Positions 1 to 64,000 of a stretch of 64,000 nt of DNA are shown here, one piece after another. Positions within the stretch are counted from its first letter, which is position 1. Every line of letters begins with the position of its first letter. Under the pieces are notes generated by a model, which saw nothing but the letters and a program-made list of their open reading frames with translations, was not told the DNA's origin and made no database searches. A program made the translations under genes and the position numbers. Source of the stretch: Jiangella alkaliphila (GTDB lineage Bacteria > Actinomycetota > Actinomycetes > Jiangellales > Jiangellaceae); contig NZ_LT629791.1 in assembly GCF_900105925.1 (NCBI RefSeq), positions 992,001 through 1,056,000 of the forward strand. The letters are read 5' to 3'.

Positions 1-314
1 AGGAACACGGCTACGCTGTCGGCGCCGAACGCGTCCTCGGCGCCCATGAGGATCGGGATCGAGAACCGGCCCTCGAGGTCGTTCGTGAGCAGCCCGACCG
101 TGCCGGTGCGGTCGGCCAGCAGGCTGCGGGCCAGCTCGTTCGGTGAGAACGAGAGTTGCTCGGCCGCCTCGACGACGCGCGCGCGGGTTTCGGCGCGCAC
201 CTGCTTGCGACCGTTGAGCGCCTTGGACGCGGTGGCGACCGAGACACCGGCCAGGCGGGCGACGTCGTTCAACGTCACCTTGCGCGAGGCCGACGATGGC
301 ACGGCGTTGTTCAT
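1..314 (-). CDS. LacI-family transcriptional regulator, N-terminal part (partial)
   Basis: Only the first ~104 residues lie in the window; the gene runs off the left edge. The N-terminus carries a classic LacI helix-turn-helix (VTLNDVARLAGVSVATASKAL, roughly residues 13-32), followed by the hinge region (SLLADRTGTVGLL) and the start of the periplasmic-binding-protein-like sensor domain. The ATG is preceded by a GGAGGCG ribosome site 8 nt upstream. It is divergent from a sugar ABC importer and glycosidase operon, so by family habit it should repress that operon and itself until a sugar ligand binds. The ligand cannot be read from the part visible. Confidence 0.93.
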   Translation of the reverse strand, partial: MNNAVPSSASRKVTLNDVARLAGVSVATASKALNGRKQVRAETRARVVEAAEQLSFSPNELARSLLADRTGTVGLLTNDLEGRFSIPILMGAEDAFGADSVAVF

Positions 315-339
315 GCTGCGAGCGCCTCCGTTGACGACA

Positions 340-491
340 TTTCGGCACAGCGTACCCGAGCGCCCCGAAAACAGGTAGAGCGAGTTTCGTGATCGATTTC
401 GGCGCCTTGCTCTGCTGGGCGAATCTGCGCGCTGTAGAGGGTTGACGTCGCCCAGTCGAACTCCTACCTTCGCAGAAAGCCTTTTCGGCAC
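340..491. promoter_or_regulatory. LacI/importer intergenic region with repeated TTTCGGC motifs
   Basis: The 243-bp gap between the LacI gene and the importer contains an exact 9-bp repeat TTTCGGCAC at 340-348 (26 bp upstream of the LacI start) and 483-491 (just downstream of the importer promoter), plus a shorter copy TTTCGGC at 397-403. Their placement suits a repressor acting on both divergent genes, but the motifs are not palindromic as LacI operators usually are, so this is a weak call. Confidence 0.3.
442..470 (+). promoter_or_regulatory. Sigma-70-type promoter of the first sugar importer operon
   Basis: TTGACG (442-447) and TACCTT (465-470) are separated by exactly 17 nt, close to the housekeeping consensus. 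Transcription would start near 477, giving a leader of about 80 nt before the lipoprotein ATG at 558. Confidence 0.65.
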
Positions 492-557
492 TTTCGTTCC
501 TGGTGCCGGCAAACGGAAGGCATCCCATCAGATTCGGTCCCACCGGGGAGACGGACG

Positions 558-1874
558 ATGCGACGTAGTACCAGGACACGGGCGACGACGGCCGTGACCG
601 CTGCTGTGCTGGCGCTCGTGGTGAGCGCCTGCGGCGGTGACGACGGCGACGACACCGACACCGCCGGCAGCGACGGCGACTCCTCGCCGGAGGCGTCGCT
701 GGCCGAGGGGGTCGACGACGGCAGCACCATCACGATGTGGACCAGGGCGGCCACCGAGGCGCAGTCCCAGCGGCTCGTCGACGCCTACAACGAGAGCCAC
801 GAGAACCAGGTCGAGCTGACGGTCATCCCGACCGACGACTACCTGCCACGGGTCGGCACGGCGGCGGGCGCGGGCGAGCTGCCCGACGTCCTCAGCCTCG
901 ACGTCGTGTTCGTGCCGCAGTTCACCACGGCCGGCGCGTATCTCGACATCACCGACCGCATCGACGCGCTGCCGTTCGCCGACGACCTCGCGCAGTCGCA
1001 CATCGACGTCGGCACGCAGGACGGCGCCAAGTACGTCGTGCCGCACGCGATGGACCTGTCGGTGCTCTTCTACAACAAGACCCTCTACGAGCAGGCGGGT
1101 CTCGACCCCGAGGCGCCGCCCACCACGATGGAAGAGTTCGCCGAGCACGCCCGCGCGGTCGACGCCCTGGGCGGCGATGTCAGCGGCACGTTCTTCGGCG
1201 GCAACTGCGGCGGCTGCTTCGTCTTCACCTGGTGGCCGAGCATCTGGGCCAGCGGCGCCGACGTCATGAACGAGGACGGCACCGAGTCGTTCCTGGCCGA
1301 GCCCGAGGCGCAGGCCGTCTACGACATCTGGAAGGGCCTGGTCGACGACGACATCGTCGGGCCCGGCACCCAGGACGAGGCCGGCCCGACGTGGACCGGC
1401 GTCTTCCCCGAGGGCAACATCGGCGTGATGCCGATGCCGTCCACGACGCTCGGCCTCATGCCCGACACGTTCGAGACCGGCGTCGCGCCGATCCCGGGCG
1501 TCGGCGGCGGCGAGTCGACGTTCGTCGGCGGCGACGCCGTCGGCATCTCCAGCAACAGCGAGGTCCCGGACGCGGCGTGGAACTTCATCGCCTGGACGCT
1601 CGGCGACGAGGCGCAGGTCGAGGTGCTCGCGCAGAACCGTGACGTCGTCGCCCGCACGGACCTCGCGTCGAACGAGTACTCCGACCAGGACCCGCGGCTG
1701 GTGACCATCAACGAGGTCGCCGGCGTCGGCCGGACGCCGTACTCGATGCGGTTCGGTGAGACGTTCAACGACCCGCAGGGCCCGTGGCTGCCGCTGGTGC
1801 GCAACTACGTGTTCGGCGACGGCTCGACGCTGGAGCAGGACAACGAGGCGGTCGACGCGTCGCTGCAGAGCTGA
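558..1874 (+). CDS. Sugar ABC transporter substrate-binding lipoprotein
   Basis: A 438-residue extracellular solute-binding protein of family 1. The N-terminus is a lipoprotein signal peptide with positively charged MRRSTRTR, a hydrophobic stretch and lipobox LVVSAC, giving Cys23 as the lipidated residue, followed by an Asp/Gly-rich linker. The mature part shows the family pattern (TITMWTRAATE at the start, LFYNKTLYEQAGLDPEAPPTTMEEF in the middle). It should bind an oligosaccharide or glycoside outside the membrane and deliver it to the permeases encoded next. An ATG with GGGGAGACG upstream fixes the start. No ATPase is encoded nearby, so a shared MsiK-type ATPase probably energises it (inference). 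Confidence 0.93.
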   Translation: MRRSTRTRATTAVTAAVLALVVSACGGDDGDDTDTAGSDGDSSPEASLAEGVDDGSTITMWTRAATEAQSQRLVDAYNESHENQVELTVIPTDDYLPRVGTAAGAGELPDVLSLDVVFVPQFTTAGAYLDITDRIDALPFADDLAQSHIDVGTQDGAKYVVPHAMDLSVLFYNKTLYEQAGLDPEAPPTTMEEFAEHARAVDALGGDVSGTFFGGNCGGCFVFTWWPSIWASGADVMNEDGTESFLAEPEAQAVYDIWKGLVDDDIVGPGTQDEAGPTWTGVFPEGNIGVMPMPSTTLGLMPDTFETGVAPIPGVGGGESTFVGGDAVGISSNSEVPDAAWNFIAWTLGDEAQVEVLAQNRDVVARTDLASNEYSDQDPRLVTINEVAGVGRTPYSMRFGETFNDPQGPWLPLVRNYVFGDGSTLEQDNEAVDASLQS

Positions 1875-1955
1875 CCGGGTCCGGTGGGGCCGCGACCACC
1901 CGCGGCCCCACCGGCACCCCGTCCGCCCGACCCTGCCAGAGGAAGGACCCGACGC

Positions 1956-2897
1956 TTGGCCAGCCCAGTCCTGCGCGAGCCCGCGGCTCCGCCGGCGCAC
2001 CAGACCCCGAGCTCCCGGGTCTGGTGGCGCACCCGGACGTTCCAGGGAGCGATGTACGCCGCGCCGGCCGCCCTCTTCGTGCTGCTGTTGTTCGTGGTCC
2101 CGCTGCTGCTGGTGGGCCAGATGTCGGCCAGCGAGTGGCCGCTGCTCCAGGGCGGCCAGGGCATCAACCTGCCCCACAACTACACCGGCATCGCCGACGA
2201 CCGGCTGTTCTGGCCGGCGGTCGGCTTCACGCTGAAGTACACCCTCATCGTCGTGGTGGTGCTGCTGGTCCTCTCGATGGGGATGGCGCTGCTGGTGCAG
2301 GAGCGCCGCCGCGGCGTCGGGCTGCTGCGCACCGCGTACTTCCTGCCGGTCTCGCTCGGCCTGGCGTCGGCGTCGCTGCTGTTCTGGGGGTTCTACAGCC
2401 CGCAGATCGGCCCGATCGACCCGATCCTGGAATGGCTGGGCATCATCGACGAGCCGATCCGCTGGATCGGGACGCCGAACATGGCGCTGTTCTCGTCGAT
2501 CGTGCTGGTGGTCTGGAAGTTCGCCGGGTTCTTCATGCTGATCCTCATGGTCGGGCTGCAGTCGATCCCGACCGAGGTCTACGAGGCCGCCCGGGTCGAC
2601 GGCGCCAGCAAGGTGCAGTCGTTCTTCCGCATCACGCTGCCGCTGCTGCGCCCGTCGATCGCGCTGTGCCTGATCATCTCGGTCACCGGGTCGCTGCTGG
2701 CGTTCGACCAGTTCTTCATCCTGACCAACGGCGGTCCGGACAACTCCACCACCACCGTGGTGATGATGATCTACCGGGAGGCGTTCCGCCGGTTCGACCT
2801 CGGCTCGGCGGCCGCGCTGTCCGTGGTCGTGCTGCTCGTGCTCCTGGTCATCAACATCGCCCAGTTCCGCTACCTGCGCCGCGGCGCGGACGACTGA
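1956..2897 (+). CDS. Sugar ABC transporter permease (MalF/UgpA type)
   Basis: A 313-residue inner-membrane permease with six predicted membrane helices and the binding-protein-dependent transport EAA loop (EVYEAARVDGASKVQSFFRI) that docks to the ATPase. The reading frame is open further upstream to 1884, but that extension is proline/arginine-rich with no ribosome site; a TTG at 1956 preceded by AGAGGAAGGA about 9 nt upstream is the better start. It lies 81 nt behind the binding protein and 10 nt ahead of the second permease, so all three are co-transcribed. Confidence 0.92.
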   Translation: MASPVLREPAAPPAHQTPSSRVWWRTRTFQGAMYAAPAALFVLLLFVVPLLLVGQMSASEWPLLQGGQGINLPHNYTGIADDRLFWPAVGFTLKYTLIVVVVLLVLSMGMALLVQERRRGVGLLRTAYFLPVSLGLASASLLFWGFYSPQIGPIDPILEWLGIIDEPIRWIGTPNMALFSSIVLVVWKFAGFFMLILMVGLQSIPTEVYEAARVDGASKVQSFFRITLPLLRPSIALCLIISVTGSLLAFDQFFILTNGGPDNSTTTVVMMIYREAFRRFDLGSAAALSVVVLLVLLVINIAQFRYLRRGADD

Positions 2898-2907
2898 GGG
2901 GCGACCG

Positions 2908-3732
2908 ATGAGACTGCAGCAGGCCATCGGCCGCACGTCGTTCTGGGTGTTCGGCGGCGGGCTGGCGATCATGTTCCTCGTCCCGCTGATCTGGACGGCC
3001 GTCGCGTCGGTGTCGCCGCACGGCGCGACGGCGCAGCAGGAGGGCTACGGGTTCAACAACTACCGGACGCTGACCGAGTACGACGCCGGGCTGCCCACGT
3101 ACCTGTGGAACAGCGCGTACGTCTCGATCCTGACGGTCGTGTTCACGCTCGTGCTGTCGTTGCTGGGCGGGTACGCGTTCGCCCGGTTCCGGTTCCCCGG
3201 GCGCGACGCGCTGTTCCTGCTGATCATCGCGATCCTCATGGTCCCGTACGCGACGCTGCTGGTGCCGCTGTGGGTGCTGATGGGCGAGCTGGGGCTGCGC
3301 AACTCGCTGACGGGCCTGGCGCTGGTGCTGACGCTGTACCAGCTGCCGTTCTCGATGTTCATGATGCGCATCTCGTTCGAGGCGGTGCCGCGCGAGATCG
3401 AGGAGTCCGCGCTGGTCGACGGCTGCGGCACGTTCGGCGTGCTGCGCCGGGTGCTGGTGTTCGCGGTGTGGCCCGGCATGATCACCGTCGGGCTGTTCGC
3501 GTTCCTGCACGCGTGGAACGACTTCATCGCGCCGCTGTTCATGATCAACGACAGCTCGCGGTACCCGCTGTCGCTGGCCATCGCCACGCTGCGGCAGCAG
3601 ACGATGGGCGCCGTCGACTTCGGCGCCACGCAGGCCGGCGTCGTGATCATGGCGCTGCCCTGCCTGCTGCTGTTCGTCCTCCTGCAACGGCACTACGTGC
3701 GCGGCTTCATGTCCGGAGCACTGAAGGGATGA
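2908..3732 (+). CDS. Sugar ABC transporter permease (MalG/UgpE type)
   Basis: A 274-residue partner permease with six predicted helices. The EAA loop reads EIEESALVDGCGTFGVLRRV, and the C-terminal segment HYVRGFMSGALKG is typical of the MalG-like carbohydrate permeases. It forms a heterodimer with the preceding permease in the cytoplasmic membrane. The gene follows the first permease by 10 nt and precedes the glycosidase by 61 nt. Confidence 0.93.
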   Translation: MRLQQAIGRTSFWVFGGGLAIMFLVPLIWTAVASVSPHGATAQQEGYGFNNYRTLTEYDAGLPTYLWNSAYVSILTVVFTLVLSLLGGYAFARFRFPGRDALFLLIIAILMVPYATLLVPLWVLMGELGLRNSLTGLALVLTLYQLPFSMFMMRISFEAVPREIEESALVDGCGTFGVLRRVLVFAVWPGMITVGLFAFLHAWNDFIAPLFMINDSSRYPLSLAIATLRQQTMGAVDFGATQAGVVIMALPCLLLFVLLQRHYVRGFMSGALKG

Positions 3733-3793
3733 GTCGCAGCGCGGCTCTCCCCGTCCCGCCGTCCCACCGATCCCTCCTGGAGGTGAATGCATC

Positions 3794-5743
3794 GTGCCCG
3801 CCGACCTGACCGCCGATGCCGGAACCCGCGACGACACCGGCGGCCGGCCCGTGGTGCCGAGCACCGGCCGGCTGCGCCCGCTCGGACTGCGCGAGGTGCG
3901 CATCACCGGAGGCTTCTGGGGCCACCGGCAGTCCGTCAACGCCGCGGCCACGCTGGAGCACAACCTGAGCTGGGAGCGCCGGGTCGGCTGGATCGACAAC
4001 TTCGCCGCCGTCGTCGAGGGCCGGGTGAGCCACGACCGCCGCGGCCGCGAGTTCTCCGACTCCGACGTCTACAAGCTGATCGAGGGCATGGCCTGGGAGG
4101 TCGCGCGCACCGGCGACGCGTTCGCCGCGGCGTCGATCGACGAGCTGTCGAAGGTGATCGAGCGGGCGCAGGAGCCCGACGGCTACCTCAACACCGCGTT
4201 CGGCCACGCCGGCCAGGGCTCGCGGTACTCAGATCTCGAGTGGGGCCACGAGCTGTACTGCTACGGCCACCTCATCCAGGCCGGCGTCGCGCTGCTGCGG
4301 GCCGGTGTCGACAGCCCGCTCGTCGACGTCGTCCTCCGCGCCGCCGACCACGTGTGCGCGGCGTTCGGGCCGTCGGGCAACCAGGGCGTCTGCGGGCACC
4401 CGGTCGTCGAGATGGCGCTGGTCGAGCTGTACCGGGTCACCGGTGAGCGGCGCTACCTCGACCAGGCCGCGCTGTTCGTCGATCGCCGCGGGCACGGCAC
4501 GCTCGCCGACGTCGAGTTCGGCCGGGCCTACTTCCAGGACCACGTGCCGGTGCGCTCCGCCGACGCGTTCCACGGGCACGCCGTCCGGGCGCTCTACCTG
4601 GCCTCCGGCGCCGTCGACGTCGCGGTCGAGACCGGCGACGACGAGCTGCTGGCCGCGATCGAGCGGCAGTGGGCCGCCACCGTCGCGCGGCGGACGTACA
4701 TCACCGGAGGCATGGGCGCCCGGCACATGGACGAGGCGTTCGGCGACGACTTCGTGCTGCCACCGGACCGCGCGTACTCCGAGACGTGCGCCGCGGTGGC
4801 GTCGGTGCAACTGTCGTGGCGGCTGCTGCTCGCCACCGGCGACGCGCGCTACGCCGACCTCGCCGAGCGGACGCTCTACAACGTCATCGCGACGTCACCG
4901 GCCGACGACGGCCGGTCCTTCTTCTACGTCAACACGCTGCATCGGCGCCGGATCGGCGGGCTGCCCGCGGTGGACCGGCAGCACCCGCGCGCCGAGTCCG
5001 GCGTCCGGGCGCCCTGGTTCGACGTGTCGTGCTGCCCGAACAACCTCGCCCGCACGTTCGCCAGCCTGGCCGCGTACCTCGTCACCGCCGACGAGGACGG
5101 CCTGCAGGTGCACCAGTTCGCCGACGCCTCGGTGTCGACGCGGCTCGCCGGCGGCCGGCCGGCGGGGTTCGAGATGTCGACCGGCTATCCGTCCGACGGC
5201 GCGGTCGTGCTGCGGGTGACAGAGACGTCGGCGGCGCCGTGGACGCTGTCCGTGCGGGTGCCCGCGTGGGCCGGCGACGGCGCCGTGCTGGTCGAGCCGT
5301 CCGGTGCCCGGCGCCCGGTCCGTCCCGGCGTCGCGTCGGTGACCGCGGCGTTCGCCGTCGGCGACGAGGTCCGGCTCGAGCTGCCCATGGAACCGCGCTG
5401 GGTCCGCGCCGACCCGCGCATCGACGCGCTGCGCGGCACCGTCGCCGCCGAGCAGGGCCCGCTGGTGCTGTGCGCCGAGTCCGCCGACCTGCCCGCCGGC
5501 CGTCACGTCGACGCCGTCCGCGTGGACGTCGACGCCCCGTTGGTCGCCGACGGTGACGGCGCGGTCGTGGCGTCCGGCGCCCTGGCCACCCCGGGCGATC
5601 GCGACTGGCCCTACACCCCCGACGCCGGCGCGGCGACCGCGACGACGCCGGCCCGGATCCGCCTCGTGCCCTACCACTCCTGGGCCTCCCGCGGCCCGTC
5701 GACGATGCGGGTCTGGCTGCCTGTTGTCACTGACCAACTCTGA
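3794..5743 (+). CDS. GH127-family glycoside hydrolase (beta-L-arabinofuranosidase type)
   Basis: A 649-residue protein of the DUF1680/GH127 family, which removes beta-L-arabinofuranose from plant glycans and hydroxyproline arabinosides. It begins with the family opening ITGGFWGHRQ. The zinc/cysteine active site is conserved: Glu330 and Cys332 in SETCAA, and Cys413-Cys414 in CCPNN, which line up with the Glu/Cys/Cys/Cys zinc site of characterised members, where the first Cys of the CC pair is the nucleophile. No signal peptide is visible, so it acts inside the cell on imported sugars. The start is a GTG behind a strong GGAGGTGA site. It is the enzyme of the LacI-controlled importer operon. Exact linkage specificity is not readable. 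Confidence 0.9.
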   Translation: MPADLTADAGTRDDTGGRPVVPSTGRLRPLGLREVRITGGFWGHRQSVNAAATLEHNLSWERRVGWIDNFAAVVEGRVSHDRRGREFSDSDVYKLIEGMAWEVARTGDAFAAASIDELSKVIERAQEPDGYLNTAFGHAGQGSRYSDLEWGHELYCYGHLIQAGVALLRAGVDSPLVDVVLRAADHVCAAFGPSGNQGVCGHPVVEMALVELYRVTGERRYLDQAALFVDRRGHGTLADVEFGRAYFQDHVPVRSADAFHGHAVRALYLASGAVDVAVETGDDELLAAIERQWAATVARRTYITGGMGARHMDEAFGDDFVLPPDRAYSETCAAVASVQLSWRLLLATGDARYADLAERTLYNVIATSPADDGRSFFYVNTLHRRRIGGLPAVDRQHPRAESGVRAPWFDVSCCPNNLARTFASLAAYLVTADEDGLQVHQFADASVSTRLAGGRPAGFEMSTGYPSDGAVVLRVTETSAAPWTLSVRVPAWAGDGAVLVEPSGARRPVRPGVASVTAAFAVGDEVRLELPMEPRWVRADPRIDALRGTVAAEQGPLVLCAESADLPAGRHVDAVRVDVDAPLVADGDGAVVASGALATPGDRDWPYTPDAGAATATTPARIRLVPYHSWASRGPSTMRVWLPVVTDQL

Positions 5744-5755
5744 CTAGAGTCAGAG
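5738..5755. promoter_or_regulatory. Palindrome covering the -10 box of the RraA-like gene
   Basis: CTCTGACT (5738-5745) and AGTCAGAG (5748-5755) form an exact 8-bp inverted repeat around AG. It overlaps the GH127 stop codon, and it contains a -10-like TAGAGT (5745-5750) 6 nt before the ATG at 5757. A protein bound here would block a leaderless promoter for the downstream gene. Confidence 0.5.
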
Positions 5756-5756
5756 G

Positions 5757-6437
5757 ATGTTCGAGAACCTGACGACGGCCCATCTCGCCGACGCGTGCGT
5801 GCGGGCCGGGGTGCCGGTGCGCTGCGCGTCGGTGCCGCCGGTGGTGCCCGGGTGGCGGGCGGCCGGGCGGGCGCTGCCGTGCGTGCACGTCGGCAGCGTC
5901 GACGTGTTCCTGGAGGCGTACGAGGCGGCCGGGCCGGGCGATGTGCTGGTGGTCGACAACGGCGGCCGGAGCGACGAGGCGTGCGTCGGGGACCTCGCGG
6001 TGCTCGAGGCGCGCGGCGCCGGGCTGTCCGGCGTCGTGATCTGGGGGCTGCATCGCGACAGCGCGGACATCCGGGCCATTGGGCTGCCGGTGTTCAGCCT
6101 CGGCGCCCTGCCCACCGGACCGCAGCGCCTCGACCCGCGCCCGGCCGACGGCGGGCTGGTGCTGGCCGCGGTGGCCGGCTTCGACGTCACCCGCGGCGAC
6201 GCGGTTCTGGCCGACGACGACGGCGTGGTCGTGGTGCCGTTCGACCGAGCCGGGGAGCTGACCGTGCTGGCCGCCGCCATCCGCGACACCGAGCGGCAGC
6301 AGGCCGACCTCGTCCACGCCGGCACGACGCTGCGCGACCAGCTCCGCTTCGCCGACTACCTGGCTCGTCGCCGCACGGAGCCTGACCTCACGTTCCGCGC
6401 CCACCTGCGCTCCATCGGCGGCGCCATCGAGGAGTGA
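5757..6437 (+). CDS. RraA-like protein (HMG/CHA aldolase fold)
   Basis: A 226-residue member of the RraA / 4-hydroxy-4-methyl-2-oxoglutarate aldolase family. The characteristic region runs from about residue 70 to 118: the loop GDLAVLEARGAGLSGVVIWG followed by RDSADIRAIGLPVFSLG, matching the family G-x-L-x-x-x-A-x-x-x-G-x-x-G-x-V-x-x-G and RD elements that bind a divalent metal and the oxo-acid. In the sugar operon it could cleave a branched 2-oxo acid arising from arabinose breakdown, but family members also include non-catalytic RNase E inhibitors. Substrate is unknown. No ribosome site at a useful distance; start probably leaderless. Confidence 0.8.
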   Translation: MFENLTTAHLADACVRAGVPVRCASVPPVVPGWRAAGRALPCVHVGSVDVFLEAYEAAGPGDVLVVDNGGRSDEACVGDLAVLEARGAGLSGVVIWGLHRDSADIRAIGLPVFSLGALPTGPQRLDPRPADGGLVLAAVAGFDVTRGDAVLADDDGVVVVPFDRAGELTVLAAAIRDTERQQADLVHAGTTLRDQLRFADYLARRRTEPDLTFRAHLRSIGGAIEE

Positions 6438-6456
6438 GGGCGGCACGCCTGCGGCG

Positions 6457-6861
6457 TCAGTCGCCGATCGCGAGATACAGCAGCGCCTTGCCGTACGCCT
6501 CCTCGGCCTGGTCGTCGTCGACCTCGACCGGCCGGCCGTCGACGTCGAGCGTCACCCGGTAGCTGTCGCCGGTGCGGTCCAGCCGGACGAACGCGCCGCC
6601 GAGCAGCTCACGCAGCCGCGACTCGCCGGGCAGCCAGAGCGCGGCCTCCTGCTCGACGCTGTCCAGCGCCCACTCGACGGTGCCGTTGAAGCCGAGCACC
6701 CGGCCGCCGCTCGGGAACTCGAGGACGTCGACGACCATGTGGCTGACCACGAAGACCTCGTCGTCCATGCCGCGGTCGGCGATGACGAACCGGTCACCGG
6801 GGCGCGGCTCCCACCGCAGCCCCGCCTCGCGCAGCTTCCGGGCCAGTTCGACGGAGATCAT
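6457..6861 (-). CDS. Conserved actinobacterial hypothetical protein
   Basis: A 134-residue soluble protein, small and acidic, beginning MISVELARKLREAGLRWEP. It has the central motif GDRFVIADRGMDDEVFVVSHMVVDV and ends with a short helix (EEAYGKALLYLAIG). I recognise it as a protein widespread in actinomycetes; some database entries call it a pilus assembly protein, but nothing in the sequence (no P-loop, no receiver domain, no membrane segment) supports that. It lies 33 nt downstream of the DinB-like gene on the same strand and converges on the RraA-like gene. Confidence 0.75.
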   Translation of the reverse strand: MISVELARKLREAGLRWEPRPGDRFVIADRGMDDEVFVVSHMVVDVLEFPSGGRVLGFNGTVEWALDSVEQEAALWLPGESRLRELLGGAFVRLDRTGDSYRVTLDVDGRPVEVDDDQAEEAYGKALLYLAIGD

Positions 6862-6894
6862 GCCCCCATTGTCTACCTCTGCGCGGTTCCCGGG

Positions 6895-7443
6895 TCAGCG
6901 GCGGCGGCCGAGCAGCCCGAGCAGCTTGGTCTGGTCGTCGGCGTCGTCGGGCACCGGGACCTCGGGACCGCAGACGCCGGGCCGGCGCAGGTTGTCGCCC
7001 AGCTGGCGGATCGTCGGCAGCAGCTCGGCGACGTCCTCGGGCGGGATGGTGTCGTCGAGGCCGGCGCCGCGGGCGATGTCCCAGCCGTGCACGATGAGGT
7101 CGAGGCCGAGGAACTGGTCGGCCGTCGCGGCCACCGTCGTCGGGCCGAACATGCCCTCGTACGACGTGTTCGCCCGCTCGGGGTCGTCGAGCAGCTCCTG
7201 CATGGCGTCGCGGGTGTGCCGCCAGGCGGCGACCGGGTCGTCCTCGACCGGCGGGCCGGGCGGCAGCGTCAGGCCACCGAGCTCGGCGACCCCGCCGTGC
7301 CAGTCGATCAGGTGCGCAACGACGTCGCGGGTGGTCCAGCCCTCGCACGGCGACGGCGACTCCCAGCGGTCCGCGGGGACGGACTCGATGCGGTGGTCCA
7401 GCACGGCGGCCAGCCGGCGGTAGCGGTCAGCGATGTCGGTCAT
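6895..7443 (-). CDS. TIGR03086-type DinB/mycothiol-dependent-like metal-binding protein
   Basis: A 182-residue four-helix-bundle protein related to mycothiol-dependent maleylpyruvate isomerase. The conserved elements are PCEGWTTRDVVAHLIDWHGG (metal His in HLIDWH) and LIVHGWDIARGAGLD with the second His, as in TIGR03086 proteins. Members use a metal and often mycothiol for isomerase or transferase reactions; the specific reaction here is unknown. The open frame extends to 7494, but the ATG at 7443 with GGTGGAG just upstream is the better start. It lies 60 nt behind the AraC gene on the same strand. Confidence 0.8.
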   Translation of the reverse strand: MTDIADRYRRLAAVLDHRIESVPADRWESPSPCEGWTTRDVVAHLIDWHGGVAELGGLTLPPGPPVEDDPVAAWRHTRDAMQELLDDPERANTSYEGMFGPTTVAATADQFLGLDLIVHGWDIARGAGLDDTIPPEDVAELLPTIRQLGDNLRRPGVCGPEVPVPDDADDQTKLLGLLGRRR

Positions 7444-7503
7444 GTCTCCACCCTGCCGCGACAGCGGGCGGTCGCGCTTGTACGGATGCGACATCGGGGT
7501 GAC

Positions 7504-8295
7504 TCAGGCCGCCCGGCCGGCCGGCGCGGGCGCTTCGTCGACCACCGAGCCGGGACCGTGCCAGTCGGGGACCTGGCTCTGCAGCAGCTCGCTGGGCGTG
7601 CACGACGCGATGCGGCGGCAGTCGTGGGAGAGGTGTGCCTGGTCGCTGTAGCCGGCAAGGACGGCCAGCCCGGCCAACCCGAGGGCGGCGTTGCCGGGCG
7701 AGCGGGCCAGCGCCATGAAGCGCTGCAGCCGCAGGATGACCCGGAGCATGGACGGCGGGTAGCCGAACGCGGCGCGGCTGCGGCGCTGCAGCTGGCGGTC
7801 GGTCAGCCCGGCGGCGTCGGCCAGCTCGGCGATGCTGCTGGAGCGCCGGCTCAGCACCCGGACCGTCCACGACACCAGCGGGTCGGGCCCGTCGGTCTCG
7901 GCCAGCCAACTCCGCGCCGCCGCCGTCAGCAGGGCCAGCCGGGCGTGCGCCGTCCCGGCGTCGGTGACCCGCCCGGCCAGCTCCTTCGCACCCGGACCGA
8001 GCAGGTCGTCGAGCCCGACCCGGGTGTCGAGCAGCACGTGCGCCGGGGTGCCCAGCAGGCCCGGCGCGACGCCGGGGCGGAACCGGACGCCGACCGCCTC
8101 GGTGCCGGACGGCGTCGTGACCGGCCACGCCGCGGTCTCGGGTCCGCACACGATGACCCGGCCGTCGGCCAGCCACATGACGTCGATGCAGCCGTCGGGC
8201 ACCAGCAGCTCGACGCCGTCGACCTGCGCCGACCAGCCGCACACGAGCGCGTCGCGCAGCTCGGGTGCCACAGCCACCGGGCGGTACCAGGACAT
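7504..8295 (-). CDS. AraC-family transcriptional regulator with DUF6597-type sensor domain
   Basis: A 263-residue regulator. Residues ~1-110 form the N-terminal domain found in many actinobacterial AraC proteins (RPVAVAPELRDALVCGW, LLVPDGCIDVMW, VGVRFRPGVAPGLLG). The C-terminal ~100 residues carry the two AraC helix-turn-helix units (SSIAELADAAGLTDRQLQRR and LAVLAGYSDQAHLSHDCRR). Its target is unknown; the DinB-like gene lies immediately downstream. The start is supported by a -10 box TAGGCT 8 nt upstream, suggesting a leaderless message. Confidence 0.88.
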   Translation of the reverse strand: MSWYRPVAVAPELRDALVCGWSAQVDGVELLVPDGCIDVMWLADGRVIVCGPETAAWPVTTPSGTEAVGVRFRPGVAPGLLGTPAHVLLDTRVGLDDLLGPGAKELAGRVTDAGTAHARLALLTAAARSWLAETDGPDPLVSWTVRVLSRRSSSIAELADAAGLTDRQLQRRSRAAFGYPPSMLRVILRLQRFMALARSPGNAALGLAGLAVLAGYSDQAHLSHDCRRIASCTPSELLQSQVPDWHGPGSVVDEAPAPAGRAA

Positions 8296-8303
8296 GAGTT
8301 ATC

Positions 8304-8358
8304 AGCCTAGGCCCGGGCACCGACAGGTCTGGGAAACGTCCGGACCGCTCTCTACGCT
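8304..8358. promoter_or_regulatory. Divergent -10 boxes between AraC regulator and sensor kinase
   Basis: On the minus strand TAGGCT (8309 to 8304) lies 8 nt before the AraC ATG. On the plus strand TACGCT (8353-8358) lies 6 nt before the kinase GTG. Neither start has a Shine-Dalgarno sequence. The minus-strand box is embedded in CCTAGG, a 6-bp palindrome. Confidence 0.5.
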
Positions 8359-8364
8359 GACCTG

Positions 8365-9510
8365 GTGGACGCCGCGCTGCCGGGGTACGAGGAGCAGTGG
8401 TGGCGTGCCCTGGCGGTGTTCCGCGCGTTCTCCGTCCTCTACGCGGCCGTCCTCTACGCGCTCGCGCGCGACGACTACGAGCACGTCACCGCCGGCTGGC
8501 TGGTGCTGGCCGGACTCGTCGTCTGGACCGTGCTGACGTACCTCTGGTACCGGCGACCGGCCGCCCGGCGCTGGCCGTTGCTGAGCGTCGACCTGCTGAT
8601 CGCCGCGGCCGCCGTCGTCGCGACCCGGCCGCTGCAGTTCGACTCCGACGCCGGCGCGCAGACGCTGCCGGTGATCTGGGTGGGCGCGCCGGTCATCGCC
8701 TGGGCGCTGGTGTACGGCTGGGGCGCCGCGGTGCCGGCCTCGGCGGTCATCGGACTGGCCTACGTGGCCGAGCGCGGCGCCGTCACCCCGGCGCTGCTGC
8801 ACAACACCGTCCTCGTGCTGGTCGCCGGCGCGACCGTCGGGTACGTGTGCGGGCTGGCCTGGCGGTCCGAGCGACGGCTGGCGGCGGCGCTGCGGGATCA
8901 GGCGGCCGCGCAGGAACGCGACCGGCTGGCCCGGGTGGTCCACGACGGCGTGCTGCAGGTACTGACGTACGTGTCGCGGCGCGGCCGCGAGCTGGGCGGC
9001 GACGCCGGCGAGCTGGCCGGGCTGGCGGCGGAGCAGGAGATCGCGCTGCGGGCGCTGATCACCGCCGGACCGGCGGCGTCACGCTCGCCCGGCCGGCTGG
9101 ACCTCGGCGAGCTGCTGCGGGCGGCGGCCACGCCGCGGGTGTCGGTGGCCGTACCACCGGCGCCGGTGCTGCTGCCAGCCGCCGCGGCGCACGAGCTGGC
9201 CGCCGCCGTCGCGGCCGCGCTGGACAACGTCGAGCGGCACGCCGGACCGGAGGCGCGGGCGTACGTCCTGCTGGACGACGACGGCGCCGACGTCACCGTC
9301 GTGGTCCGCGACACCGGTGCCGGGTTCGCGCCCGGCCGGCTGGCGGCGGCCGCGGCCGAGGGGCGGCTCGGGGTCGCGCGGTCGGTGGTCGGGCGGCTCC
9401 GGTCGCTCGGCGGGTCCGCCCAGGTCACCGGCGCACCTGGCGACGGCGTCGAGGTCACCCTCCGGCTGCCGCGGCGGACCGCCGCCCTGTCCCGGCGGGG
9501 TGCGCCGTGA
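8365..9510 (+). CDS. Sensor histidine kinase, DesK/NarX-like (HPK7)
   Basis: A 381-residue membrane kinase. Residues ~12-165 contain about five hydrophobic helices and little extracellular loop, suggesting it senses within the membrane. The dimerisation/phosphoacceptor helix reads RDRLARVVHDGVLQVL with His193 as the phosphorylated residue. The ATP-binding HATPase_c domain follows (AAALDNVERHA for the N box, RDTGAGFAPGRL for the G1 box). It is the partner of the response regulator, whose GTG start overlaps its stop by 4 bp, so the two are translationally coupled. The signal is unknown. Confidence 0.9.
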   Translation: MDAALPGYEEQWWRALAVFRAFSVLYAAVLYALARDDYEHVTAGWLVLAGLVVWTVLTYLWYRRPAARRWPLLSVDLLIAAAAVVATRPLQFDSDAGAQTLPVIWVGAPVIAWALVYGWGAAVPASAVIGLAYVAERGAVTPALLHNTVLVLVAGATVGYVCGLAWRSERRLAAALRDQAAAQERDRLARVVHDGVLQVLTYVSRRGRELGGDAGELAGLAAEQEIALRALITAGPAASRSPGRLDLGELLRAAATPRVSVAVPPAPVLLPAAAAHELAAAVAAALDNVERHAGPEARAYVLLDDDGADVTVVVRDTGAGFAPGRLAAAAAEGRLGVARSVVGRLRSLGGSAQVTGAPGDGVEVTLRLPRRTAALSRRGAP

Positions 9511-10148
9511 CCCGCGTCCTCGTCGTCGACGACCACCCGCTCTGGCGCGACGCCGTCGCCCGCGACCTCGCCGACGCCGGCTGCACCGTCGTGGGCACCG
9601 CCGGCGACGGCGACCAGGCGCTGCGCGTCGCGGCGGCGACGCGGCCCGGCCTCGTCCTGCTCGACCTGCAGTTGCCCGGCCGTAGCGGCGTCGACGTCAC
9701 CCGCGCACTGTGCTCGGGGCCGCCGCCGGTGCCGTACGTCCTGGTGCTGTCGGCCAGCGGCGAGCAGCGCGACGTGCTCGACGCGATGAAGGCGGGCGCG
9801 ACCGGCTACCTCACCAAGTCCGCCACCCGCGAGGAGCTGCTGGCCGCCGTCGACCGGGCCGGCCGCGGCGAGCCGGTGTTCACGCCCGGGCTGGCCGGAC
9901 TCGTGCTCGGCGAGTTCCGCCAGCTCGCGTCGGGGACGCCGGAGCGGCCGGTCCTCACGCCGCGCGAGACCGAGGTGCTGCGGCTGGTCGCCACCGGGCG
10001 GTCGTACCGGCAGATCGCCGAGCAGCTCGTGGTGTCGCACCGCACGGTGCAGAACCACGTGCAGAACATCCTCGGCAAGCTGCAGCTCGACAACCGGGTG
10101 CAGCTCACCCGCTACGCGATCGAGCACGGCCTCGACGACGTCCGGTAA
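9507..10148 (+). CDS. NarL/FixJ-family response regulator
   Basis: A 213-residue regulator. The receiver domain (residues ~1-120) has the acidic pair in VVDDHPLWRD, the phosphoacceptor Asp53 in LLDLQLPG and the conserved Lys in GYLTKSA. The C-terminal LuxR-type helix-turn-helix reads LTPRETEVLRLVATGRSYRQIAEQL followed by VSHRTVQNHVQNILGKL. It receives phosphate from the kinase with which it overlaps and then binds DNA. The peptidase gene 12 nt downstream could be co-transcribed, though it has its own -10 box. Confidence 0.92.
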   Translation: MTRVLVVDDHPLWRDAVARDLADAGCTVVGTAGDGDQALRVAAATRPGLVLLDLQLPGRSGVDVTRALCSGPPPVPYVLVLSASGEQRDVLDAMKAGATGYLTKSATREELLAAVDRAGRGEPVFTPGLAGLVLGEFRQLASGTPERPVLTPRETEVLRLVATGRSYRQIAEQLVVSHRTVQNHVQNILGKLQLDNRVQLTRYAIEHGLDDVR

Positions 10149-10160
10149 GGTCCCACGATC

Positions 10161-12023
10161 ATGATGGCGCGTCGAATGCGTGGTCTGTCCGTTCCCGCTC
10201 TGGCGGCCCTGGCCGTCGCCGCGCTCACGACGGCCGGCCAGGCGGTCCCCGCGCCAGAGCCGCCGCCCTATGTGCTGGCCGACGGCGTGACGCAGCCGGT
10301 CTACTCCTACGCCGACGCGATCCGCGAGTCGGTGTGGGTCGACCTCGGCACCGACCTCGACGACGACGGCGCCTCGGACCGCGTCGCCGTCGACGTCATC
10401 CGGCCGGCCGAGCCCGCGGCGGCCGGGCAGCGGGTCCCCGTCATCATGGACACCAGCCCGTACTACCTGTGCTGCGGCCGCGGCAACGAGTCGCAGCGCA
10501 AGACCTACGACGAGAACGGCGACCCGGCCGGCTTCCCGCTCTACTACGACAACTACTTCGTGCCCCGCGGCTACGCGATCGTGCTGGTCGACGACCTGGG
10601 GACGAACCGGTCGACGAGCTGCCCGGACGGCGGCGGCCCGGCCACGACGGCGGCCAGCGCGACCGTCATCGATTGGCTCAACGGCCGCGCCACCGCGTAC
10701 ACGTCGGCCACCGGCGACGAGACCGCCGACGCGGACTGGTCGACCGGCGCGGTCGGCATGATCGGCAAGTCCGCCGACGGGACCGTCGCCAACGGCGTCG
10801 CCGCCCTGGGCGTCGACGGCCTGCGCACCGTCGTGCCGATCGGCGCGGTCAGCTCGTACTACCACCAGTACAACTCGAACGGCGCGTGGGGCGGCTACCC
10901 GCCACTGCGCAGCGGGCCGCCGAACCTGCTGACGCCGCGCGCGTACGAGCTGTGCGAACCGTTCTTCCAGGAGCTGGAGACCCGGTTCGGCGACGACGGC
11001 GACTGGACGCACTACTGGACCGAGCGCGATTACACCCGCCGCGCCGACGACGTCGAGGCCAGCGTCTTCCTGGTGCACGGGTTCACCGACCAGGCGGTGC
11101 CGTCGGACCACCTGGCCCGCTGGTGGTCCGCGCTGTCCGAGGCCGGTGTGCCGCGGAAGCTGTGGCTGACCCAGGCCGGGCACGTCGACCCGTTCGACCT
11201 CGACCGCGAGCGCTGGGTCGGCACCCTGCACCGCTGGTTCGACCGCTGGCTGCTGGACGTCGACAACGGCATCGACGACGAGCCGATGGTGACGATCGAG
11301 CACGCGCCCGGCTCGTGGACCGACGAGGCCGACTGGCCCGCGGCCGCGGCGCACCCCGTCGCGCTGCACCCGTCGTCGCCCGGTCTGCTCTCGACGGGAC
11401 CGGCGCCGGCCGGCGACACCGCGGCCTACACCGACGACCCCGAGCAGGACCGCTGGGTCTGGGCCGAGAACCCGGACCAGCCGTCGCCGGCGCGGGTGCT
11501 GTTCCGCACCGCGCCGCTGGCGTCGGACCTGCGGTTGTCCGGCACCGCCTCGGTGACGGTGCGCGCGTCGTCGTCGACTCCGGAGGCGGTGGTGTCGGCG
11601 GCGCTGGTCGACTACGGCCCGGCGACCATCCACGACTATCTCAACCCGGGCTGGGGCATCGAGAACCTCGGCACCCGGTCCTGCGTGGGCGAGAGCACGC
11701 CCGCCGACAGCGCCTGCTACCTCGACACCGCCCTCTCCCTCCAGGACGTCGACCACCACGTCGTCGCCAGCGGCACCGGCGACCTCGGCCACTGGGCGAC
11801 GCTGTGGCGGCAGCTGCCGCTGCGTCCGGGGCGAGCGCAGACCATCACGTTCGACCTCACCGCCATGGACCACGTCGTGCCGGCCGGTCACCGGATCGGG
11901 CTGATCCTCGCCGGCACCGACTACTGGCGGTCGGGGGCACCCAGCCAGCTGCCCACCGTCACCGTCGACCTCGCCGCGACCTCGATCGAGCTGCCGGTGG
12001 CGGGCTCTATGCTCGGCGAGTGA
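10161..12023 (+). CDS. Secreted S15-family peptidase (X-Pro dipeptidyl-peptidase/CocE-like)
   Basis: A 620-residue exported hydrolase. An arginine-led signal peptide ends near AQAVPA-type residues (about 30). The alpha/beta-hydrolase core has the triad candidates Ser204 (GKS), Asp310 (HGFTDQAVPSDH) and His341 (QAGHVDPFD), and the C-terminal ~200 residues form the S15 jelly-roll domain. In most relatives the residue after the nucleophile is Tyr (GKSYDG); here it is Ala205. Likely removes Xaa-Pro dipeptides from extracellular peptides, or acts as an esterase/amidase. A -10 box TAAGGT (10146-10151) overlaps the regulator stop codon. A second ATG lies at 10164. Confidence 0.86.
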   Translation: MMARRMRGLSVPALAALAVAALTTAGQAVPAPEPPPYVLADGVTQPVYSYADAIRESVWVDLGTDLDDDGASDRVAVDVIRPAEPAAAGQRVPVIMDTSPYYLCCGRGNESQRKTYDENGDPAGFPLYYDNYFVPRGYAIVLVDDLGTNRSTSCPDGGGPATTAASATVIDWLNGRATAYTSATGDETADADWSTGAVGMIGKSADGTVANGVAALGVDGLRTVVPIGAVSSYYHQYNSNGAWGGYPPLRSGPPNLLTPRAYELCEPFFQELETRFGDDGDWTHYWTERDYTRRADDVEASVFLVHGFTDQAVPSDHLARWWSALSEAGVPRKLWLTQAGHVDPFDLDRERWVGTLHRWFDRWLLDVDNGIDDEPMVTIEHAPGSWTDEADWPAAAAHPVALHPSSPGLLSTGPAPAGDTAAYTDDPEQDRWVWAENPDQPSPARVLFRTAPLASDLRLSGTASVTVRASSSTPEAVVSAALVDYGPATIHDYLNPGWGIENLGTRSCVGESTPADSACYLDTALSLQDVDHHVVASGTGDLGHWATLWRQLPLRPGRAQTITFDLTAMDHVVPAGHRIGLILAGTDYWRSGAPSQLPTVTVDLAATSIELPVAGSMLGE

Positions 12024-12454
12024 GGCTGAGCCCGGCCGAGGACGCCAACCGCCGGCTGCTGCGCGCACGTGACGCGATGGACCGGCACTTCGCCGAGCCG
12101 CTGGACGTGCCCGCGCTGGCTCGCGTGGCGCTGATGTCGCCGGCCCACTTCACCCGCGAGTTCAAGGCCGTCTTCGGCGAGCCGCCGCACCGCTACCTGC
12201 AGCGCCGCCGTCTCGAGCGGGCGATGGCGCTGTTGCGCGACTCCGCAGCGAGCGTCACCGACGTCGGCCTCGCGGTCGGGTTCGCCAGCACCGGGACGTT
12301 CAGCCGGACTTTCGCGTCGGTGGTGGGCGTGCCGCCGTCGGCGTACCGCGCCCGGAGCCGGCCGCTACAGGCGCCGGGCTGCTTCGTCCACGCCTGGACG
12401 CGGCCCGCGTCATCGAGCGGTTTCGGAGAAGCGGCACTCGCGGCCGGCCTTTAG
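12020..12454 (+). CDS. Short AraC-family regulator (DNA-binding domain only)
   Basis: A 144-residue protein consisting almost entirely of the AraC DNA-binding domain: the first helix-turn-helix DVPALARVALMSPAHFTREFKAVFG and the second VTDVGLAVGFASTGTFSRTFASVVG. There is no sensor domain. The GTG start overlaps the peptidase stop by 4 bp and is supported by a -10 box TATGCT (12008-12013) 6 nt ahead inside the peptidase gene. It is followed 10 nt later by a VOC protein; this AraC plus VOC pairing recurs in actinobacteria and suggests it controls the VOC gene. Confidence 0.85.
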   Translation: MRLSPAEDANRRLLRARDAMDRHFAEPLDVPALARVALMSPAHFTREFKAVFGEPPHRYLQRRRLERAMALLRDSAASVTDVGLAVGFASTGTFSRTFASVVGVPPSAYRARSRPLQAPGCFVHAWTRPASSSGFGEAALAAGL

Positions 12455-12464
12455 CGTGGGTGGC

Positions 12465-12872
12465 ATGTTCACCGCCATCAAGATCACCACCATCCACGTG
12501 CTCGACCAAGACGAAGCCGTCGCCTTCTACGTGGGCAAGCTCGGCTTCGAGGTCGCCAACGACGTCGACATGGGCTTCACCCGTTGGCTGACCGTCGCCC
12601 TGCCCAACGACCCCGAGCGGCATCTCCTCCTCGAGGTGCCCGGCGCGCCCGCGCTCAGCGAGGAGGTCGCCGGCCAGGTCCGGGACCTGCTGACGAAGGG
12701 AGCGCTCGGCGTAGCCTGCGTCATCACCACCGACGACTGCCGCAAGGCGTTCGCGGAGCTGTCCGCCAAGGGCGTGGAGTTCACCCAGGAGCCGGTCGAG
12801 CACCCGTACGGCATCAACTGCACGCTGCGCGACCCGTTCGGCAACCAGATCCGGATCAACCAGCACGTCTGA
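12465..12872 (+). CDS. VOC-superfamily (glyoxalase-like) protein
   Basis: A 135-residue protein with the paired beta-alpha-beta-beta-beta units of the vicinal oxygen chelate fold: IHVLDQDEAVAFYVGKLGFEV in the first and the closing PFGNQIRINQ in the second, where Glu/His/Gln residues normally bind a metal. Could be a glyoxalase, a dioxygenase or an antibiotic-binding protein; the sequence does not decide. A GTG at 12456 is an alternative start, but ATG 12465 lies 7 nt after a -10 box TAGCGT (12452-12457). Confidence 0.82.
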   Translation: MFTAIKITTIHVLDQDEAVAFYVGKLGFEVANDVDMGFTRWLTVALPNDPERHLLLEVPGAPALSEEVAGQVRDLLTKGALGVACVITTDDCRKAFAELSAKGVEFTQEPVEHPYGINCTLRDPFGNQIRINQHV

Positions 12873-12942
12873 GTACGCGTACCCAGGCCGGTTGAGCGCC
12901 GGCGCTCAGGACGGGCCTGCTGCAGGGCGGCACAGTGCTGTC

Positions 12943-13233
12943 ATGACCACCGCGCCGCCCGCCACGAGGAACACCACCGCGTTCTACGTCCAGGCGATCC
13001 TGTCGTTCTCGATCGCCCTGGTCACGGTCGTCACCGGCATCCTGTACATCGACATCGATCCCTGGCCCCAGGCCTTCCTCGGCCTCGGCACGATCTACCT
13101 CGTGACGTCAGCGTTCACGCTGGCCAAGTGCATCCGCGACCAGCAGGAGGACACTGCGCTGACGAAGCGGCTGGACCAGGCCCGGGTCGACAAGCTGATC
13201 GCCGAGCACGACCCGTTCCGCGAACCGGTCTGA
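12943..13233 (+). CDS. YiaA/YiaB-family two-helix membrane protein
   Basis: A 96-residue protein with two hydrophobic helices (FYVQAILSFSIALVTVVTGILYI and AFLGLGTIYLVTSAFTLAKCI) joined by a short loop with the family DPWPQAF, then a charged tail RDQQEDTALTKRLDQARVDKLIAEHDPF. This is the YiaAB domain layout. Function is unknown across the family. It stands alone between the VOC gene and the ATPase. Confidence 0.8.
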   Translation: MTTAPPATRNTTAFYVQAILSFSIALVTVVTGILYIDIDPWPQAFLGLGTIYLVTSAFTLAKCIRDQQEDTALTKRLDQARVDKLIAEHDPFREPV

Positions 13234-13260
13234 ACCCAGCACTCGCGACACGCCTATGCG

Positions 13261-13296
13261 GTCGTCTAGCCAAATCTACGGCTCCCGCTAGACGAC
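13261..13296. repeat. Inverted repeat upstream of the AAA ATPase gene
   Basis: GTCGTCTAGC (13261-13270) and GCTAGACGAC (13287-13296) are exact 10-bp complements around a 16-nt AT-richer spacer. The dyad ends 4 nt before a -10-like TAGAGT (13301-13306) that precedes the ATG at 13313, so it covers the -35 region. The inner arms and spacer length match a second dyad at 17470-17499. Confidence 0.65.
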
Positions 13297-13312
13297 ACCA
13301 TAGAGTCCGATC

Positions 13313-14509
13313 ATGGACCCGGTGCGCAACCCCTACGCCCCCGGCGCCGGTCAGCGCCCGCCCGAGCTGGCCGGCCGCGACCGTGAGCTGCAGCAGTTCG
13401 ACGTCGTGCTGGAGCGGATCGCGCGGGGGCGGCCGGAGCGCTCGCTCGTCCTCACCGGGCTGCGCGGCGTCGGCAAGACGGTGCTGCTGAACGCCCTGCG
13501 GTCGCAGGCCATCGGGCGCCTGTGGGGCACCGGGAAGATCGAGGCCCGGCCGGACCAGTCGCTGCGCCGGCCGCTGGCCAGCGCCCTGCACATGGCGGTG
13601 CGCGAGCTGACCCCGCGGCACCGCGACCCGGACCGCGTCGACGGCTTCCTCGGCGTGCTCAAGGCGTTCGCGCTGCGCTCGGCCGGCGACGACGCGAAGC
13701 TGCGCGACCGCTGGCAGCCGGGCATCGACGTGCCGGCGGCGACGGGCCGGGCCGACACCGGCGACATCGAGGTCGACCTGGTGGAACTGCTGGTCGACGC
13801 GGCGGGGGTCGCGCGGGACGTCGGGGTGGGCATCGCGCTGTTCGTCGACGAGATGCAGGACATCCCCGCGCCGGACGTGTCCGCGCTGTGCGCCGCCTGC
13901 CACGAGCTGTCCCAGCAGGGCCTGCCGCTGGTCGTGGTCGGGGCGGGGCTGCCGCACCTTCCCGCCGTCCTGTCGGCGTCGAAGTCGTACTCCGAGCGGC
14001 TGTTCCGCTACGTGCGCATCGACCGGCTGGACCGCGCGGCCGCCGACCGCGCACTGGAGGCGCCGGCCGAGGACGAGGGCGTGACGTACGAGCCGGCGGC
14101 GCTCGACGCGCTGTACGCGGCGACCGAGGGCTACCCGTACTTCGTGCAGGCCTACGGCAAGGTCACCTGGGACAACGCGCCCACCGACCCCATCGGCGCC
14201 GACGACGTGCGCATGGCCGCGCCGGAGGCCCAGGCCGAGCTGGCGGTCGGCTTCTTCGGCTCGCGGTACGAGCGGGCCACCCCGGCCGAGCGCGAGTATC
14301 TGCGCGCCATGGCCGCCCTCTCCGACGACACCCACGGCGTCGTCCCCACCTCGGACGTCGCGACGTTCCTCGGCCGCAAGCCGTCGTCGCTGTCGCCGGC
14401 CCGCGACTCGCTGATCAAGAAGGGCTTGGTCTATTCGGCCGAGCGCGGCACCATCGCCTTCACCGTCCCGCACTTCGGCATCTACCTGCGCAAGCACGCC
14501 ACCGTCTGA
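13313..14509 (+). CDS. Orphan AAA/STAND-type ATPase
   Basis: A 398-residue ATPase. Walker A is GLRGVGKT (about residues 46-53) and Walker B is ALFVDEMQD (about 176-184), with the order and spacing of the archaeal-type AAA ATPase/STAND clan. A helical lid follows, then a C-terminal winged-helix-like segment (YLRAMAALSDDTHGVVPTS...LGRKPSSLSPARDSLIKKGLV). There is no effector or sensor domain attached and no obvious partner gene. The start is probably leaderless (TAGAGT 6 nt upstream). The biological role is unknown; similar stand-alone genes are scattered through actinomycetes. Confidence 0.85.
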   Translation: MDPVRNPYAPGAGQRPPELAGRDRELQQFDVVLERIARGRPERSLVLTGLRGVGKTVLLNALRSQAIGRLWGTGKIEARPDQSLRRPLASALHMAVRELTPRHRDPDRVDGFLGVLKAFALRSAGDDAKLRDRWQPGIDVPAATGRADTGDIEVDLVELLVDAAGVARDVGVGIALFVDEMQDIPAPDVSALCAACHELSQQGLPLVVVGAGLPHLPAVLSASKSYSERLFRYVRIDRLDRAAADRALEAPAEDEGVTYEPAALDALYAATEGYPYFVQAYGKVTWDNAPTDPIGADDVRMAAPEAQAELAVGFFGSRYERATPAEREYLRAMAALSDDTHGVVPTSDVATFLGRKPSSLSPARDSLIKKGLVYSAERGTIAFTVPHFGIYLRKHATV

Positions 14510-14519
14510 CGGGGACGGT

Positions 14520-14954
14520 CTAGCCGGCGGTCAGCCGGGCGCCGAGTTGGTGGACGAGCGAGTAGAGGTTGCCCACGCCCCAGTGCGCGACGATCCGCCC
14601 GTCGACCACCCGCATGGCGTCGACCGTCTCGAACCCCATGGTGCGCCCGGTCGCCGGAATGCCGAGGAACTCGCCCCGGTGCGTGCCGCGGTAGATCTTG
14701 TAGGTCGTGACGAGGTCGCCGTCAGCGGACTGCCACTGGATGTCGGCGTGGAAGTCGGGGAACGCCTGGCGCAGCGTCGTGTAGAGGATCTTCACGCCGG
14801 CCTTGTCGGCGGTCACGCCCGGCTGCGGGGTGTGGTCGACGAAGTCGTCGGCGAAGAGCTCGTCGAAGACGGCGAAGTCGCCGCCGCCCTGCACCTCGAT
14901 GGTGTTGCGCCGGACGACGGCCTTGGCCGCCTCGCTCGGGTCGATCTGGGTCAT
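14520..14954 (-). CDS. SnoaL-like ester cyclase family protein
   Basis: A 144-residue NTF2-fold protein. The motif FDELFADDFVDHTPQPG, then FPDFHADIQWQSADGDLVTTYKIYRGTHRGEFLGIPATGRTM and MRVVDGRIVAHWGVGNLYSLVHQLG are characteristic of SnoaL-like polyketide cyclases and their general-purpose relatives. It is the last gene of a three-gene minus-strand operon with an LLM oxidoreductase and a quinone reductase, 29 nt behind the latter. No polyketide genes are nearby, so a detoxification or general hydrolase role is more likely. Confidence 0.85.
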   Translation of the reverse strand: MTQIDPSEAAKAVVRRNTIEVQGGGDFAVFDELFADDFVDHTPQPGVTADKAGVKILYTTLRQAFPDFHADIQWQSADGDLVTTYKIYRGTHRGEFLGIPATGRTMGFETVDAMRVVDGRIVAHWGVGNLYSLVHQLGARLTAG

Positions 14955-14983
14955 GGCTGCTCCACAGGCTCCGGGGACCAGAG

Positions 14984-15913
14984 TCAGAAGGTGACGACGT
15001 ACTTGCCGGCGACGTGCTTGGTGGTGAAGTCGAGGTAGGCCGAGCGCACGTCGGCGAACGGGTAGGTGGCGCCGACCGGCACGTCCAACCGGCCGTCGGC
15101 GGCCTGCGCTGCGAGGTCGGCCAGCCGGCCGGGCGGGAACTGCGTGCTGACGTAGCTGGCGCCGACCCCGCGGTCGAAGGCCGGCGGGCCGCCCAGGACC
15201 GACACCAGCCGGCCGCCGGGCCGGGCCGCCGCGGCCGACGACGCGAGAGCCGGACCCGCCTGGACGACGTCGAGCACCACGTCGACGCCGGCCGGGACGA
15301 GCCGGCGGATCTGCGCCGCCAGGTCGGCCTCGCGGTCGATCAGCGCGTGCGCCCCCAGGCCCAGCAGGAACGCCTCGTCGTCGGCCCGCCCGGTGGCGAA
15401 CACCTGACCGGCGGTCCGGCGGGCCAACTGGACGGTGAACGAGCCGACCCCGCCGGTGGCGCCGACCACCAGCACGGTCTCGCCGGGCCCGACGTCGGCC
15501 GCGTCGACCACCGTCAGCGCGGTGGCCGCGCCGGTGACGAGGGCGGCGCCACGCACCGCGTCGAGTCCGGCGGGCCGCACGGCGAGCCGGGCGTCGTCCT
15601 TCACGACGACCAGCTCTGCCAGCCCGCCCGACGGGGCGCCGAGAGCGGCGATGACGGGGTCGCCGGCGGCGAAGCGCGTGACGTCCGGCCCCACCGCCTC
15701 GACCACGCCGGCGACGTCGGCTCCGGGGACGAACGGGTGGCGGACGGGGACGAAGTCCTTCATCGCGCCGGTGACCAGCTTGGGGTCGACCCCGTTGAGC
15801 GACACCGCCTCGGTGCGCAGCAGAACCTCGCCCGGCTCGGGCCGCGGCGCCGGCAGGTCCGTCACCTCCAGGGCTTCGAGCGGACCATAGGACGCGGACA
15901 CGAGTGCCTTCAT
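14984..15913 (-). CDS. NADP-dependent medium-chain oxidoreductase (quinone reductase type)
   Basis: A 309-residue MDR-superfamily enzyme. The N-terminal GroES-like fold is followed by the Rossmann dinucleotide site VLVVGATGGVGSFTVQLA. It lacks the cysteine cluster of zinc alcohol dehydrogenases, so it resembles zinc-less quinone or enone reductases. The open frame begins at 15937, but ATG 15913 has AAGGTGG at good spacing. It lies 20 nt after the LLM oxidoreductase and is probably controlled with it by the divergent TetR regulator. Confidence 0.88.
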   Translation of the reverse strand: MKALVSASYGPLEALEVTDLPAPRPEPGEVLLRTEAVSLNGVDPKLVTGAMKDFVPVRHPFVPGADVAGVVEAVGPDVTRFAAGDPVIAALGAPSGGLAELVVVKDDARLAVRPAGLDAVRGAALVTGAATALTVVDAADVGPGETVLVVGATGGVGSFTVQLARRTAGQVFATGRADDEAFLLGLGAHALIDREADLAAQIRRLVPAGVDVVLDVVQAGPALASSAAAARPGGRLVSVLGGPPAFDRGVGASYVSTQFPPGRLADLAAQAADGRLDVPVGATYPFADVRSAYLDFTTKHVAGKYVVTF

Positions 15914-15933
15914 GGGTTGTTCCACCTTCTCCT

Positions 15934-16812
15934 TCACAGCGGGAGTGCTTCGGCGAGCCGGCGCCAGCCGGCCCGGGGCAGGACGTTGTATGTGTCGTCG
16001 GTGACCAGCTGGAGCGCCACGTGGTCGGCACCGGCCGCGACGAAGTCGGCCGCCCGCGCTGCCACGGTGTCGGCGTCGCCCAGCGCGACGAGCGCGTCGA
16101 CCAGCCGGTCGCTGCCGCCGCCGCGCAGGTCGTCCTCGGCGAAGCCGAGCCGCCGCAGGCTCGAGGTGTAGTTCGGCATCAGCAGGTAGCGGGCGAGGAA
16201 GCCACGCGCGGTGGCGCGGGCCCGGTCGAGGTCGGTGTCGAGAACGACCTTCAGCTCGGGGGCGAGCAGCGCGTCCGGTCCCAGGATCGCCCGGGCGCTC
16301 GCGGTGTGCTCGGCGGTCACCAGGTACGGGTGCGCGCCGGCGGCGCGGTCGCGGGAGAGCGCGAGCATCTTCGGCCCCAGCGCGGCCAGCACCCGGGCGT
16401 CGGCGGGGACGGGTTCGGCCGCCGCGTCCAGGGCGTCGAGGTAGGACCGCATCGCCGAGTACGGCTGGGCGTACCGGTCGGTGAAGTGGCCGTGGCTGAC
16501 GCCGAGCCCGAGCAGGAACCGGCCCGGATGGAGCTTCTCGACCTCGGCCCGCTGGGCGGCCACGTCAGCGGCGTCGTGCTCCCAGATGCTGAGGATTCCG
16601 GTGGCCACCGGGATCCGCGAGGTGGCGTCCAGGACCGTGCGCGCCCAGGCGACCGACGGGCTGCCGCCCATCCACAGCGCGCCGAAGCCCAGGTCGTCGA
16701 GCTCCGCGGCGGCCTCGTCGAACTCGGCGGTGTAGGGCTGGACACCGCGCTGCGCGTCGCTCCAGACCCCGCTCCAGATGCCGAACGTTCCCAGCCGGCG
16801 GCGCTGCGCCAT
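15934..16812 (-). CDS. LLM-class (F420-dependent type) oxidoreductase, TIGR03620-like
   Basis: A 292-residue luciferase-like TIM-barrel oxidoreductase. It opens with LGTFGIWSGVWSD and contains LGFGALWMGGSPS, RIPVATGILSIWEHD and HPGRFLLGLGVSHGHF, the last being the phosphate/flavin region of the LLM family. Relatives in actinobacteria use F420 rather than FMN, though the cofactor is not proven by sequence. First gene of the operon; start ATG with GGAG 8 nt upstream. Divergent from the TetR gene across a 42-bp gap. Confidence 0.88.
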   Translation of the reverse strand: MAQRRRLGTFGIWSGVWSDAQRGVQPYTAEFDEAAAELDDLGFGALWMGGSPSVAWARTVLDATSRIPVATGILSIWEHDAADVAAQRAEVEKLHPGRFLLGLGVSHGHFTDRYAQPYSAMRSYLDALDAAAEPVPADARVLAALGPKMLALSRDRAAGAHPYLVTAEHTASARAILGPDALLAPELKVVLDTDLDRARATARGFLARYLLMPNYTSSLRRLGFAEDDLRGGGSDRLVDALVALGDADTVAARAADFVAAGADHVALQLVTDDTYNVLPRAGWRRLAEALPL

Positions 16813-16830
16813 GGCGTTCTCCAGGGCTTG

Positions 16831-16848
16831 TGTATCGATCGGTATGTT
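16831..16848. promoter_or_regulatory. Candidate TetR operator overlapping a -10 box
   Basis: The 42-bp divergent gap contains TATCGATCGGTA, a CGATCG core with flanking TA arms and one mismatched pair, the general shape of TetR-family operators. The -10-like TATGTT (16843-16848) lies 6 nt before the TetR ATG, so binding would block its promoter and probably the divergent one. Confidence 0.45.
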
Positions 16849-16854
16849 GTTGGC

Positions 16855-17475
16855 ATGGCAGGAGGCCGGCCGCGCGAGTTCGACGTCGAGCAGGCGGTCG
16901 AACGAGCCCTCGACGTGTTCTGGGAGCACGGGTACGAGGGCGCGTCGCTCGCCCAGCTGACGGCGGCCATGGGCATCAACCGCCCGTCGCTCTATCTGGC
17001 GTTCGGCAACAAGGAGAACCTGTTCCGGCTCGCCATCGAGCGCTACTACGCGGGCGACGCCGCGCACACGGCCGCGGCCCTCGACGAGCCGACCATCAGC
17101 GATGTCATCCGCGAGTACCTGCACCGCAACGTCGACGCCATCACCAACCCCGCCCATCCGCGCGGCTGCCTGGTGGTGCAGAGCGCGCTGCGCTGCAGGC
17201 CCGAGAACGCCCCGATCGCCGACTCGCTGGCGCAGCTGCGCCGCCAGACCACCCAGCGCCTGCGCGATCGCTTCGAGGCGGGCCGCCGCGACGGCGACAC
17301 CAGCTGTGCGCTCGACCCCGAGGCCCTGGCCGACTTCATCTCGACGGTGAGCGAGGGGATGTCGGTGCAGGCGGCGAGCGGCGCCGATCCGGAACGCCTG
17401 CACGCCGTCGTCGACGTGGCGCTGCGCGCGGTCACCGATCCGAGCGGCCGAATCGCACCTTCTACGGCCGTCTAG
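16855..17475 (+). CDS. TetR-family transcriptional regulator
   Basis: A 206-residue repressor. The N-terminal helix-turn-helix reads FDVEQAVERALDVFWEHGYEGASLAQLTAAMGINRPSLYLAFGNKENLF, nearly the textbook TetR pattern. The C-terminal part (VIREYLHRNVDAITNPAHPRGCLVVQSALRC) matches the AefR/YcdC-like ligand domain, including a Cys-containing PRGCL segment that in relatives lines the ligand pocket. Divergent from the LLM/quinone reductase/SnoaL operon, which it most likely controls. The ligand is unknown, plausibly an electrophile or quinone. Confidence 0.9.
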   Translation: MAGGRPREFDVEQAVERALDVFWEHGYEGASLAQLTAAMGINRPSLYLAFGNKENLFRLAIERYYAGDAAHTAAALDEPTISDVIREYLHRNVDAITNPAHPRGCLVVQSALRCRPENAPIADSLAQLRRQTTQRLRDRFEAGRRDGDTSCALDPEALADFISTVSEGMSVQAASGADPERLHAVVDVALRAVTDPSGRIAPSTAV

Positions 17476-17499
17476 CCTCAGCGCTAGAGAGCGCTAGAC
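17470..17499. repeat. Inverted repeat at the TetR/flavohemoprotein convergent junction
   Basis: GTCTAGC (17470-17476) and GCTAGAC (17493-17499) are exact complements around 16 nt. The left arm contains the TetR TAG stop codon; the right arm ends one nt before the flavohemoprotein stop. Inside lies a direct repeat AGCGCTAGA (17480-17488 and 17490-17498). Could act as a weak bidirectional terminator, but arms and spacing equal those of the dyad at 13264-13293. Confidence 0.6.
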
Positions 17500-17500
17500 C

Positions 17501-18958
17501 TCACCAGAGACCGTAATCGTCGACGACGATCTGCTCGTCGGGCACGCCCTGGTCGCGCAGCCGCTCGAGGCTGGTGGCCACCATGGTCGTGGGGCCGGCC
17601 ACGTAGACGCGGTGCTTCCGCCAGTCGCCGTAGGCCGAGACGATGTTGCCCATGAGGTCGGGGCTGCGGTCGGTCGGCCCGTCAGGCGAGACCACGGGAA
17701 CGACGGTCAGCCGGCGGTACCGCACGCCGATCGACTCGAGGTGCGGCAGCGCGTACAGGTGGTCGCGGTCGCGGCCGGCGTAGAAGACGTGCACGCGGCG
17801 GCCGTCCTGGCGCTGCTCCAGCTCTTGCAGCGTGGCCAGCACGGGCGCGATGCCGGTGCCGCCGGTGATGCAGAGCAGGTCGTGCTCGGACCGCGGCGTG
17901 GCGACGTCGTTGCCCTGGGGCGCGCCGAGGTGCAGGACGTCGCCGGGCTCGGTGCGCCAAACCAGGGCGCTGCTGACCCAGCCGGCCCCGACGGTGCGGA
18001 CGTGGAACTCGAGCAGGCCGTCGTCGCGCGGGGCGGAGGCCATGGAGTAGGCCCGCCAGATCTTCGGCCGCCGCGGTGTCGTCAGGTACGCGTACTGGCC
18101 GGGCCGATACGGATAGTCCGTGTGCGGCCGGACCTGCATGATCGCGAGATCGTCGAGGATGCGCCGGTGGTAGACGACCTCGGCGTCCCACCACGGCGGC
18201 GAGATGACGGCGTCGCGGCGGGCGGCGCCGGCCATGATCGAGGCGATCATGTCGTAGGCGTCGACCCAGGCCTTCTCGAACCGCGGGGTCCAGGCGTCGC
18301 CGAGCGCCCGCCGGATGGCCAGCACGAGCGCGGTGCCGACCGGGGCGTAGTGCTGGTCGATGACGCCGAACTTGCGGTGGTCGCGACCCAGCCCTTCGAG
18401 ATAGGGGGCGAGAACCTCGCGGTCGTCGGCGTTGCCGACGATGCGCACCAGCGCGCCCACCAGGCGGGACCTCTGCACGGCCATGCCGGCGCCGAAGAGA
18501 TCGCGCGCCTCGGGAGCGATGGCGAACAGCTGCGCGTAGAAGTCGACGCCGACCGCTTCGAGGTGGTCCTCGACGAGCGCCATGCTCTCGCGCAGAGCCT
18601 CGCCGTCGAGCCCCGTCGTGTTGGCTGGGTGAGGTTCCAGTGCTCGCTCCGGCTCTGCCTCGGTTCCTGCTGCCGCTTCAGCCCCTGACTCGCCGTCGGC
18701 GGACGGCGCGTCCTCACCATCCGGACCCGACAGAGTGTCACTCTCGCTGCCGGCTTCCGCAACCGCGCCCTCGCCGTTGTTCCGTGACGACGCCGGCGGC
18801 ACGGGCAGGCCCGGCTCGAACCACGACACGCTGGCATGCGTGTTGGCGAGGCCGGGCGCGTCGGCGCCGGTAGCGTCGACCATGGCGTCGCCCGACGCTC
18901 CCCCGGTCCGATCCCCTTCCGCCCCACGTTGTCCCGAAGACCGGGAGTGAGTCCACAT
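17501..18958 (-). CDS. Flavohemoprotein-like globin-FAD-NAD oxidoreductase with N-terminal extension
   Basis: A 485-residue protein. Residues ~1-110 are a low-complexity, acidic, Ala/Gly/Glu/Ser-rich extension. Then comes a globin domain (Tyr in FYAQLFAIAPEARDLF as the B10 residue, proximal His region in GRDHRKFGVIDQHYAPVG) and a ferredoxin-reductase module with the FAD motif RAYSMASAP and the NAD motif ITGGTGIAP. This is the architecture of nitric oxide dioxygenases, which turn NO and O2 into nitrate. The ATG at 18958 has GGAGAGG 6 nt upstream; an ATG at 18964 is possible but lacks spacing. Typical members are about 400 residues, so the extension is extra. Confidence 0.88.
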   Translation of the reverse strand: MWTHSRSSGQRGAEGDRTGGASGDAMVDATGADAPGLANTHASVSWFEPGLPVPPASSRNNGEGAVAEAGSESDTLSGPDGEDAPSADGESGAEAAAGTEAEPERALEPHPANTTGLDGEALRESMALVEDHLEAVGVDFYAQLFAIAPEARDLFGAGMAVQRSRLVGALVRIVGNADDREVLAPYLEGLGRDHRKFGVIDQHYAPVGTALVLAIRRALGDAWTPRFEKAWVDAYDMIASIMAGAARRDAVISPPWWDAEVVYHRRILDDLAIMQVRPHTDYPYRPGQYAYLTTPRRPKIWRAYSMASAPRDDGLLEFHVRTVGAGWVSSALVWRTEPGDVLHLGAPQGNDVATPRSEHDLLCITGGTGIAPVLATLQELEQRQDGRRVHVFYAGRDRDHLYALPHLESIGVRYRRLTVVPVVSPDGPTDRSPDLMGNIVSAYGDWRKHRVYVAGPTTMVATSLERLRDQGVPDEQIVVDDYGLW

Positions 18959-19304
18959 CGTCATCCTCTCCGCCCCGCTCTAACCTAGCGGTCGATCCGC
19001 CAGTTCGGCACGGAAGGAAGAGTCACGGTCCGGACATATCCGTGCGATGAGGGCATCCCGATCATGGGTGCGCGGGCCTGCTGGCAGCGCAAGATCAGGT
19101 AAACGCGCTGGTGATCAACGGTGCGACGACGAAAGGCCGGTCACCAGGGCACTCGACCACGAAACCGGAGATCCCGCTAACTCTCATCTCAACATATGGA
19201 CGTGATCGCGTGGCGAATGGTTCACTGTCGGGAGGTTTGGCAGAGTCGTCCAGTGGGCACCACTGGATGCGGGTGGCGTGGGTCTGGTGAAGGGAGATCT
19301 ACCA
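18959..19304. other. Intergenic region, about 346 bp, no gene seen
   Basis: Divergent gap between the flavohemoprotein and the RsbW-like kinase. No convincing ORF or RNA gene was found. The notable element is the dyad at 19249-19267. A TAGGTT on the minus strand close to the flavohemoprotein start may be its -10 box. Confidence 0.6.
19249..19267. promoter_or_regulatory. Short palindrome upstream of the RsbW-like gene
   Basis: TCCAGTGG (19249-19256) and CCACTGGA (19260-19267) form an exact 8-bp dyad around GCA, 37 nt before the GTG start. The size and symmetry suit an operator. Confidence 0.4.
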
Positions 19305-19757
19305 GTGGGTCGAGTCGTGGCCACGAGGCGTGAGGCCCGATCCAACAGCGCACGCTCCGTCGAGCTGACCGGTGAGGTCAGCAACGTGCCACACGCCCGC
19401 CACCTGGTCGCTGAGGATCTCCGCAACACCAACGTCTCGCCGACGGTCATCGAGAACGCACTCATCGTCGTGACCGAGCTCGTCACCAACGCCATCCTGC
19501 ACGCGCAGCCGCTGGCGCTCAGCGGCACCCGCACCGGGGTTGTGCTGCAGTGGGCGGTTCTGGGCGACGACGTCCTCGTCGAGGTCAGCGACGGCGGCGG
19601 CTCCGAGCGCCCGCAGGTGCGCCAGCCCGCGTCCACTGAGGACGAGGGTCGCGGCCTGTCCATCGTCGACGCCATCGCCCGCGAGTGGCGGGTGCGGTCC
19701 GAGCCCGGCCGGGTGACGGTGCACGCCGTCGTCGGCCCGTGGAACCCCGCCGTCTGA
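19305..19757 (+). CDS. RsbW-like ATP-binding protein (anti-sigma factor type)
   Basis: A 150-residue GHKL-fold protein. The ATP site shows the N box ENALIVVTELVTNAILHA and the G1 box VEVSDGGGSERP, followed by the second glycine motif DEGRGLSIVDAIA. Such stand-alone HATPase_c_2 domains act as serine kinases on anti-anti-sigma factors or bind sigma factors; streptomycetes carry dozens. No sigma factor or antagonist is adjacent, so the target is unknown. The GTG at 19305 follows AAGGGAGA at proper spacing and is preferred over an earlier GTG at 19278. Confidence 0.87.
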   Translation: MGRVVATRREARSNSARSVELTGEVSNVPHARHLVAEDLRNTNVSPTVIENALIVVTELVTNAILHAQPLALSGTRTGVVLQWAVLGDDVLVEVSDGGGSERPQVRQPASTEDEGRGLSIVDAIAREWRVRSEPGRVTVHAVVGPWNPAV

Positions 19758-19814
19758 CGCCGTGACGACGTCCGGCTCCCACCTCGGCGCCGGAACCGGC
19801 TACCCTCGCCTGTC

Positions 19815-20732
19815 GTGAGTGCAGCTACCGAGATCCCTGTCGTCGGCCCTCGCCAGCCCTGCCCGTGCGGCTCTGGCAAGCGCTACAAGGTCTGCCACGG
19901 CAAGCAGGCCCGCGAGGCCGAGCGGCAGTACGTCGTCCGCCCGTTCGCCGGCCTGCCCGGCGAATGCGACTGGGTGGCCATGCGCGAGATCGTCTCGGCC
20001 GCGACGGCGCCGCTGCGACTGACCTCCGGCGACGACCGCTCGGTCGTCGTGTGCACCCTGCTGCCGGGCGCGTTCCCGGCGCTGGTGCGCGAGAGCGGCG
20101 AGATCCTGCTGGCGCTGCAGACCATGACGTCCACCGGCGACCCCGCCGCCGACCTCGGGCACACGCTGGCCGCGGCGCTCGAGGCCGAGCCGGGCACGAC
20201 GGTGAACCCGGCGCCGCGGACCTCCAGCACGCCGCGTCTGCACGACCTCATCGACACCGACGCGCAATTCCAGGTGACGGTTCACGACGGATTCGACTAC
20301 TGGTTGGACCCCGAGTCGGACACCGGTTCCGAGGCCCGCGCGGCGCTGGAAGAGGCCAATTCGGCCGTCGTTCCGGCGGCCCGGCTGGAGTCGGTCGAAG
20401 CCGCGTACTGGTGCAGCCTCGGCGACCGCGACCAGGTCCGCTGGGTGCTTCCGCACGACGAGGAGCCGCTGCTGGACGGGCTGGCCCGGCTGCACGCCGC
20501 CGGCGCCGACACCCTCGGCGAGGGCACCCGGCTGCTGGGCACGTTCCGCGCCGCCGGACTGCTCGTCCCGGTGTGGGATCTGGTCGACGGCACGCCCGCC
20601 GACGCCGTCGAGGAACCCGCTGCCGCGCTGGGCGAACGGCTGGCCGAGGCGGTGGCCGAGAAGGCGCCGCTGACGGCCGATCAGCGCCGCGCGCGGGCCG
20701 GTCTGGCCAACCGTCAGGTCACCATTCGCTGA
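19815..20732 (+). CDS. DUF5926-family protein with N-terminal SEC-C zinc motif
   Basis: A 305-residue conserved actinobacterial protein. Near the N-terminus is a complete SEC-C motif, CPCGSGKRYKVCHG (residues ~16-29), the zinc-binding sequence also found at the C-terminus of SecA. The rest matches the DUF5926 family and ends with a charged, helical tail. Function is unknown; the SEC-C motif suggests contact with protein export or ribosomal components (inference). The GTG start lies 8 nt after TACCCT (19801-19806) and has no ribosome site, so it is probably leaderless. Confidence 0.85.
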   Translation: MSAATEIPVVGPRQPCPCGSGKRYKVCHGKQAREAERQYVVRPFAGLPGECDWVAMREIVSAATAPLRLTSGDDRSVVVCTLLPGAFPALVRESGEILLALQTMTSTGDPAADLGHTLAAALEAEPGTTVNPAPRTSSTPRLHDLIDTDAQFQVTVHDGFDYWLDPESDTGSEARAALEEANSAVVPAARLESVEAAYWCSLGDRDQVRWVLPHDEEPLLDGLARLHAAGADTLGEGTRLLGTFRAAGLLVPVWDLVDGTPADAVEEPAAALGERLAEAVAEKAPLTADQRRARAGLANRQVTIR

Positions 20733-20758
20733 GCCGTCGAGGGCTCGCATAGAGAAGA

Positions 20759-20804
20759 CCCCGACCGCTCACGACGGGGGAACACGAGCGACCGGGGCCT
20801 CTTT
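20759..20804 (+). terminator. Probable terminator between convergent genes
   Basis: CCCCG (20759-20763) and CCGCTC (20765-20770 region) pair with GAGCG and CCGGGG at 20786-20797: a 12-bp stem with two internal mismatches, a 15-nt loop and a short T run (CTTT, 20801-20804). On the minus strand the same stem is followed by TCTTCTCT, so it may serve both the DUF5926 gene and arcA. Confidence 0.5.
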
Positions 20805-20935
20805 GGAGCTTACCGTCTTCGAGGGGCAGAAGTTCCACCGAATGACGACTTCTTGAGATTCACTCCGTTACGGTCCGGTCTCGACTGGTCTGTACCGTCG
20901 GCGGAACTCTGCCTTGGCACGAGGTAAGCACGTCC

Positions 20936-22159
20936 TCAGCGGCCGGCCGGCGTCGCGGGGTCGCGGCGGATCGGGCACGACATGCACCGCGGACCGCCCC
21001 GTCCGGAGCCCAGTTCGCTGCCGGCGATGCGCAGCACCTCGATGCCGGCGGCCTCGAGCCGTTCGTTGGTCTCGGTGTTGCGTTCGTAGGCGACCGCCAG
21101 CCGCGGGCCGATGGCCAGCGTGTTGTTGCCGTCGTCCCACTGTTCGCGCTCGGCGGTGACGGGGTCGAGGCCGGTCTCGACGATGCGCAGCGCGTCGATG
21201 CCCATGGCCGCCGCGGCCGCCTCGACGAACGGCGCCGGCTCGGCGTCGATGACGAGGTCGCCGCCGGCCCAGCGCAGCGCGACCGCCGTCAGCTCGTCGG
21301 CGACGTTCGGGTACATGACGATCGCGTCGTGGTCGACCATCGTCAGGACGGTGTCGAGGTGCATCGTCGCGCGGTCCTGCGCGATCGGCACGGCCAGGAC
21401 GGTGTGCGCGAGCCCGGCGCTCAGGACGTTGCGGGCCAGCCGCTCGACGCCGGCCGGGGTGGTCCGCTCGCCGGTGCCGACGGCCACGACGCCGGGCCCG
21501 AGCAGCAGCACGTCACCGCCCTCGAGGTTCTCCAGCTCGGGCCCGTAGACCTCCGGCACGCCGGCGAAGCGCGGGTGGTGCCGGTAGATGGCCGACGTCA
21601 GGCTGGTCTCGCGCCGCCGGGCGGCCATGGCGAGGCTGGTGACCGCGACGTGGTCGCCGATGCGCGCGCTGGAGTCGCGGGTGAACAACAGGTTCGGCAG
21701 CGGGTCGACGACGAAGTCGTGCGGGTCCATCAGCCGGTACCGCAGCCCGCGGCCGCCGCGCAGCTCGTCGTGCGCCAGGCCGGCCATGAGGACCTGCGCG
21801 AGGTCGTCGGGGTGCAGCCCGCCCAGGTGCGACCGGAGCACGTCGCGCAGGGTGTCGCCGTGGCGCGGGTCGGCCAGCGTCGCCTCGATGCACGCGTGCC
21901 GCGCCGCGTCGCCGGCCAGCGTCTGCGTCAGCAGGTCGGCGAGGTACAGCACCTCGACGTCGTGCGCACGCAGTGCGTCGGCGAAGGCGTCGTGCTCGTC
22001 CTGCGCGCGGCCGACCCAGGGGATGCCGTCGAACAGCAGCTTGTCGTTGTTGCGCGGGGTGAGCCGCTGCAGCTCCGGGCCGGGACGGTGCAGCATGACG
22101 GTGCGCAGCCGCCCGACCTCGGAGTCGGCGGCGTCGACGGTGGACGTGGGCGTGGTCAT
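20936..22159 (-). CDS. arcA: Arginine deiminase
   Basis: A 407-residue enzyme converting arginine to citrulline and ammonia, first step of the arginine deiminase pathway. Family motifs are all present: [18 protein letters not shown] near the N-terminus, [35 protein letters not shown], and [14 protein letters not shown] at the C-terminus with the nucleophile Cys392. Length is usual. No arcB or arcC lies next to it, so ornithine carbamoyltransferase must be supplied from elsewhere. The ATG start lies 9 nt after a TAGCCT box on the minus strand. Confidence 0.95.
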
Positions 22160-22234
22160 CGAGACCAGAGGCTACGCGAGCGGCGGGACGGTTGCCCGGT
22201 CGCCACGACACCCGTGCCCATAGGCTTAGCGCCC

Positions 22235-22990
22235 ATGACCACCGAGGACCGTCGCGCCGAGGGCGTGGCCGCGATCATCCCGGCCAAGGACGAGCAGGAC
22301 CGCATCGCGGCCACCGTCGAGGCCACGAAGGCCATCCCGGGGGTCGACCTCGTCGTCGTGGTCGACGACGGCTCCACCGACCGCACCACCGCGACGGCCA
22401 CCGAGGCCGGCGCCGTCGTCGTCGGGCATCCGCGCAACCGGGGCAAGGCCGCCGCCATGGAGACCGGCGCGACGGCGCTGGCCGCCATCGAGGCGCGCGA
22501 GGCCGGCCGCACGGTGCCGCGGGCGCTGCTGTTCCTCGACGCCGACCTGGAGTCGACGGCGGGCAACGCGGGGCCGCTGATCGGCCCGGTGCTGGCCGGC
22601 GAGGCCGACATGACCATCGGCGTGCTGCCCGCCCAGCGCACCGACGGCGGCGGACGCGGCCTGGTGGTCGACCTCTCCCGCAACGGCATCGAGCGGGCCA
22701 CCGGCTGGACGGCCACGCAGCCGCTGTCCGGCCAGCGCTGCCTCACCCGGGCCGCGTTCGAGGCCGCACTGCCGCTGGCCGAGGGGTTCGGCGTCGAGAC
22801 CGGGCTCACCATCGACCTGCTGCGGGCCGGCTTCCGCGTCGTCGAGGTCGACGTCGAGTTCCACCACCGCGTCACCGGAACCGACCTCAAGGCCCAGCTG
22901 CACCGCGGCAAGCAGTACGCGCACGTCATGCGGGCGCTGGTCACCCGCGGCATCCGCCCGTCCGCCCCGGCCCGGTTCCGCCGCGTCTGA
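22235..22990 (+). CDS. Glycosyltransferase family 2 protein (GpgS-like or polyprenyl type)
   Basis: A 251-residue GT-A fold enzyme. VAAIIPAKDEQDRIAATVEA opens the nucleotide-binding fold, VVVVDDGSTDRT and LFLDADLE are the aspartate motifs that bind metal and sugar nucleotide, and SGQRCLTRAAFEAALPLAEGFGVETGLTIDL matches the acceptor region of cytosolic GT2 enzymes such as glucosyl-3-phosphoglycerate synthase. No membrane helices. Donor and acceptor are undetermined. The ATG follows a TAGGCT box (22221-22226) by 8 nt. Divergent from arcA. Confidence 0.85.
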   Translation: MTTEDRRAEGVAAIIPAKDEQDRIAATVEATKAIPGVDLVVVVDDGSTDRTTATATEAGAVVVGHPRNRGKAAAMETGATALAAIEAREAGRTVPRALLFLDADLESTAGNAGPLIGPVLAGEADMTIGVLPAQRTDGGGRGLVVDLSRNGIERATGWTATQPLSGQRCLTRAAFEAALPLAEGFGVETGLTIDLLRAGFRVVEVDVEFHHRVTGTDLKAQLHRGKQYAHVMRALVTRGIRPSAPARFRRV

Positions 22991-23007
22991 CGCCCTAAGG
23001 TGTCGCC

Positions 23008-23832
23008 ATGGCTGCGGACCCCTGGGAGATCGACCGGCTGGACCTGCCCGGTTACCTGAAGCGGCTCGGCATCCCGGCGCGGGCGCCGAGCCGCGACGCG
23101 CTCGACGAGCTGCACGAGGCGCACGTGCGCGCGTTCACCTTCGACAACGTCGACGTGCTGCTGGACCAGCATCCGGGCGTGGGCCTCGACGCCGTGCAGG
23201 CGAAGTTCGCCGGCCGCGGCCGGGGCGGCTACTGCTTCGAGCACTCGACGATCGTCGCCGCGGCGCTGGAGCGGCTCGGCTACGACGTCCGCCGGCACCT
23301 CGGCCGCGTCGGTGACCCCGCTGCCGGCACTCAGCAGGGGCGCAGCCACATGGTCGTCGAGGTGGTGCTGGACGGTCAGCGGCTGCTCTGCGACCCCGGG
23401 TTCGGCATGAGCCTGCTGCGGCCGATCCCGCTGGCCGACGGCGCCGAGTCCGACCAGGACGGCTGGCCCTACCGCGTCGTCAGCACCGGCGACGGCCTGT
23501 GGGGTCTGCAGCGCTTCCGCGAGGCGGGCTGGGAGCTGGCGCACATCACCGACGAGTACGAGGTCAAGCCGATCGACGTCGTCATGGCGCACCACTACAC
23601 GAGCACGTTCCCCGGCATCCACTTCCGGTCCGGCCTCATGCTCGGCAAGCACCTGCCCGGCCGGCACGTCATGGTCACGCACCAGACGGTGACCGTCCGC
23701 CGTCCGGGCGAGCCGACCGAGCACCGGCCGCTGCGCGACGGCGAGCTGAGCGAGTGGCTGCGGACGCTCGAGGTGCCGCTCGACGCCGATGAAGAGGCCC
23801 GTCTGCTCGAGCGGGTCGCCGTCCTGGGCTGA
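23008..23832 (+). CDS. nat: Arylamine N-acetyltransferase
   Basis: A 274-residue enzyme that moves acetyl from acetyl-CoA to arylamines and hydrazines. The catalytic triad is complete: Cys76 in RGGYCFEHS, His114 in RSHMVVEV and Asp129 in CDPGFGMS. Length is normal for bacterial NATs. Located 17 nt behind the glycosyltransferase, with its own -10-like TAAGGT (22996-23001), so it may be read from two promoters. Converges on the membrane protein gene with a 7-nt gap. Confidence 0.93.
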   Translation: MAADPWEIDRLDLPGYLKRLGIPARAPSRDALDELHEAHVRAFTFDNVDVLLDQHPGVGLDAVQAKFAGRGRGGYCFEHSTIVAAALERLGYDVRRHLGRVGDPAAGTQQGRSHMVVEVVLDGQRLLCDPGFGMSLLRPIPLADGAESDQDGWPYRVVSTGDGLWGLQRFREAGWELAHITDEYEVKPIDVVMAHHYTSTFPGIHFRSGLMLGKHLPGRHVMVTHQTVTVRRPGEPTEHRPLRDGELSEWLRTLEVPLDADEEARLLERVAVLG

Positions 23833-23839
23833 CGCGCCG

Positions 23840-26155
23840 CTACTGCGACGGCGTCAGCAGTTCGCGTTCGGCGGGCGACGGGGACGGCGTCAGGCCCTGG
23901 GCCGCCGCGACCGCCGCCATGCCCAGCGGCACGCCGACCGTCAGCAGCAGCGCCGGCACGATGATGCCGGAGTCGTTGGCGGCGAACCCGGCCGCGCCGG
24001 TGAGCAGCGCCGCCCACACGAGATACCGGAACAGCGACCACTGCTGCACCGTGCGGCTGACCGCCGTCTCGCCGTCGGGCCGGGTCAGCCAGAGGATCAG
24101 CAGGAACGCCGCCGGCACCAGCCAGCCGTAGATGGGCCAGCGTTCCAGCGTGCCCAGCGACGCCTCGCCCTTGCGGAGGATCACCGTCAGGGCGTCGCCG
24201 GAGAGCACGTCGGCGAAGAAGCTGCCGAAGTGGGTGCGCGAGCCGGCCGGCCGCAGCCAGTCGAGAAACGCGAACAGCCCGAACAGCACCGTCGCGCCGG
24301 CGGCGGCGAGCGCCAGCCGGGCGATCGTGATGCGGGCGCCGTAAGTGCCGAGCACGAGCACGGCGAAGCCGGGGATCGCGGCGAGGATGCCGCCGACGTC
24401 GGCGCCGGCCTGCGGCGCACCGTCGATGACCACGGCGATCATGCCGACGGCGGCGACCGCCCCCGCGGCGAACCGCCGGGACCGGCCGGTGTCGAGCAGC
24501 CACTGGCCCAGCGCCGCGGCCGCGACCAGGCTAGCCACCACGAAGATCGCGAACGGGATGTTGCCGAAGCCGTAGAACCGCCCGGCCACCAGCGGCGACA
24601 GCCCCAGCAGACTGGACTGCTGCAGACTCGACCCGCTGGCGACGTCGACCGCCAGCACCGTCGCGGTCACGCCCGCCACCACGCCCGGCGGCCCGTACAC
24701 GCGGCGCCGCCACGGCCCGGCCAGCGCGACGATCGTCAGCGCCACCGTGCCCACGACGATGGAGATCCACAGGACGGTGTTGGGCTGGTCGTAGCGCCAC
24801 CACCGGGTGATGTTGGCGAGGTACGAGGCCACCGGGGCGGCCGCCACCATGACGGCCACGACCTGCACGACGCGCAGAACGGCCGGCCGGAACCAGACGC
24901 CGCGCCGCAGCGCCAGCAGCGCCGCCGCGCACACGACCACCAGCAGCCCGCCGAGGATCTGGAAGAACGGCCCGGACTGGTCGCGGTAGATGTCCGCCGC
25001 CTGGTCGACGCCCATCAGCTCGGACACCGTGGCCGCGGAGCTGCCCGGGTGCGGACCCGCCGCCCGCCACGGCCGGCCGACGATGTCGCGCGCGGGCTCG
25101 TCGATGCCGGCGTAGGCGAGCAGCGTCGGCGCGAGGTCGGTTAGCTGGACCAGCCCCGGCCACAGCGTGGACGACGATGTGAGCCACTGCGGGCCGAACG
25201 TGCCGCCGTCGGCGATCGGACCCAGCGCCAGGGCCGCCCGGAGCCCGGCCGGCGGGATCGGCGACGACTCGTCGGGCAGCGGGACCGGGGTGGCGGCGCT
25301 GTCGGCCAGCCCGGCGATCAGCAGCGCGGTGTCGGGCGGCAACTGGTCGATGACGCGCCGGACCTGCTGGTCGACGGTCGCGGCGGTCGCGCGCCGGGCG
25401 TCGAGGGCGGCCTGGACGGCGACATCGTCGCTGCCGCGCGGCGCCGGGTTCGGCAACCCGCCGAGGTCGACGACCGTGACCGGGCACTGGCTCAGCAGGC
25501 CGCCGCCGAGGTCGCCGGAGTACTGGTGGTACGCCGGGACGCGCCCGGTGGAGTCGGCCAGCGCCATCGCGGCGCCGGGACCGATCGCCGTGGCGCACAC
25601 GCCGGCCTCGGCCAGCCGGTCACCGAGCAGGCCGATCTCGGCGTTGTAGGAGTTGTCGTCCTGCTGCTCCTGCAGCAACTCCCAGCCGGGCACGACGACG
25701 CCGGGTCCGTCGGGCGCCGACGTGGGCTCGGGCGGCTGACGGCAGAAGCGGTCGCCGTCGCCGTCGCCGTCGGAGTCGTAGAGGTCGGTGGAGCGGCGCC
25801 CCGAGCTCAGCGTCAGCCAGCCGTCGACCACGCAGGTGCGGTCGCTGACGGTGCGCACGGTCAGCGATCCGGCCGCCTCGGACCCGGCCAGGCCGTAGAG
25901 CGTCGGCATGCCCTCGGCGGTGATGTCGGGCCAGGACAGGCCCGGGATGCCGAGCAGGACGACCCGCTGCTGCGGGTCAGACGTCGTCGCGGGCGCCGGG
26001 GTCTCGGCGGCCGCCGGTGACGCCGTCAGCAATGGCACGAGGACGGCGAGGAGGGCCACCAGGAGACCGGCGAGGCGAGCACTGCCCGCCCGCACCCGGG
26101 GCCGCAGGGCGCCGGGATGCGCGCCGGTGCTGCCTGCTCGCTCCACGTCCATCAT
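23840..26155 (-). CDS. Large polytopic membrane protein with alkaline-phosphatase-like ectodomain
   Basis: A 771-residue protein. Residues ~25-52 form a signal peptide or first helix ending in a SPAAAE-type site. Residues ~60-370 are an extracellular domain with an alkaline-phosphatase/sulfatase-like outline (VVLLGIPGLSW near its start, DGWLTLSSGRRST, and near its end LTDLAPTLLAYAGI). From ~390 to ~750 there are about ten membrane helices. This layout is a conserved actinobacterial protein family of unknown role, possibly acting on cell-envelope polymers or lipids. ATGs at 26155 and 26152 both follow a -10-like TACGGT. Confidence 0.82.
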   Translation of the reverse strand: MMDVERAGSTGAHPGALRPRVRAGSARLAGLLVALLAVLVPLLTASPAAAETPAPATTSDPQQRVVLLGIPGLSWPDITAEGMPTLYGLAGSEAAGSLTVRTVSDRTCVVDGWLTLSSGRRSTDLYDSDGDGDGDRFCRQPPEPTSAPDGPGVVVPGWELLQEQQDDNSYNAEIGLLGDRLAEAGVCATAIGPGAAMALADSTGRVPAYHQYSGDLGGGLLSQCPVTVVDLGGLPNPAPRGSDDVAVQAALDARRATAATVDQQVRRVIDQLPPDTALLIAGLADSAATPVPLPDESSPIPPAGLRAALALGPIADGGTFGPQWLTSSSTLWPGLVQLTDLAPTLLAYAGIDEPARDIVGRPWRAAGPHPGSSAATVSELMGVDQAADIYRDQSGPFFQILGGLLVVVCAAALLALRRGVWFRPAVLRVVQVVAVMVAAAPVASYLANITRWWRYDQPNTVLWISIVVGTVALTIVALAGPWRRRVYGPPGVVAGVTATVLAVDVASGSSLQQSSLLGLSPLVAGRFYGFGNIPFAIFVVASLVAAAALGQWLLDTGRSRRFAAGAVAAVGMIAVVIDGAPQAGADVGGILAAIPGFAVLVLGTYGARITIARLALAAAGATVLFGLFAFLDWLRPAGSRTHFGSFFADVLSGDALTVILRKGEASLGTLERWPIYGWLVPAAFLLILWLTRPDGETAVSRTVQQWSLFRYLVWAALLTGAAGFAANDSGIIVPALLLTVGVPLGMAAVAAAQGLTPSPSPAERELLTPSQ

Positions 26156-26293
26156 GCTCGACCGTATCCGTACCAGCTCGATCCGAAGACAACGACGGCC
26201 CTAATTGTGGCCAGGCTGACACACTATTCTCTCGCCTTGCGAACCTCGTCGCCGCCGGGACCTCGCGGCGGACCTGACACTAAGCTGCTGGAC

Positions 26294-27229
26294 ATGACCG
26301 ATCGTTACGCCTACCTGGGCCCGGAGGCGACGTTCACCGAAGCGGCCGCCCTCCGATTTCCCGCCCTGGCCGGCGCGACGCTGGAGCCGTCGCCCACGGT
26401 GCACGCCGCCATCGCCGCTGTCCGCGCGGGCGACGTGACCGGCGCCGTCGTGCCGGTCGAGAACTCCGTCGAGGGATCGGTCAACGCCACGCTCGACGAG
26501 CTGATCCGCGGCGAGCCGCTCGCCATCGCCGCCGAGGTGCTGCTGCCGGTGACGTTCACGCTGCTCGCCCGCCCCGGTACGGACCTCGCCGACGTCCGGC
26601 GCATTGTCACGCACCCGGTCGCCGAGGCTCAGTGCCGCGCCTGGGTCATGGCGAAGCTGCCCGACGCGGTCATCGCGATGGGCCCGTCGACGGCTGCGGC
26701 GGCGGCCTCCGTCGCGAACCGGACGCCGGGCTCCGACGGCACGGTGTACGACGCCGCCATCGCCGCGCCGCTGGCCGGCGAGCGCTACGGCCTCGACGCG
26801 CTCGCCGTCGACATCGGCGACGACTCCGACGCCGTCACCCGGTTCGTCCTGGTCCTGCCGCCGGGAAAGCCGAGCCGGCCGACCGGCTCCGACAAGACCA
26901 CGCTGGTCGCATTCATCCGTGACGACCATCCTGGCGCGCTGCTGGAGATCCTCGAGCAGTTCTCCGCCCGCGGGGTCAACCTCACCCGCATCGAGTCGCG
27001 GCCCACCGGCAACGGCATGGGCCGCTACTGCTTCGCCATCGACGTCGAAGGCCACGTCGCCGACGCCCGGGTCGGCGAGGCGATGATGGGCCTGCGCCGG
27101 GTCTGCGCCAACGTCCGCTTCCTCGGCTCCTACGCCCGCGCCGACGGCGTCCGGCCGCCGGTGCTGCCGGGCACGGCCAACGGCGACTTCGCCGACGCCG
27201 CGACCTGGCTGGAGCAGCTGCGCGGCTGA
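26294..27229 (+). CDS. pheA: Prephenate dehydratase
   Basis: A 311-residue enzyme turning prephenate into phenylpyruvate in phenylalanine synthesis. The catalytic domain begins YAYLGPEATFTEAAA and includes VVPVENSVEGSVNATLDEL and the catalytic T-R-F of DSDAVTRFVLV. A C-terminal ACT domain follows (ALLEILEQFSARGVNLTRIESRP, with the ESRP phenylalanine-sensing motif), so it is feedback-inhibited by phenylalanine. No chorismate mutase domain is fused. The ATG lies 7 nt after TAAGCT (26281-26286). Followed by serS after 57 nt, a pairing common in actinobacteria. Confidence 0.96.
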   Translation: MTDRYAYLGPEATFTEAAALRFPALAGATLEPSPTVHAAIAAVRAGDVTGAVVPVENSVEGSVNATLDELIRGEPLAIAAEVLLPVTFTLLARPGTDLADVRRIVTHPVAEAQCRAWVMAKLPDAVIAMGPSTAAAAASVANRTPGSDGTVYDAAIAAPLAGERYGLDALAVDIGDDSDAVTRFVLVLPPGKPSRPTGSDKTTLVAFIRDDHPGALLEILEQFSARGVNLTRIESRPTGNGMGRYCFAIDVEGHVADARVGEAMMGLRRVCANVRFLGSYARADGVRPPVLPGTANGDFADAATWLEQLRG

Positions 27230-27286
27230 CGTTCAGCCGGCGAAACCCCCGCGCGCCGCGACCAGGTGGCCCGATACCCTCGGGTG

Positions 27287-28549
27287 GTGCTAGATCTGCG
27301 CCTGATCCGCGAAGACCCCGACCGTGTCCGCGCCTCGCAGCGAGCGCGCGGCGAGAGCGAGACCGTCGTCGACGACCTGCTGGCCGCCGACGAGTCGCGC
27401 CGGTCGTCCCTGGCCGAGTTCGAGCGGCTGCGCGCGGAGCAGAAGCGTCTGGGCAAGCTGATCCCGAAGGCCGCGCCGGAAGAGAAGCAGGAGCTGCTGG
27501 CCACCACGCGCGAGCTCGCCACCGCGGTGAAGGCCGCCGAGGCCGCCGCCGACGACGCCCAGGCGCGGCTCAACGAGCTGGCCAGGGTGCCGTCGAACCT
27601 CGTCCTCGACGGTGTGCCCGCGGGCGGCGAGAACGACTACGCCGTCATCCGCGAGGTGGGCGAGAAGCCGTCGCTCGAACGGGTCCGCGACCACCTGGAG
27701 CTGGGCGAGGGGCTGCGGGCCATCGACACCGAGCGCGGCGCCAAGGTGTCGGGGGCCCGGTTCTACTTCCTCACCGGTGTGGGCGCGCAGCTCGAGCTGG
27801 CCATCCTCAACCACGGCATGGCCACGGCCGTCGCCGCAGGCTTCACGGCGGTCATCACGCCGACGCTGGTGCGCCCGGAGATCATGGGCGGCACCGGCTT
27901 CCTCGGTGCGCACGCCGACGAGGTCTACCGGGTCGACGCCGACGACCTCTACCTGGTCGGCACCAGCGAGGTCGCGCTGGCCGGCTACCACGCCGGCGAG
28001 ATCCTCGACCTCTCCGACGGTCCGCTGCGCTACGCCGGCTGGTCGGCCTGCTACCGCCGCGAGGCAGGTTCTTACGGAAAGGACACCCGCGGGATCATCC
28101 GCGTTCACCAGTTCCACAAGGTCGAGATGTTCTCCTACTGCCACGAGGAGGACGCCGCCGACGAGCACGCGCGCCTGCTCGGGTGGGAGGAGCAGATGCT
28201 CGGCGACATGGAGCTGCCGTACCGCGTCATCGACGTCGCCGCGGGCGACCTCGGGTCCAGCGCCGCCCGCAAGTTCGACTGCGAGGCGTGGCTGCCGTCG
28301 CAGGACCGCTGGCTGGAGCTGACGTCCACGTCGAACTGCACGACGTTCCAGGCCCGGCGGCTCGGCGTCCGCGAGCGCACCGACGACGGCACCCGTCCGG
28401 TCGCGACGCTCAACGGCACGCTGGCCACCACGCGATGGATCGTGGCGCTGCTCGAGAACCACCAGCAGCCCGACGGCTCGGTGCACGTGCCGAAGGCGCT
28501 GCGGCCGTACCTCGGCGGGCGCGAGCTGCTGGAACCGGTCGCGACGTGA
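27287..28549 (+). CDS. serS: Seryl-tRNA synthetase
   Basis: A 420-residue class II synthetase charging tRNA-Ser. The N-terminal ~110 residues form the long coiled-coil arm that grips the tRNA's long variable arm. Class II motif 2 is in [31 protein letters not shown] and motif 3 in [24 protein letters not shown] binds serine. The open frame begins at 27266, but family members start with an M-(I/L)-DLR-type sequence, which selects the GTG at 27287; TACCCT (27275-27280) lies 6 nt before it. The HAD phosphatase GTG overlaps its stop by 4 bp. Confidence 0.97.
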
Positions 28550-29355
28550 CGGTGACCAACGGGTGGCGCCCGGCGCTCATCGCGCTCGACGTCGACGGCA
28601 CCCTGGTCACGTACGCCGAGTTCCACGAGCCGCCGCGGCCGCCGGTCGTCGACGCGGTGCGCCGGGCGCACGACGCCGGCGCGCACATCGTCGTCGCGAC
28701 CGGGCGGTCGATGCACTCGACGCTGCCGCTGCTGGACCAGCTGGGGCTGAAGGACGGGTACGCGGTCTGCTCGAACGGCGCGGTGGTGGTCGACGTCGCG
28801 GCGCGGTGGCCGGTCGACATCGAGACGTTCGACATCACCGACACCGTCCGCTACTTCACCACCCAGATCCCCGACGCCGTCCTGGCGGTCGAGGAGCTGG
28901 GCCGCGGCTACCGCGTCACGGGCGAGTTCCCGGCCGGCGACCTCGACGGCGACGTGACGGTGGTGCCGCACGACGCGCTGGTCGAGCAGCCGGTGACGCG
29001 GCTGGTGGTGCGCTGGCCCGACGGCGACCGCGAGCGGCTGCGCGAGATCGCCCGCGACTCCGGCCTGCCCAGCGTCGACTACGCGATCGGCTACACGGCG
29101 TGGCTGGACATCATGCCCGTCGGCGTCTCGAAGGCGTCCGGGCTGAGCAAGGTGGCCGGCCGGCTCGGCCTGACGGCGGCCGACGCGCTCGCCGCCGGCG
29201 ACGGCCACAACGACCTCGAGATGCTGCGCTGGGCCGCCGTCGGCATCGCGATGGGCCAGGCGCCCGACGACGTCAAGGCGGCCGCCGACGCCGTCTGCGG
29301 CGACGTCGAGTCCAACGGCCTCGCCGCCCTCCTCACCACCTACTACCCCCAGTAA
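28546..29355 (+). CDS. HAD-superfamily hydrolase, Cof type
   Basis: A 269-residue phosphatase with HAD motif [10 protein letters not shown] (nucleophile Asp), motif II VVATGRS, the Lys of motif III in GVSKASGL, and motif [14 protein letters not shown]. The large cap between motifs II and III is of the C2/Cof type, which acts on sugar phosphates or flavin intermediates. The GTG start overlaps the serS stop (GTGA); a second GTG lies at 28552. Same linkage as in many actinobacteria, so the two are probably one transcript. Substrate unknown. Confidence 0.92.
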
Positions 29356-29402
29356 CGGCGCGCGGGCACAGACAGCGAGGGCACGCGCAAGCCGCCCCGC
29401 GA

Positions 29403-29507
29403 GGTGCGGAGGGGGCGGTGGATGTGGAGCCGGCGTCAAGAGCGCCCGCGGCATGCTTCACCGCCGCGAAGCGGAGCCGGCGCAACATCCACCGCCCCCT
29501 CCGCACC
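29403..29507. repeat. 23-bp exact inverted repeat with degenerate internal repeats
   Basis: The 324-bp gap between the HAD gene and the DUF6918 gene holds no ORF I believe. Positions 29403-29425 and 29485-29507 are exact 23-bp complements around a 59-nt loop; the arms begin GGTGCGGAGGG. The core GCCGGCGCAACA occurs twice (29476-29487 and 29526-29537), with a related GAGCCGGCGTCAA at 29427-29439. It may be a strong transcript end for the serS-HAD unit or a dispersed repeat element. Confidence 0.75.
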
Positions 29508-29679
29508 GACCCGCAACAAGGGCGAAGCCGGCGCAACACCGGCCACACGCATCCCACCAGGCCGCACGCGCACCAATTCGGACGAATGCCACTCTTCGCC
29601 GCACGGATCTTCGTGTTCTACAGTGGCGGAGCACACCGACAACACATGATCGATTTCGATTCTGAGGGGCACTTCCCAC

Positions 29680-30135
29680 ATGGCTGACACACTTCGCGAG
29701 ATCCTTCTCGACCCGGCCCGCCGGCCTGCCGTCGTCAAGGACCTCCACCAGCTCGTCGACGCCGAGGTCTCCGACAAGAGCGGCGTCTCGGGGATGGCCG
29801 TCAAGGGCGGTTACGCGGTCCTGAAGAGGATCAACGCCGGGTTCGTCCCGGAGACCATCGACAACATGCTCGACTCGTTCGTGGAGCAGGCCGAGCCGTT
29901 TTACGCCGACTTCCAGGCCACCGGCGGCGGCTCGCTCGGCGACTACTTCGAGGGCCGCCGTTCCGAGGTCGCCGACGCCATCCTCGGCGTCTCCGACGCG
30001 CGCGCCGCGGCGTCGCAGCGCGACAGCGTCAAGAAGGTCTACAGCAAGCTGCGCCCGCAGGCGCAGAAGCACGTCGAAGAGGCGCTGCCGCGACTGGCCA
30101 GCGTCATCGAGAGCCACGCCCGTACCGCGGCCTGA
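29680..30135 (+). CDS. DUF6918-family protein
   Basis: A 151-residue soluble helical protein conserved in actinomycetes. It opens MADTLREILLDPARRPAVVKDLHQLVDAEV and contains KGGYAVLKRINAGFVPETIDNMLDSFVEQAEPFYADF, then a C-terminal charged helix. No catalytic motif or membrane segment is visible and the role is unknown. GAGGGG lies about 11 nt before the ATG. It stands alone between the 29403-29507 repeat and the bpa gene, which converges on it. Confidence 0.82.
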   Translation: MADTLREILLDPARRPAVVKDLHQLVDAEVSDKSGVSGMAVKGGYAVLKRINAGFVPETIDNMLDSFVEQAEPFYADFQATGGGSLGDYFEGRRSEVADAILGVSDARAAASQRDSVKKVYSKLRPQAQKHVEEALPRLASVIESHARTAA

Positions 30136-30231
30136 CGGGCCATCACTCACCCGCGTGGCCGGGCGGGTTCGACGTCGTCGAGCCGCTCGGCCAGGCGGGC
30201 CACGCCGGCCTGGATCATCCGGCCGGGACGG

Positions 30232-30816
30232 TCAGAGGTACATCCCGCTGCCGCGCTGGTCGCCCTCGTCGGTGCCGGCCTGCGGCTGACCGGGCAGCGC
30301 CTGGCCGGGCGCCAGCTGCACGCCCGGCGGCAGCGCCCGGCGCATCTGCTCCAGCTGGGCCCGCGCGGCCATCTGCTGCGCGAACAGCGTGGTCTGGATG
30401 CCGTGGAACAGGCCCTCCAGCCAGCCGACCAGCTGGGCCTGCGCGACCCGCAGCTCGGCGTCGGTGGGGACGCTGTCGTCGTCGAACGGCAGCGCCAGCC
30501 GCTCGAGCTCGTCGACCAGTTCGGGGGCCAAGCCGTCCTCGAGCTCGTCGAGGGAGGCCCGGTGGATCTCGCCCAGCCGGCGGCGGCTCGCTTCGTCGAG
30601 CGGCGCGGCCTTCACCTCGTCGAGCAGCTGCTTGATCATGCTGCCGATGCGCATGACCTTGGCCGGCTGCTCGATGAGATCGGTGAGCGAGCGCGTCTCA
30701 CCCTGGCTGCCGGGCGCGGACTCGACGGCCATGCCGCCGGGCCCGACGACGACGACGCGCTGCTCGTCGTCTTCGTGGGTGTCGTGGGTCTCGGCGTTCT
30801 GGTTCGGCTCCGTCAT
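30232..30816 (-). CDS. bpa: Bacterial proteasome activator
   Basis: A 194-residue protein of the DUF2587/Bpa (PafE) family, which forms a dodecameric ATP-independent ring on the 20S proteasome. The helical core runs from LTDLIEQPAKVMRIGSMIKQLLDEVK to GLFHGIQTTLFAQQMAARAQLEQM. The C-terminus is GMYL, which fits the family's C-terminal G-x-Y-L motif that docks into proteasome alpha-ring pockets. The disordered acidic N-terminus is also usual. Its presence implies a proteasome elsewhere in the genome. Starts 10 nt after the small basic ORF upstream and may share its transcript. Confidence 0.93.
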   Translation of the reverse strand: MTEPNQNAETHDTHEDDEQRVVVVGPGGMAVESAPGSQGETRSLTDLIEQPAKVMRIGSMIKQLLDEVKAAPLDEASRRRLGEIHRASLDELEDGLAPELVDELERLALPFDDDSVPTDAELRVAQAQLVGWLEGLFHGIQTTLFAQQMAARAQLEQMRRALPPGVQLAPGQALPGQPQAGTDEGDQRGSGMYL

Positions 30817-30826
30817 GGGACCATCT

Positions 30827-30988
30827 TTACCCCTCCGGCCCGGCTTCCGCCCGGCCGGGTCGGACTTGGTGTCCGGGGCGGCGCTCGAGCGGCTTCCGGC
30901 CGGCCGCCTCAGCCCGGCGCAGGGCGAGCAGCTCCAGCGTCCGGCGCCGTGCGGCCTGCCGGGCCCGGCGCACTGTCGCGCTGTTCAC
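30827..30988 (-). CDS. Small basic protein, last gene of the PadR-ABC operon
   Basis: A 53-residue ORF rich in Arg and Ala, beginning MNSATVRRARQAARRRTLELLALRRAEAAG when read from its GTG. The GTG overlaps the permease stop (GTGA) and is preceded by AGGAGGG 5 nt upstream, the best ribosome site in the neighbourhood. That coupling is the main reason for calling it a gene. The sequence predicts one amphipathic basic helix and a disordered tail; no family is recognised. Confidence 0.55.
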   Translation of the reverse strand: MNSATVRRARQAARRRTLELLALRRAEAAGRKPLERRPGHQVRPGRAEAGPEG

Positions 30989-33735
30989 TCGACCCTCCTG
31001 ATCATCGGCAGCCTGCTCGGCGTGAAGATCACCGCCACGAGCACGGCCAGGACGGGCACGGCTACGCCGGTGACGACGAGGGTGTCCCACGCCCAGATGA
31101 ACTCCGGCGCGCCGAGCGCCGGCCAGACGAGATACGCGAAGTAGATACCCAGTCCGGACCCGATCAGTACGCCGAGCCCGCCCACCACCAGCGCCTGTGC
31201 TCCGGCCAGGCCGCGCCGGCGCCGGGGTGGTGCGCCGACCGCGGCCAGCGTGGCGAGGTCGGCCCGACCCTCGGCGGCCGCGAGGGAGACCGCGATGGCC
31301 ACCCCGACCAGCGTCACGAACGCCGCGCCGGCGGTCAGCGCCAGCACCGAGGCGTCGGCCTCGGGCTCGATGTCCTGCTCGACGCTGACCCACGCACCGG
31401 TCGCCTCGATGGCCGTCAGGGCGGCGTCGAGCTGCTCCTGCGTCGCGCCGTCGAACCGCACGAGGCTGGCGGTCATCGTCGGCTGGAAAACCTGCGCGGC
31501 CAGGGCCTCCGCGCTGACGAACGCGCCCGGCAGCATCGTGTAAGCGAGATCGCGCTGCGACGCGTGGCGCTCGAACCGGACCGGCACCGGCTCGTCGCCG
31601 GTCGGCAAGGTGTTGATGACGACGGAACCGTCGGCACGAAGATAGGACCGTTCGTAGACCACGACCGTACCGTCGGCGACGGCGTCGAGGTCGGCCTGAT
31701 CCGGTTCTCGGCCGGACACGATGGCCATGACCACAGGGTCGGCGACCGCGACGCTCACCGAGCCGCTGGACCCGCCGCAGTCGGCGCAGTCGGGGGCGGT
31801 CTCCAGCCACGCGGTGTTGTAACTGACGGTGTCGTCGTCCGCCGTGTACTGGACGGCCAGCTCGGTGAACCGGTGCGTCACGGCGCCGGGCAGGGCGCGG
31901 GCCGCCGCCTGCTCGGCGGCGGCGAGTTGCGTCGCGACCTCGTCGGCGGACTGGCTGAACCAGTCGACGTCGATGCGGATGAGGTTGTCCGGCAGCGACG
32001 GCGTGTAGCGCAGCTCGTCGGCCCGGGCCGACCCGCCGGCGCCGAACGCGACCGCCGTCGAGCCCGCCACGACGATCGCGATGGCCGCGACCGCCGGCGC
32101 CGTGCGGTGCCGGTGCCGGGCTGCGTCGCGCACGGCCAGCCGCGCCGAGAGGCCCAGCCGGTGCGTCCCGCGGGCCAGCGCGGTGATCAGCCCGGGGAGC
32201 ATGATGACGATCCCGGCCGTCGCGACCAGGGCCCCGGCCAGCTGGACGGCGATGTAGGGCGCGGTCGAGGGCTGTGCGAAGTAGACGCCGGTGCCGGCCA
32301 GCCGCTCGAGCCGGCGGCCGTACTCCTCCAGGTTCCCGGACAGCATCCGGCTGGCGATCAGCGCACCGCCGGCCCCGGCGATGAACAGCACGAGCCCCAC
32401 GACCGGCAGCCGCGCCGCCAGCTTCGTGGTGCGGAACCGCCCGGCCAGCGCGTCGACCGGCTTCATCCGGGCCGCGCCGATCGCCGGCACCACGGCGGCG
32501 GCCAGGCCCGACAGCACGCCGACTCCCGCGGCAGCGGCCAGCTCCGCCCAGCCGAACGTCCAGTCGTCGATCAGCTCGCCGAGATACCACTCCCAGACCG
32601 GCGCCGCGGCCGGCACCAGTGCCGCGCCGACGACGATGCCCAGCGCCGCGCCGATCGTGCCCAGCACCAGGCCTTGCGCCAGTACCGTCCGGCGCACCTG
32701 TGCGGCGCTCGCACCGCCGGCCACCAGCAGGCCGATCTCGCGGACCTGCCGCCGGGCACCGACGGCGAACGCGGCGCCGGCCAGCAGCACGATCTCCAGC
32801 AGCCCGAGGCCCACGACCAGGGCCACCAGAGCGGCCCGTTGCAGGTCGTAGGCGGTCGGCCCGCCGGAGCCTTCGTCCGGGTAGAACTGCTCGGGGTGGG
32901 CGACGGCGGCGCGCGGCCAGAGGCCGACCCCGTCTGCCGCGAGGCTCCGGCCGAGCTCGGTGACGTCGGTGACGTCGGGGAGGTCGGCCAGGTAGGCGGG
33001 CCCGCCGGTGCTGGACAGCTCGCCCCAGCTCTCCTCGCGCGTGGCGGCGAACTCGGCGGCGACGGAGCCCGGCGCGGCGCTGACGGTCTCGCCGTCGAGC
33101 ATGAACGGGTCGATGACCAGCCCCGAGACCTGCAGCTGTGGCCCGTCCTGGAACGTGATCGTCGCGTCGGGCCGCAGCTCACCGTCGTCGAGCAGGTCCA
33201 GCCGCTCGGCCAGCGGCGGCGTCACGACGACCTCGTCGCGCGCCTGCGGCCAGCGACCGGCGTCGAGCCGGAAGGCGTGGTCGGTCAGCGGACCGCCCTG
33301 TGTGCCGACATCGAGCAGCATCGAGCGCAGCACGGTGTCGCCGTCGCGCAGCCGGATGCTCTGGCTGCGGCGCTCGGGCTCCAGCACCGTCCCCGGCGGG
33401 AGCAGCGCGGCGAGGTCGACGGCGCCGGCGTCGCGCTCCTCGCCGCGGCCCATCGTCCCGTTGTAGATCATGTCGATCATCGGTAGCCGGCCGTCGCCCG
33501 GCACCGGCAGGTCGTTGTACGGCGTGACCTCGATGATCGCGTCGGCGTCGCCGATGCGGGAGTACGCGGTGCGCTCCGGGGAGTCAGAGCTGCTGTACAG
33601 GACGTCGGCGATGGTCGCGCCCGCCACCGGCAGCCCGACCAGAACCGCGATCAGCAGCGACCGGCCGAGGTTCCGGCGCACCTGCCGCCTGGCGATGCGC
33701 AGCGCCGGCCGCCACCCGCGTCCGGGCCGCCTCAC
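30985..33735 (-). CDS. ABC transporter permease, FtsX/MacB type
   Basis: A 916-residue membrane protein with the duplicated FtsX-type layout: one N-terminal helix, a large extracellular domain of ~250 residues, three helices (residues ~285-440), a helix pair near 460-560, a second extracellular domain, and three C-terminal helices. Such permeases pair with LolD-like ATPases to export or remove peptides, lipids or antibiotics. The GTG start overlaps the ATPase stop by 4 bp. Controlled with the ATPase by the PadR regulator. Substrate unknown. Confidence 0.88.
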   Translation of the reverse strand: MRRPGRGWRPALRIARRQVRRNLGRSLLIAVLVGLPVAGATIADVLYSSSDSPERTAYSRIGDADAIIEVTPYNDLPVPGDGRLPMIDMIYNGTMGRGEERDAGAVDLAALLPPGTVLEPERRSQSIRLRDGDTVLRSMLLDVGTQGGPLTDHAFRLDAGRWPQARDEVVVTPPLAERLDLLDDGELRPDATITFQDGPQLQVSGLVIDPFMLDGETVSAAPGSVAAEFAATREESWGELSSTGGPAYLADLPDVTDVTELGRSLAADGVGLWPRAAVAHPEQFYPDEGSGGPTAYDLQRAALVALVVGLGLLEIVLLAGAAFAVGARRQVREIGLLVAGGASAAQVRRTVLAQGLVLGTIGAALGIVVGAALVPAAAPVWEWYLGELIDDWTFGWAELAAAAGVGVLSGLAAAVVPAIGAARMKPVDALAGRFRTTKLAARLPVVGLVLFIAGAGGALIASRMLSGNLEEYGRRLERLAGTGVYFAQPSTAPYIAVQLAGALVATAGIVIMLPGLITALARGTHRLGLSARLAVRDAARHRHRTAPAVAAIAIVVAGSTAVAFGAGGSARADELRYTPSLPDNLIRIDVDWFSQSADEVATQLAAAEQAAARALPGAVTHRFTELAVQYTADDDTVSYNTAWLETAPDCADCGGSSGSVSVAVADPVVMAIVSGREPDQADLDAVADGTVVVYERSYLRADGSVVINTLPTGDEPVPVRFERHASQRDLAYTMLPGAFVSAEALAAQVFQPTMTASLVRFDGATQEQLDAALTAIEATGAWVSVEQDIEPEADASVLALTAGAAFVTLVGVAIAVSLAAAEGRADLATLAAVGAPPRRRRGLAGAQALVVGGLGVLIGSGLGIYFAYLVWPALGAPEFIWAWDTLVVTGVAVPVLAVLVAVIFTPSRLPMIRRVE

Positions 33736-34463
33736 CCGAACCCGTCCGCGGTCAGCAGCACCTCGGGCGGCGGCGCCGCGCCGGTGTCGTCGACCAGCGC
33801 GCCGTCACGCAGGAACACCACGCGGTCGGCCCAGGCGGCATGCCGCGCCTCGTGCGTCACCAGCAGCCCGGCCGCCCCGCCGTCGCAGCGCGCCCGCAGC
33901 ACCCGCAGCACGTCCTCGCCGGTCTGGGAGTCCAGCGCGCCGGTCGGCTCGTCGGCCAGCACCAGCCGGCGCGGTCCGATCAGGGCCCGCGCGATGGCGA
34001 CCCGCTGCTGCTGCCCGCCGGACATCTCGTCCGGGAACCGGTCGGCGAGGTCGCCGACGCCGACCTCGGCCAGCGCCTCCAGCGCCTCGCGCCGGGCGGC
34101 CTTGACGCGGACGCCGTCCAGCTCGCGGGGCAGCGCGACGTTCTCGGCCGCGGTGAGCGCGGGGATGAGGTTGAGGTCCTGGAAGACGTAGCCGAGGCTG
34201 CGCCGGCGGACGGCGGCGAGCTCGGCCCGGCTCAGCGTCGCGAGGTCGGTGCCCTCGACGAGGACGACGCCGTCGGTGGGGGTGTCCAGGCCGCCGGCCA
34301 GGTGCAGCAGCGTGCTCTTGCCCGAGCCCGACGGACCCATGACGGCGATCAGCTCGCCGGTGCGCAGCGTCAGTGTGATGCTGTGCAGCGCGTGCACCAC
34401 CGTGGGGCCGTCGCCGTGCACTCGGCCGACCCCACGCAGCTCGAGCACGACGTCGGTGGTCAT
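33732..34463 (-). CDS. ABC transporter ATP-binding protein (LolD/MacB type)
   Basis: A 243-residue ATPase. Walker A is GPSGSGKS, the Q loop is in YVFQDLNLIPALTAAENVALP, the signature is MSGGQQQRVAIARAL, Walker B LVLADEPTGALD and the H loop LLVTHEARHA. These are the classical exporter-associated MacB/LolD features. It powers the FtsX-type permease encoded next. Its ATG overlaps the padR stop (ATGA), so padR, ATPase, permease and small protein form one coupled chain. Confidence 0.95.
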   Translation of the reverse strand: MTTDVVLELRGVGRVHGDGPTVVHALHSITLTLRTGELIAVMGPSGSGKSTLLHLAGGLDTPTDGVVLVEGTDLATLSRAELAAVRRRSLGYVFQDLNLIPALTAAENVALPRELDGVRVKAARREALEALAEVGVGDLADRFPDEMSGGQQQRVAIARALIGPRRLVLADEPTGALDSQTGEDVLRVLRARCDGGAAGLLVTHEARHAAWADRVVFLRDGALVDDTGAAPPPEVLLTADGFG

Positions 34464-35053
34464 CGCCGGACGGCCCGATCGCTCGGCTCGTCCGCGCGGA
34501 CGGCGGCGGGCGGCGACGCCGGCGGACGGGGCGCCGTGGCCAGCCGCGCGAGCCGGGTCTCGGAGTGGTCCAGCCAGCGGACCTCGGCCTCGGCCCGGAA
34601 GATCATCGAGTCGAGCACCAGCAGCCACGCGGTGTCCTCGGACCCGTCGGCGACCGCTTTGAGCCGGGTCAGCTCCTGCAGGTGCCGCAGCGTGGCGGTG
34701 CGCTGTGTCTGCAGCACCGCCCGCACGTCGACGCCCGGCGTCGTCAGCGCCAGCGCGACCTTGATCGCCAGCTCGTCGCGCGGCCGGTCGGTGCCGCCGA
34801 GCGGGGTGGCGAACCAGCCGGTCAGCTCCGCGTGCCCGGCGTCGGTGAGGCGGTAGACGACCTTGCCGTCCTCGTCGGACTCGCCGGTCTGCTCGACCAG
34901 GCCGTCGCGTTCCAGCCGCGCCAGGGTGGTGTACACCTGGCCGACGTTGAGCGGCCAGGTCGCGCCGGTGGACCGCTCGAACTCGTGGCGCAGCTGGTAC
35001 CCGTACATCGGGGAACGCTCCAGCAGCGCCAGCAGACCGTGACGAATCGACAT
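34460..35053 (-). CDS. PadR-family transcriptional regulator
   Basis: A 197-residue repressor. The winged helix covers residues ~1-85: SIRHGLLALLERSPMYGYQLRHEFE, then VGQVYTTLARLERDGLVE and YRLTDAGHAELTGWF. A C-terminal helical Vir_act_alpha_C-like domain follows for dimerisation. The open frame begins at 35089, but ATG 35053 gives the standard PadR N-terminus and sits right behind a large palindrome. It is first in the ABC exporter operon, the usual arrangement for PadR proteins that release a drug or peptide exporter on ligand binding. Confidence 0.92.
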   Translation of the reverse strand: MSIRHGLLALLERSPMYGYQLRHEFERSTGATWPLNVGQVYTTLARLERDGLVEQTGESDEDGKVVYRLTDAGHAELTGWFATPLGGTDRPRDELAIKVALALTTPGVDVRAVLQTQRTATLRHLQELTRLKAVADGSEDTAWLLVLDSMIFRAEAEVRWLDHSETRLARLATAPRPPASPPAAVRADEPSDRAVRR

Positions 35054-35056
35054 GGC

Positions 35057-35078
35057 TACCAAGTATGCATACTCGGTA
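35057..35078. promoter_or_regulatory. PadR operator: 22-bp near-perfect palindrome
   Basis: The exact 12-bp palindrome AGTATGCATACT (35062-35073) is flanked by TACC on the left and GGTA on the right, with a single unpaired position on each side. It ends 3 nt upstream of the padR start, and on the minus strand its CATACT is a -10-like element, so bound PadR would shut the whole operon. Confidence 0.7.
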
Positions 35079-35177
35079 TGGCCAGTCAAGTCGACGCTGG
35101 TCGGAGGGGTGGCGCAGCAACCTCACCCGCACGGGGACCGGACGAGATGGCCGGGGCGCAGACCACCCCGCTGAACG

Positions 35178-35723
35178 TCAGCGGGCGAAGTGGTTGGTCG
35201 GGACCGTCGACTCCTCGGCGGCGCTCAGGGCGACCGGCCAGCTGGCGGGAGCCGGCACGGCGGCCACGAGTCCGGGCAGGCCGACCGGCCAGATCGGCCG
35301 CTCAGTGTGGCTCAGCTCGTCGAGGCTCCACCAGCGGTGGCCGATGACGGTGAGCTGCTCTTCCTCGGTGAGCCCGGCCGGCTCGATCTCCTGGCCCGGC
35401 GCGTCGGCGACGAAGAACGTCTCGGACTGGACGGCGATCTTGTCGGCGTAGGCGTGCACGACGGTGCGCTCGGCGATCGGTCCGCGGACCGCCGACGGCA
35501 TCAGCCGCAGGCCGGTCTCCTCCAGGACCTCGCGAACGACCGCGTCGAGCAGGGTCTCGCCGGGATCGACGCCGCCGCCGGGGGTGATCCAGAACGTCGG
35601 CGACCCGGGCGCGGACGGATCGCTGTCCTCGAACAGCAGGACGCGGCCCCCGGGCTCCAGGAGCAGCACCCGGGCGGTCCGGCGGTGCGTGACCGGCCGG
35701 TCGAGCTCGGACTCCAACGACAT
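35178..35723 (-). CDS. NUDIX hydrolase
   Basis: A 181-residue pyrophosphohydrolase. The Nudix box is complete: GGGVDPGETLLDAVVREVLEETGL, with the REVLEE metal-binding glutamates. After it comes a variable substrate-recognition region ending with EEQLTVIGHRWWSLDEL. Substrates of this class are nucleoside diphosphates linked to another group; the exact one cannot be read. ATG 35723 is chosen; a GTG at 35729 is also in frame. Its upstream gap contains the octamer TCATCGAG twice, 11 bp apart, of unknown meaning. Confidence 0.9.
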   Translation of the reverse strand: MSLESELDRPVTHRRTARVLLLEPGGRVLLFEDSDPSAPGSPTFWITPGGGVDPGETLLDAVVREVLEETGLRLMPSAVRGPIAERTVVHAYADKIAVQSETFFVADAPGQEIEPAGLTEEEQLTVIGHRWWSLDELSHTERPIWPVGLPGLVAAVPAPASWPVALSAAEESTVPTNHFAR

Positions 35724-35822
35724 GACCACGTTCGCCAGGGTACGCCCCCTTCGCGGGCCGTGACCGTCGATGTCTCATCGAGTCATCATCGAGGCTATCA
35801 TCGCCGCAGGTTGCCCTGAGTC

Positions 35823-36800
35823 TCAGGTGGTGAGCAGCACCTTGCCGACGTGCTCGCCGTCGGCGACGACGCGGTGCGCCTCGGCCGCCTCGGTCATCGG
35901 GAGCGTGCGGTCGACGACCGGCCGGACGGTGCCGGACTCGATCAGTGGCCACAGGTGCTCGCACACCTCGGCGACGACGGCGGCCTTCCCTGCACGTGTG
36001 CGCCGGCGCAGCAGCGAGCCGGTGATGCGGGCCCGTTTGCCCATGACGGCGGCGAGGTCCAGCTCGGTGCGCCGGCCGCCCATGGTCCCGATGATCGTGA
36101 TGCGGCCGTCCATCGCCAGCACGTCGAGGTTCCGGGCGAGGTACGAGCCGCCCATGATGTCGAGGACGACGTCGGCGCCGTGCCCGCCGGTCGCGGCCGT
36201 CACCACCTCGGCGAAGTCCTCGGACCGGTAGTTGACCAGGATCTCGGCGCCCAGCTCGGCGCACCGCTCCAGCTTGGCCGCCGTCCCCGCCGTCACCGCG
36301 ACCCGGGCGCCGAGCGCGCGGCCCACCTGGATGGCAGCCGTCCCGATGCCGCTGGCACCGCCGTGCACGAGCAGCACCTCGCCGGCGCGCAGGCCGGCCG
36401 TCATCACCAGGTTCGACCAGACGGTGCACATGACCTCGGGCAGCGCGGCCGCCGTGACGAGGTCGACGCCGGTCGGGACCGGCAGCAGCTGGCCGGCCGG
36501 CACCGCGACCCGCTCCGCGTATCCGCCGCCGGACAGCAGCGCGCACACCTGGTCGCCGGCCTTCCAGCCGGTGACCCCCTCACCGACCTCACTGATCGTG
36601 CCGCTGCACTCCAGGCCCGGCCAGGCCGGCGCCCCGGGTGGGACGTCGTACTTGCCCATCCGCTGCAGCAGGTCGGCCCGGTTGACGGCGGACGCGACGA
36701 CGTCGACGACGACCTCGCCCGGCCCGCAGACCGGGTCGGGCACCTCGGCCCAGCTCAGGACCTCCGGCCCGCCGGGCTCGGTGATGACGACCGCGTGCAC
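35823..36800 (-). CDS. NAD(P)H quinone oxidoreductase, PIG3 type
   Basis: A 325-residue zinc-less MDR enzyme. It has the PIG3-type N-terminus (MHAVVITEPGGPEVLSWAEV, ASAVNRADLLQRMGKYDVPPG), the dinucleotide site LLVHGGASGIGTAAIQ and the GKVLL-type ending. These enzymes reduce quinones with NADPH. The start is GTG behind GGAGGGG. The potassium channel gene ends 14 nt... upstream on the minus strand order it precedes (36814), so the two may be one unit. Confidence 0.92.
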   Translation of the reverse strand: MHAVVITEPGGPEVLSWAEVPDPVCGPGEVVVDVVASAVNRADLLQRMGKYDVPPGAPAWPGLECSGTISEVGEGVTGWKAGDQVCALLSGGGYAERVAVPAGQLLPVPTGVDLVTAAALPEVMCTVWSNLVMTAGLRAGEVLLVHGGASGIGTAAIQVGRALGARVAVTAGTAAKLERCAELGAEILVNYRSEDFAEVVTAATGGHGADVVLDIMGGSYLARNLDVLAMDGRITIIGTMGGRRTELDLAAVMGKRARITGSLLRRRTRAGKAAVVAEVCEHLWPLIESGTVRPVVDRTLPMTEAAEAHRVVADGEHVGKVLLTT

Positions 36801-36813
36801 GCGACCCCTCCGC

Positions 36814-37914
36814 TCAGATGCCGCCCGGCGGGCGGTCCGCCGGGTCCTCGGGCTCCTCCTCGGGCGGCGGCTCGTGGGCGTCCTCGCGCCGGGCCCAGGG
36901 GTACTCCTCGGACGGCCGGATGACGATGAGGCGGTCGCCGCGGACGAGGTGCCCGATGGCCGGCGAGTGGAACGGCAGCTCGTCGCCGTCGCGGACCACC
37001 GCCACCACGAGGTCGGCGATCTGCCGCGGTTGCTTGCCCTCCTCGCGCGGCGAGACCAGCCGCTCGGCCACCTCGAGGCCGACGCCGGAGGTGGTGAGGT
37101 CCTCGAGGACGTGGCCGAGCGCCGGGCTGACCGTGGCCAGGCCCAGTATCCGGCCGACCGCGTCGGACGACGTGACGACCTCGTTGGCGCCGCCCTGACG
37201 GACCAGCGCGAGGTTGTCGGCCTCGCGGACCGACACGACGATGTTCGCGGTCTGGTTGAGCTGGCGGCAGGTGAGCGTGGCCAGCACGCTGGCGTCGTCG
37301 CGGGCCGTGGTGATGACGATGCGGTTGGCGGTCGGCACGCCGGCCCGGCGCAGCACCTCGGTGCGGGTGGCGTCGCCCATGACGGCGACCAGTCCCTGCT
37401 CGTTGGCCTCGGCGATCGCGGCCGGATCGGGGTCGACGACGACGAGCGTCTCGACCGACATGCCGTTCGCGAGCATCGTGTTCACCGCGCTGCGCCCCTT
37501 GACGCCGTAGCCGATGACGACGGTGTGGTCGCGCAACTTCTTCCTCCAGCGGTTGAGCCGCACCTGCTCCCGGCTCCGGGTGGTCAGGGTCTCCAGAGTC
37601 GTGCCGATGAGGACGATCAGGAACAGCACGCGCAGCGGCGTGATCAGCACGATGTTGACCAGCCGCGCGGTGTCCGACGTCGGCGCGATGTCACCGTAGC
37701 CGGTGGTCGAGAGCGAGACGGTCGTGTAGTAGAACGCGTCCAGCAGGTCGACCGAGCCGTCGGAATTGTCGTTGTAGCCCTCGCGGTCGACGTAGACGAG
37801 CAGGGCCGTCAGCACCAGCACCGAGACCGCGATGATGACCCGCTGGGTCAGCAGGCGCAGCGGGTCGACCACATCGGCGGGCGCCGGTAGATGGACGGAG
37901 CTCTTGGTCTGCAC
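36814..37914 (-). CDS. Potassium channel with RCK/TrkA-N domain
   Basis: A 366-residue channel subunit. Two membrane helices (residues ~26-42 and ~90-110) flank a pore loop with the K+ selectivity filter TTGYGD. A cytoplasmic RCK domain follows: Rossmann core VVIGYGVKGRSAVNTM and VVVDPD for nucleotide binding, then a TrkA-C-like region. The C-terminal tail is Pro/Glu-rich. It is a gated two-helix potassium channel of the MthK/Kch kind. The GTG start lies 7 nt behind a TAGCGT box, so translation is probably leaderless. Confidence 0.93.
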   Translation of the reverse strand: MQTKSSVHLPAPADVVDPLRLLTQRVIIAVSVLVLTALLVYVDREGYNDNSDGSVDLLDAFYYTTVSLSTTGYGDIAPTSDTARLVNIVLITPLRVLFLIVLIGTTLETLTTRSREQVRLNRWRKKLRDHTVVIGYGVKGRSAVNTMLANGMSVETLVVVDPDPAAIAEANEQGLVAVMGDATRTEVLRRAGVPTANRIVITTARDDASVLATLTCRQLNQTANIVVSVREADNLALVRQGGANEVVTSSDAVGRILGLATVSPALGHVLEDLTTSGVGLEVAERLVSPREEGKQPRQIADLVVAVVRDGDELPFHSPAIGHLVRGDRLIVIRPSEEYPWARREDAHEPPPEEEPEDPADRPPGGI

Positions 37915-37938
37915 AGGCGTGACGCTAGCGGACGCGGT

Positions 37939-38202
37939 TCACTGCAGCGGCGGCGTGGCGGCGTCGGGGCCGTCGTTCCAGTCGCGGGCCAGCTCGCCCG
38001 CCGTGTCGATGGCGGCGTTGACGGCCGCCGCGCCGCCGCCCTTGGTCGCGGCCGCGTACCCAGCGATGAACGCCGTCACCGGGGCGGCCGGCCGCTCCAC
38101 CGTGTGCGCGGCGTCGCGGGCGAGGTCGAGGATCGCGCCGACGTCGACGTCGTCGACCGGCACCCCCAGCCGCTCGCACAACGCGGTCACCCAGCTGTCC
38201 AT
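37939..38202 (-). CDS. DUF6457-family protein
   Basis: An 87-residue helical protein: WVTALCERLGVPVDDVDVGAILDLARDAAHTVERPAAPVTAFIAGYAAA is the DUF6457 core. It is commonly encoded next to mobA in actinobacteria, as here (42 nt downstream), which suggests a link with molybdenum cofactor handling, but no function is known. The frame is open to 38241; ATG 38202 is chosen because AGGAAGG lies at the right distance. Confidence 0.83.
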   Translation of the reverse strand: MDSWVTALCERLGVPVDDVDVGAILDLARDAAHTVERPAAPVTAFIAGYAAATKGGGAAAVNAAIDTAGELARDWNDGPDAATPPLQ

Positions 38203-38244
38203 GTCACGTACCTTCCTCCCGCCGACCGGCCCATCCTCCACTGA

Positions 38245-38820
38245 TCATGGCCGCCATCGGGCCAGGTCGCCCGGCGTGTCGATGTCCGCGGCACCGTCCT
38301 CGTCCGGGAGCGTCGTCACCCGCAGCCGCTCGAGCAGCGCGCGGACCGGCCGGTTCCGCGGGTCGCCGACGGCGTCCAGCGCGGCCCGCAGCGCCCCGGC
38401 CCGGTACACCGCCACCAGTGGCTGTACCCAGCCGCCGGCATCGACGACGGCGACGGCGTCGGCGTCCGGCTCCAGCCCCGCCAGCAGCCGTCCGACCAGC
38501 GCCGACGACACCCGCGGCAGGTCCGCGGCGAGCACGAGGAGGGTGTCGGGCGCCGGCTCCAACGCGGCCAGGCCGGCCACCAGCCCGGCCAGCGGGCCGC
38601 CGCCGGGCGGATCCTCGCGGGTCCACGTGACCGGCATCGCGAGGTCGCGCCGCGGGCCGACCACGACGACCTGCGCGGCGCCCGCTCCGGCCGCCGCCGC
38701 GACGGACCGCTCCAGCAGCGTCTGCCCGCCGACGACGAGCGCGGGCTTGTCCGTCCCGCCCAGCCGCCGTCCAGCGCCGCCGGCGAGCACGACCGCCGCC
38801 CACGGCCCGCCGCCGGTCAT
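38245..38820 (-). CDS. mobA: Molybdenum cofactor guanylyltransferase-like NTP transferase
   Basis: A 191-residue nucleotidyltransferase. The N-terminal signature VVLAGGAGRRLGGTDKP binds the nucleotide, and LVLAADLPRVSSALV holds the metal-binding Asp. The length and the C-terminal DIDTPGDLARW match MobA, which adds GMP (or CMP in MocA relatives) to molybdopterin. It overlaps the nitrilase gene by 4 bp (ATGA). The DUF6457 neighbour supports the Moco assignment, but related transferases of other pathways cannot be excluded. Confidence 0.82.
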   Translation of the reverse strand: MTGGGPWAAVVLAGGAGRRLGGTDKPALVVGGQTLLERSVAAAAGAGAAQVVVVGPRRDLAMPVTWTREDPPGGGPLAGLVAGLAALEPAPDTLLVLAADLPRVSSALVGRLLAGLEPDADAVAVVDAGGWVQPLVAVYRAGALRAALDAVGDPRNRPVRALLERLRVTTLPDEDGAADIDTPGDLARWRP

Positions 38821-39596
38821 GGCACCGGCCAGGTCCGCCGGTGCCGCAGCGCCGGGTTGCGCTCGCGGGCCGCCATCACGCGGTCCGGGTCGAGCTCGGC
38901 GATCAGGCGGCCCTCCTCGTCGCCCAGCCCGGCGACCACGACGCCGAGCGGATCGACCAGCTGGCTGAGCCCGCAGTACGCCCGCCCGTTCTGCGCCGCC
39001 GCGGCGACGTAGACGGTGTTCTCGATCGCCCGCGCGCGCAGCAGCGTCTGCCAGTGGTCCTCCTTCAGCGGCCCGCGCACCCACGCCGCCGGGACGACGA
39101 ACGCATCGGCGCCGGCGTCGACCAGCGCCCGTCCCTGTTCCGGGAAGCGCAGGTCGTAGCAGGTCAGCAGGCCGAGCCGGACCCCGGCGACCTCGAACAC
39201 CACCGGCACCGGGTCGCCGGCGCGCAGCCGGTCGGACTCGCGGTAGCCGAAGGAGTCGTAGAGGTGCGCCTTGCGGTACGTCGCCAGCACGGCGCCGTCG
39301 GAGCCCACGGCGACCAGTGTGTTGTAGGGCCGGTCGGCGTCGCCGGACCGCTCGAACATGCCGCCGACGACGACGGCGCCGGCCGCCCTCGCCACCTCGG
39401 CCAGCGTCGCGACGAACGGGCCGTCCAGCGGCTGGGCCACCGGGCCGAGCGGCAGCGCGGGGTCGCCGAAGTCGTGCATGACCGCCTCCGGCAACACGAC
39501 GAGGTCCGCGTCGACGCCGTCGGTCAGCCGCCGGATCGCCGCCAGGTTCGCGTCCGTGCCGGTGCCCGCCGAGAGCTGGACCAGTGCAACCCGCAT
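38817..39596 (-). CDS. Carbon-nitrogen hydrolase (nitrilase superfamily)
   Basis: A 259-residue amidase with the full nitrilase triad: Glu37 in VVLPEAV, Lys109 in YRKAHLYDSFGYRESD and Cys146 in LTCYDLRFPE. The RKAHLYD and CYDLRFPE motifs are those of the Nit1/Nit2 omega-amidase branch, which hydrolyse deaminated glutathione or alpha-keto acid amides. Lies 7 nt after the D-2-hydroxyacid dehydrogenase, so the two could act on related 2-oxo acids (inference). Confidence 0.92.
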   Translation of the reverse strand: MRVALVQLSAGTGTDANLAAIRRLTDGVDADLVVLPEAVMHDFGDPALPLGPVAQPLDGPFVATLAEVARAAGAVVVGGMFERSGDADRPYNTLVAVGSDGAVLATYRKAHLYDSFGYRESDRLRAGDPVPVVFEVAGVRLGLLTCYDLRFPEQGRALVDAGADAFVVPAAWVRGPLKEDHWQTLLRARAIENTVYVAAAAQNGRAYCGLSQLVDPLGVVVAGLGDEEGRLIAELDPDRVMAARERNPALRHRRTWPVP

Positions 39597-39603
39597 GCCC
39601 TCA

Positions 39604-40548
39604 TCAAAGCAGGACCGGCGTCACCAGCGTCCCGTCGGCCAGGAACCGCTCCAGGTTGCGCAGCACGAGCTGGGCCATCGCCTCGCGGGTCTCGACCGTG
39701 GCGCTGCCGATGTGCGGCAGCAGCACGACGTTGTCCAGCGCGAACAGCTCCTCAGGCACCCGCGGCTCGTCGGTGAACACGTCCAGCGCCGCGCCGCCCA
39801 GCGCGCCCGACGCCAGCGCCGCCACCAGCGCGTCCTGGTCGACCACGCTGCCGCGCGCGACGTTGACGAGGAAGCCGTCGGGGCCGAGCGCGGCGAGCAC
39901 CTCGGCCGAGACCAGCGCCTGGGTGTCCGAGCCACCCGGGGTGGTGACGATGACCGCGTCGACCGAGCGGGCCAGCTCCAGCGGCGAGGCCGCGTAGCCG
40001 TACGCGACGTCGTCGACGCGGCGGCGGTTGTGGTACGTGACGGTGCAGCCGAACGCCTCGAGCCGATGCGCGATGGCCCGGCCGATGCGGCCCAGTCCGA
40101 GGATGCCGACGCGGGTGCCGCTGACCCGCCGCTGCAGCGGGAATTTGTGCCCGGCCGCCCACTCGCCGCGACGGACGAACCGGTCGCTCGCGGACATGCC
40201 GCGGAAGACGTCGATCAACCCGCCGACGGCGAGGTCTGCCACGCAGTCGGTGAGCACGTCGGGCGTGTTGCTGAGCGCGATGCCGCGCGGCTTCAGCGCC
40301 GCGACGTCGACCGAGTCGTAGCCCACGCCGAGGTTGATGACGGCGGCCAGCCGGGGCAGCGCGCCGATGAGCGCGGCGTCCATGCCGGAGCCGGTGACCG
40401 CGACGGTGACCTGCGGCCCGTGCTCGGCGAGGAACGCATAGTACGGCCCGTCGCCGGCAGGCAGCCGGAGCGCGCCGTACGTCGTCGAGAGCTCACGCTC
40501 GACCGTGGGATGGAGGCCGCCGACCTGCAGGATCACACCATCAGACAA
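39604..40548 (-). CDS. D-isomer-specific 2-hydroxyacid dehydrogenase
   Basis: A 314-residue NAD(P)-dependent enzyme reducing 2-oxo acids. The Rossmann motif is VGILGLGRIGRAIA; catalytic residues are Arg in VNVARGSVVD, Glu in DEPRVPEEL and His in LLPHIGSATVETR. Resembles glyoxylate/hydroxypyruvate reductases. The start is a TTG at 40548 behind GGAGG (5 nt spacing); a GTG at 40536 is the alternative. Heads a minus-strand set with the nitrilase, mobA and DUF6457 genes. Confidence 0.92.
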   Translation of the reverse strand: MSDGVILQVGGLHPTVERELSTTYGALRLPAGDGPYYAFLAEHGPQVTVAVTGSGMDAALIGALPRLAAVINLGVGYDSVDVAALKPRGIALSNTPDVLTDCVADLAVGGLIDVFRGMSASDRFVRRGEWAAGHKFPLQRRVSGTRVGILGLGRIGRAIAHRLEAFGCTVTYHNRRRVDDVAYGYAASPLELARSVDAVIVTTPGGSDTQALVSAEVLAALGPDGFLVNVARGSVVDQDALVAALASGALGGAALDVFTDEPRVPEELFALDNVVLLPHIGSATVETREAMAQLVLRNLERFLADGTLVTPVLL

Positions 40549-40756
40549 TTACGCCTCCGATGTGTCGGGCCATGCACGTCATCACACGCCCTCCGATCCC
40601 GTTCCGCTCTCGACCGACGACTCGTGGGAGCCTCCGGCCCCCAGTCGCCGCCGGTGTGCACGGCCCTCCACTGGCCGCCAGCGTACAAGCCACTGTTCAC
40701 ACCGCCGTCACGTGCCCGAACACCGGACTCAACATGATCGTCTTTGAATGAGGGGC

Positions 40757-40909
40757 ATGGACGTCAAGCAACGGGAGCCCGGGGTCCTGCTCTGGCTCAC
40801 CGACGGCAACACCGTGCTCAACGACCACGTGGACGACGCCGGGCTGTGCGCCGTCTGCGGTTCGGCCTGGCCCTGCGACACCACCCTGCTGGCGAGCGCG
40901 CTGCGCTGA
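40757..40909 (+). CDS. Small CxxC zinc-ribbon-like protein
   Basis: A 50-residue ORF starting MDVKQREPGVLLWL, with CAVCGSAWPC near the C-terminus: a C-x2-C-x5-C pattern that could bind a metal with a further ligand. A GAGGGG ribosome site lies directly ahead of the ATG, and codon use is like the neighbours (third position nearly all G/C). Similar short proteins with a C-x-x-C-x-x-x-W-P-C stretch occur in actinobacteria; I know of no function. The 208 bp before it (40549-40756) holds nothing else I can support. Confidence 0.65.
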   Translation: MDVKQREPGVLLWLTDGNTVLNDHVDDAGLCAVCGSAWPCDTTLLASALR

Positions 40910-40939
40910 CCCCGCCCGCGGGACCCCTACGATGGCGGC

Positions 40940-41890
40940 GTGCTGCACCTGCGCGTCTCGACTCCGGCGGAGACGACCGACCGCATCGTCGCGCTGTTGC
41001 AGGAGTCGACAGGCGTCGCGAGCATCGCGGTCCTGCGCGGCGCCTCGGTGCGTCCCGAGGGTGATGTCGTCCTGGCCGAGCTGGCCCGCGAGTCGGCCGA
41101 GGAGCTGATCGGCGCGCTGCGCGAGCTCGGCGTCGACCAGACCGGCAGCATCGCACTGGAGTCGGTCGAGACGTCCATCTCGGCGGCCGCCGAACGCGCG
41201 GAGGACGACGCGCCCGGCCACGGCGCCGACGCCGTCATCTGGGAGCAGGTGGTGCGCCGCGCCGACGAGGACTCGGTGCTGTCGAACACGTTCGTCTGGT
41301 TCCTCAGCCTGGCCGCCGTTCTGGCCGCCATCGCGATCGTGCTCGACTCCGCGATCCTCGTGGTCGGCGCGATGGTCGTCGGGCCGGAGTTCGGCCCGCT
41401 GGCAGGCATCGCCGTCGGGCTGGTGCACCGACGGTTCGGCATCGTGCGTCAGTCACTGGTGACGCTGGTGGCCGGGTTCGCCATTGCGATCGCCGTCACG
41501 ACGGTGCTGTGCCTGCTGGCATCGTGGGCAGGATGGATCGACGCGTCGGTCTTGACCGCGGAACGGCCACTCACGGGGTTCATCTGGCGGCCGGACCGGT
41601 GGTCGTTCGTCGTGGCGTTCATCGCCGGGATCGCCGGCATCCTGTCGCTCACGTCCGCGAAGTCGGGTGCGCTGGTGGGCGTGTTCATCTCGGTGACGAC
41701 GGTGCCCGCGGCCGGGAACCTGGGACTGGCCCTGGCTCTCGGCGACGCCACCGAGCTGGGCGGCGCGGCCGCTCAGCTCGGTATCAACATGGCCGCGATC
41801 GTGCTGGCCGGCGTGTTGACCCTGCTCGCGCAGAAGGCCACCGCCGACCGGCTGCCCCGGCTCAGTGCTGGACGGACGCCCGTCGCATGA
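40940..41890 (+). CDS. DUF389-family membrane protein
   Basis: A 316-residue protein. The first ~110 residues are a cytoplasmic alpha/beta domain (LHLRVSTPAETTDRIVALLQESTGVASIAVLRG). Then six or so membrane helices, opening with the DUF389 hallmark SAILVVGAMVVGPEFGPLAGIAVGLVHRR. The family is widespread and of unknown activity. The GTG start lies 6 nt after TACGAT (40928-40933). Its 3' end overlaps the convergent grpB-like gene by 29 bp. Confidence 0.9.
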   Translation: MLHLRVSTPAETTDRIVALLQESTGVASIAVLRGASVRPEGDVVLAELARESAEELIGALRELGVDQTGSIALESVETSISAAAERAEDDAPGHGADAVIWEQVVRRADEDSVLSNTFVWFLSLAAVLAAIAIVLDSAILVVGAMVVGPEFGPLAGIAVGLVHRRFGIVRQSLVTLVAGFAIAIAVTTVLCLLASWAGWIDASVLTAERPLTGFIWRPDRWSFVVAFIAGIAGILSLTSAKSGALVGVFISVTTVPAAGNLGLALALGDATELGGAAAQLGINMAAIVLAGVLTLLAQKATADRLPRLSAGRTPVA

Positions 41891-42416
41891 TGTCCTCGAT
41901 GAACGGCGCCTTGCCCGCACGGTAGGCCGGACGGTCGTCGTGGTGCACGGCCGCCAGGCTCTGCTTGATGCCGGCGTACTTCTGCGCGTCGTCGGGGTGG
42001 TGCCGCAGGTGGTCGCGGAAGGCCAGGCAGTCGCGGCCGAGCTGCGACACATACTCGACGACGTGCAGGTGGTGGGTGCGCCAGGCCGGGTCGGGGTGGC
42101 AGAACGACCAGCGCCGCAGCTCGGCGTCGCCGGTCTCCCACACGTGCGTCCAGCCGATCTCGCGCATGGCGGCGATGGTGCCCTCGGCCTCTTCGTACGA
42201 GGGGACCATGGCCATCATGTCGATGATGGGCTTGGCGGACAGGCCCGGCACCGCCGTGCTGCCGACGTGCTCGACCGAGCCGATCAGCCAGGGGCGGAGT
42301 ACCGGCTCGACGTTGCGGCGCTGCTGCTCGAAGGACTCGGGCCACGCGGTGTCGTAAGGAAGGATTTCTATCGGGTCGCGGCGCACAGCATCGTGCGCTG
42401 CATCACTCTCGTGCAT
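41862..42416 (-). CDS. GrpB-family (UPF0157) nucleotidyltransferase-like protein
   Basis: A 184-residue protein with the GrpB hallmarks: PIEILPYDTAWPESFEQQR, the signature EHVGSTAVPGLSAKPIIDMMAMV, and HHLHVVEYVSQLGRDCLAFRDHLR. The fold is that of a nucleotidyltransferase (GS-x-A-V followed by D-x-D-like residues). In some bacteria it is fused to CoaE; here it stands alone and its role is unknown. The ATG lies 6 nt after a TATGGT box on the minus strand. Confidence 0.92.
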   Translation of the reverse strand: MHESDAAHDAVRRDPIEILPYDTAWPESFEQQRRNVEPVLRPWLIGSVEHVGSTAVPGLSAKPIIDMMAMVPSYEEAEGTIAAMREIGWTHVWETGDAELRRWSFCHPDPAWRTHHLHVVEYVSQLGRDCLAFRDHLRHHPDDAQKYAGIKQSLAAVHHDDRPAYRAGKAPFIEDIMRRASVQH

Positions 42417-42489
42417 ACCCCGACCATAGCCCTCCGGCGCCCGATGTGACGCATGAGATACCCATGATCGTGAGGAGTTCCGGCCCTGT

Positions 42490-43509
42490 TCACGGCACAG
42501 ACGGGGACAAGTCGGCGCTACGCAGTTCCGGAGCGATCATGCCGGCCCGTTTGACGGTGCGTAGCGCGACCGCGACGTCGGCGTGGATGAGCCCGGGCAG
42601 GTGGCCGACGGTCTCGGAGAGGAACTCGTAGAGCGCGCTGTCGCTGGCGACGGCGATCTCGCCGCACAGGTTCCGGTCGCCGGTGGTGGCCGCGATCATG
42701 ATGACGTTGCGGTGCCGGGCCAGGATCTCGCCGGCGATGCCGATCTTCGTCGGGTTGATGGTCAGCCAGACGAACGCGTTCACCGTCAGCCCCAGCACCT
42801 CCGGCTCGACGACGCAGCGCATGCGCAGCACGCCCTGCGCCATCAGCGCCTCGGTGCGCCGGCGGGCGGTGCTGGGCGTGACACCGCATCGGGCGGCGAG
42901 GTCCTGCCAGCTCGTCCGGCCGTCGTCGATGAGCGCGTCGACGAGCTGCTCGTCCAGCTCCGACATCGGCGCCGCGTCGTCGGGCTCGGGGTGCTCGCTC
43001 CACCGGTCGCGCCGTTCGGCCCGCAGCTCGGCGACGACGGTGTCGGGCAGCAGGCCGGGGTTCCAGCCGTGCGGGGTGGAGAAGCGGCGAATCACCTGAT
43101 TGCTGAACGTCGCCATGACGCCGTCGAACTGCGGCAGCCGGTGCATCATCAGCGCGTAGAGGTGCTCGTTGGACGTGTAGGCGACCTCCGCGACGCAGTC
43201 GACGCTGCCGGTCAGCACCTTGACCGAGCCGGTCTCGAGCCACTGCGCCAGCGGCAGCGCCAGGTCGTCGGCCGCGCCCGGCGCGCACCGCAGCCGCACG
43301 AACACCGACCGGGCCCGGTGGCTGATCTGCGAGTCGAGTGCGCCGACGACGCGCACGGCGCCGGTCCGCCGCAGCCGGGCAAGCCGCCGCGACACCGTCG
43401 CCTCGGAGCTGCGCACCGCCTGCCCGATGACGGCGTGGGTGGCCCGCGGGTTCGCGAGCAGGGCGGCGACGACCAGCCGGTCGAGTTCGTCGATCTTCAC
43501 CGATTTCAT
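42490..43509 (-). CDS. Tandem Lrp/AsnC-family transcriptional regulator
   Basis: A 339-residue regulator with two Lrp/AsnC units in one chain. Each has a helix-turn-helix: LDRLVVAALLANPRATHAVIGQAVRSSEATVSRRL in the first half and LDEQLVDALIDDGRTSWQDLAARCGVTPSTARRR in the second, each followed by an RAM-like ligand domain. Ordinary Lrp proteins are ~150 residues with one unit. Divergent from the sulfatase/importer operon across 122 bp, so it most likely controls it in response to an amino acid or sugar-derived ligand. Confidence 0.9.
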   Translation of the reverse strand: MKSVKIDELDRLVVAALLANPRATHAVIGQAVRSSEATVSRRLARLRRTGAVRVVGALDSQISHRARSVFVRLRCAPGAADDLALPLAQWLETGSVKVLTGSVDCVAEVAYTSNEHLYALMMHRLPQFDGVMATFSNQVIRRFSTPHGWNPGLLPDTVVAELRAERRDRWSEHPEPDDAAPMSELDEQLVDALIDDGRTSWQDLAARCGVTPSTARRRTEALMAQGVLRMRCVVEPEVLGLTVNAFVWLTINPTKIGIAGEILARHRNVIMIAATTGDRNLCGEIAVASDSALYEFLSETVGHLPGLIHADVAVALRTVKRAGMIAPELRSADLSPSVP

Positions 43510-43557
43510 CAGATCACCGTCTCGCGTTCACGATTCCTTGCATACCTTCTCCATTCG

Positions 43558-43587
43558 TTGACACCTTGAATCACATTTACCAACCAT
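43558..43587 (+). promoter_or_regulatory. Possible promoter of the sulfatase/importer operon
   Basis: A perfect -35 hexamer TTGACA (43558-43563) lies in an AT-richer divergent gap. The best -10 partner is AACCAT (43582-43587) at 18 nt spacing, which is poor, so an activator may be needed. The leader would be ~40 nt. Confidence 0.35.
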
Positions 43588-43631
43588 GGTGCCCCACATC
43601 TGCAGGCGCTCCATCGAGGAGGGACGGCAAC

Positions 43632-45038
43632 ATGTGGCGACGACCTCTGAGTGCACTGGCGGTGATCGGCCTGGTCGCGGCGGGGTGTTCCGGCGACGAC
43701 GACGGCGACAGCGCGGGCTCCGGCGAGGGTGACGGCGGCAGCATCACGCTGTGGACGGTCTACGACACCGCCGACCGGATCGCGACGATGCAGCAGGTGC
43801 TGGCCGACTTCACCGCAGAGTCCGGCATCGACGTCGAGCTGGTCGGCGTCAGCGCGCCCGACCTCTCCCAGGCGATGGTGTCGGCGGCCGCCGCCGGCGA
43901 CCTCCCCGACGTCGTCGTGCACGGCGTCGAGCTGGCCGCGGGCTGGGTCGCCGAGGGCATCCTCGACTCCGCCGTGGCCAGCGAGCTGATCGACGAGCTC
44001 GGCACCGACACGTTCAACGAGAGCGCGCTGAACCTCATCCGGGTCGAGGACGCCGAGGGCGAGTACGCCACCGTCCCGTCCGACGGCTGGGGCCAGATGA
44101 TCTTCTACCGGACCGACCTGTTCGACGCCGCCGGGCTGGAGGAGCCGACCAGCTACGAGGCCGTGCTGACCGCCGCCGAGCAGCTCAACGGGCAGAACGG
44201 CGGCTCCGGCTTCGCGATCGGCAGCACCGGCGGCGACGGCTTCACCATGCAGGTCTTCGAGCACGTCGCGCTGGCCAACGACTGCCAGCTGGTCGACGAC
44301 GAGGGCGAGGTGACGCTGGACAGCCCCGAGTGCGAGGAGGCGATCCAGTTCTACGTCGACCTCGCGCAGTACGCGCCCACCGGCGCCGGCGACGTCGACA
44401 CCACCCGGGCCAACTACCTGGCCGGGCAGACGGCGATGACGTCGTGGTCGCCGCACCTGCTGGACGAGTTGGCCGGCCTGTTCCCGGACACGCCGCTGAC
44501 CTGTGCCGACTGTGCCAACGACCAGCAGTGGCTGGTCGACCGCACCACGATGCTGCCGCTGTTCCAGGGTCCGTCCGGCGACGAGCCGACCCAGTTCGGC
44601 CTGACCATCAACCTGGGCATCACGACGTCCGCCGACACCGAGCCGGCCAGCGAGCTGGTGCGGTACCTGCTCGGCGACGGGTACATGGGGTTCCTGTCCA
44701 TCTCGCCCGAGGGCCGGTTCCCGATGCGCACCGGCCCGGAGGCCGGCGACACGTCCTACGTCGACGGCTGGACCGGCCTGGCCGTGGGTTCGGGGCAGGA
44801 GCAGCTCAGCGTCGGCGAGCTGTACGGCGACGACGCGGTCCAGACCATCACCGAGGGCGCCACCGGGTTCGAGCGCTGGGGCTTCCCGCAGGGTCAGGGC
44901 GCGCTGGTCACCGCGATGTACGGCGACCTCGAGCTGACGAACATCCTGCGCGACGCGCTGGACGGCACCATCACGGCGGCCGAGGCGGCCGCGCAGATGG
45001 ACGAGAGCGCCACGCAGCTCCAGTCCGAACTGGGCTGA
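43632..45038 (+). CDS. Sugar ABC transporter substrate-binding lipoprotein (second cluster)
   Basis: A 468-residue family 1 binding protein. The signal peptide ends in the lipobox VAAGC, making Cys18 or so the lipidated residue, followed by an acidic Gly-rich linker. The mature region opens SITLWTVYDTADRI and includes FYRTDLFDAAGLEEPTSYEAV. Two Cys pairs (NDCQLV...SPEC and TCADC) suggest disulfides outside the cell. It should capture the glycan fragment for the following permeases. ATG with GAGGAGG upstream. Confidence 0.93.
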   Translation: MWRRPLSALAVIGLVAAGCSGDDDGDSAGSGEGDGGSITLWTVYDTADRIATMQQVLADFTAESGIDVELVGVSAPDLSQAMVSAAAAGDLPDVVVHGVELAAGWVAEGILDSAVASELIDELGTDTFNESALNLIRVEDAEGEYATVPSDGWGQMIFYRTDLFDAAGLEEPTSYEAVLTAAEQLNGQNGGSGFAIGSTGGDGFTMQVFEHVALANDCQLVDDEGEVTLDSPECEEAIQFYVDLAQYAPTGAGDVDTTRANYLAGQTAMTSWSPHLLDELAGLFPDTPLTCADCANDQQWLVDRTTMLPLFQGPSGDEPTQFGLTINLGITTSADTEPASELVRYLLGDGYMGFLSISPEGRFPMRTGPEAGDTSYVDGWTGLAVGSGQEQLSVGELYGDDAVQTITEGATGFERWGFPQGQGALVTAMYGDLELTNILRDALDGTITAAEAAAQMDESATQLQSELG

Positions 45039-45043
45039 GGCCC

Positions 45044-46078
45044 GTGGCCTCCGGACCGATCGCCCCGTCCGCCGCGGACACCGAGCCGGCCGGCACCGGC
45101 GACGGTGGCCCGCGGCGCGGCGGGCGCCGTGGCCGCCGCGGCGGCGGGCCGTCGCTGCGCACCCGCGAGTCGCGCGCCGGCCTCGTCCTGGTCAGCCCGA
45201 CGGTCCTGATCGTCCTGCTGGTGGTCGTGCTGCCGTTCCTGTGGACGATCGTCATGTCGTTCCAGCGGCTGCGGCTGATCGACCTGCAGAACGTCTTCGA
45301 CATCACGCTGACGCTGCGCAACTTCGAGACGGTCCTGGGCAGCGCGGACCTGTGGGAGATGGTCCGCACGACGCTGATCTACTCGATCGGCGGGACGGTG
45401 CTGTCGATCGGCGCCGGGCTGGCGACCGCGCTGGCGTTGCGGCAGCGGTTCCCCGGCCGCATGATCATCCGGGCGTTCGTGCTGGTGCCGTACGTCATCC
45501 CGGTGGTGTCCGCGGCGCTGGTCTGGCGGACGCTGCTGAACCCGCAGTTCGGGCCGGTCAACGTGTTCGGCGTCGACGTGCTCGGCTGGGACCAGCCGAT
45601 CGGGTTCCTCAGCGAGCGGTTCCACCACGTCGAACTGTTCGGCGTCGGGTTCGACGCGCCGATCGCGCTGCTCACCGTCATCGTGTTCGAGGCGTGGAAG
45701 ACGTTCCCGCTGGCGTTCCTGTTCATCCTGGCCCGGCTGCAGGGCATGCCGCGCGACCTGGAGGAGGCGGCGCGCGTCGACGGCGCCACCCCGCTGCAGC
45801 GCTTCCGCTACATCGTCGCTCCGCAGCTGTCCGGCGTCATCGCGCTGCTGGTGCTGCTGCGGTTCATCTGGACGTTCCAGAACTTCAACGACGTGTACCT
45901 GCTGACCCGTGGCGCCGCCGGCACCGAGGTGGTCGCGGTGCAGGTGTACCAGTACCTGGTCGCCCGCAACGACGTCGGCGGCGCGGCCGCGCTCGGCCTG
46001 CTGATGTCCGTCGTGCTGATCATCGCCTTCGCCGTCTACTACCGGTACGGCGTGCTCAAGCAGGAGGCGGAGGTCTGA
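45044..46078 (+). CDS. Sugar ABC transporter permease (MalF type, second cluster)
   Basis: A 344-residue permease with six predicted helices and the EAA loop DLEEAARVDGATPLQRFRYI. The first ~45 residues are a Gly/Arg-rich cytoplasmic extension before the first helix (GLVLVSPTVLIVLLVVVLPFL). The GTG start is 5 nt after the binding-protein stop. Its stop overlaps the next ATG (TGATG), so translation is coupled. Confidence 0.92.
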   Translation: MASGPIAPSAADTEPAGTGDGGPRRGGRRGRRGGGPSLRTRESRAGLVLVSPTVLIVLLVVVLPFLWTIVMSFQRLRLIDLQNVFDITLTLRNFETVLGSADLWEMVRTTLIYSIGGTVLSIGAGLATALALRQRFPGRMIIRAFVLVPYVIPVVSAALVWRTLLNPQFGPVNVFGVDVLGWDQPIGFLSERFHHVELFGVGFDAPIALLTVIVFEAWKTFPLAFLFILARLQGMPRDLEEAARVDGATPLQRFRYIVAPQLSGVIALLVLLRFIWTFQNFNDVYLLTRGAAGTEVVAVQVYQYLVARNDVGGAAALGLLMSVVLIIAFAVYYRYGVLKQEAEV

Positions 46079-46941
46079 TGGCGTCGCGCGAGGTGGTCGA
46101 GACGCGCGTCCTCGGGGTCGCGCGGGTGCTCTGGCTGGCGTTCATCATGGTCGCCTGCATCCTGCCGCTGTTCTACATGCTGCTGCTGTCGGTACGGCCG
46201 CTGCAGGCCGTGCTGCAGGACCCGCTCGGCGTGCCGTCGCCCAGCGAGCTGAACCTGGAGGCGTACCGGCGGGTCGTCGCCTCGCCGGAGGACGGCGGCT
46301 ACGGCCTGCTCTCGTTCTTCGGCAACTCGCTGATCGTCGCGCTCGGCTCCGTCGTGGCGACCGTGCTGGTGTCGGTGCTCGGCGCGTATGCCGCGACCCG
46401 GCTGCGCTTCCCGGGCAAGAACGTCGTCAACGTCTCGTTCTTCGCCGTCTACATGTTCCCCGGCATCGTCATGGCGATCCCGCTGTTCGTGCTGTTCTCG
46501 CGGCTCGGGCTGCGCGGCGAGCTGCCGGCGCTGATCGTCATCTACCTGGCGTCGACGGTGCCGGTGTCGGTGTACATGCTGCGCAACTACTTCCGGTCCA
46601 TCCCGAAGGGACTGGAGGACGCGGCGATGGTCGACGGCTGCAACCGGGTCCAGGTGATCGTCCGGATCGTGCTGCCGCTGGCGATGCCGTCGATCGCCGC
46701 GACCTCGCTCTACGTGTTCATGATCGCCTGGAACGAGTACCTGTTCGCGCTGCTCTTCCTGCTGGAGAGCCGGGACAATTGGACGGTCTCGCTCGGCCTG
46801 GCACAGCTGGACGACATCAGCGTGTCGGCGACCGTCCTGATGGCGGGGTCGGTGCTGCTGACGCTGCCGGTCATCGCGCTGTTCTTCGCCGCCGAGCGTC
46901 TGCTGGTCGAGGGCCTCACCGCCGGGGCCGAGAAAGGGTGA
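46078..46941 (+). CDS. Sugar ABC transporter permease (MalG type, second cluster)
   Basis: A 287-residue permease with six predicted helices, the EAA loop GLEDAAMVDGCNRVQVIVRI and the C-terminal AERLLVEGLTAGAEKG typical of MalG-like proteins. Overlaps the preceding permease by one nucleotide of TGATG. Together they form the membrane channel of a carbohydrate importer lacking its own ATPase gene. Confidence 0.93.
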   Translation: MASREVVETRVLGVARVLWLAFIMVACILPLFYMLLLSVRPLQAVLQDPLGVPSPSELNLEAYRRVVASPEDGGYGLLSFFGNSLIVALGSVVATVLVSVLGAYAATRLRFPGKNVVNVSFFAVYMFPGIVMAIPLFVLFSRLGLRGELPALIVIYLASTVPVSVYMLRNYFRSIPKGLEDAAMVDGCNRVQVIVRIVLPLAMPSIAATSLYVFMIAWNEYLFALLFLLESRDNWTVSLGLAQLDDISVSATVLMAGSVLLTLPVIALFFAAERLLVEGLTAGAEKG

Positions 46942-46943
46942 GC

Positions 46944-48239
46944 ATGACGGACTTCGACGCGCCGGTGCGGCTGCTGGTGATCGGCGCCGGCAGCCGGGGC
47001 GGCAACGCCTACGCCGGCTGGTGCCTGCAGCATCCCGGGACGGCCGTGGTCACCGGCCTCGCCGACCGCGACGAGGCGCGGCTGGCCGGCGTCGGCGACG
47101 CGCACGGCGTGCCGGCGCAGCACCGCTACACCGACTGGCGGGCGGCGCTGTCCCGTCCGGGTCCCTGGGACGCCGTCGTCGTCGCCACCCCGGACCGCAT
47201 GCACGTCGACCCGACGCTGCGGGCGCTGGAGCTCGGCTTCGACGTGCTGCTGGAGAAGCCGATCGCGCCGACGCCGAGCGAGCTGGACCGGCTGATCGCC
47301 GCCGCGAAGGACCGGCCCGGCGCGATCACCGTCTCGCACGTCATGCGCTACACGTCGTTCTTCAACGCGCTCAAGCGGCTGCTGGACGAGGGCCGCATCG
47401 GCGAGCTGCAAGGCGTCGAGCACGCCGAGCACATCGCGTACTGGCACTACGCGCACAGCTACGTCCGCGGCAACTGGCACCGGACCGCCGACTCCAGCCC
47501 GATGCTGCTGGCCAAGGCATGCCACGACCTCGACATCCTGCGCTGGCTGGTCGGCTCGCCGTGCATCGCGGTGTCCTCGTTCGGGGACCGGCGGCACTTC
47601 CGCATCGAGAACGCGCCGCCCGGCTCCACCGATCGCTGCATCGACGGGTGCGCCGTCGCGGCGACCTGCCCGTACAACGCGCACCGGTTCTACGTCGAGC
47701 AGCTGGCCGGCGTCGACACCTGGCCGGTCTCGGTCATCACCAGCGACCCGTCGCCGGAGGGCCGGTTGAAGGCGCTGCGCGAGACCGACTACGGCCGCTG
47801 CGTCTACCGCATGGACAACGACGTCGTCGACCACCAGACGACCTCGCTGCGCTACGCCAACGGCGTGACGGCGTCGCTGGTCGTGTCGGCGTTCACCGAG
47901 AAGAACACCCGGATCATCACGCTGATGGGCAGCCACGGCGAGATCAACGCCGACCTCGAGGCCGGCCGCATCGAGGTGGTCCGGTTCGGCGACTCCGCAC
48001 CTGACGTCGCCGGCCTGCCGCCCGCCGCCCGGCACGTCGAGCAGATCGCCGACGATCGCGCCGGGCACTCCGGCGGCGACGCCGGGCTGATGGCCGACTT
48101 CGCCGAGCGGATCCGCCGGCGCCGGGCCGGCCTGCCGGTGCAGGCCGCGCCGAGCGCGTTCGAGGAGAGCCTCGAGAGCCACTGGGTCGCGTTCGCGGCC
48201 GAGCGGTCGCGGCAGAACGGTACCGTCGAGTACCTATGA
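46944..48239 (+). CDS. Gfo/Idh/MocA-family oxidoreductase
   Basis: A 431-residue NAD(P)-dependent sugar dehydrogenase. The Rossmann start is VRLLVIGAGSRGGNAYAGW, the family motif LLEKPIAPTPSEL carries the catalytic Lys, and the region around KACHDLDILRWLVG holds the substrate-contact His-Asp. A Cys-rich loop DRCIDGCAVAATCPYNA is common in one subgroup. Typical substrates are inositols, amino sugars and modified hexoses. Preceded by AAGGGTGAG and followed by the sulfatase with a 4-bp overlap, so it probably oxidises a sugar released in this pathway. Confidence 0.92.
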   Translation: MTDFDAPVRLLVIGAGSRGGNAYAGWCLQHPGTAVVTGLADRDEARLAGVGDAHGVPAQHRYTDWRAALSRPGPWDAVVVATPDRMHVDPTLRALELGFDVLLEKPIAPTPSELDRLIAAAKDRPGAITVSHVMRYTSFFNALKRLLDEGRIGELQGVEHAEHIAYWHYAHSYVRGNWHRTADSSPMLLAKACHDLDILRWLVGSPCIAVSSFGDRRHFRIENAPPGSTDRCIDGCAVAATCPYNAHRFYVEQLAGVDTWPVSVITSDPSPEGRLKALRETDYGRCVYRMDNDVVDHQTTSLRYANGVTASLVVSAFTEKNTRIITLMGSHGEINADLEAGRIEVVRFGDSAPDVAGLPPAARHVEQIADDRAGHSGGDAGLMADFAERIRRRRAGLPVQAAPSAFEESLESHWVAFAAERSRQNGTVEYL

Positions 48240-49684
48240 CACCGGACCGGCCGAACCTGCTGCTCGTCACCACCGACCAGCAGCGCCGCGACACCGTCGG
48301 CCCGCGGTCGCCGTCGTTCCTGCGCACGCCGCACCTGGACCAACTGGCGCGCGAGGGGATCCGGTTCGACGCCGCGTACGCGTCGACGCCGGTGTGCGTG
48401 CCGTCGCGGGTCACGCTGCTCACCGGGCAGTCGGCGCTGCGGCACGGCATGACGCACAACGGCCGCACCTGCGACGTGCTGGCGCCGGGCGCGCCGACGC
48501 TACCGGCCCGGCTGGGCGCGCTCGGGTACGCGACCGTCGGCATCGGGAAGATGCACTTCACGCCGCCGCGGGCGCACCACGGCTTCGAGCAGCTGATCCT
48601 GCCCGACGACTACTACCGGACCGGTGTGCCGGCGATGCGGCACGGGCTCGGGCAGAACGAGCTGTCGCCGGGCATGGCGACCGTCCCGGAGGCGGAGACG
48701 CTGACGTCGTGGCTGTCCGAGCGGGCGGTCGAGCACATCCGGTACCGCCGCGACCCGACCCGGCCGTTGTTCCTGTGGCTGTCCTACAGCAAGCCGCACC
48801 CGCCGCTGGACCCGCCCGAGCCGTACTACTCGATGTACCGTGACGCGTCGATCCCCGCGCCGGTCGTGGGCGACTGGGCCGGCGACGACGCGCCGGCCGC
48901 GTTCCGGCGGCAGCGGCACCGCGGCTCGTTCGACCTGCTGGACTCTTCGACGGTCCGGGCGGCACGCGCTGCGTACTACGGACTGGTGACGCAGCTGGAC
49001 TACAACCTCGGCCGGGTGCTGGCCGCGTTGCAGGACGCCGGCGAGCTGACCCGCACGACGATCGTGTTCACGTCGGACCACGGCGAGTTCCTCGGCGACC
49101 ACGGCACCGGCAACAAGGTGTTCTTCCACGAGGCGTCGGCGGGCGTGCCGATGATCGTGCGGCCGGCGGCGGGTACGTCGTCCGTGCCGCCCGGGACCGT
49201 GGTGCAGACACCGGTGACGCTGGCCGACGTGCTGCCGACGTTCGTGGCGGCGGCCGGCGGGCCGGTTCCGCCTGACGTCGACGGGACGGACCTCGTCGCG
49301 CTGGCCGCCTCCGAGCATCGGGAGCGGGTCGTCGTGGGCCTGGCCGGCGGTGACGCCGGGCCGCCGGGGCTGCCGTACTACCTCGCCATGACCGACGGGC
49401 GGCACAAGTACGTCTGGTATCCGGAAGGACCGGCGCAGCAGCTGTTCGACCTCGCGTCCGACCCGGACGAGCGGCACGACCTCGCGGGCTCCGCGGCGGA
49501 CGGCGACCTGGCCGGCTGGCGCGACCGCCTCGTCGCGGCGATCACTGACGCCGGCGGCGCCCACCACCTCGACGCCGGCCAGCTGCCCGCCGTCGCGCCG
49601 CTGAACGACACCGTCGCCGAACAGCGCGCGAGCGGCTGGCCCGGCTACCACACCGAGGCCTTCCACCTCGACGTCCGGCACTGA
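48236..49684 (+). CDS. Type I sulfatase (formylglycine-dependent)
   Basis: A 482-residue sulfatase. The signature CVPSRVTLLTG contains Cys54, which must be converted to formylglycine by a maturase (FGE) encoded elsewhere. Metal ligands appear in TTDQQRRDTV near the N-terminus and FTSDHGEFLGDHG. No signal peptide is present, so desulfation happens in the cytoplasm after uptake of a sulfated oligosaccharide or monosaccharide. The ATG overlaps the dehydrogenase stop (ATGA). It resembles arylsulfatase A/N-sulfoglucosamine sulfohydrolase-type proteins; phosphonate or phosphodiester hydrolases share the fold. Confidence 0.92.
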   Translation: MTPDRPNLLLVTTDQQRRDTVGPRSPSFLRTPHLDQLAREGIRFDAAYASTPVCVPSRVTLLTGQSALRHGMTHNGRTCDVLAPGAPTLPARLGALGYATVGIGKMHFTPPRAHHGFEQLILPDDYYRTGVPAMRHGLGQNELSPGMATVPEAETLTSWLSERAVEHIRYRRDPTRPLFLWLSYSKPHPPLDPPEPYYSMYRDASIPAPVVGDWAGDDAPAAFRRQRHRGSFDLLDSSTVRAARAAYYGLVTQLDYNLGRVLAALQDAGELTRTTIVFTSDHGEFLGDHGTGNKVFFHEASAGVPMIVRPAAGTSSVPPGTVVQTPVTLADVLPTFVAAAGGPVPPDVDGTDLVALAASEHRERVVVGLAGGDAGPPGLPYYLAMTDGRHKYVWYPEGPAQQLFDLASDPDERHDLAGSAADGDLAGWRDRLVAAITDAGGAHHLDAGQLPAVAPLNDTVAEQRASGWPGYHTEAFHLDVRH

Positions 49685-49695
49685 CCACCGCGTCT

Positions 49696-49766
49696 CCCCC
49701 TTTGCAATGAGCACCTATACGCACCACCCACGCGTGGTGCGTATAGGTGCTCATTGCAAAAGGGGG
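49696..49766. terminator. 27-bp exact hairpin between convergent genes
   Basis: Positions 49701-49727 are the exact complement of 49734-49760, with a 6-nt loop. Outside the stem, CCCCC (49696-49700) can pair with GGGGG (49762-49766) across one bulged A, so the dyad spans 71 bp. The stem lies between the sulfatase stop and the sigma factor stop, which it touches. There is no U run, so it may act as a structural barrier, a 3' end protector or a repeat element rather than a textbook terminator. Confidence 0.75.
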
Positions 49767-50705
49767 TCAGGGGAGTTCGGCGGGGAGGTCGAACGCGGGG
49801 AACAGCTCCGGGCCGAACGTGGTGACCTCGGCGATCAGGCCGTCCTCGACCCGGAGAACGTCGAGCTTGAACGCGGCGAACCCGCTCGCGCCGGGAGCGC
49901 GCAGGTAGCACGCGGCGGCCGGCATCCGGTTGGCGCTGGTCGGCAGCAGCCGCCACTCGCCGTGCTCGGCCGCGGCGGCGTGCAGGGGCGCCAGTGCGGC
50001 CCAGCCGTCGAAGCAGACCGGCTGCGGAGGCATGGTGACCCGGATGTCGTCGCGCACCAGCGCCGCCATCTGCGTGGCGTCGGGGCGCTCGGACAGGACG
50101 ATGTAGCGGTCCAGCAGGTCGCGCTCGTCGGCGCTGAGGCCGGTGCGGGGCGTGCTCGCCGGCGACGGCTGCTCGCGCTGCAGCGTCGCGCGGGCCCGCT
50201 GCAGGGCGCTGTTCACCGTCGGCACCGTCGTCTCGAGGATGGCCGCTGTCTCGGCGGCCGACCAGCCGATGGCGTCGCGCATCACCAGCACGGCGCGCTG
50301 CTGCGCGGGCAGCAGCTGCATGGTCGCGATGAACGCCAGCTCGATGGTCTCTCGTCCGACGACGACGGCGTCCGGTTCCTCCGTGCGCGGGGCGGCCTGG
50401 TCGAGCAGCACGTCGGGGTACGGCTGCAGCCACGGCACCTCGGCGAACGAGCTCAGCTGCTCGGGCCGGCGCGAGCGCTTGCGCAGCTGGTCGAGGCAGG
50501 CGTTGGTCGCGATGCGGTAGAGCCAGGCGCGCAGGTTGCTGCCTGGCTCGAAGGTGTCGCGGTGCGTCCAGGCCCGCAGCAGCGCCTCCTGCAGCACCTC
50601 CTCGGCGTCGTCGAAGGAGCCGAGCATGCGGTAGCAGTGCACGTGCAGCTCGCGCCGATGCTCCTGGATGGCTGCCGAGAAGTCGTCCATCGGGACATTC
50701 TGCAT
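49767..50705 (-). CDS. ECF sigma factor with SnoaL-like C-terminal domain
   Basis: A 312-residue sigma factor. Region 2 is CYRMLGSFDDAEEVLQEALLRAWTHRDTFEPGSNLRAWLYRIATNACLD; region 4 is LPAQQRAVLVMRDAIGWSAAETAAILETTVPTVNSALQRAR. After it an NTF2/SnoaL-like domain of ~120 residues (SERPDATQMAALVRDDIRVTMPPQP...) replaces an anti-sigma partner, as in the SigG/SigJ-like actinobacterial groups. The frame is open to 50786; ATG 50705, with GGGGCGAC ahead, avoids overlap with the divergent gene. Confidence 0.88.
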   Translation of the reverse strand: MQNVPMDDFSAAIQEHRRELHVHCYRMLGSFDDAEEVLQEALLRAWTHRDTFEPGSNLRAWLYRIATNACLDQLRKRSRRPEQLSSFAEVPWLQPYPDVLLDQAAPRTEEPDAVVVGRETIELAFIATMQLLPAQQRAVLVMRDAIGWSAAETAAILETTVPTVNSALQRARATLQREQPSPASTPRTGLSADERDLLDRYIVLSERPDATQMAALVRDDIRVTMPPQPVCFDGWAALAPLHAAAAEHGEWRLLPTSANRMPAAACYLRAPGASGFAAFKLDVLRVEDGLIAEVTTFGPELFPAFDLPAELP

Positions 50706-50757
50706 TTCGTCGCCCCGGGACCGATGAGTCGGCGCGCGCGGCGTCGTTACAGGGGGC

Positions 50758-51325
50758 ATGAACACACTCACCCTGGACATCAGCATCTCCCTCGACGGCT
50801 ACATCGCGGCGGCCGGCCGGACCCCCGAGGAGCCCCTCGGGCGCGGCGGCGAGCGCCTGCACGACTGGATCCGCACCGAGAGCGGCGGTGACCTGCTGAC
50901 CGAGGCGGTCGCCGGGCTCGGCGCCGTCATCACCGGCCGGCGCACCTACGACGACTCGCTCCCGGGATGGGGCGCCGACGGTCCCTCGGGGCCGGCCCGG
51001 CGACCGGTCGTCGTCCTGACGCACGAGGTTCCGGCGGAGTCGCCCGAGACCGGCGTGTACTCGTTCGTCACCAGCGGCATCGAGGACGCGCTCGCCCAGG
51101 CCCGAGACGCGGCCGGCGACGGCGCGGTCTGCGTCATGGGCGGCGCCGACATCGCCCGCCAGTACATCGCCGCCGGGCTGGTCGACGAGATCTCCCTGCA
51201 CGTGGTGCCGGTGCTGTTCGGCGACGGCACGCCGTTGTTCGACCGGACCGGCGACGGACACGTCGAACTGGAGCCCGTGAGCGCGGTGCACACCGAGGCG
51301 GCCACGCACGTGCTCTATCGCGTGC

Positions 51326-51333
<8 letters not shown>
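50758..51333 (+). CDS. Dihydrofolate reductase family protein (RibD C-terminal type)
   Basis: A 191-residue reductase. It begins LTLDISISLDGYIAA and has the family's ITGRRTYDDSLPGWG and GAVCVMGGADIARQYIAAGLVDEISLHVVPVLFGDGTPLF. This RibD_C fold uses NADPH; most such stand-alone proteins are not true DHFRs, and their substrates are unknown. Divergent from the SnoaL-ECF sigma factor, which may control it. Its last 8 bp overlap the convergent sigma gene. Confidence 0.9.
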
Positions 51334-52536
<1,203 letters not shown>

Positions 52537-52540
<4 letters not shown>

Positions 52541-52896
52541 AGATCGGGCGGGGCGTCCATCGCCGGGCGGACCTCCAGCCGCTCGGAGTACTGGACGATC
52601 TGCCCGGCCAGCTCGAGGACCCGCTCCTCGCTCTCGACGTCGACCACCCAGAAGCCGATCAGCGACTCCTTCGCCTCGGCGAACGGGCCGTCGGTGGCGA
52701 CCGGCAGGCCGTCCTGCAGGCGCACGGTCTTCGCCGTGCGGGGGTCGGCCAGGCCCTGCTGGAAGACCAGCTCGCCGGAGGCCTCGAGGTCCTTGTCCAA
52801 CTGGACCATGAAGCCGATCATCTCCTCGATCCACTCCTTCGAGCGGGTGGCCATCGTGGTCTCGACGTCGCCGAACATCATCAGCATGTACTTCAT
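52537..52896 (-). CDS. YCII-related (DGPF) protein
   Basis: A 119-residue dimeric alpha-beta-barrel protein with KYMLMMFGD at the start and the ATDGPFAEAKESLIGFWVVDVES segment that gives DGPF proteins their name. A His/Asp-dependent enzymatic role is presumed for YCII domains but undemonstrated. It forms a two-gene unit with the ECF42-like sigma factor. ATG with GGGAG upstream; a candidate ECF42 promoter lies 51-77 nt further up. Confidence 0.9.
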
Positions 52897-52946
52897 CGGG
52901 TCGCTCCCGTCTCGTGGGCGCCGTTTCGGGGCGCTCTCGGCAGTGG

Positions 52947-52973
52947 GTCGGAGCCGTCTCCGCGTTCTCGACA
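52947..52973 (-). promoter_or_regulatory. Candidate ECF42-type promoter of the YCII/sigma operon
   Basis: On the minus strand TGTCGA (52973 to 52968) is followed after 17 nt by CGAC (52950 to 52947). ECF42 sigma factors are known to use a TGTCGA -35 and a CGA-type -10 element before DGPF genes, so this would let the sigma factor drive its own operon. The leader would be about 45 nt. Confidence 0.5.
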
Positions 52974-52984
52974 ACCCGGCGGTG

Positions 52985-53863
52985 TCAGCTCTCGTCGTTG
53001 CGGTCCGCGCACCGCACCGCCTGCATCGCGTCGAGGGCGGCGCGCTGATCGTCGTCGACGGGGATGGCGGTGGGGATCTCCTGGCCGTCGCCGAGGTCGA
53101 TCCAGGCCGTGAATCCGTACGGCCGTTTGGCGTCGCCGATGGCGTGCCCGCCGCAGCGCTGCACGTCGGACCGGACGTGTAGCTGCCCGGGCGGCGTCGC
53201 GGGATCGGGCTGCGGCGCCACCTCGAAGAGCACGCTGCCGCGGGTGTCGGTGATGATCGGCGTGCTGCCCGGAACGACCGGTGTGACGGTGAGGACGCCG
53301 GTCAGCGTGCCGTCGGCGTTCGACGCCAGCGGGCCCATCGTCAGCGTGACGGACTCCGCCAGTACCTGGGCGCCGCAGTCGGCGCGCAGCAGCCGATCCA
53401 GCGTGCCGTTGGGGTACGGGAGGTCGACCGCCAGTACCTGGTCGGCACCGCCCTCGGCCCGCGCCACCAGGCTGACGCGCGACGCGGGCGTCGTGGAGTC
53501 GATACCGTCGGGGCAGCTGGCCGGGCCGTACTCGACCTGGAGGTCGCGCGGGGTCTCGCCCGGCGGGATGGTGGCGTCGAAGGGTTGCGGCCCGGTGGCC
53601 GCGAACGAGTCGCTGAGCAGCTCCGCCGACGTGACGGTGACCGGCTCGGCGCCGTGGTTGGTGACGGCGATGACGACCAGGCCGGACCGGTTGAACGAGC
53701 GGCGGATCTCGGCCGTCGCCGAGAGGTCCGGCACCGGGCCGGCCGCGGCCTCGCCGGAGGCGACCTCGTCGTCATCGCCGGTGGCAAGCGCGACGATGGT
53801 GGCAGCGATGGCGGCCAGCAGCACCGTCACGACGAGGGCCAGGACGAACCGCAAGCGGCGCAT
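52985..53863 (-). CDS. Membrane-anchored hypothetical protein
   Basis: A 292-residue protein with one N-terminal helix (RFVLALVVTVLLAAIAATIVALA), probably an uncleaved anchor, and an extracellular beta-rich domain. Two or three Cys pairs (PASCPDG, RADCGAQ, VQRCGG, AVRCADR) suggest disulfides. I recognise no family. A GATAAT box 5 nt before the ATG suggests a leaderless message. It sits 25 nt behind the GH15-like gene on the same strand. Confidence 0.75.
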   Translation of the reverse strand: MRRLRFVLALVVTVLLAAIAATIVALATGDDDEVASGEAAAGPVPDLSATAEIRRSFNRSGLVVIAVTNHGAEPVTVTSAELLSDSFAATGPQPFDATIPPGETPRDLQVEYGPASCPDGIDSTTPASRVSLVARAEGGADQVLAVDLPYPNGTLDRLLRADCGAQVLAESVTLTMGPLASNADGTLTGVLTVTPVVPGSTPIITDTRGSVLFEVAPQPDPATPPGQLHVRSDVQRCGGHAIGDAKRPYGFTAWIDLGDGQEIPTAIPVDDDQRAALDAMQAVRCADRNDES

Positions 53864-53888
53864 GGTGCATTATCCCCCGTGAACAGCC

Positions 53889-55160
53889 TCAGGCGGGAGG
53901 CACCGGGAGCGGGCGTCCGCCGAGCGCGGCGAGCGCCAGCAGCACGGTCGCGCCGGTCAGGCCGAGCGGCGCCACGGCCGACGGCCGGCCGTCGGCGGTG
54001 ACCTTCTCCGGCAGCGCGCCCAGCGCGGTCCGGCGCAGGTCGAGCCAGCTGAGCAGCCGGTGGGCCAGCGCGGTGTCGCCGATCGACGCGGCGGTCAGCG
54101 CGTGCAGCGACACCTGCGGCGTCCACGCGGTGACGAGGTCGGTCCACTCCTCGCCCGGCCGGACGCCGCCGTTGCCGACAGTGGTCGCGTCGACGGCCGC
54201 CCGCCAGGCGGCTTCCGCTCCGTCTGTGAACGGGGCGAACGGCGGCAGCAGGAACGCGCCCGACGCGTCCCGGCCGCCGGTGCCGCCGATCCGCCGGGCG
54301 TAGCCGTGCCCGCCGAACCCCTCGGTGACGGCCGCGGCCAGCCGGCCGGCGCCGTCCGCTGCCCGGGCCGCCAGTTCGGCGTCGTCCGGCCCGCCGAGCA
54401 GCGCCAGCAATTCACGGCCGGCGCGCAGGCCGAGCAGCAGCGGCGCCGCCGAGCCGAGCGTCGCCTCGTCGAGGTCCATCTCCCAGAAGTCCTGCGACGC
54501 GCGTGGCAGCCCGGTCGCGGGGTCGAGCGCGGCCAGCGCGGCCTCGACGGCGGCGCGGACCATCGGCGCCAGCGGGCCGGCGGAGCCACCGGCGCCGGCC
54601 CAGAGCCACGTCGCCCACAGCGTCCAGCCGATGCCGTCGAGCTGCAGGCCGCGGTCGTCGGGCACCGCGCGGGAGCCGTCGGGCAGGTATCGCGCCTGCC
54701 AGGTTCCGTCCTTCTCCTGCATGGCCGCCACGTACGCGAGCTGCGCGTACGCCGGCCCCGGCCGCCCGCACACCGTCAGCGCGGCGGCCATGTACCCGGC
54801 GTCGCGCGGCCACACGTACCGCCAGTACGGGCTGCCGGCCGCCACCACGGCGCCGTTCGGGAACGTCAGCACGCCGATGTCGGTCAGCGCCTCCTCGGCC
54901 ATCGCCTGGTACGGCGTCCCCCGGCCGGGCAGCTCGCAGGCCGCCAGCAGCTCGCACGCCGCCTCGACGTCGTCTGTCGTGGGCACGGCCGCGCTTGGCA
55001 GCGCGCCGGACGCGGGGTCGAGGTAGCCGGTGCCGGGCAGCCGCCGCAGCCCGCTGTGCGGCGGGACGACGACCGGGGCGCCGTCGGTGCCGATGACCAC
55101 GCCGTCGGAGTAGAGCCGGGTCTCCGGCGACCACGCCGTGCCCTTGGTGCCGAGCTGCAT
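53889..55160 (-). CDS. GH15-like glycoside hydrolase ((alpha/alpha)6 barrel)
   Basis: A 423-residue protein resembling the catalytic barrel of glucoamylase/glucodextranase enzymes. The segment GSPYWRYVWPRDAGYMAAAL matches the substrate-binding W-x-R-D of GH15, RGLQLDGIGWTLWATWLW the next helix, and GALPEKVTADGRPSAVAPLGLTGATVLLAL the C-terminal catalytic base region, with Glu in PEK. No signal peptide, so intracellular. Shorter than full GH15 proteins because the N-terminal beta domain is absent. ATG 55160 is chosen; TAAGGT lies 6 nt before it. Confidence 0.8.
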   Translation of the reverse strand: MQLGTKGTAWSPETRLYSDGVVIGTDGAPVVVPPHSGLRRLPGTGYLDPASGALPSAAVPTTDDVEAACELLAACELPGRGTPYQAMAEEALTDIGVLTFPNGAVVAAGSPYWRYVWPRDAGYMAAALTVCGRPGPAYAQLAYVAAMQEKDGTWQARYLPDGSRAVPDDRGLQLDGIGWTLWATWLWAGAGGSAGPLAPMVRAAVEAALAALDPATGLPRASQDFWEMDLDEATLGSAAPLLLGLRAGRELLALLGGPDDAELAARAADGAGRLAAAVTEGFGGHGYARRIGGTGGRDASGAFLLPPFAPFTDGAEAAWRAAVDATTVGNGGVRPGEEWTDLVTAWTPQVSLHALTAASIGDTALAHRLLSWLDLRRTALGALPEKVTADGRPSAVAPLGLTGATVLLALAALGGRPLPVPPA

Positions 55161-55186
55161 CGGCACACCTTAGACGCGGAAAAGCC

Positions 55187-55215
55187 GCGGCCCGGGGCGA
55201 GACACCCCGGGCCGC
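55187..55215 (-). terminator. Rho-independent terminator of amt
   Basis: GCGGCCCGGGG (55187-55197) and CCCCGGGCCGC (55205-55215) make an exact 11-bp stem with a 7-nt loop. On the minus strand the stem is followed by GGCTTTTCC, giving a short U run. It lies 16 nt past the amt stop and ahead of the GH15-like gene. Confidence 0.85.
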
Positions 55216-55230
55216 TGTCGAACGGTCGAA

Positions 55231-56586
55231 CTACGCGGTGGCGACGTCACCACCGGCCGGGATCACGCGACCGGGCGCCGGAGCGTCGGTCACGTCGGCC
55301 GCCGCGGGCGCGGCCACCCGGGCCAGCACGTCCTCCGAGACCTCCTCGGAGCCGATCTCGTAGCCGGACTCGCCGTGGTGGATCCGGTCGACGCCGACCA
55401 CCTCGTGGTCGTCGTCCACCCGGAACCCGATCGTCCGCTGCAGCACCAGGCCGATCAGGTACGTGACGACGAACGAGTAGCCCAGCACCGCACCGGCGCC
55501 GACGACCTGCCGCCAGAGCTGGTCGACACCGCCGCCGAAGAACAGGCCGTCGACGCCCGCCGGAGCGTCCGCCGTGGCCAGGAAGCCGATGGCGATGGTG
55601 CCGACGAGGCCGCCGACCAGGTGCACCGCGACGACGTCGAGCGAGTCGTCGTAGCGCAGCCGGAACTTCAGGTCGACCACCAGCGAGCAGATGGCGCCGG
55701 CCACGACGCCGAGGATCAGCGAGCCGACCGGGTTCAGCGCCGCGCAGGCCGGCGTGATCGCTACCAGACCGGACACCAGTCCGGAGGCCGCACCCAGCGA
55801 CGTCGCGTGCCCGTCGCGGAGCTTCTCGACGATGATCCAGGCCAGCATCGCCGCGGCCGTGGCGGCCACGGTGTTGACCAGCGCCACACCGGCGATGCCG
55901 TTGGCGCCCACCGCCGAGCCGGCGTTGAAGCCGAACCAGCCGAACCACAGTAGGCCGGCGCCGAGCATCACCAGCGGCAGGTTGTGCGGACGGTGCGAGC
56001 CCTTGGCGAAGTCGCGGCGCCGCCCGAGGACGAGCGCCAGCGCCAGGCCGGCCGCACCGGCGTTGATGTGGACCGCGGTGCCACCGGCGAAGTCGAGGGC
56101 GAGCAGCCGGTCGGCGATCCAGCCGCCGTCGCCGTCGGCGAAGTAGAACACCCAGTGCGCGACCGGGAAGTACACGAGCGTGCCCCAGATGCCGGCGAAC
56201 AGCAGCCAGGTCCAGAACTTCGCGCGGTCGGCGATCGAGCCCGACACCAGCGCGACCGTGATGACCGCGAACATGCCCTGGAAACCGACGAACACCGTCG
56301 ACGGGATGGTGCCTACCAGGGCGTCAGGGCTCATCAGACCGGTCAGGCCGAAGAACTCGCTGGGGTCACCCAGGAGACCGGCGCCGACGTCGGAACCGAA
56401 GGCCATCGAGTATCCGTACAGAACCCACAGCACGCTGATCACGCCGAGCGCGCCGAAGCTCATCATCATCATGTTGATGACGCTCTTCGCCCGGACCATG
56501 CCGCCGTAGAACAGCGCAAGGCCCGGAGTCATCAGCATGACGAGTGCCGTGGATGCGAGAATCCAGGCGGTGTCTCCGGTATCCAT
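55231..56586 (-). CDS. amt: Ammonium transporter
   Basis: A 451-residue Amt/MEP/Rh channel with eleven predicted helices. It begins DTAWILASTALVMLMTPGLALFYGGMVRAKSVINMMM and contains DFAGGTAVHINAGAAGLALALVLG, the Amt signature with pore His, and a second conserved His in VAVHLVGGLVG. It moves ammonium across the membrane. The C-terminal ~60 residues extend past the last helix and would contact PII proteins. No glnK or glnD follows; a terminator does. Expression is probably nitrogen-controlled (see 56662-56688). Confidence 0.95.
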   Translation of the reverse strand: MDTGDTAWILASTALVMLMTPGLALFYGGMVRAKSVINMMMMSFGALGVISVLWVLYGYSMAFGSDVGAGLLGDPSEFFGLTGLMSPDALVGTIPSTVFVGFQGMFAVITVALVSGSIADRAKFWTWLLFAGIWGTLVYFPVAHWVFYFADGDGGWIADRLLALDFAGGTAVHINAGAAGLALALVLGRRRDFAKGSHRPHNLPLVMLGAGLLWFGWFGFNAGSAVGANGIAGVALVNTVAATAAAMLAWIIVEKLRDGHATSLGAASGLVSGLVAITPACAALNPVGSLILGVVAGAICSLVVDLKFRLRYDDSLDVVAVHLVGGLVGTIAIGFLATADAPAGVDGLFFGGGVDQLWRQVVGAGAVLGYSFVVTYLIGLVLQRTIGFRVDDDHEVVGVDRIHHGESGYEIGSEEVSEDVLARVAAPAAADVTDAPAPGRVIPAGGDVATA

Positions 56587-56661
56587 GGAGTGCCGTCCCC
56601 TCCCTTCCGTGCCGGGCCGCGCCGTTGCGACCTCCGAACGCGGACAGCGTGTTCCTCGGGC

Positions 56662-56688
56662 GTTTCGCCAGGTGACGCAGGTGGTTAC
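56662..56688 (-). promoter_or_regulatory. GlnR-box-like sequence upstream of amt
   Basis: On the minus strand GTAAC (56688 to 56684), GTCAC (56676 to 56672) and GAAAC (56666 to 56662) lie in series 76-102 nt before the amt start. GlnR boxes alternate GTnAC and GAAAC with 6-nt gaps; here the gaps are 7 and 5, so the match is imperfect. The gap 56587-56823 shows nothing else of note. Confidence 0.35.
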
Positions 56689-56823
56689 AAGGTGATGTCG
56701 CGACTACCGGCGTATGTCGTGATCGTTAAACACGAGAGAGATCAAGACTTCCGCCGGCCGCTTTCCTGCGGCAGGGTGGACCGACAGACGCCGGCGTCGC
56801 CGGGTCCTCGATGGGGAGGTCTC

Positions 56824-58452
<1,629 letters not shown>

Positions 58453-59019
58453 ATGCCGGTCGAGTTCATCGGAGCCAACCCGAGCGCCACCCTCATGCGC
58501 GCGGACTCACGCGCCGGATTCGTCTCCCTCTGGGAGGCGGAGTGGAGCGTCGAGGGCTCCGGTCTGGCGATCCTCGTCTGGGTCGACGGCGACGACGTCG
58601 TCCGGTTGCTCACGCCCGACGCACCGCTCGGCGCCTGGCTGTCCAGCACGTTCAGCCGCTGGTTCCCCGAGCTGGACGGGCTGCCGGAGATCGGCGAGCC
58701 GGTCGACTGCGACGTCGTCGAGTGGCACATCGGCTCCGACCACGCCCGCGTCAAGGTGGTCGGCGCCGACGGCACCCGCGTCGTCGCGACGATCAGCCGG
58801 CCGGTCGAGACGCGTCCCGGCGAGGCGTCGGCGTGGCAGCTGGGCGGGGTGCCGTGGACGCTGACCAACCTGCTGACCTTCTGCACCGACGCCACCCTCG
58901 AGGTCGACGGCGCCCGGGTGCTCGGCCGGCCCGAGGTCGGCGGCACCGACGGCCGCGCCCACTCGTCGGCGGTCATCGCGACGCACGAGACCTGGACCCG
59001 GCAGGTCCCGCCGGCCTAG
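58453..59019 (+). CDS. Hypothetical protein coupled to the acyl-CoA ligase
   Basis: A 188-residue soluble protein, probably alpha/beta (MPVEFIGANPSATLMRADSRAGFVSLWEAEWSVEG at the start, TRVVATISRPVETRPGEASAWQLGGVPWTLTNLLTFC in the middle). The ATG abuts the ligase stop codon with no gap and lacks a ribosome site, so it should be translated by termination-reinitiation. No family recognised. The coupling hints at a role with the ligase. Confidence 0.75.
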   Translation: MPVEFIGANPSATLMRADSRAGFVSLWEAEWSVEGSGLAILVWVDGDDVVRLLTPDAPLGAWLSSTFSRWFPELDGLPEIGEPVDCDVVEWHIGSDHARVKVVGADGTRVVATISRPVETRPGEASAWQLGGVPWTLTNLLTFCTDATLEVDGARVLGRPEVGGTDGRAHSSAVIATHETWTRQVPPA

Positions 59020-59025
59020 CGCTGG

Positions 59026-59421
59026 TCAGGCGACGCAGAACTCGTTGCCCTCCGGGTCCAGCATCACGACGTGCCCGAGCACGGAGCCGCGCTCGTCCCG
59101 GTAGTGCTCCTCCCGGACGACGGTCGCGCCGTGCTCGACGAGCCCGGTGACCTTCGCGCGGATCAGGTCGGCCCGGGCGAGCCAGTCCCACGGCGGCTCG
59201 CCGGCGACGCGGACATCGATGTGCAGCCGGTTCTTGGCCGTCTTCGGCTCGGGCACCCGCAGGAACCCGATGGCCGGGCCCACACCGTCCGGATCGACGA
59301 TCGAGGCACCGTCGGGGTCGTCGTAGCCGGGCTCGGGCACGTAACCGAGCGCGAAGGCCCAGAACGCGGCCAGCGTCTGCGGGTCGGCGGCATCACCCCC
59401 GAGCGTCCAGTGCGTCGCCAT
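59026..59421 (-). CDS. VOC-superfamily (glyoxalase-like) protein
   Basis: A 131-residue VOC protein of the glyoxalase_6 kind: THWTLGGDAADPQTLAAFWAFALGY, then NRLHIDVRV and the closing VVMLDPEGNEFCVA. These are typical single-domain actinobacterial proteins with unknown substrates. The ATG lies 6 nt after a TAGGGT box on the minus strand. Confidence 0.88.
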   Translation of the reverse strand: MATHWTLGGDAADPQTLAAFWAFALGYVPEPGYDDPDGASIVDPDGVGPAIGFLRVPEPKTAKNRLHIDVRVAGEPPWDWLARADLIRAKVTGLVEHGATVVREEHYRDERGSVLGHVVMLDPEGNEFCVA

Positions 59422-59462
59422 GGCCCGACCCTAGCCGCGGTTCCGGACGGAATCCTTCCGGA

Positions 59463-59840
59463 TCATTCGGGGGCCTCGGCCACCAGGTGCACGACGCCCG
59501 CGGGGTTGGCGATCCAGTGCGCCCGCATGGCGTCGGGCAGCGGTTCCAGCTCGTCCCGGGCCACGACGCCGGCGGCGGCCAGCCGCTCCATGGCCGCCGG
59601 GAGATCGTCGGTTCCCAGCTCCAGCCAGACGTCGGAGCGACTGTAGGCGGGCACCTCGTCCAGCCACAGCACGTTCGCCCCGAACTCCACCCGCATGCTG
59701 CGCGTCACCCCGGCAGCGATGTCTGTTCCGGTGACGTCGCGCGTGGGCAGGCCCAGCACGTCGCGGTAGAACGCGACCGTCGCGGCGTACTGCGCGCGCG
59801 GGATCTTCATGGCGATGTTGACGCTGCCGTGGAACGTCAC
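59463..59840 (-). CDS. VOC-superfamily protein of the ArsR operon
   Basis: A 125-residue VOC protein: VNIAMKIPRAQYAATVAFYRDVLGLPT, VEFGANVLWLDEV and NPAGVVHLVAEAPE. The frame is open to 59894, but the GTG at 59840 overlaps the ArsR stop by 4 bp and is the natural start. Third gene of the SRPBCC-ArsR-VOC unit; such sets are frequent and may handle small hydrophobic compounds. Confidence 0.85.
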   Translation of the reverse strand: MTFHGSVNIAMKIPRAQYAATVAFYRDVLGLPTRDVTGTDIAAGVTRSMRVEFGANVLWLDEVPAYSRSDVWLELGTDDLPAAMERLAAAGVVARDELEPLPDAMRAHWIANPAGVVHLVAEAPE

Positions 59841-60187
59841 GGCCGGTCTCCTTCCTCGGCCAGGCGCTTGATCGTCGCCAGCCGCGACTCCCACGCCGTC
59901 GCCAGCTCGCTCAGGTCGCGGGCCGCCTCGGCCAGCCGCTCGGGCCGGGTCCGGTAGAGCACCTCGCGGCCCACCCGGCGGCCGCTGACCAGGCCGGCGT
60001 CGTCGAGCACGGCGAGGTGCTTGACGACCGCCTGCCGGGTCACCGGCAACGCGCCGGCCAGAGTGCTGGCGCTGGCCTCGCCGCGGTCGGCGAGCAGGTC
60101 GAGCAGCTGCCGCCGGGTCGGCTCGGCCAGCGCGACCAGCACCGCGTCGAGCAGGGTTCGGCTCATGACATCAGTCGTTCGGCTCAT
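59837..60187 (-). CDS. ArsR-family transcriptional regulator
   Basis: A 116-residue winged-helix repressor: LVALAEPTRRQLLDLLADRGEASASTLAGALPVTRQAVVKHLAVLDDAGLVSGRRVGREVLYRTRPERL. It lacks the CxC or similar metal-binding Cys of arsenic-type members, so it senses something else or works with SRPBCC partners. Its ATG overlaps the SRPBCC stop (ATGA); a second ATG lies at 60166. It probably binds the dyads at 60650-60701 and controls its own operon. Confidence 0.93.
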   Translation of the reverse strand: MSRTTDVMSRTLLDAVLVALAEPTRRQLLDLLADRGEASASTLAGALPVTRQAVVKHLAVLDDAGLVSGRRVGREVLYRTRPERLAEAARDLSELATAWESRLATIKRLAEEGDRP

Positions 60188-60627
60188 GCCGCGACGGACT
60201 CGGCGTAGCCGCGCAGCTCGTCCAGCTCCAGCCGCCAGCCCTCGGTGTTCTCGGCGACATGCTTCGCCTGCTGGTCCGGCCCGCCGGCCAGCCGGCTGAA
60301 CCCGCTCTCGACCACCCGCAGCCGGGTGCCGTCGCCGTCAGGGCTCAGCGTGAACTCGACGAGCGTCGAGTTGCCCTCGCCCGGCCGGCCGTCGTCGAGC
60401 GCCCAGCGGAACGCGAACGTCGTGTACGGCTCGACGGTCTCGACGACGCCGCGTGAGACGCCGTGGTCCTTCCACGTGAGCGTCAGCTCGCCGCCGGGGC
60501 GCAGGTCGATCTCCGCGCCGGCATCGGCGAACCAGGTGCCCAGGTGTTCGGGGCGGGTGACGATCGCCCAGACCCGCTGCGGGGCGGCGGCGATGACGAT
60601 GTCGCGTTCGATGCGGTCGGTGCTCAT
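60184..60627 (-). CDS. SRPBCC/AHSA1-domain protein
   Basis: A 147-residue START-like fold protein: IERDIVIAAAPQRVWAIVTRPEHLGTWFADAGAEIDLRPGGELTLTWKDHG and, near the end, GWRLELDELRGYAESVAA. AHSA1 proteins of this kind are regularly encoded with ArsR regulators. Likely binds a hydrophobic ligand. ATG 60627 follows GGAGGAG; the frame is open to 60669 but that extension covers the operator. Confidence 0.92.
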   Translation of the reverse strand: MSTDRIERDIVIAAAPQRVWAIVTRPEHLGTWFADAGAEIDLRPGGELTLTWKDHGVSRGVVETVEPYTTFAFRWALDDGRPGEGNSTLVEFTLSPDGDGTRLRVVESGFSRLAGGPDQQAKHVAENTEGWRLELDELRGYAESVAA

Positions 60628-60649
60628 CGAGTCTCCTCCTTGGTCGGTG

Positions 60650-60701
60650 GTGCAACTACAGAGTTGCACATGGCATGATGGTTGTGCAACTCACGGGTTG
60701 C
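60650..60701. promoter_or_regulatory. Paired ArsR operators
   Basis: GTGCAACT (60650-60657) and AGTTGCAC (60662-60669) form an exact dyad around ACAG. A second site shares its left half, GTGCAACT (60684-60691), with a weaker right half GTTGC (60697-60701). Both lie in the divergent gap before the SRPBCC operon and the sulfurtransferase, so one regulator could govern both. Confidence 0.65.
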
Positions 60702-60728
60702 GGTTCGGGCTGGGCTAGCGTGAGCGGC

Positions 60729-61559
60729 ATGAGCGTCCTGATCGACACCGACGCGCTCGGCCGGCGGCTGGCCGCGGGGGAGCGCACCGTCCTGCTCGAC
60801 GTCCGCTGGAAGCTCGGCGACCCGCACGGCCACGACCACTACCTGGCCGGTCACCTGCCCGGCGCGGCCTACGCCGACCTCGAGACCGAGCTGGCCGGGC
60901 CGCCGTCACCGGAGCAGGGCCGGCACCCACTGCCCGACGTCGGCGTGCTGCAGGCGGCCGCCCGCCGGTGGGGCGTGCGCGACGGCGACACCGTCGTCGC
61001 GTACGACGACCTCGGCGGCCTGTCGGCGGCCCGGGCGTGGTGGCTGCTGCGCTGGGCCGGGCTGACGGACGTGTGGTTGCTGGACGGCGGGCTGAGCGCG
61101 TGGACGGCGGCCGGCGGGACGCTGGAGTCGGGTCCGGTGACACCGCCGGAGGGCGACGTGACACTGCGGCCGGGCGCGCTGCCGACGCTGTCCGCCGACG
61201 ACGCCGCCGCGTTGCCTGACGACGGGGTGCTGCTGGACGCCCGCGCCGGCGAGCGCTTCCGCGGCGAGACCGAGCCGGTCGACCCGCGGGCCGGGCACAT
61301 CCCCGGCGCCCTGAGCGCCCCGACGGCGGACAACCTCGATGCCGCGGGCCGGTTCCTGGACCCGTCCGCGCTGCGTGCGAGGTTCGCCGCCCTCGGCGTC
61401 GACGGCGACCGGCCCGTCGGCGCCTACTGCGGCTCCGGCGTCACCGCCGCCCACGAGGTCGCCGCCCTCGCCGTCGCCGGCATCGACGCGACCCTCTACC
61501 CAGGCTCCTGGTCGCAGTGGTCGTCCGACCCCGACCGCCCGGTGGCCACCGGCCCCTGA
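60729..61559 (+). CDS. Two-domain sulfurtransferase (rhodanese/3-mercaptopyruvate type)
   Basis: A 276-residue enzyme with two rhodanese domains. The N-terminal domain (LLDVRWKLGDPHGHDHYLAGHLPGAAYADLETELAG) lacks the catalytic Cys; the C-terminal domain has the active loop YCGSGVTA with Cys234, the loop sequence of mercaptopyruvate-type enzymes. It moves sulfane sulfur to cyanide, thiols or proteins. The ATG follows TAGCGT (60716-60721) by 7 nt; an earlier ATG at 60675 would cross the operator. Confidence 0.92.
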   Translation: MSVLIDTDALGRRLAAGERTVLLDVRWKLGDPHGHDHYLAGHLPGAAYADLETELAGPPSPEQGRHPLPDVGVLQAAARRWGVRDGDTVVAYDDLGGLSAARAWWLLRWAGLTDVWLLDGGLSAWTAAGGTLESGPVTPPEGDVTLRPGALPTLSADDAAALPDDGVLLDARAGERFRGETEPVDPRAGHIPGALSAPTADNLDAAGRFLDPSALRARFAALGVDGDRPVGAYCGSGVTAAHEVAALAVAGIDATLYPGSWSQWSSDPDRPVATGP

Positions 61560-61575
61560 CTACCCCGCCATAGAA

Positions 61576-61647
61576 GTTGATCTTGGAGTTCTTCGCGTAT
61601 CTATCGGACATTCCACCCCGCAATTGCCGAACAACTCCAAGATCAAC
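61576..61647. repeat. 15-bp exact inverted repeat between convergent genes
   Basis: GTTGATCTTGGAGTT (61576-61590) and AACTCCAAGATCAAC (61633-61647) are exact complements; TTCG/CGAA extends the stem to 20 bp with one mismatch. The loop is ~32 nt and holds the palindrome GCAATTGC. The right arm contains the stop codon of the APH-like gene. The sequence is clearly less GC-rich than its surroundings. Confidence 0.75.
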
Positions 61648-62398
61648 GGGGGAGGGCGGCGGCGATCGCGGGTTCGCGAGCGGCCAGCGCGGCCAGCGCC
61701 GCCCGGGTGTTGCCCGGCTCGCCGATCGCCGCGAGGTTCAGCAGCCCCTGGTCACCACGTCGCTGACCGGCCTCGATGCGGTCGGCCGCCATGCTCATCC
61801 GGACCCGCACGTGCGCCAGGATCGCCTCCGGGCTCACGTCGCCGTAGGCGTCGGCCATCACCCCGAGCCGCCGCGCGACGTCGTCCACCGGCAGCTCGCG
61901 GCGCAGCGGCACCGACATCCATGCGACAAAGGCGAGATCGTCGAGCGCGACACCCGGGCCGGCCATGTCCCAGTCGACCACGCCGGCGACGCGGTCGCCG
62001 TCGGCGATCCAGTTGTAGGCGGCCGGGTCGTTGTGGCAGACGAGCTCGCCGTCGGCCAGCGCGCGGCGCCCGTGCCGCCACGTCACCTCGCCCGCCGGCC
62101 GGTAGCCGGCCACCGCGTCGTGGAAGCGGCGCAGCCAGCTGACCCCGTCGGCCAGCAGCGCCTCACCGACGACCTCGTCGCGGGCGATGCTGCGGCCGGG
62201 GATCAGCCCCAGCACCTCGCGGCCCTGCTCGTCGACCCCATGGACCGCGGGGACGCCGTCCAGTCCGGCGGCCCGCAACGCGTCCAGCAGCGCGTGCACC
62301 GCCGGCGTCCACGGCCCGGTCGGCCGCCGCACGGTGTCGCCGACGCGCACGGCCCCACCGACCCGGCCACCCGGCAACGGCGTCTCGGCCTCGCTCAC
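61643..62398 (-). CDS. Aminoglycoside phosphotransferase-like kinase
   Basis: A 251-residue small-molecule kinase of the APH fold. Catalytic loop VCHNDPAAYNWI (Asp as base in H-N-D) and metal site VVDWDMAG are intact; the N-lobe is short, beginning ETPLPGGRVGGAVRVGDTVRRPTGPWTPAVHALL. Most chromosomal members act on sugars or choline-like alcohols, not antibiotics. The frame is open to 62431, but a GTG at 62398 gives the start usual for this subgroup. Confidence 0.83.
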   Translation of the reverse strand: MSEAETPLPGGRVGGAVRVGDTVRRPTGPWTPAVHALLDALRAAGLDGVPAVHGVDEQGREVLGLIPGRSIARDEVVGEALLADGVSWLRRFHDAVAGYRPAGEVTWRHGRRALADGELVCHNDPAAYNWIADGDRVAGVVDWDMAGPGVALDDLAFVAWMSVPLRRELPVDDVARRLGVMADAYGDVSPEAILAHVRVRMSMAADRIEAGQRRGDQGLLNLAAIGEPGNTRAALAALAAREPAIAAALPR

Positions 62399-62445
62399 CG
62401 GCCCGATGCTGCCACACGCCGGACATGGCACACTTGCACCTGCCT

Positions 62446-62538
62446 GGAGGGCTGCCGGAGTGGCCGAACGGGGAACTCTTGAAAAGTTCTAGGGCGGGGC
62501 CCTCTCCGTCCTCATGGGTTCGAATCCCATGCCCTCCG
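62446..62538 (+). tRNA. tRNA-Ser (TGA anticodon)
   Basis: Acceptor arms GGAGGGC (62446-62452) and GCCCTCC (62531-62537) pair fully, with G as discriminator. Anticodon stem GAACT/AGTTC encloses CTTGAAA with anticodon TGA at 62480-62482. A long variable arm (from 62490) is as expected for serine, and the T arm ATGGG-TTCGAAT-CCCAT is standard. CCA is not encoded. Confidence 0.97.
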
Positions 62539-62539
62539 C

Positions 62540-64000
62540 TTGGACCCGCGCACCGACCCCATCGACCGCGTCGCCGACCTCGTGTCGGGACTCGGCATCG
62601 GCGCGCGCCCGGTGCGTGCGGCGCTGGCCGCCCTGGTCGCCGGGTCCGTCACGCTCGACGACCTCGTCCGCCGGTTCGCGCTGCCGCGGCGGCTGGCCGA
62701 GGCGCTGCTCGACGCGCTGGGCGGCGACCTCACGACGTCCGGCAGTCGGTCGGCGGGGGTGCGGGCCGACGCGCGGGTGCGGTACCGCGAGCGGTTCGGA
62801 CTGGACCGCCTGGAGCGGCCCCAACTCCCGGGTCCGGTCGACGCGCTGCCGGCCGACGACGTCGCGCGGCGCATCGCGGAGGTCGTCGCCGCCGCACCGG
62901 CCGCCGTCCAAGCGCTCGACCACGTGCCCGCGACGCGGGTCACCGCGCTGCGCCGCGCGCTGTGGCTGGACGGCACCTTCGACCTCGACGGCGCGACGCT
63001 GGTGTGCGTCGGCGACCACGACCTGACGTCCGTCGCGGTGTGCCTGGTCAACCCGCGGGTGAACGTCGTGGTCGCGGACCTCGACGAGGACCTGCTCGCG
63101 TACGTCGACCAGCAGGCCGCGGCGCTGGACCTGCCGATCCGCACCGCCTACGCGGACTTCCGGGCCGGGCTGCCGTCGGCCGCGCGCGAGGTGGGCGACC
63201 TCGTCTTCACCGACCCGCCCTATACGCCCGAGGGCGTGCGCCTCTTCCTCACCCGCGGCCTGGAGAGCCTGCGCGACCGCGCGAACGGCCGGCTGGTCCT
63301 GGCCTACGGGTACGGACGGCACCAGCCGGCGCTGGGGCTGAAGGTCCAGCGTGAGCTCGTCGGGCTGTCGCTGGCCACCGAGGCGATCCTGCCGCACTTC
63401 AACCGCTACGACGGCGCGCAGGCCATCGGCAGCGCCAGCGACCTCTACGTCTGCCAGCCGACGGCCGCGACGTGGAAGGCGCTGCCGCGCGCGGCGCAGG
63501 AGGCCGTCACGATCTACACGCACGGTCCCCAGTCGCTCGAGGGCGGCCGGCCCGACGCCGAGGACGTCATGACGACGCTGCTCGAGGCCGCCGCCGGGCC
63601 CGAGTCGCTGGACGTCGGCGCGGTCGTCGCGCTGCGGCGTCCGCCGGGCGGCATCGCACTCGGCGACGTGTTCGCCGGGCGGGCCGCGGCCGCCGTTCCG
63701 AACGCCCGCTCGGCCGCGGTCGCCGTCCACCTCGTCGGCGACCCGAGCACCTGGCTGCTCCGCACGCTGCTGGCCCTGGACGTGCGGCGGCTGGCGGTCG
63801 CCGTCCAGAACGCCCATCCGGCCGTGACGTCGCAGGCTGGCCAGCAGGAGCTGCAGCGGCTGGTCGGCGCGAAGTGGCGGCTCCGGTTCCGGCGCAGCAC
63901 CCCTGACTCGCGGCACGCCATCGTCGAGGCGGCCGAGGTCGACGCGGCGGATCTCGCGCCCGCCGACGTCGCGCGGCGGTTCCTGCTCGACAACGGCCAC
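62540..64000 (+). CDS. BpsA-like bis-aminopropyl polyamine synthase family protein (3' partial)
   Basis: At least 487 residues, running off the right edge with no stop. An N-terminal winged-helix-like region (VRAALAALVAGSVTLDDLVRRFALPRRLAEALLDAL) is followed by a methyltransferase-type Rossmann domain (TLVCVGDHDLTSVAVCLVNPRVNVVVADLDEDLLAYV) and the FTDPPYTPEG motif with Asp225, matching branched-chain polyamine synthase BpsA, which adds aminopropyl groups to spermidine. Actinobacterial members are uncharacterised. The candidate starts are TTG 62540, one base after the tRNA, or GTG 62582; neither has a ribosome site. Confidence 0.82.
   Translation, partial: MDPRTDPIDRVADLVSGLGIGARPVRAALAALVAGSVTLDDLVRRFALPRRLAEALLDALGGDLTTSGSRSAGVRADARVRYRERFGLDRLERPQLPGPVDALPADDVARRIAEVVAAAPAAVQALDHVPATRVTALRRALWLDGTFDLDGATLVCVGDHDLTSVAVCLVNPRVNVVVADLDEDLLAYVDQQAAALDLPIRTAYADFRAGLPSAAREVGDLVFTDPPYTPEGVRLFLTRGLESLRDRANGRLVLAYGYGRHQPALGLKVQRELVGLSLATEAILPHFNRYDGAQAIGSASDLYVCQPTAATWKALPRAAQEAVTIYTHGPQSLEGGRPDAEDVMTTLLEAAAGPESLDVGAVVALRRPPGGIALGDVFAGRAAAAVPNARSAAVAVHLVGDPSTWLLRTLLALDVRRLAVAVQNAHPAVTSQAGQQELQRLVGAKWRLRFRRSTPDSRHAIVEAAEVDAADLAPADVARRFLLDNGH

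Follow-up and report, generated by a model that had tools for sequence, protein, structure and literature searches.

Rhizobial RIMEs and enterobacterial ERIC are intergenic palindromic repeats limited to a bacterial group. REPs are dispersed intergenic palindromes of 20-40 bp. According to PMC3733652, they are mostly found where neighbouring genes converge or run in one direction, at a short distance from 3' ends; some organisms carry several types and some families are species-specific. The words Actinobacteria, Streptomyces and Frankia are absent from the main text of that article. In PMC5292007, which also mentions Jiangella, the two occurrences of "palindrom-" belong to the spelled-out name of CRISPR and to the title of a cited work. 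Our literature search of titles and abstract beginnings found, among the papers listed, none on such repeats in actinobacteria, and our statement about absence in print extends no further than that material.

Here we describe a hairpin between two convergent genes in a 64,000-nucleotide stretch of the Jiangella alkaliphila genome (the window). With a probability of about 60%, we read it as a copy of a REP-like Jiangella family that acts as a two-way 3'-end element and is maintained in trans. We label the repeat family of this hairpin F1, and a second palindrome family, with AGTTGATCTTGGAGT arms, F2. G000 denotes the window's own genome, G001 to G011 the other Jiangella genomes compared (G006 is J. 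gansuensis), and L-numbers denote loci. Genes were called with a home-made gene caller, which also chose the start of the sigma gene. The features of the locus are as follows.

48236..49684, + strand: sulfatase gene (PF00884), upstream and convergent; its stop is 17 nt ahead of the 24-mer
49696..49700, no strand: CCCCC, left side of the outer extension beyond the bulge; not conserved in F1
49701..49727, no strand: left half of the 27-bp perfect stem, exactly complementary to the right half
49702..49725, + strand: left conserved arm, TTGCAATGAGCACC-T-ATACGCACC (pattern match G000:C1:1041702-1041725, +)
49728..49733, no strand: 6-nt loop; the spacer between the 24-mers varies among copies
49734..49760, no strand: right half of the 27-bp perfect stem, exactly complementary to the left half
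49736..49759, - strand: right conserved arm, the identical 24-mer (pattern match G000:C1:1041736-1041759, -)
49761..49766, no strand: bulged A (49761) and GGGGG (49762-49766), right side of the outer extension; adjoins the sigma stop
49767..50705, - strand: sigma-70 family factor gene, downstream and convergent (gene call and Pfam)

The initial annotation had described an exact 27-bp stem with a 6-nt loop that touches the stop codon of a sigma gene. Both halves of that description hold: the arms at 49701-49727 and 49734-49760 are exactly complementary, and the GGGGG of the hairpin abuts the stop, which reads TCA at 49767-49769 on the + strand. The gene label was also sound, as sigma-70 regions 2 and 4 of the product exceed the Pfam cut-off; a SnoaL match falls under it. 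The hairpin was correctly seen as less GC-rich than its neighbours (52% in stem and loop, 75-76% in the 500-bp flanks) and as free of a U tract, since no U-tract terminator was found on either strand between 49000 and 50800. RNA folding predicted -62.6 kcal/mol for the + strand and -65.8 kcal/mol for the - strand, and none of 200 shuffles was equally stable on either strand; folded as DNA, the hairpin gave -39.7. A stable hairpin past a stop codon is a trait of intrinsic terminators that this locus shares. The cruciform extrusion that had been proposed is possible, as with any perfect palindrome. A known RNA family was considered and rejected, as Rfam returned no match at the gathering score and the ten best matches were of microRNA type, as they are for any long hairpin. 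In 464 kb of G000, including the window, we counted 27 perfect stems of at least 14 bp (loop up to 70), compared with none in one block-shuffled control.

That the stem could be a repeat element, a further suggestion of the annotation, was confirmed. A genome-wide DNA search for the stem, the check that had been proposed, gave 88 matches to the hairpin in G000 (the query's own places included), and the pattern TTGCAATGAGCACC-N-ATACGCACC found 92 arms within 3 mismatches (66, 17, 8 and 1 arms at 0, 1, 2 and 3 mismatches). A reversed control pattern had no match in G000. The 13-base core TTGCAATGAGCAC is exact in 90 of the 92 arms. Facing pairs account for 84 arms (42 pairs, with 0 to 187 nt between the paired 24-mers), and 8 arms stand alone. 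We read 38 paired copies closely, that is, 76 arms: within the first 13 bases, a single arm has a single deviating base; the last five bases are invariant, and variation falls mainly at three intermediate positions. At the degenerate arm position, the two arms of a copy match in 28 of 38 cases, compared with 22.6 expected, which indicates covariation. Outside the arms, with both ends of the 38 copies pooled, only a T at position -1 (0.89) and C-richness at -2 to -5 (0.54-0.70) stand out. Pairing across positions -6 to -1 was 0.474, compared with 0.516 after permutation, which argues that the five extra G-C pairs of the window hairpin are local. CCCCC does pair with GGGGG past the bulged A, as had been claimed, but this outer pairing is at chance level across the 38 copies, and we dropped the outer stem as a conserved structural part.

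Some of the larger F1 copies contain other, nested palindromes. By eye, L043, L176, L177 and L181 share a composite of about 185 bp in which F1 arms enclose a palindrome of the CTTGGCACG type, and in some of them the outer flank is partly repeated as well. At L183 in G001, eight left arms run in the same direction at a spacing of about 38 bp, together with one right arm.

Copies of F1 favour the 3' ends of genes. Among the 38 copies, 18 lie between convergent, 14 between tandem and 6 between divergent genes, compared with 59, 231 and 55 among all 345 adjacent pairs of the same loci, a background drawn from loci chosen for holding F1. Gene 3' ends are closer (median 23 bp, n=50) than gene 5' ends (median 86 bp, n=26), and of the 14 tandem copies all but one are nearer to the 3' end of the upstream gene. 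F1 thus shows the REP trait of a dispersed intergenic palindrome near gene 3' ends. Like intrinsic terminators, it presents a strong hairpin just past stops, symmetric for convergent genes; unlike them, it has no U-tract and is one sequence repeated genome-wide. The initial annotation had suggested that the hairpin could end both convergent transcripts, and its position makes this plausible. The 6 of 38 copies assigned by our home-made calls to divergent pairs, where a terminator is unexpected, count against such a role.

The 12 Jiangella genomes carry between 0 and 143 F1 arms each at 2 mismatches. Forward and reverse arms number 45/46 in G000, 73/70 in G001, 29/28 in G010 and 8/8 in G006; the remaining genomes have few (G009 5/3, G007 3/2, G003 1/2, G005 1/2, G011 2/1, G004 1/0, G008 0/1, G002 0/0). 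In a class-wide sample of 393 genomes, 12 matched: 11 of the 12 Jiangella and one of 10 other members of the family, with none among the 371 genomes outside the family, so that a single match was found in 381 sampled genomes outside Jiangella. A tuned search, fitted to that matching relative from a second genus, covered eight genomes of the family. By hand tally it found 31 arms in G016, 26 of them with TTGCAATGCGCAC and with a mixed base ahead of the last C, and 36 arms in G018, 33 with TTGCAATGCACAC and 21 of the 36 ending in CGCAAC. G017 had one arm and the five other genomes none. We regard F1 as a Jiangella family old enough to sit at the same junctions in several species; another genus of the same taxonomic family has relatives of it that are spelled differently. 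As an intergenic palindromic repeat restricted to a bacterial group, it resembles RIMEs and ERIC.

Where copies are numerous, they are largely spelled alike. At nine shared junctions, 17 of 18 arms in G010 read CGCATC, with T at position 23. The spelling is CGCACC in G000 (T at position 23 in 0 of 20 arms) and in G001 (0 of 18 arms at eight junctions, seven of which are among the nine of G010), and elsewhere in G001 a few arms have CGCATC or CGCAAC among the matches listed. J. gansuensis mixes three or more spellings (GAGCAC, GGGCAC, GGACAC and others). The spelling is therefore genome-specific but not perfectly uniform, with mixtures in G006, G018 and some G001 arms, and on one branch the copies seem to have changed spelling where they stood. 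By hand count at the 3-mismatch limit, the 13-nt core is exact in 51 of 64 arms of G010 and in 3 of 19 arms of the low-copy genomes G003, G008, G009 and G011; at 2 mismatches only, exact cores numbered 0 of 1 in G004, 2 of 3 in G005 and 3 of 5 in G007. Exact cores are thus common in G000 and G010 and rare in those four low-copy genomes, which indicates that some genomes keep their copies alike while in others the copies decay.

Other palindromes are present in the same genome. The window holds an F2 copy at 61576-61647; F2 arms mostly start 59 nt apart and number 109 in G000, 202 in G004, 1 in G001 and 2 in G010. The four F2 copies in the G000 sample were all called convergent. An opposition between F1 and F2 copy numbers is striking in G001, G010 and G004, but was discarded because the overall rank correlation, calculated by hand, is near -0.2. 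A different hairpin at 29403-29507 has a near-constant inner part (GGAGCCGGCGTCAAGAGCGC...GCATGC...GCGGAGCCGGCGCA) and outer stems that differ between copies yet stay paired, which suggests a selected RNA or single-strand structure. It had only sub-threshold matches in Rfam. Further copies of this type are at L036 5136 and at L145 5739 and 8458 (G010), with a variant at L151 9746 (G002). Additional dispersed families in G000 occur at L121, L124, L128 and other loci, for example CCCATGATCATCAACCTTT, GTTGATCATGGAGAAGG and ATGGGTGAGCGTCTGC.

Orthologous intervals were compared for 18 F1 junctions of G000, mostly convergent or with short spacers; G001 was searched at the first 10 of them. At 10 of the 18, F1 is carried by G001 and/or G010, nine being placed by both flanks and L044 by one flank only. 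F1 is absent from G010, where read, at L012, L021, L024 and L034, and the comparison included no G001 or G010 interval for L009, L011, L017 and L020. In G002, G004, G005 and G008, F1 hairpins are absent from all 38 orthologous intervals, so these junctions manage without F1 there; a lone mutated arm persists in one interval, and the count excludes the window interval of G005, where an F2 hairpin is present. Many of the 38 are compact, with stops nearly touching.

At most junctions that lack F1, no other palindrome takes its place. The window junction is an exception, with three palindrome families over six genomes: F1 recurs there in G001, the palindrome CATGATCATCAATGATC... is present in G010 and G002, and G008 and G005 have a third, GTTGATCTTGGAGTT.... 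Replacement of F1 by another palindrome as a general rule was rejected, as it was seen only at the window, at L025 and, as a long inverted repeat, at L037 in G005. Convergent pairs carry a long palindrome anyway in 10 of 62 (G000), 6 of 56 (G010), 4 of 34 (G002) and 1 of 22 (G008) sampled cases.

The flanks speak to the history of these junctions. Over 30 bp, which include some coding sequence, the own junction was the best of 10 in 13 of 17 comparisons between G000 and G001 or G010; L027 (G010), L030 and L044 gave no best match to their own junction. In the unrooted flank tree, G001 and G010 are sisters, G008 groups with them at 100%, and G000 is on the other side. Local transfer of junctions between G000 and G001 or G010 was considered and rejected, because the near-junction flanks are no closer than those of G001 and G008. 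Five of 18 loci outside G000, G001 and G010 have a flanking gene with at least 65% identity to a gene beside a G000 F1 copy. Among copies at G000's sites, those of J. gansuensis (matched to L028) and G005 (matched to L040) have exact cores, and those of G009 (L180), G011 (L024) and G003 (L015) have mutated cores. An old family, retained in some lineages and lost in others, is the reading that fits most of these data, and we infer loss instead of repeated gain. The compact joins common to G002, G005 and G008 (identical in all three at L029, and in pairs of them at L014 and L037) are awkward for independent losses.

A single F1 pair was found in J. endophytica. It is flanked by an HTH gene and a PadR gene, and its locus corresponds to that of a G000 copy (L040 and L051). 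The PadR protein there is 100% identical over 111 aa, and blastn aligned the F1 arms and not the intervening spacer.

From sequence comparison, F1 is probably a REP-like 3'-end hairpin that serves as a two-way terminator and is homogenised. Placed in a short spacer past a stop, often between convergent genes, it would let either transcript form a very strong hairpin, and it may pause or terminate both transcripts and/or protect their 3' ends. Copies within a copy-rich genome are near-identical and largely share one genome-specific spelling, which suggests that something in trans homogenises or selects F1. This trans-acting agent could work by gene conversion between copies or as a sequence-specific partner. 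Where it is missing, the copies would mutate and then be lost. More tentatively, and in our estimate improbably, the arms could be the recognition sequence of a co-evolving trans-acting system, with one spelling per genome; once the system is lost, the palindromes would mutate and be purged genome-wide.

F1 might instead be a purely selfish, non-autonomous mobile palindrome of the REP or MITE kind, moved by some enzyme; insertions away from gene 3' ends would do harm, so that only copies at these ends remain. We consider this possible, if unlikely. The patchy arm numbers, the genome-specific spellings and the tandem and nested copies agree with it. F1 is dispersed, intergenic and near 3' ends in the manner described for REPs in PMC3733652. 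It is, however, longer than REPs, with two 24-nt arms and spacers that reach about 717 nt in one G006 copy, and has no conserved tetranucleotide tag; neither GTAG nor CGTC marks the ends of the 38 copies when both ends are pooled. The RAYT (Y1) transposase, a mark of GTAG-type REPs, was sought through its domain PF01797: 5 of 14 control genomes contain it, but no Jiangella genome among the 12 does, and a RAYT-driven REP was rejected on this basis. F1 is thus REP-like yet lacks two defining marks of REPs, the tag and the RAYT. With bacterial MITEs it shares terminal inverted repeats, as inverted arms around a variable non-coding interior; it differs in that the spacers vary between most copies (except in the composite group), and it may differ in that the alignments show no consistent target-site duplication and a limited search found no parent insertion sequence. 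At L012, L021, L024, L029 and L037, 2 to 16 bases of the compact junction belong to both flanks. These overlaps could be traces of short duplications, but their lengths are inconsistent, and non-repeat filler further sets filled junctions apart from compact ones. No recurrent neighbour gene emerged as a mobiliser: beside the subset of copies that was read, only shared loci and weak paralogue pairs (28-47% identity) recurred. The junctions common to non-sister genomes argue that many copies are not recent insertions.

It is more doubtful still that F1 is a DNA-binding site, at which a protein that organises the chromosome or regulates genes would recognise the bipartite arms TTGCAATGAGCAC-CNA-TACGCACC in double-stranded form. 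Invariant blocks around a variable 3-nt part would suit such a protein, as would the same-direction run of eight arms in G001, the lone arms in G000 and the copy, common to G000 and G005, that has HTH and PadR genes on its two sides. Against this, 84 of 92 arms are in facing pairs and the variable position pairs above permutation, and binding alone leaves the bias to gene 3' ends unexplained. An ordinary one-off intrinsic terminator would account for the position between convergent stops and the high stability, but is already refuted by the dozens of same-sequence copies, and the U-tract is missing.

Returning to F1 as a REP-like 3'-end hairpin, we see its upkeep mechanism as the interesting part, one that bears on how palindromic repeats lacking a RAYT spread and stay uniform. 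The 12 related genomes offer a ready comparison, with copy-rich and copy-poor species and with junctions that are the same but for the presence or absence of the repeat, and gene content that tracks copy-rich status would provide candidates for the trans factor.
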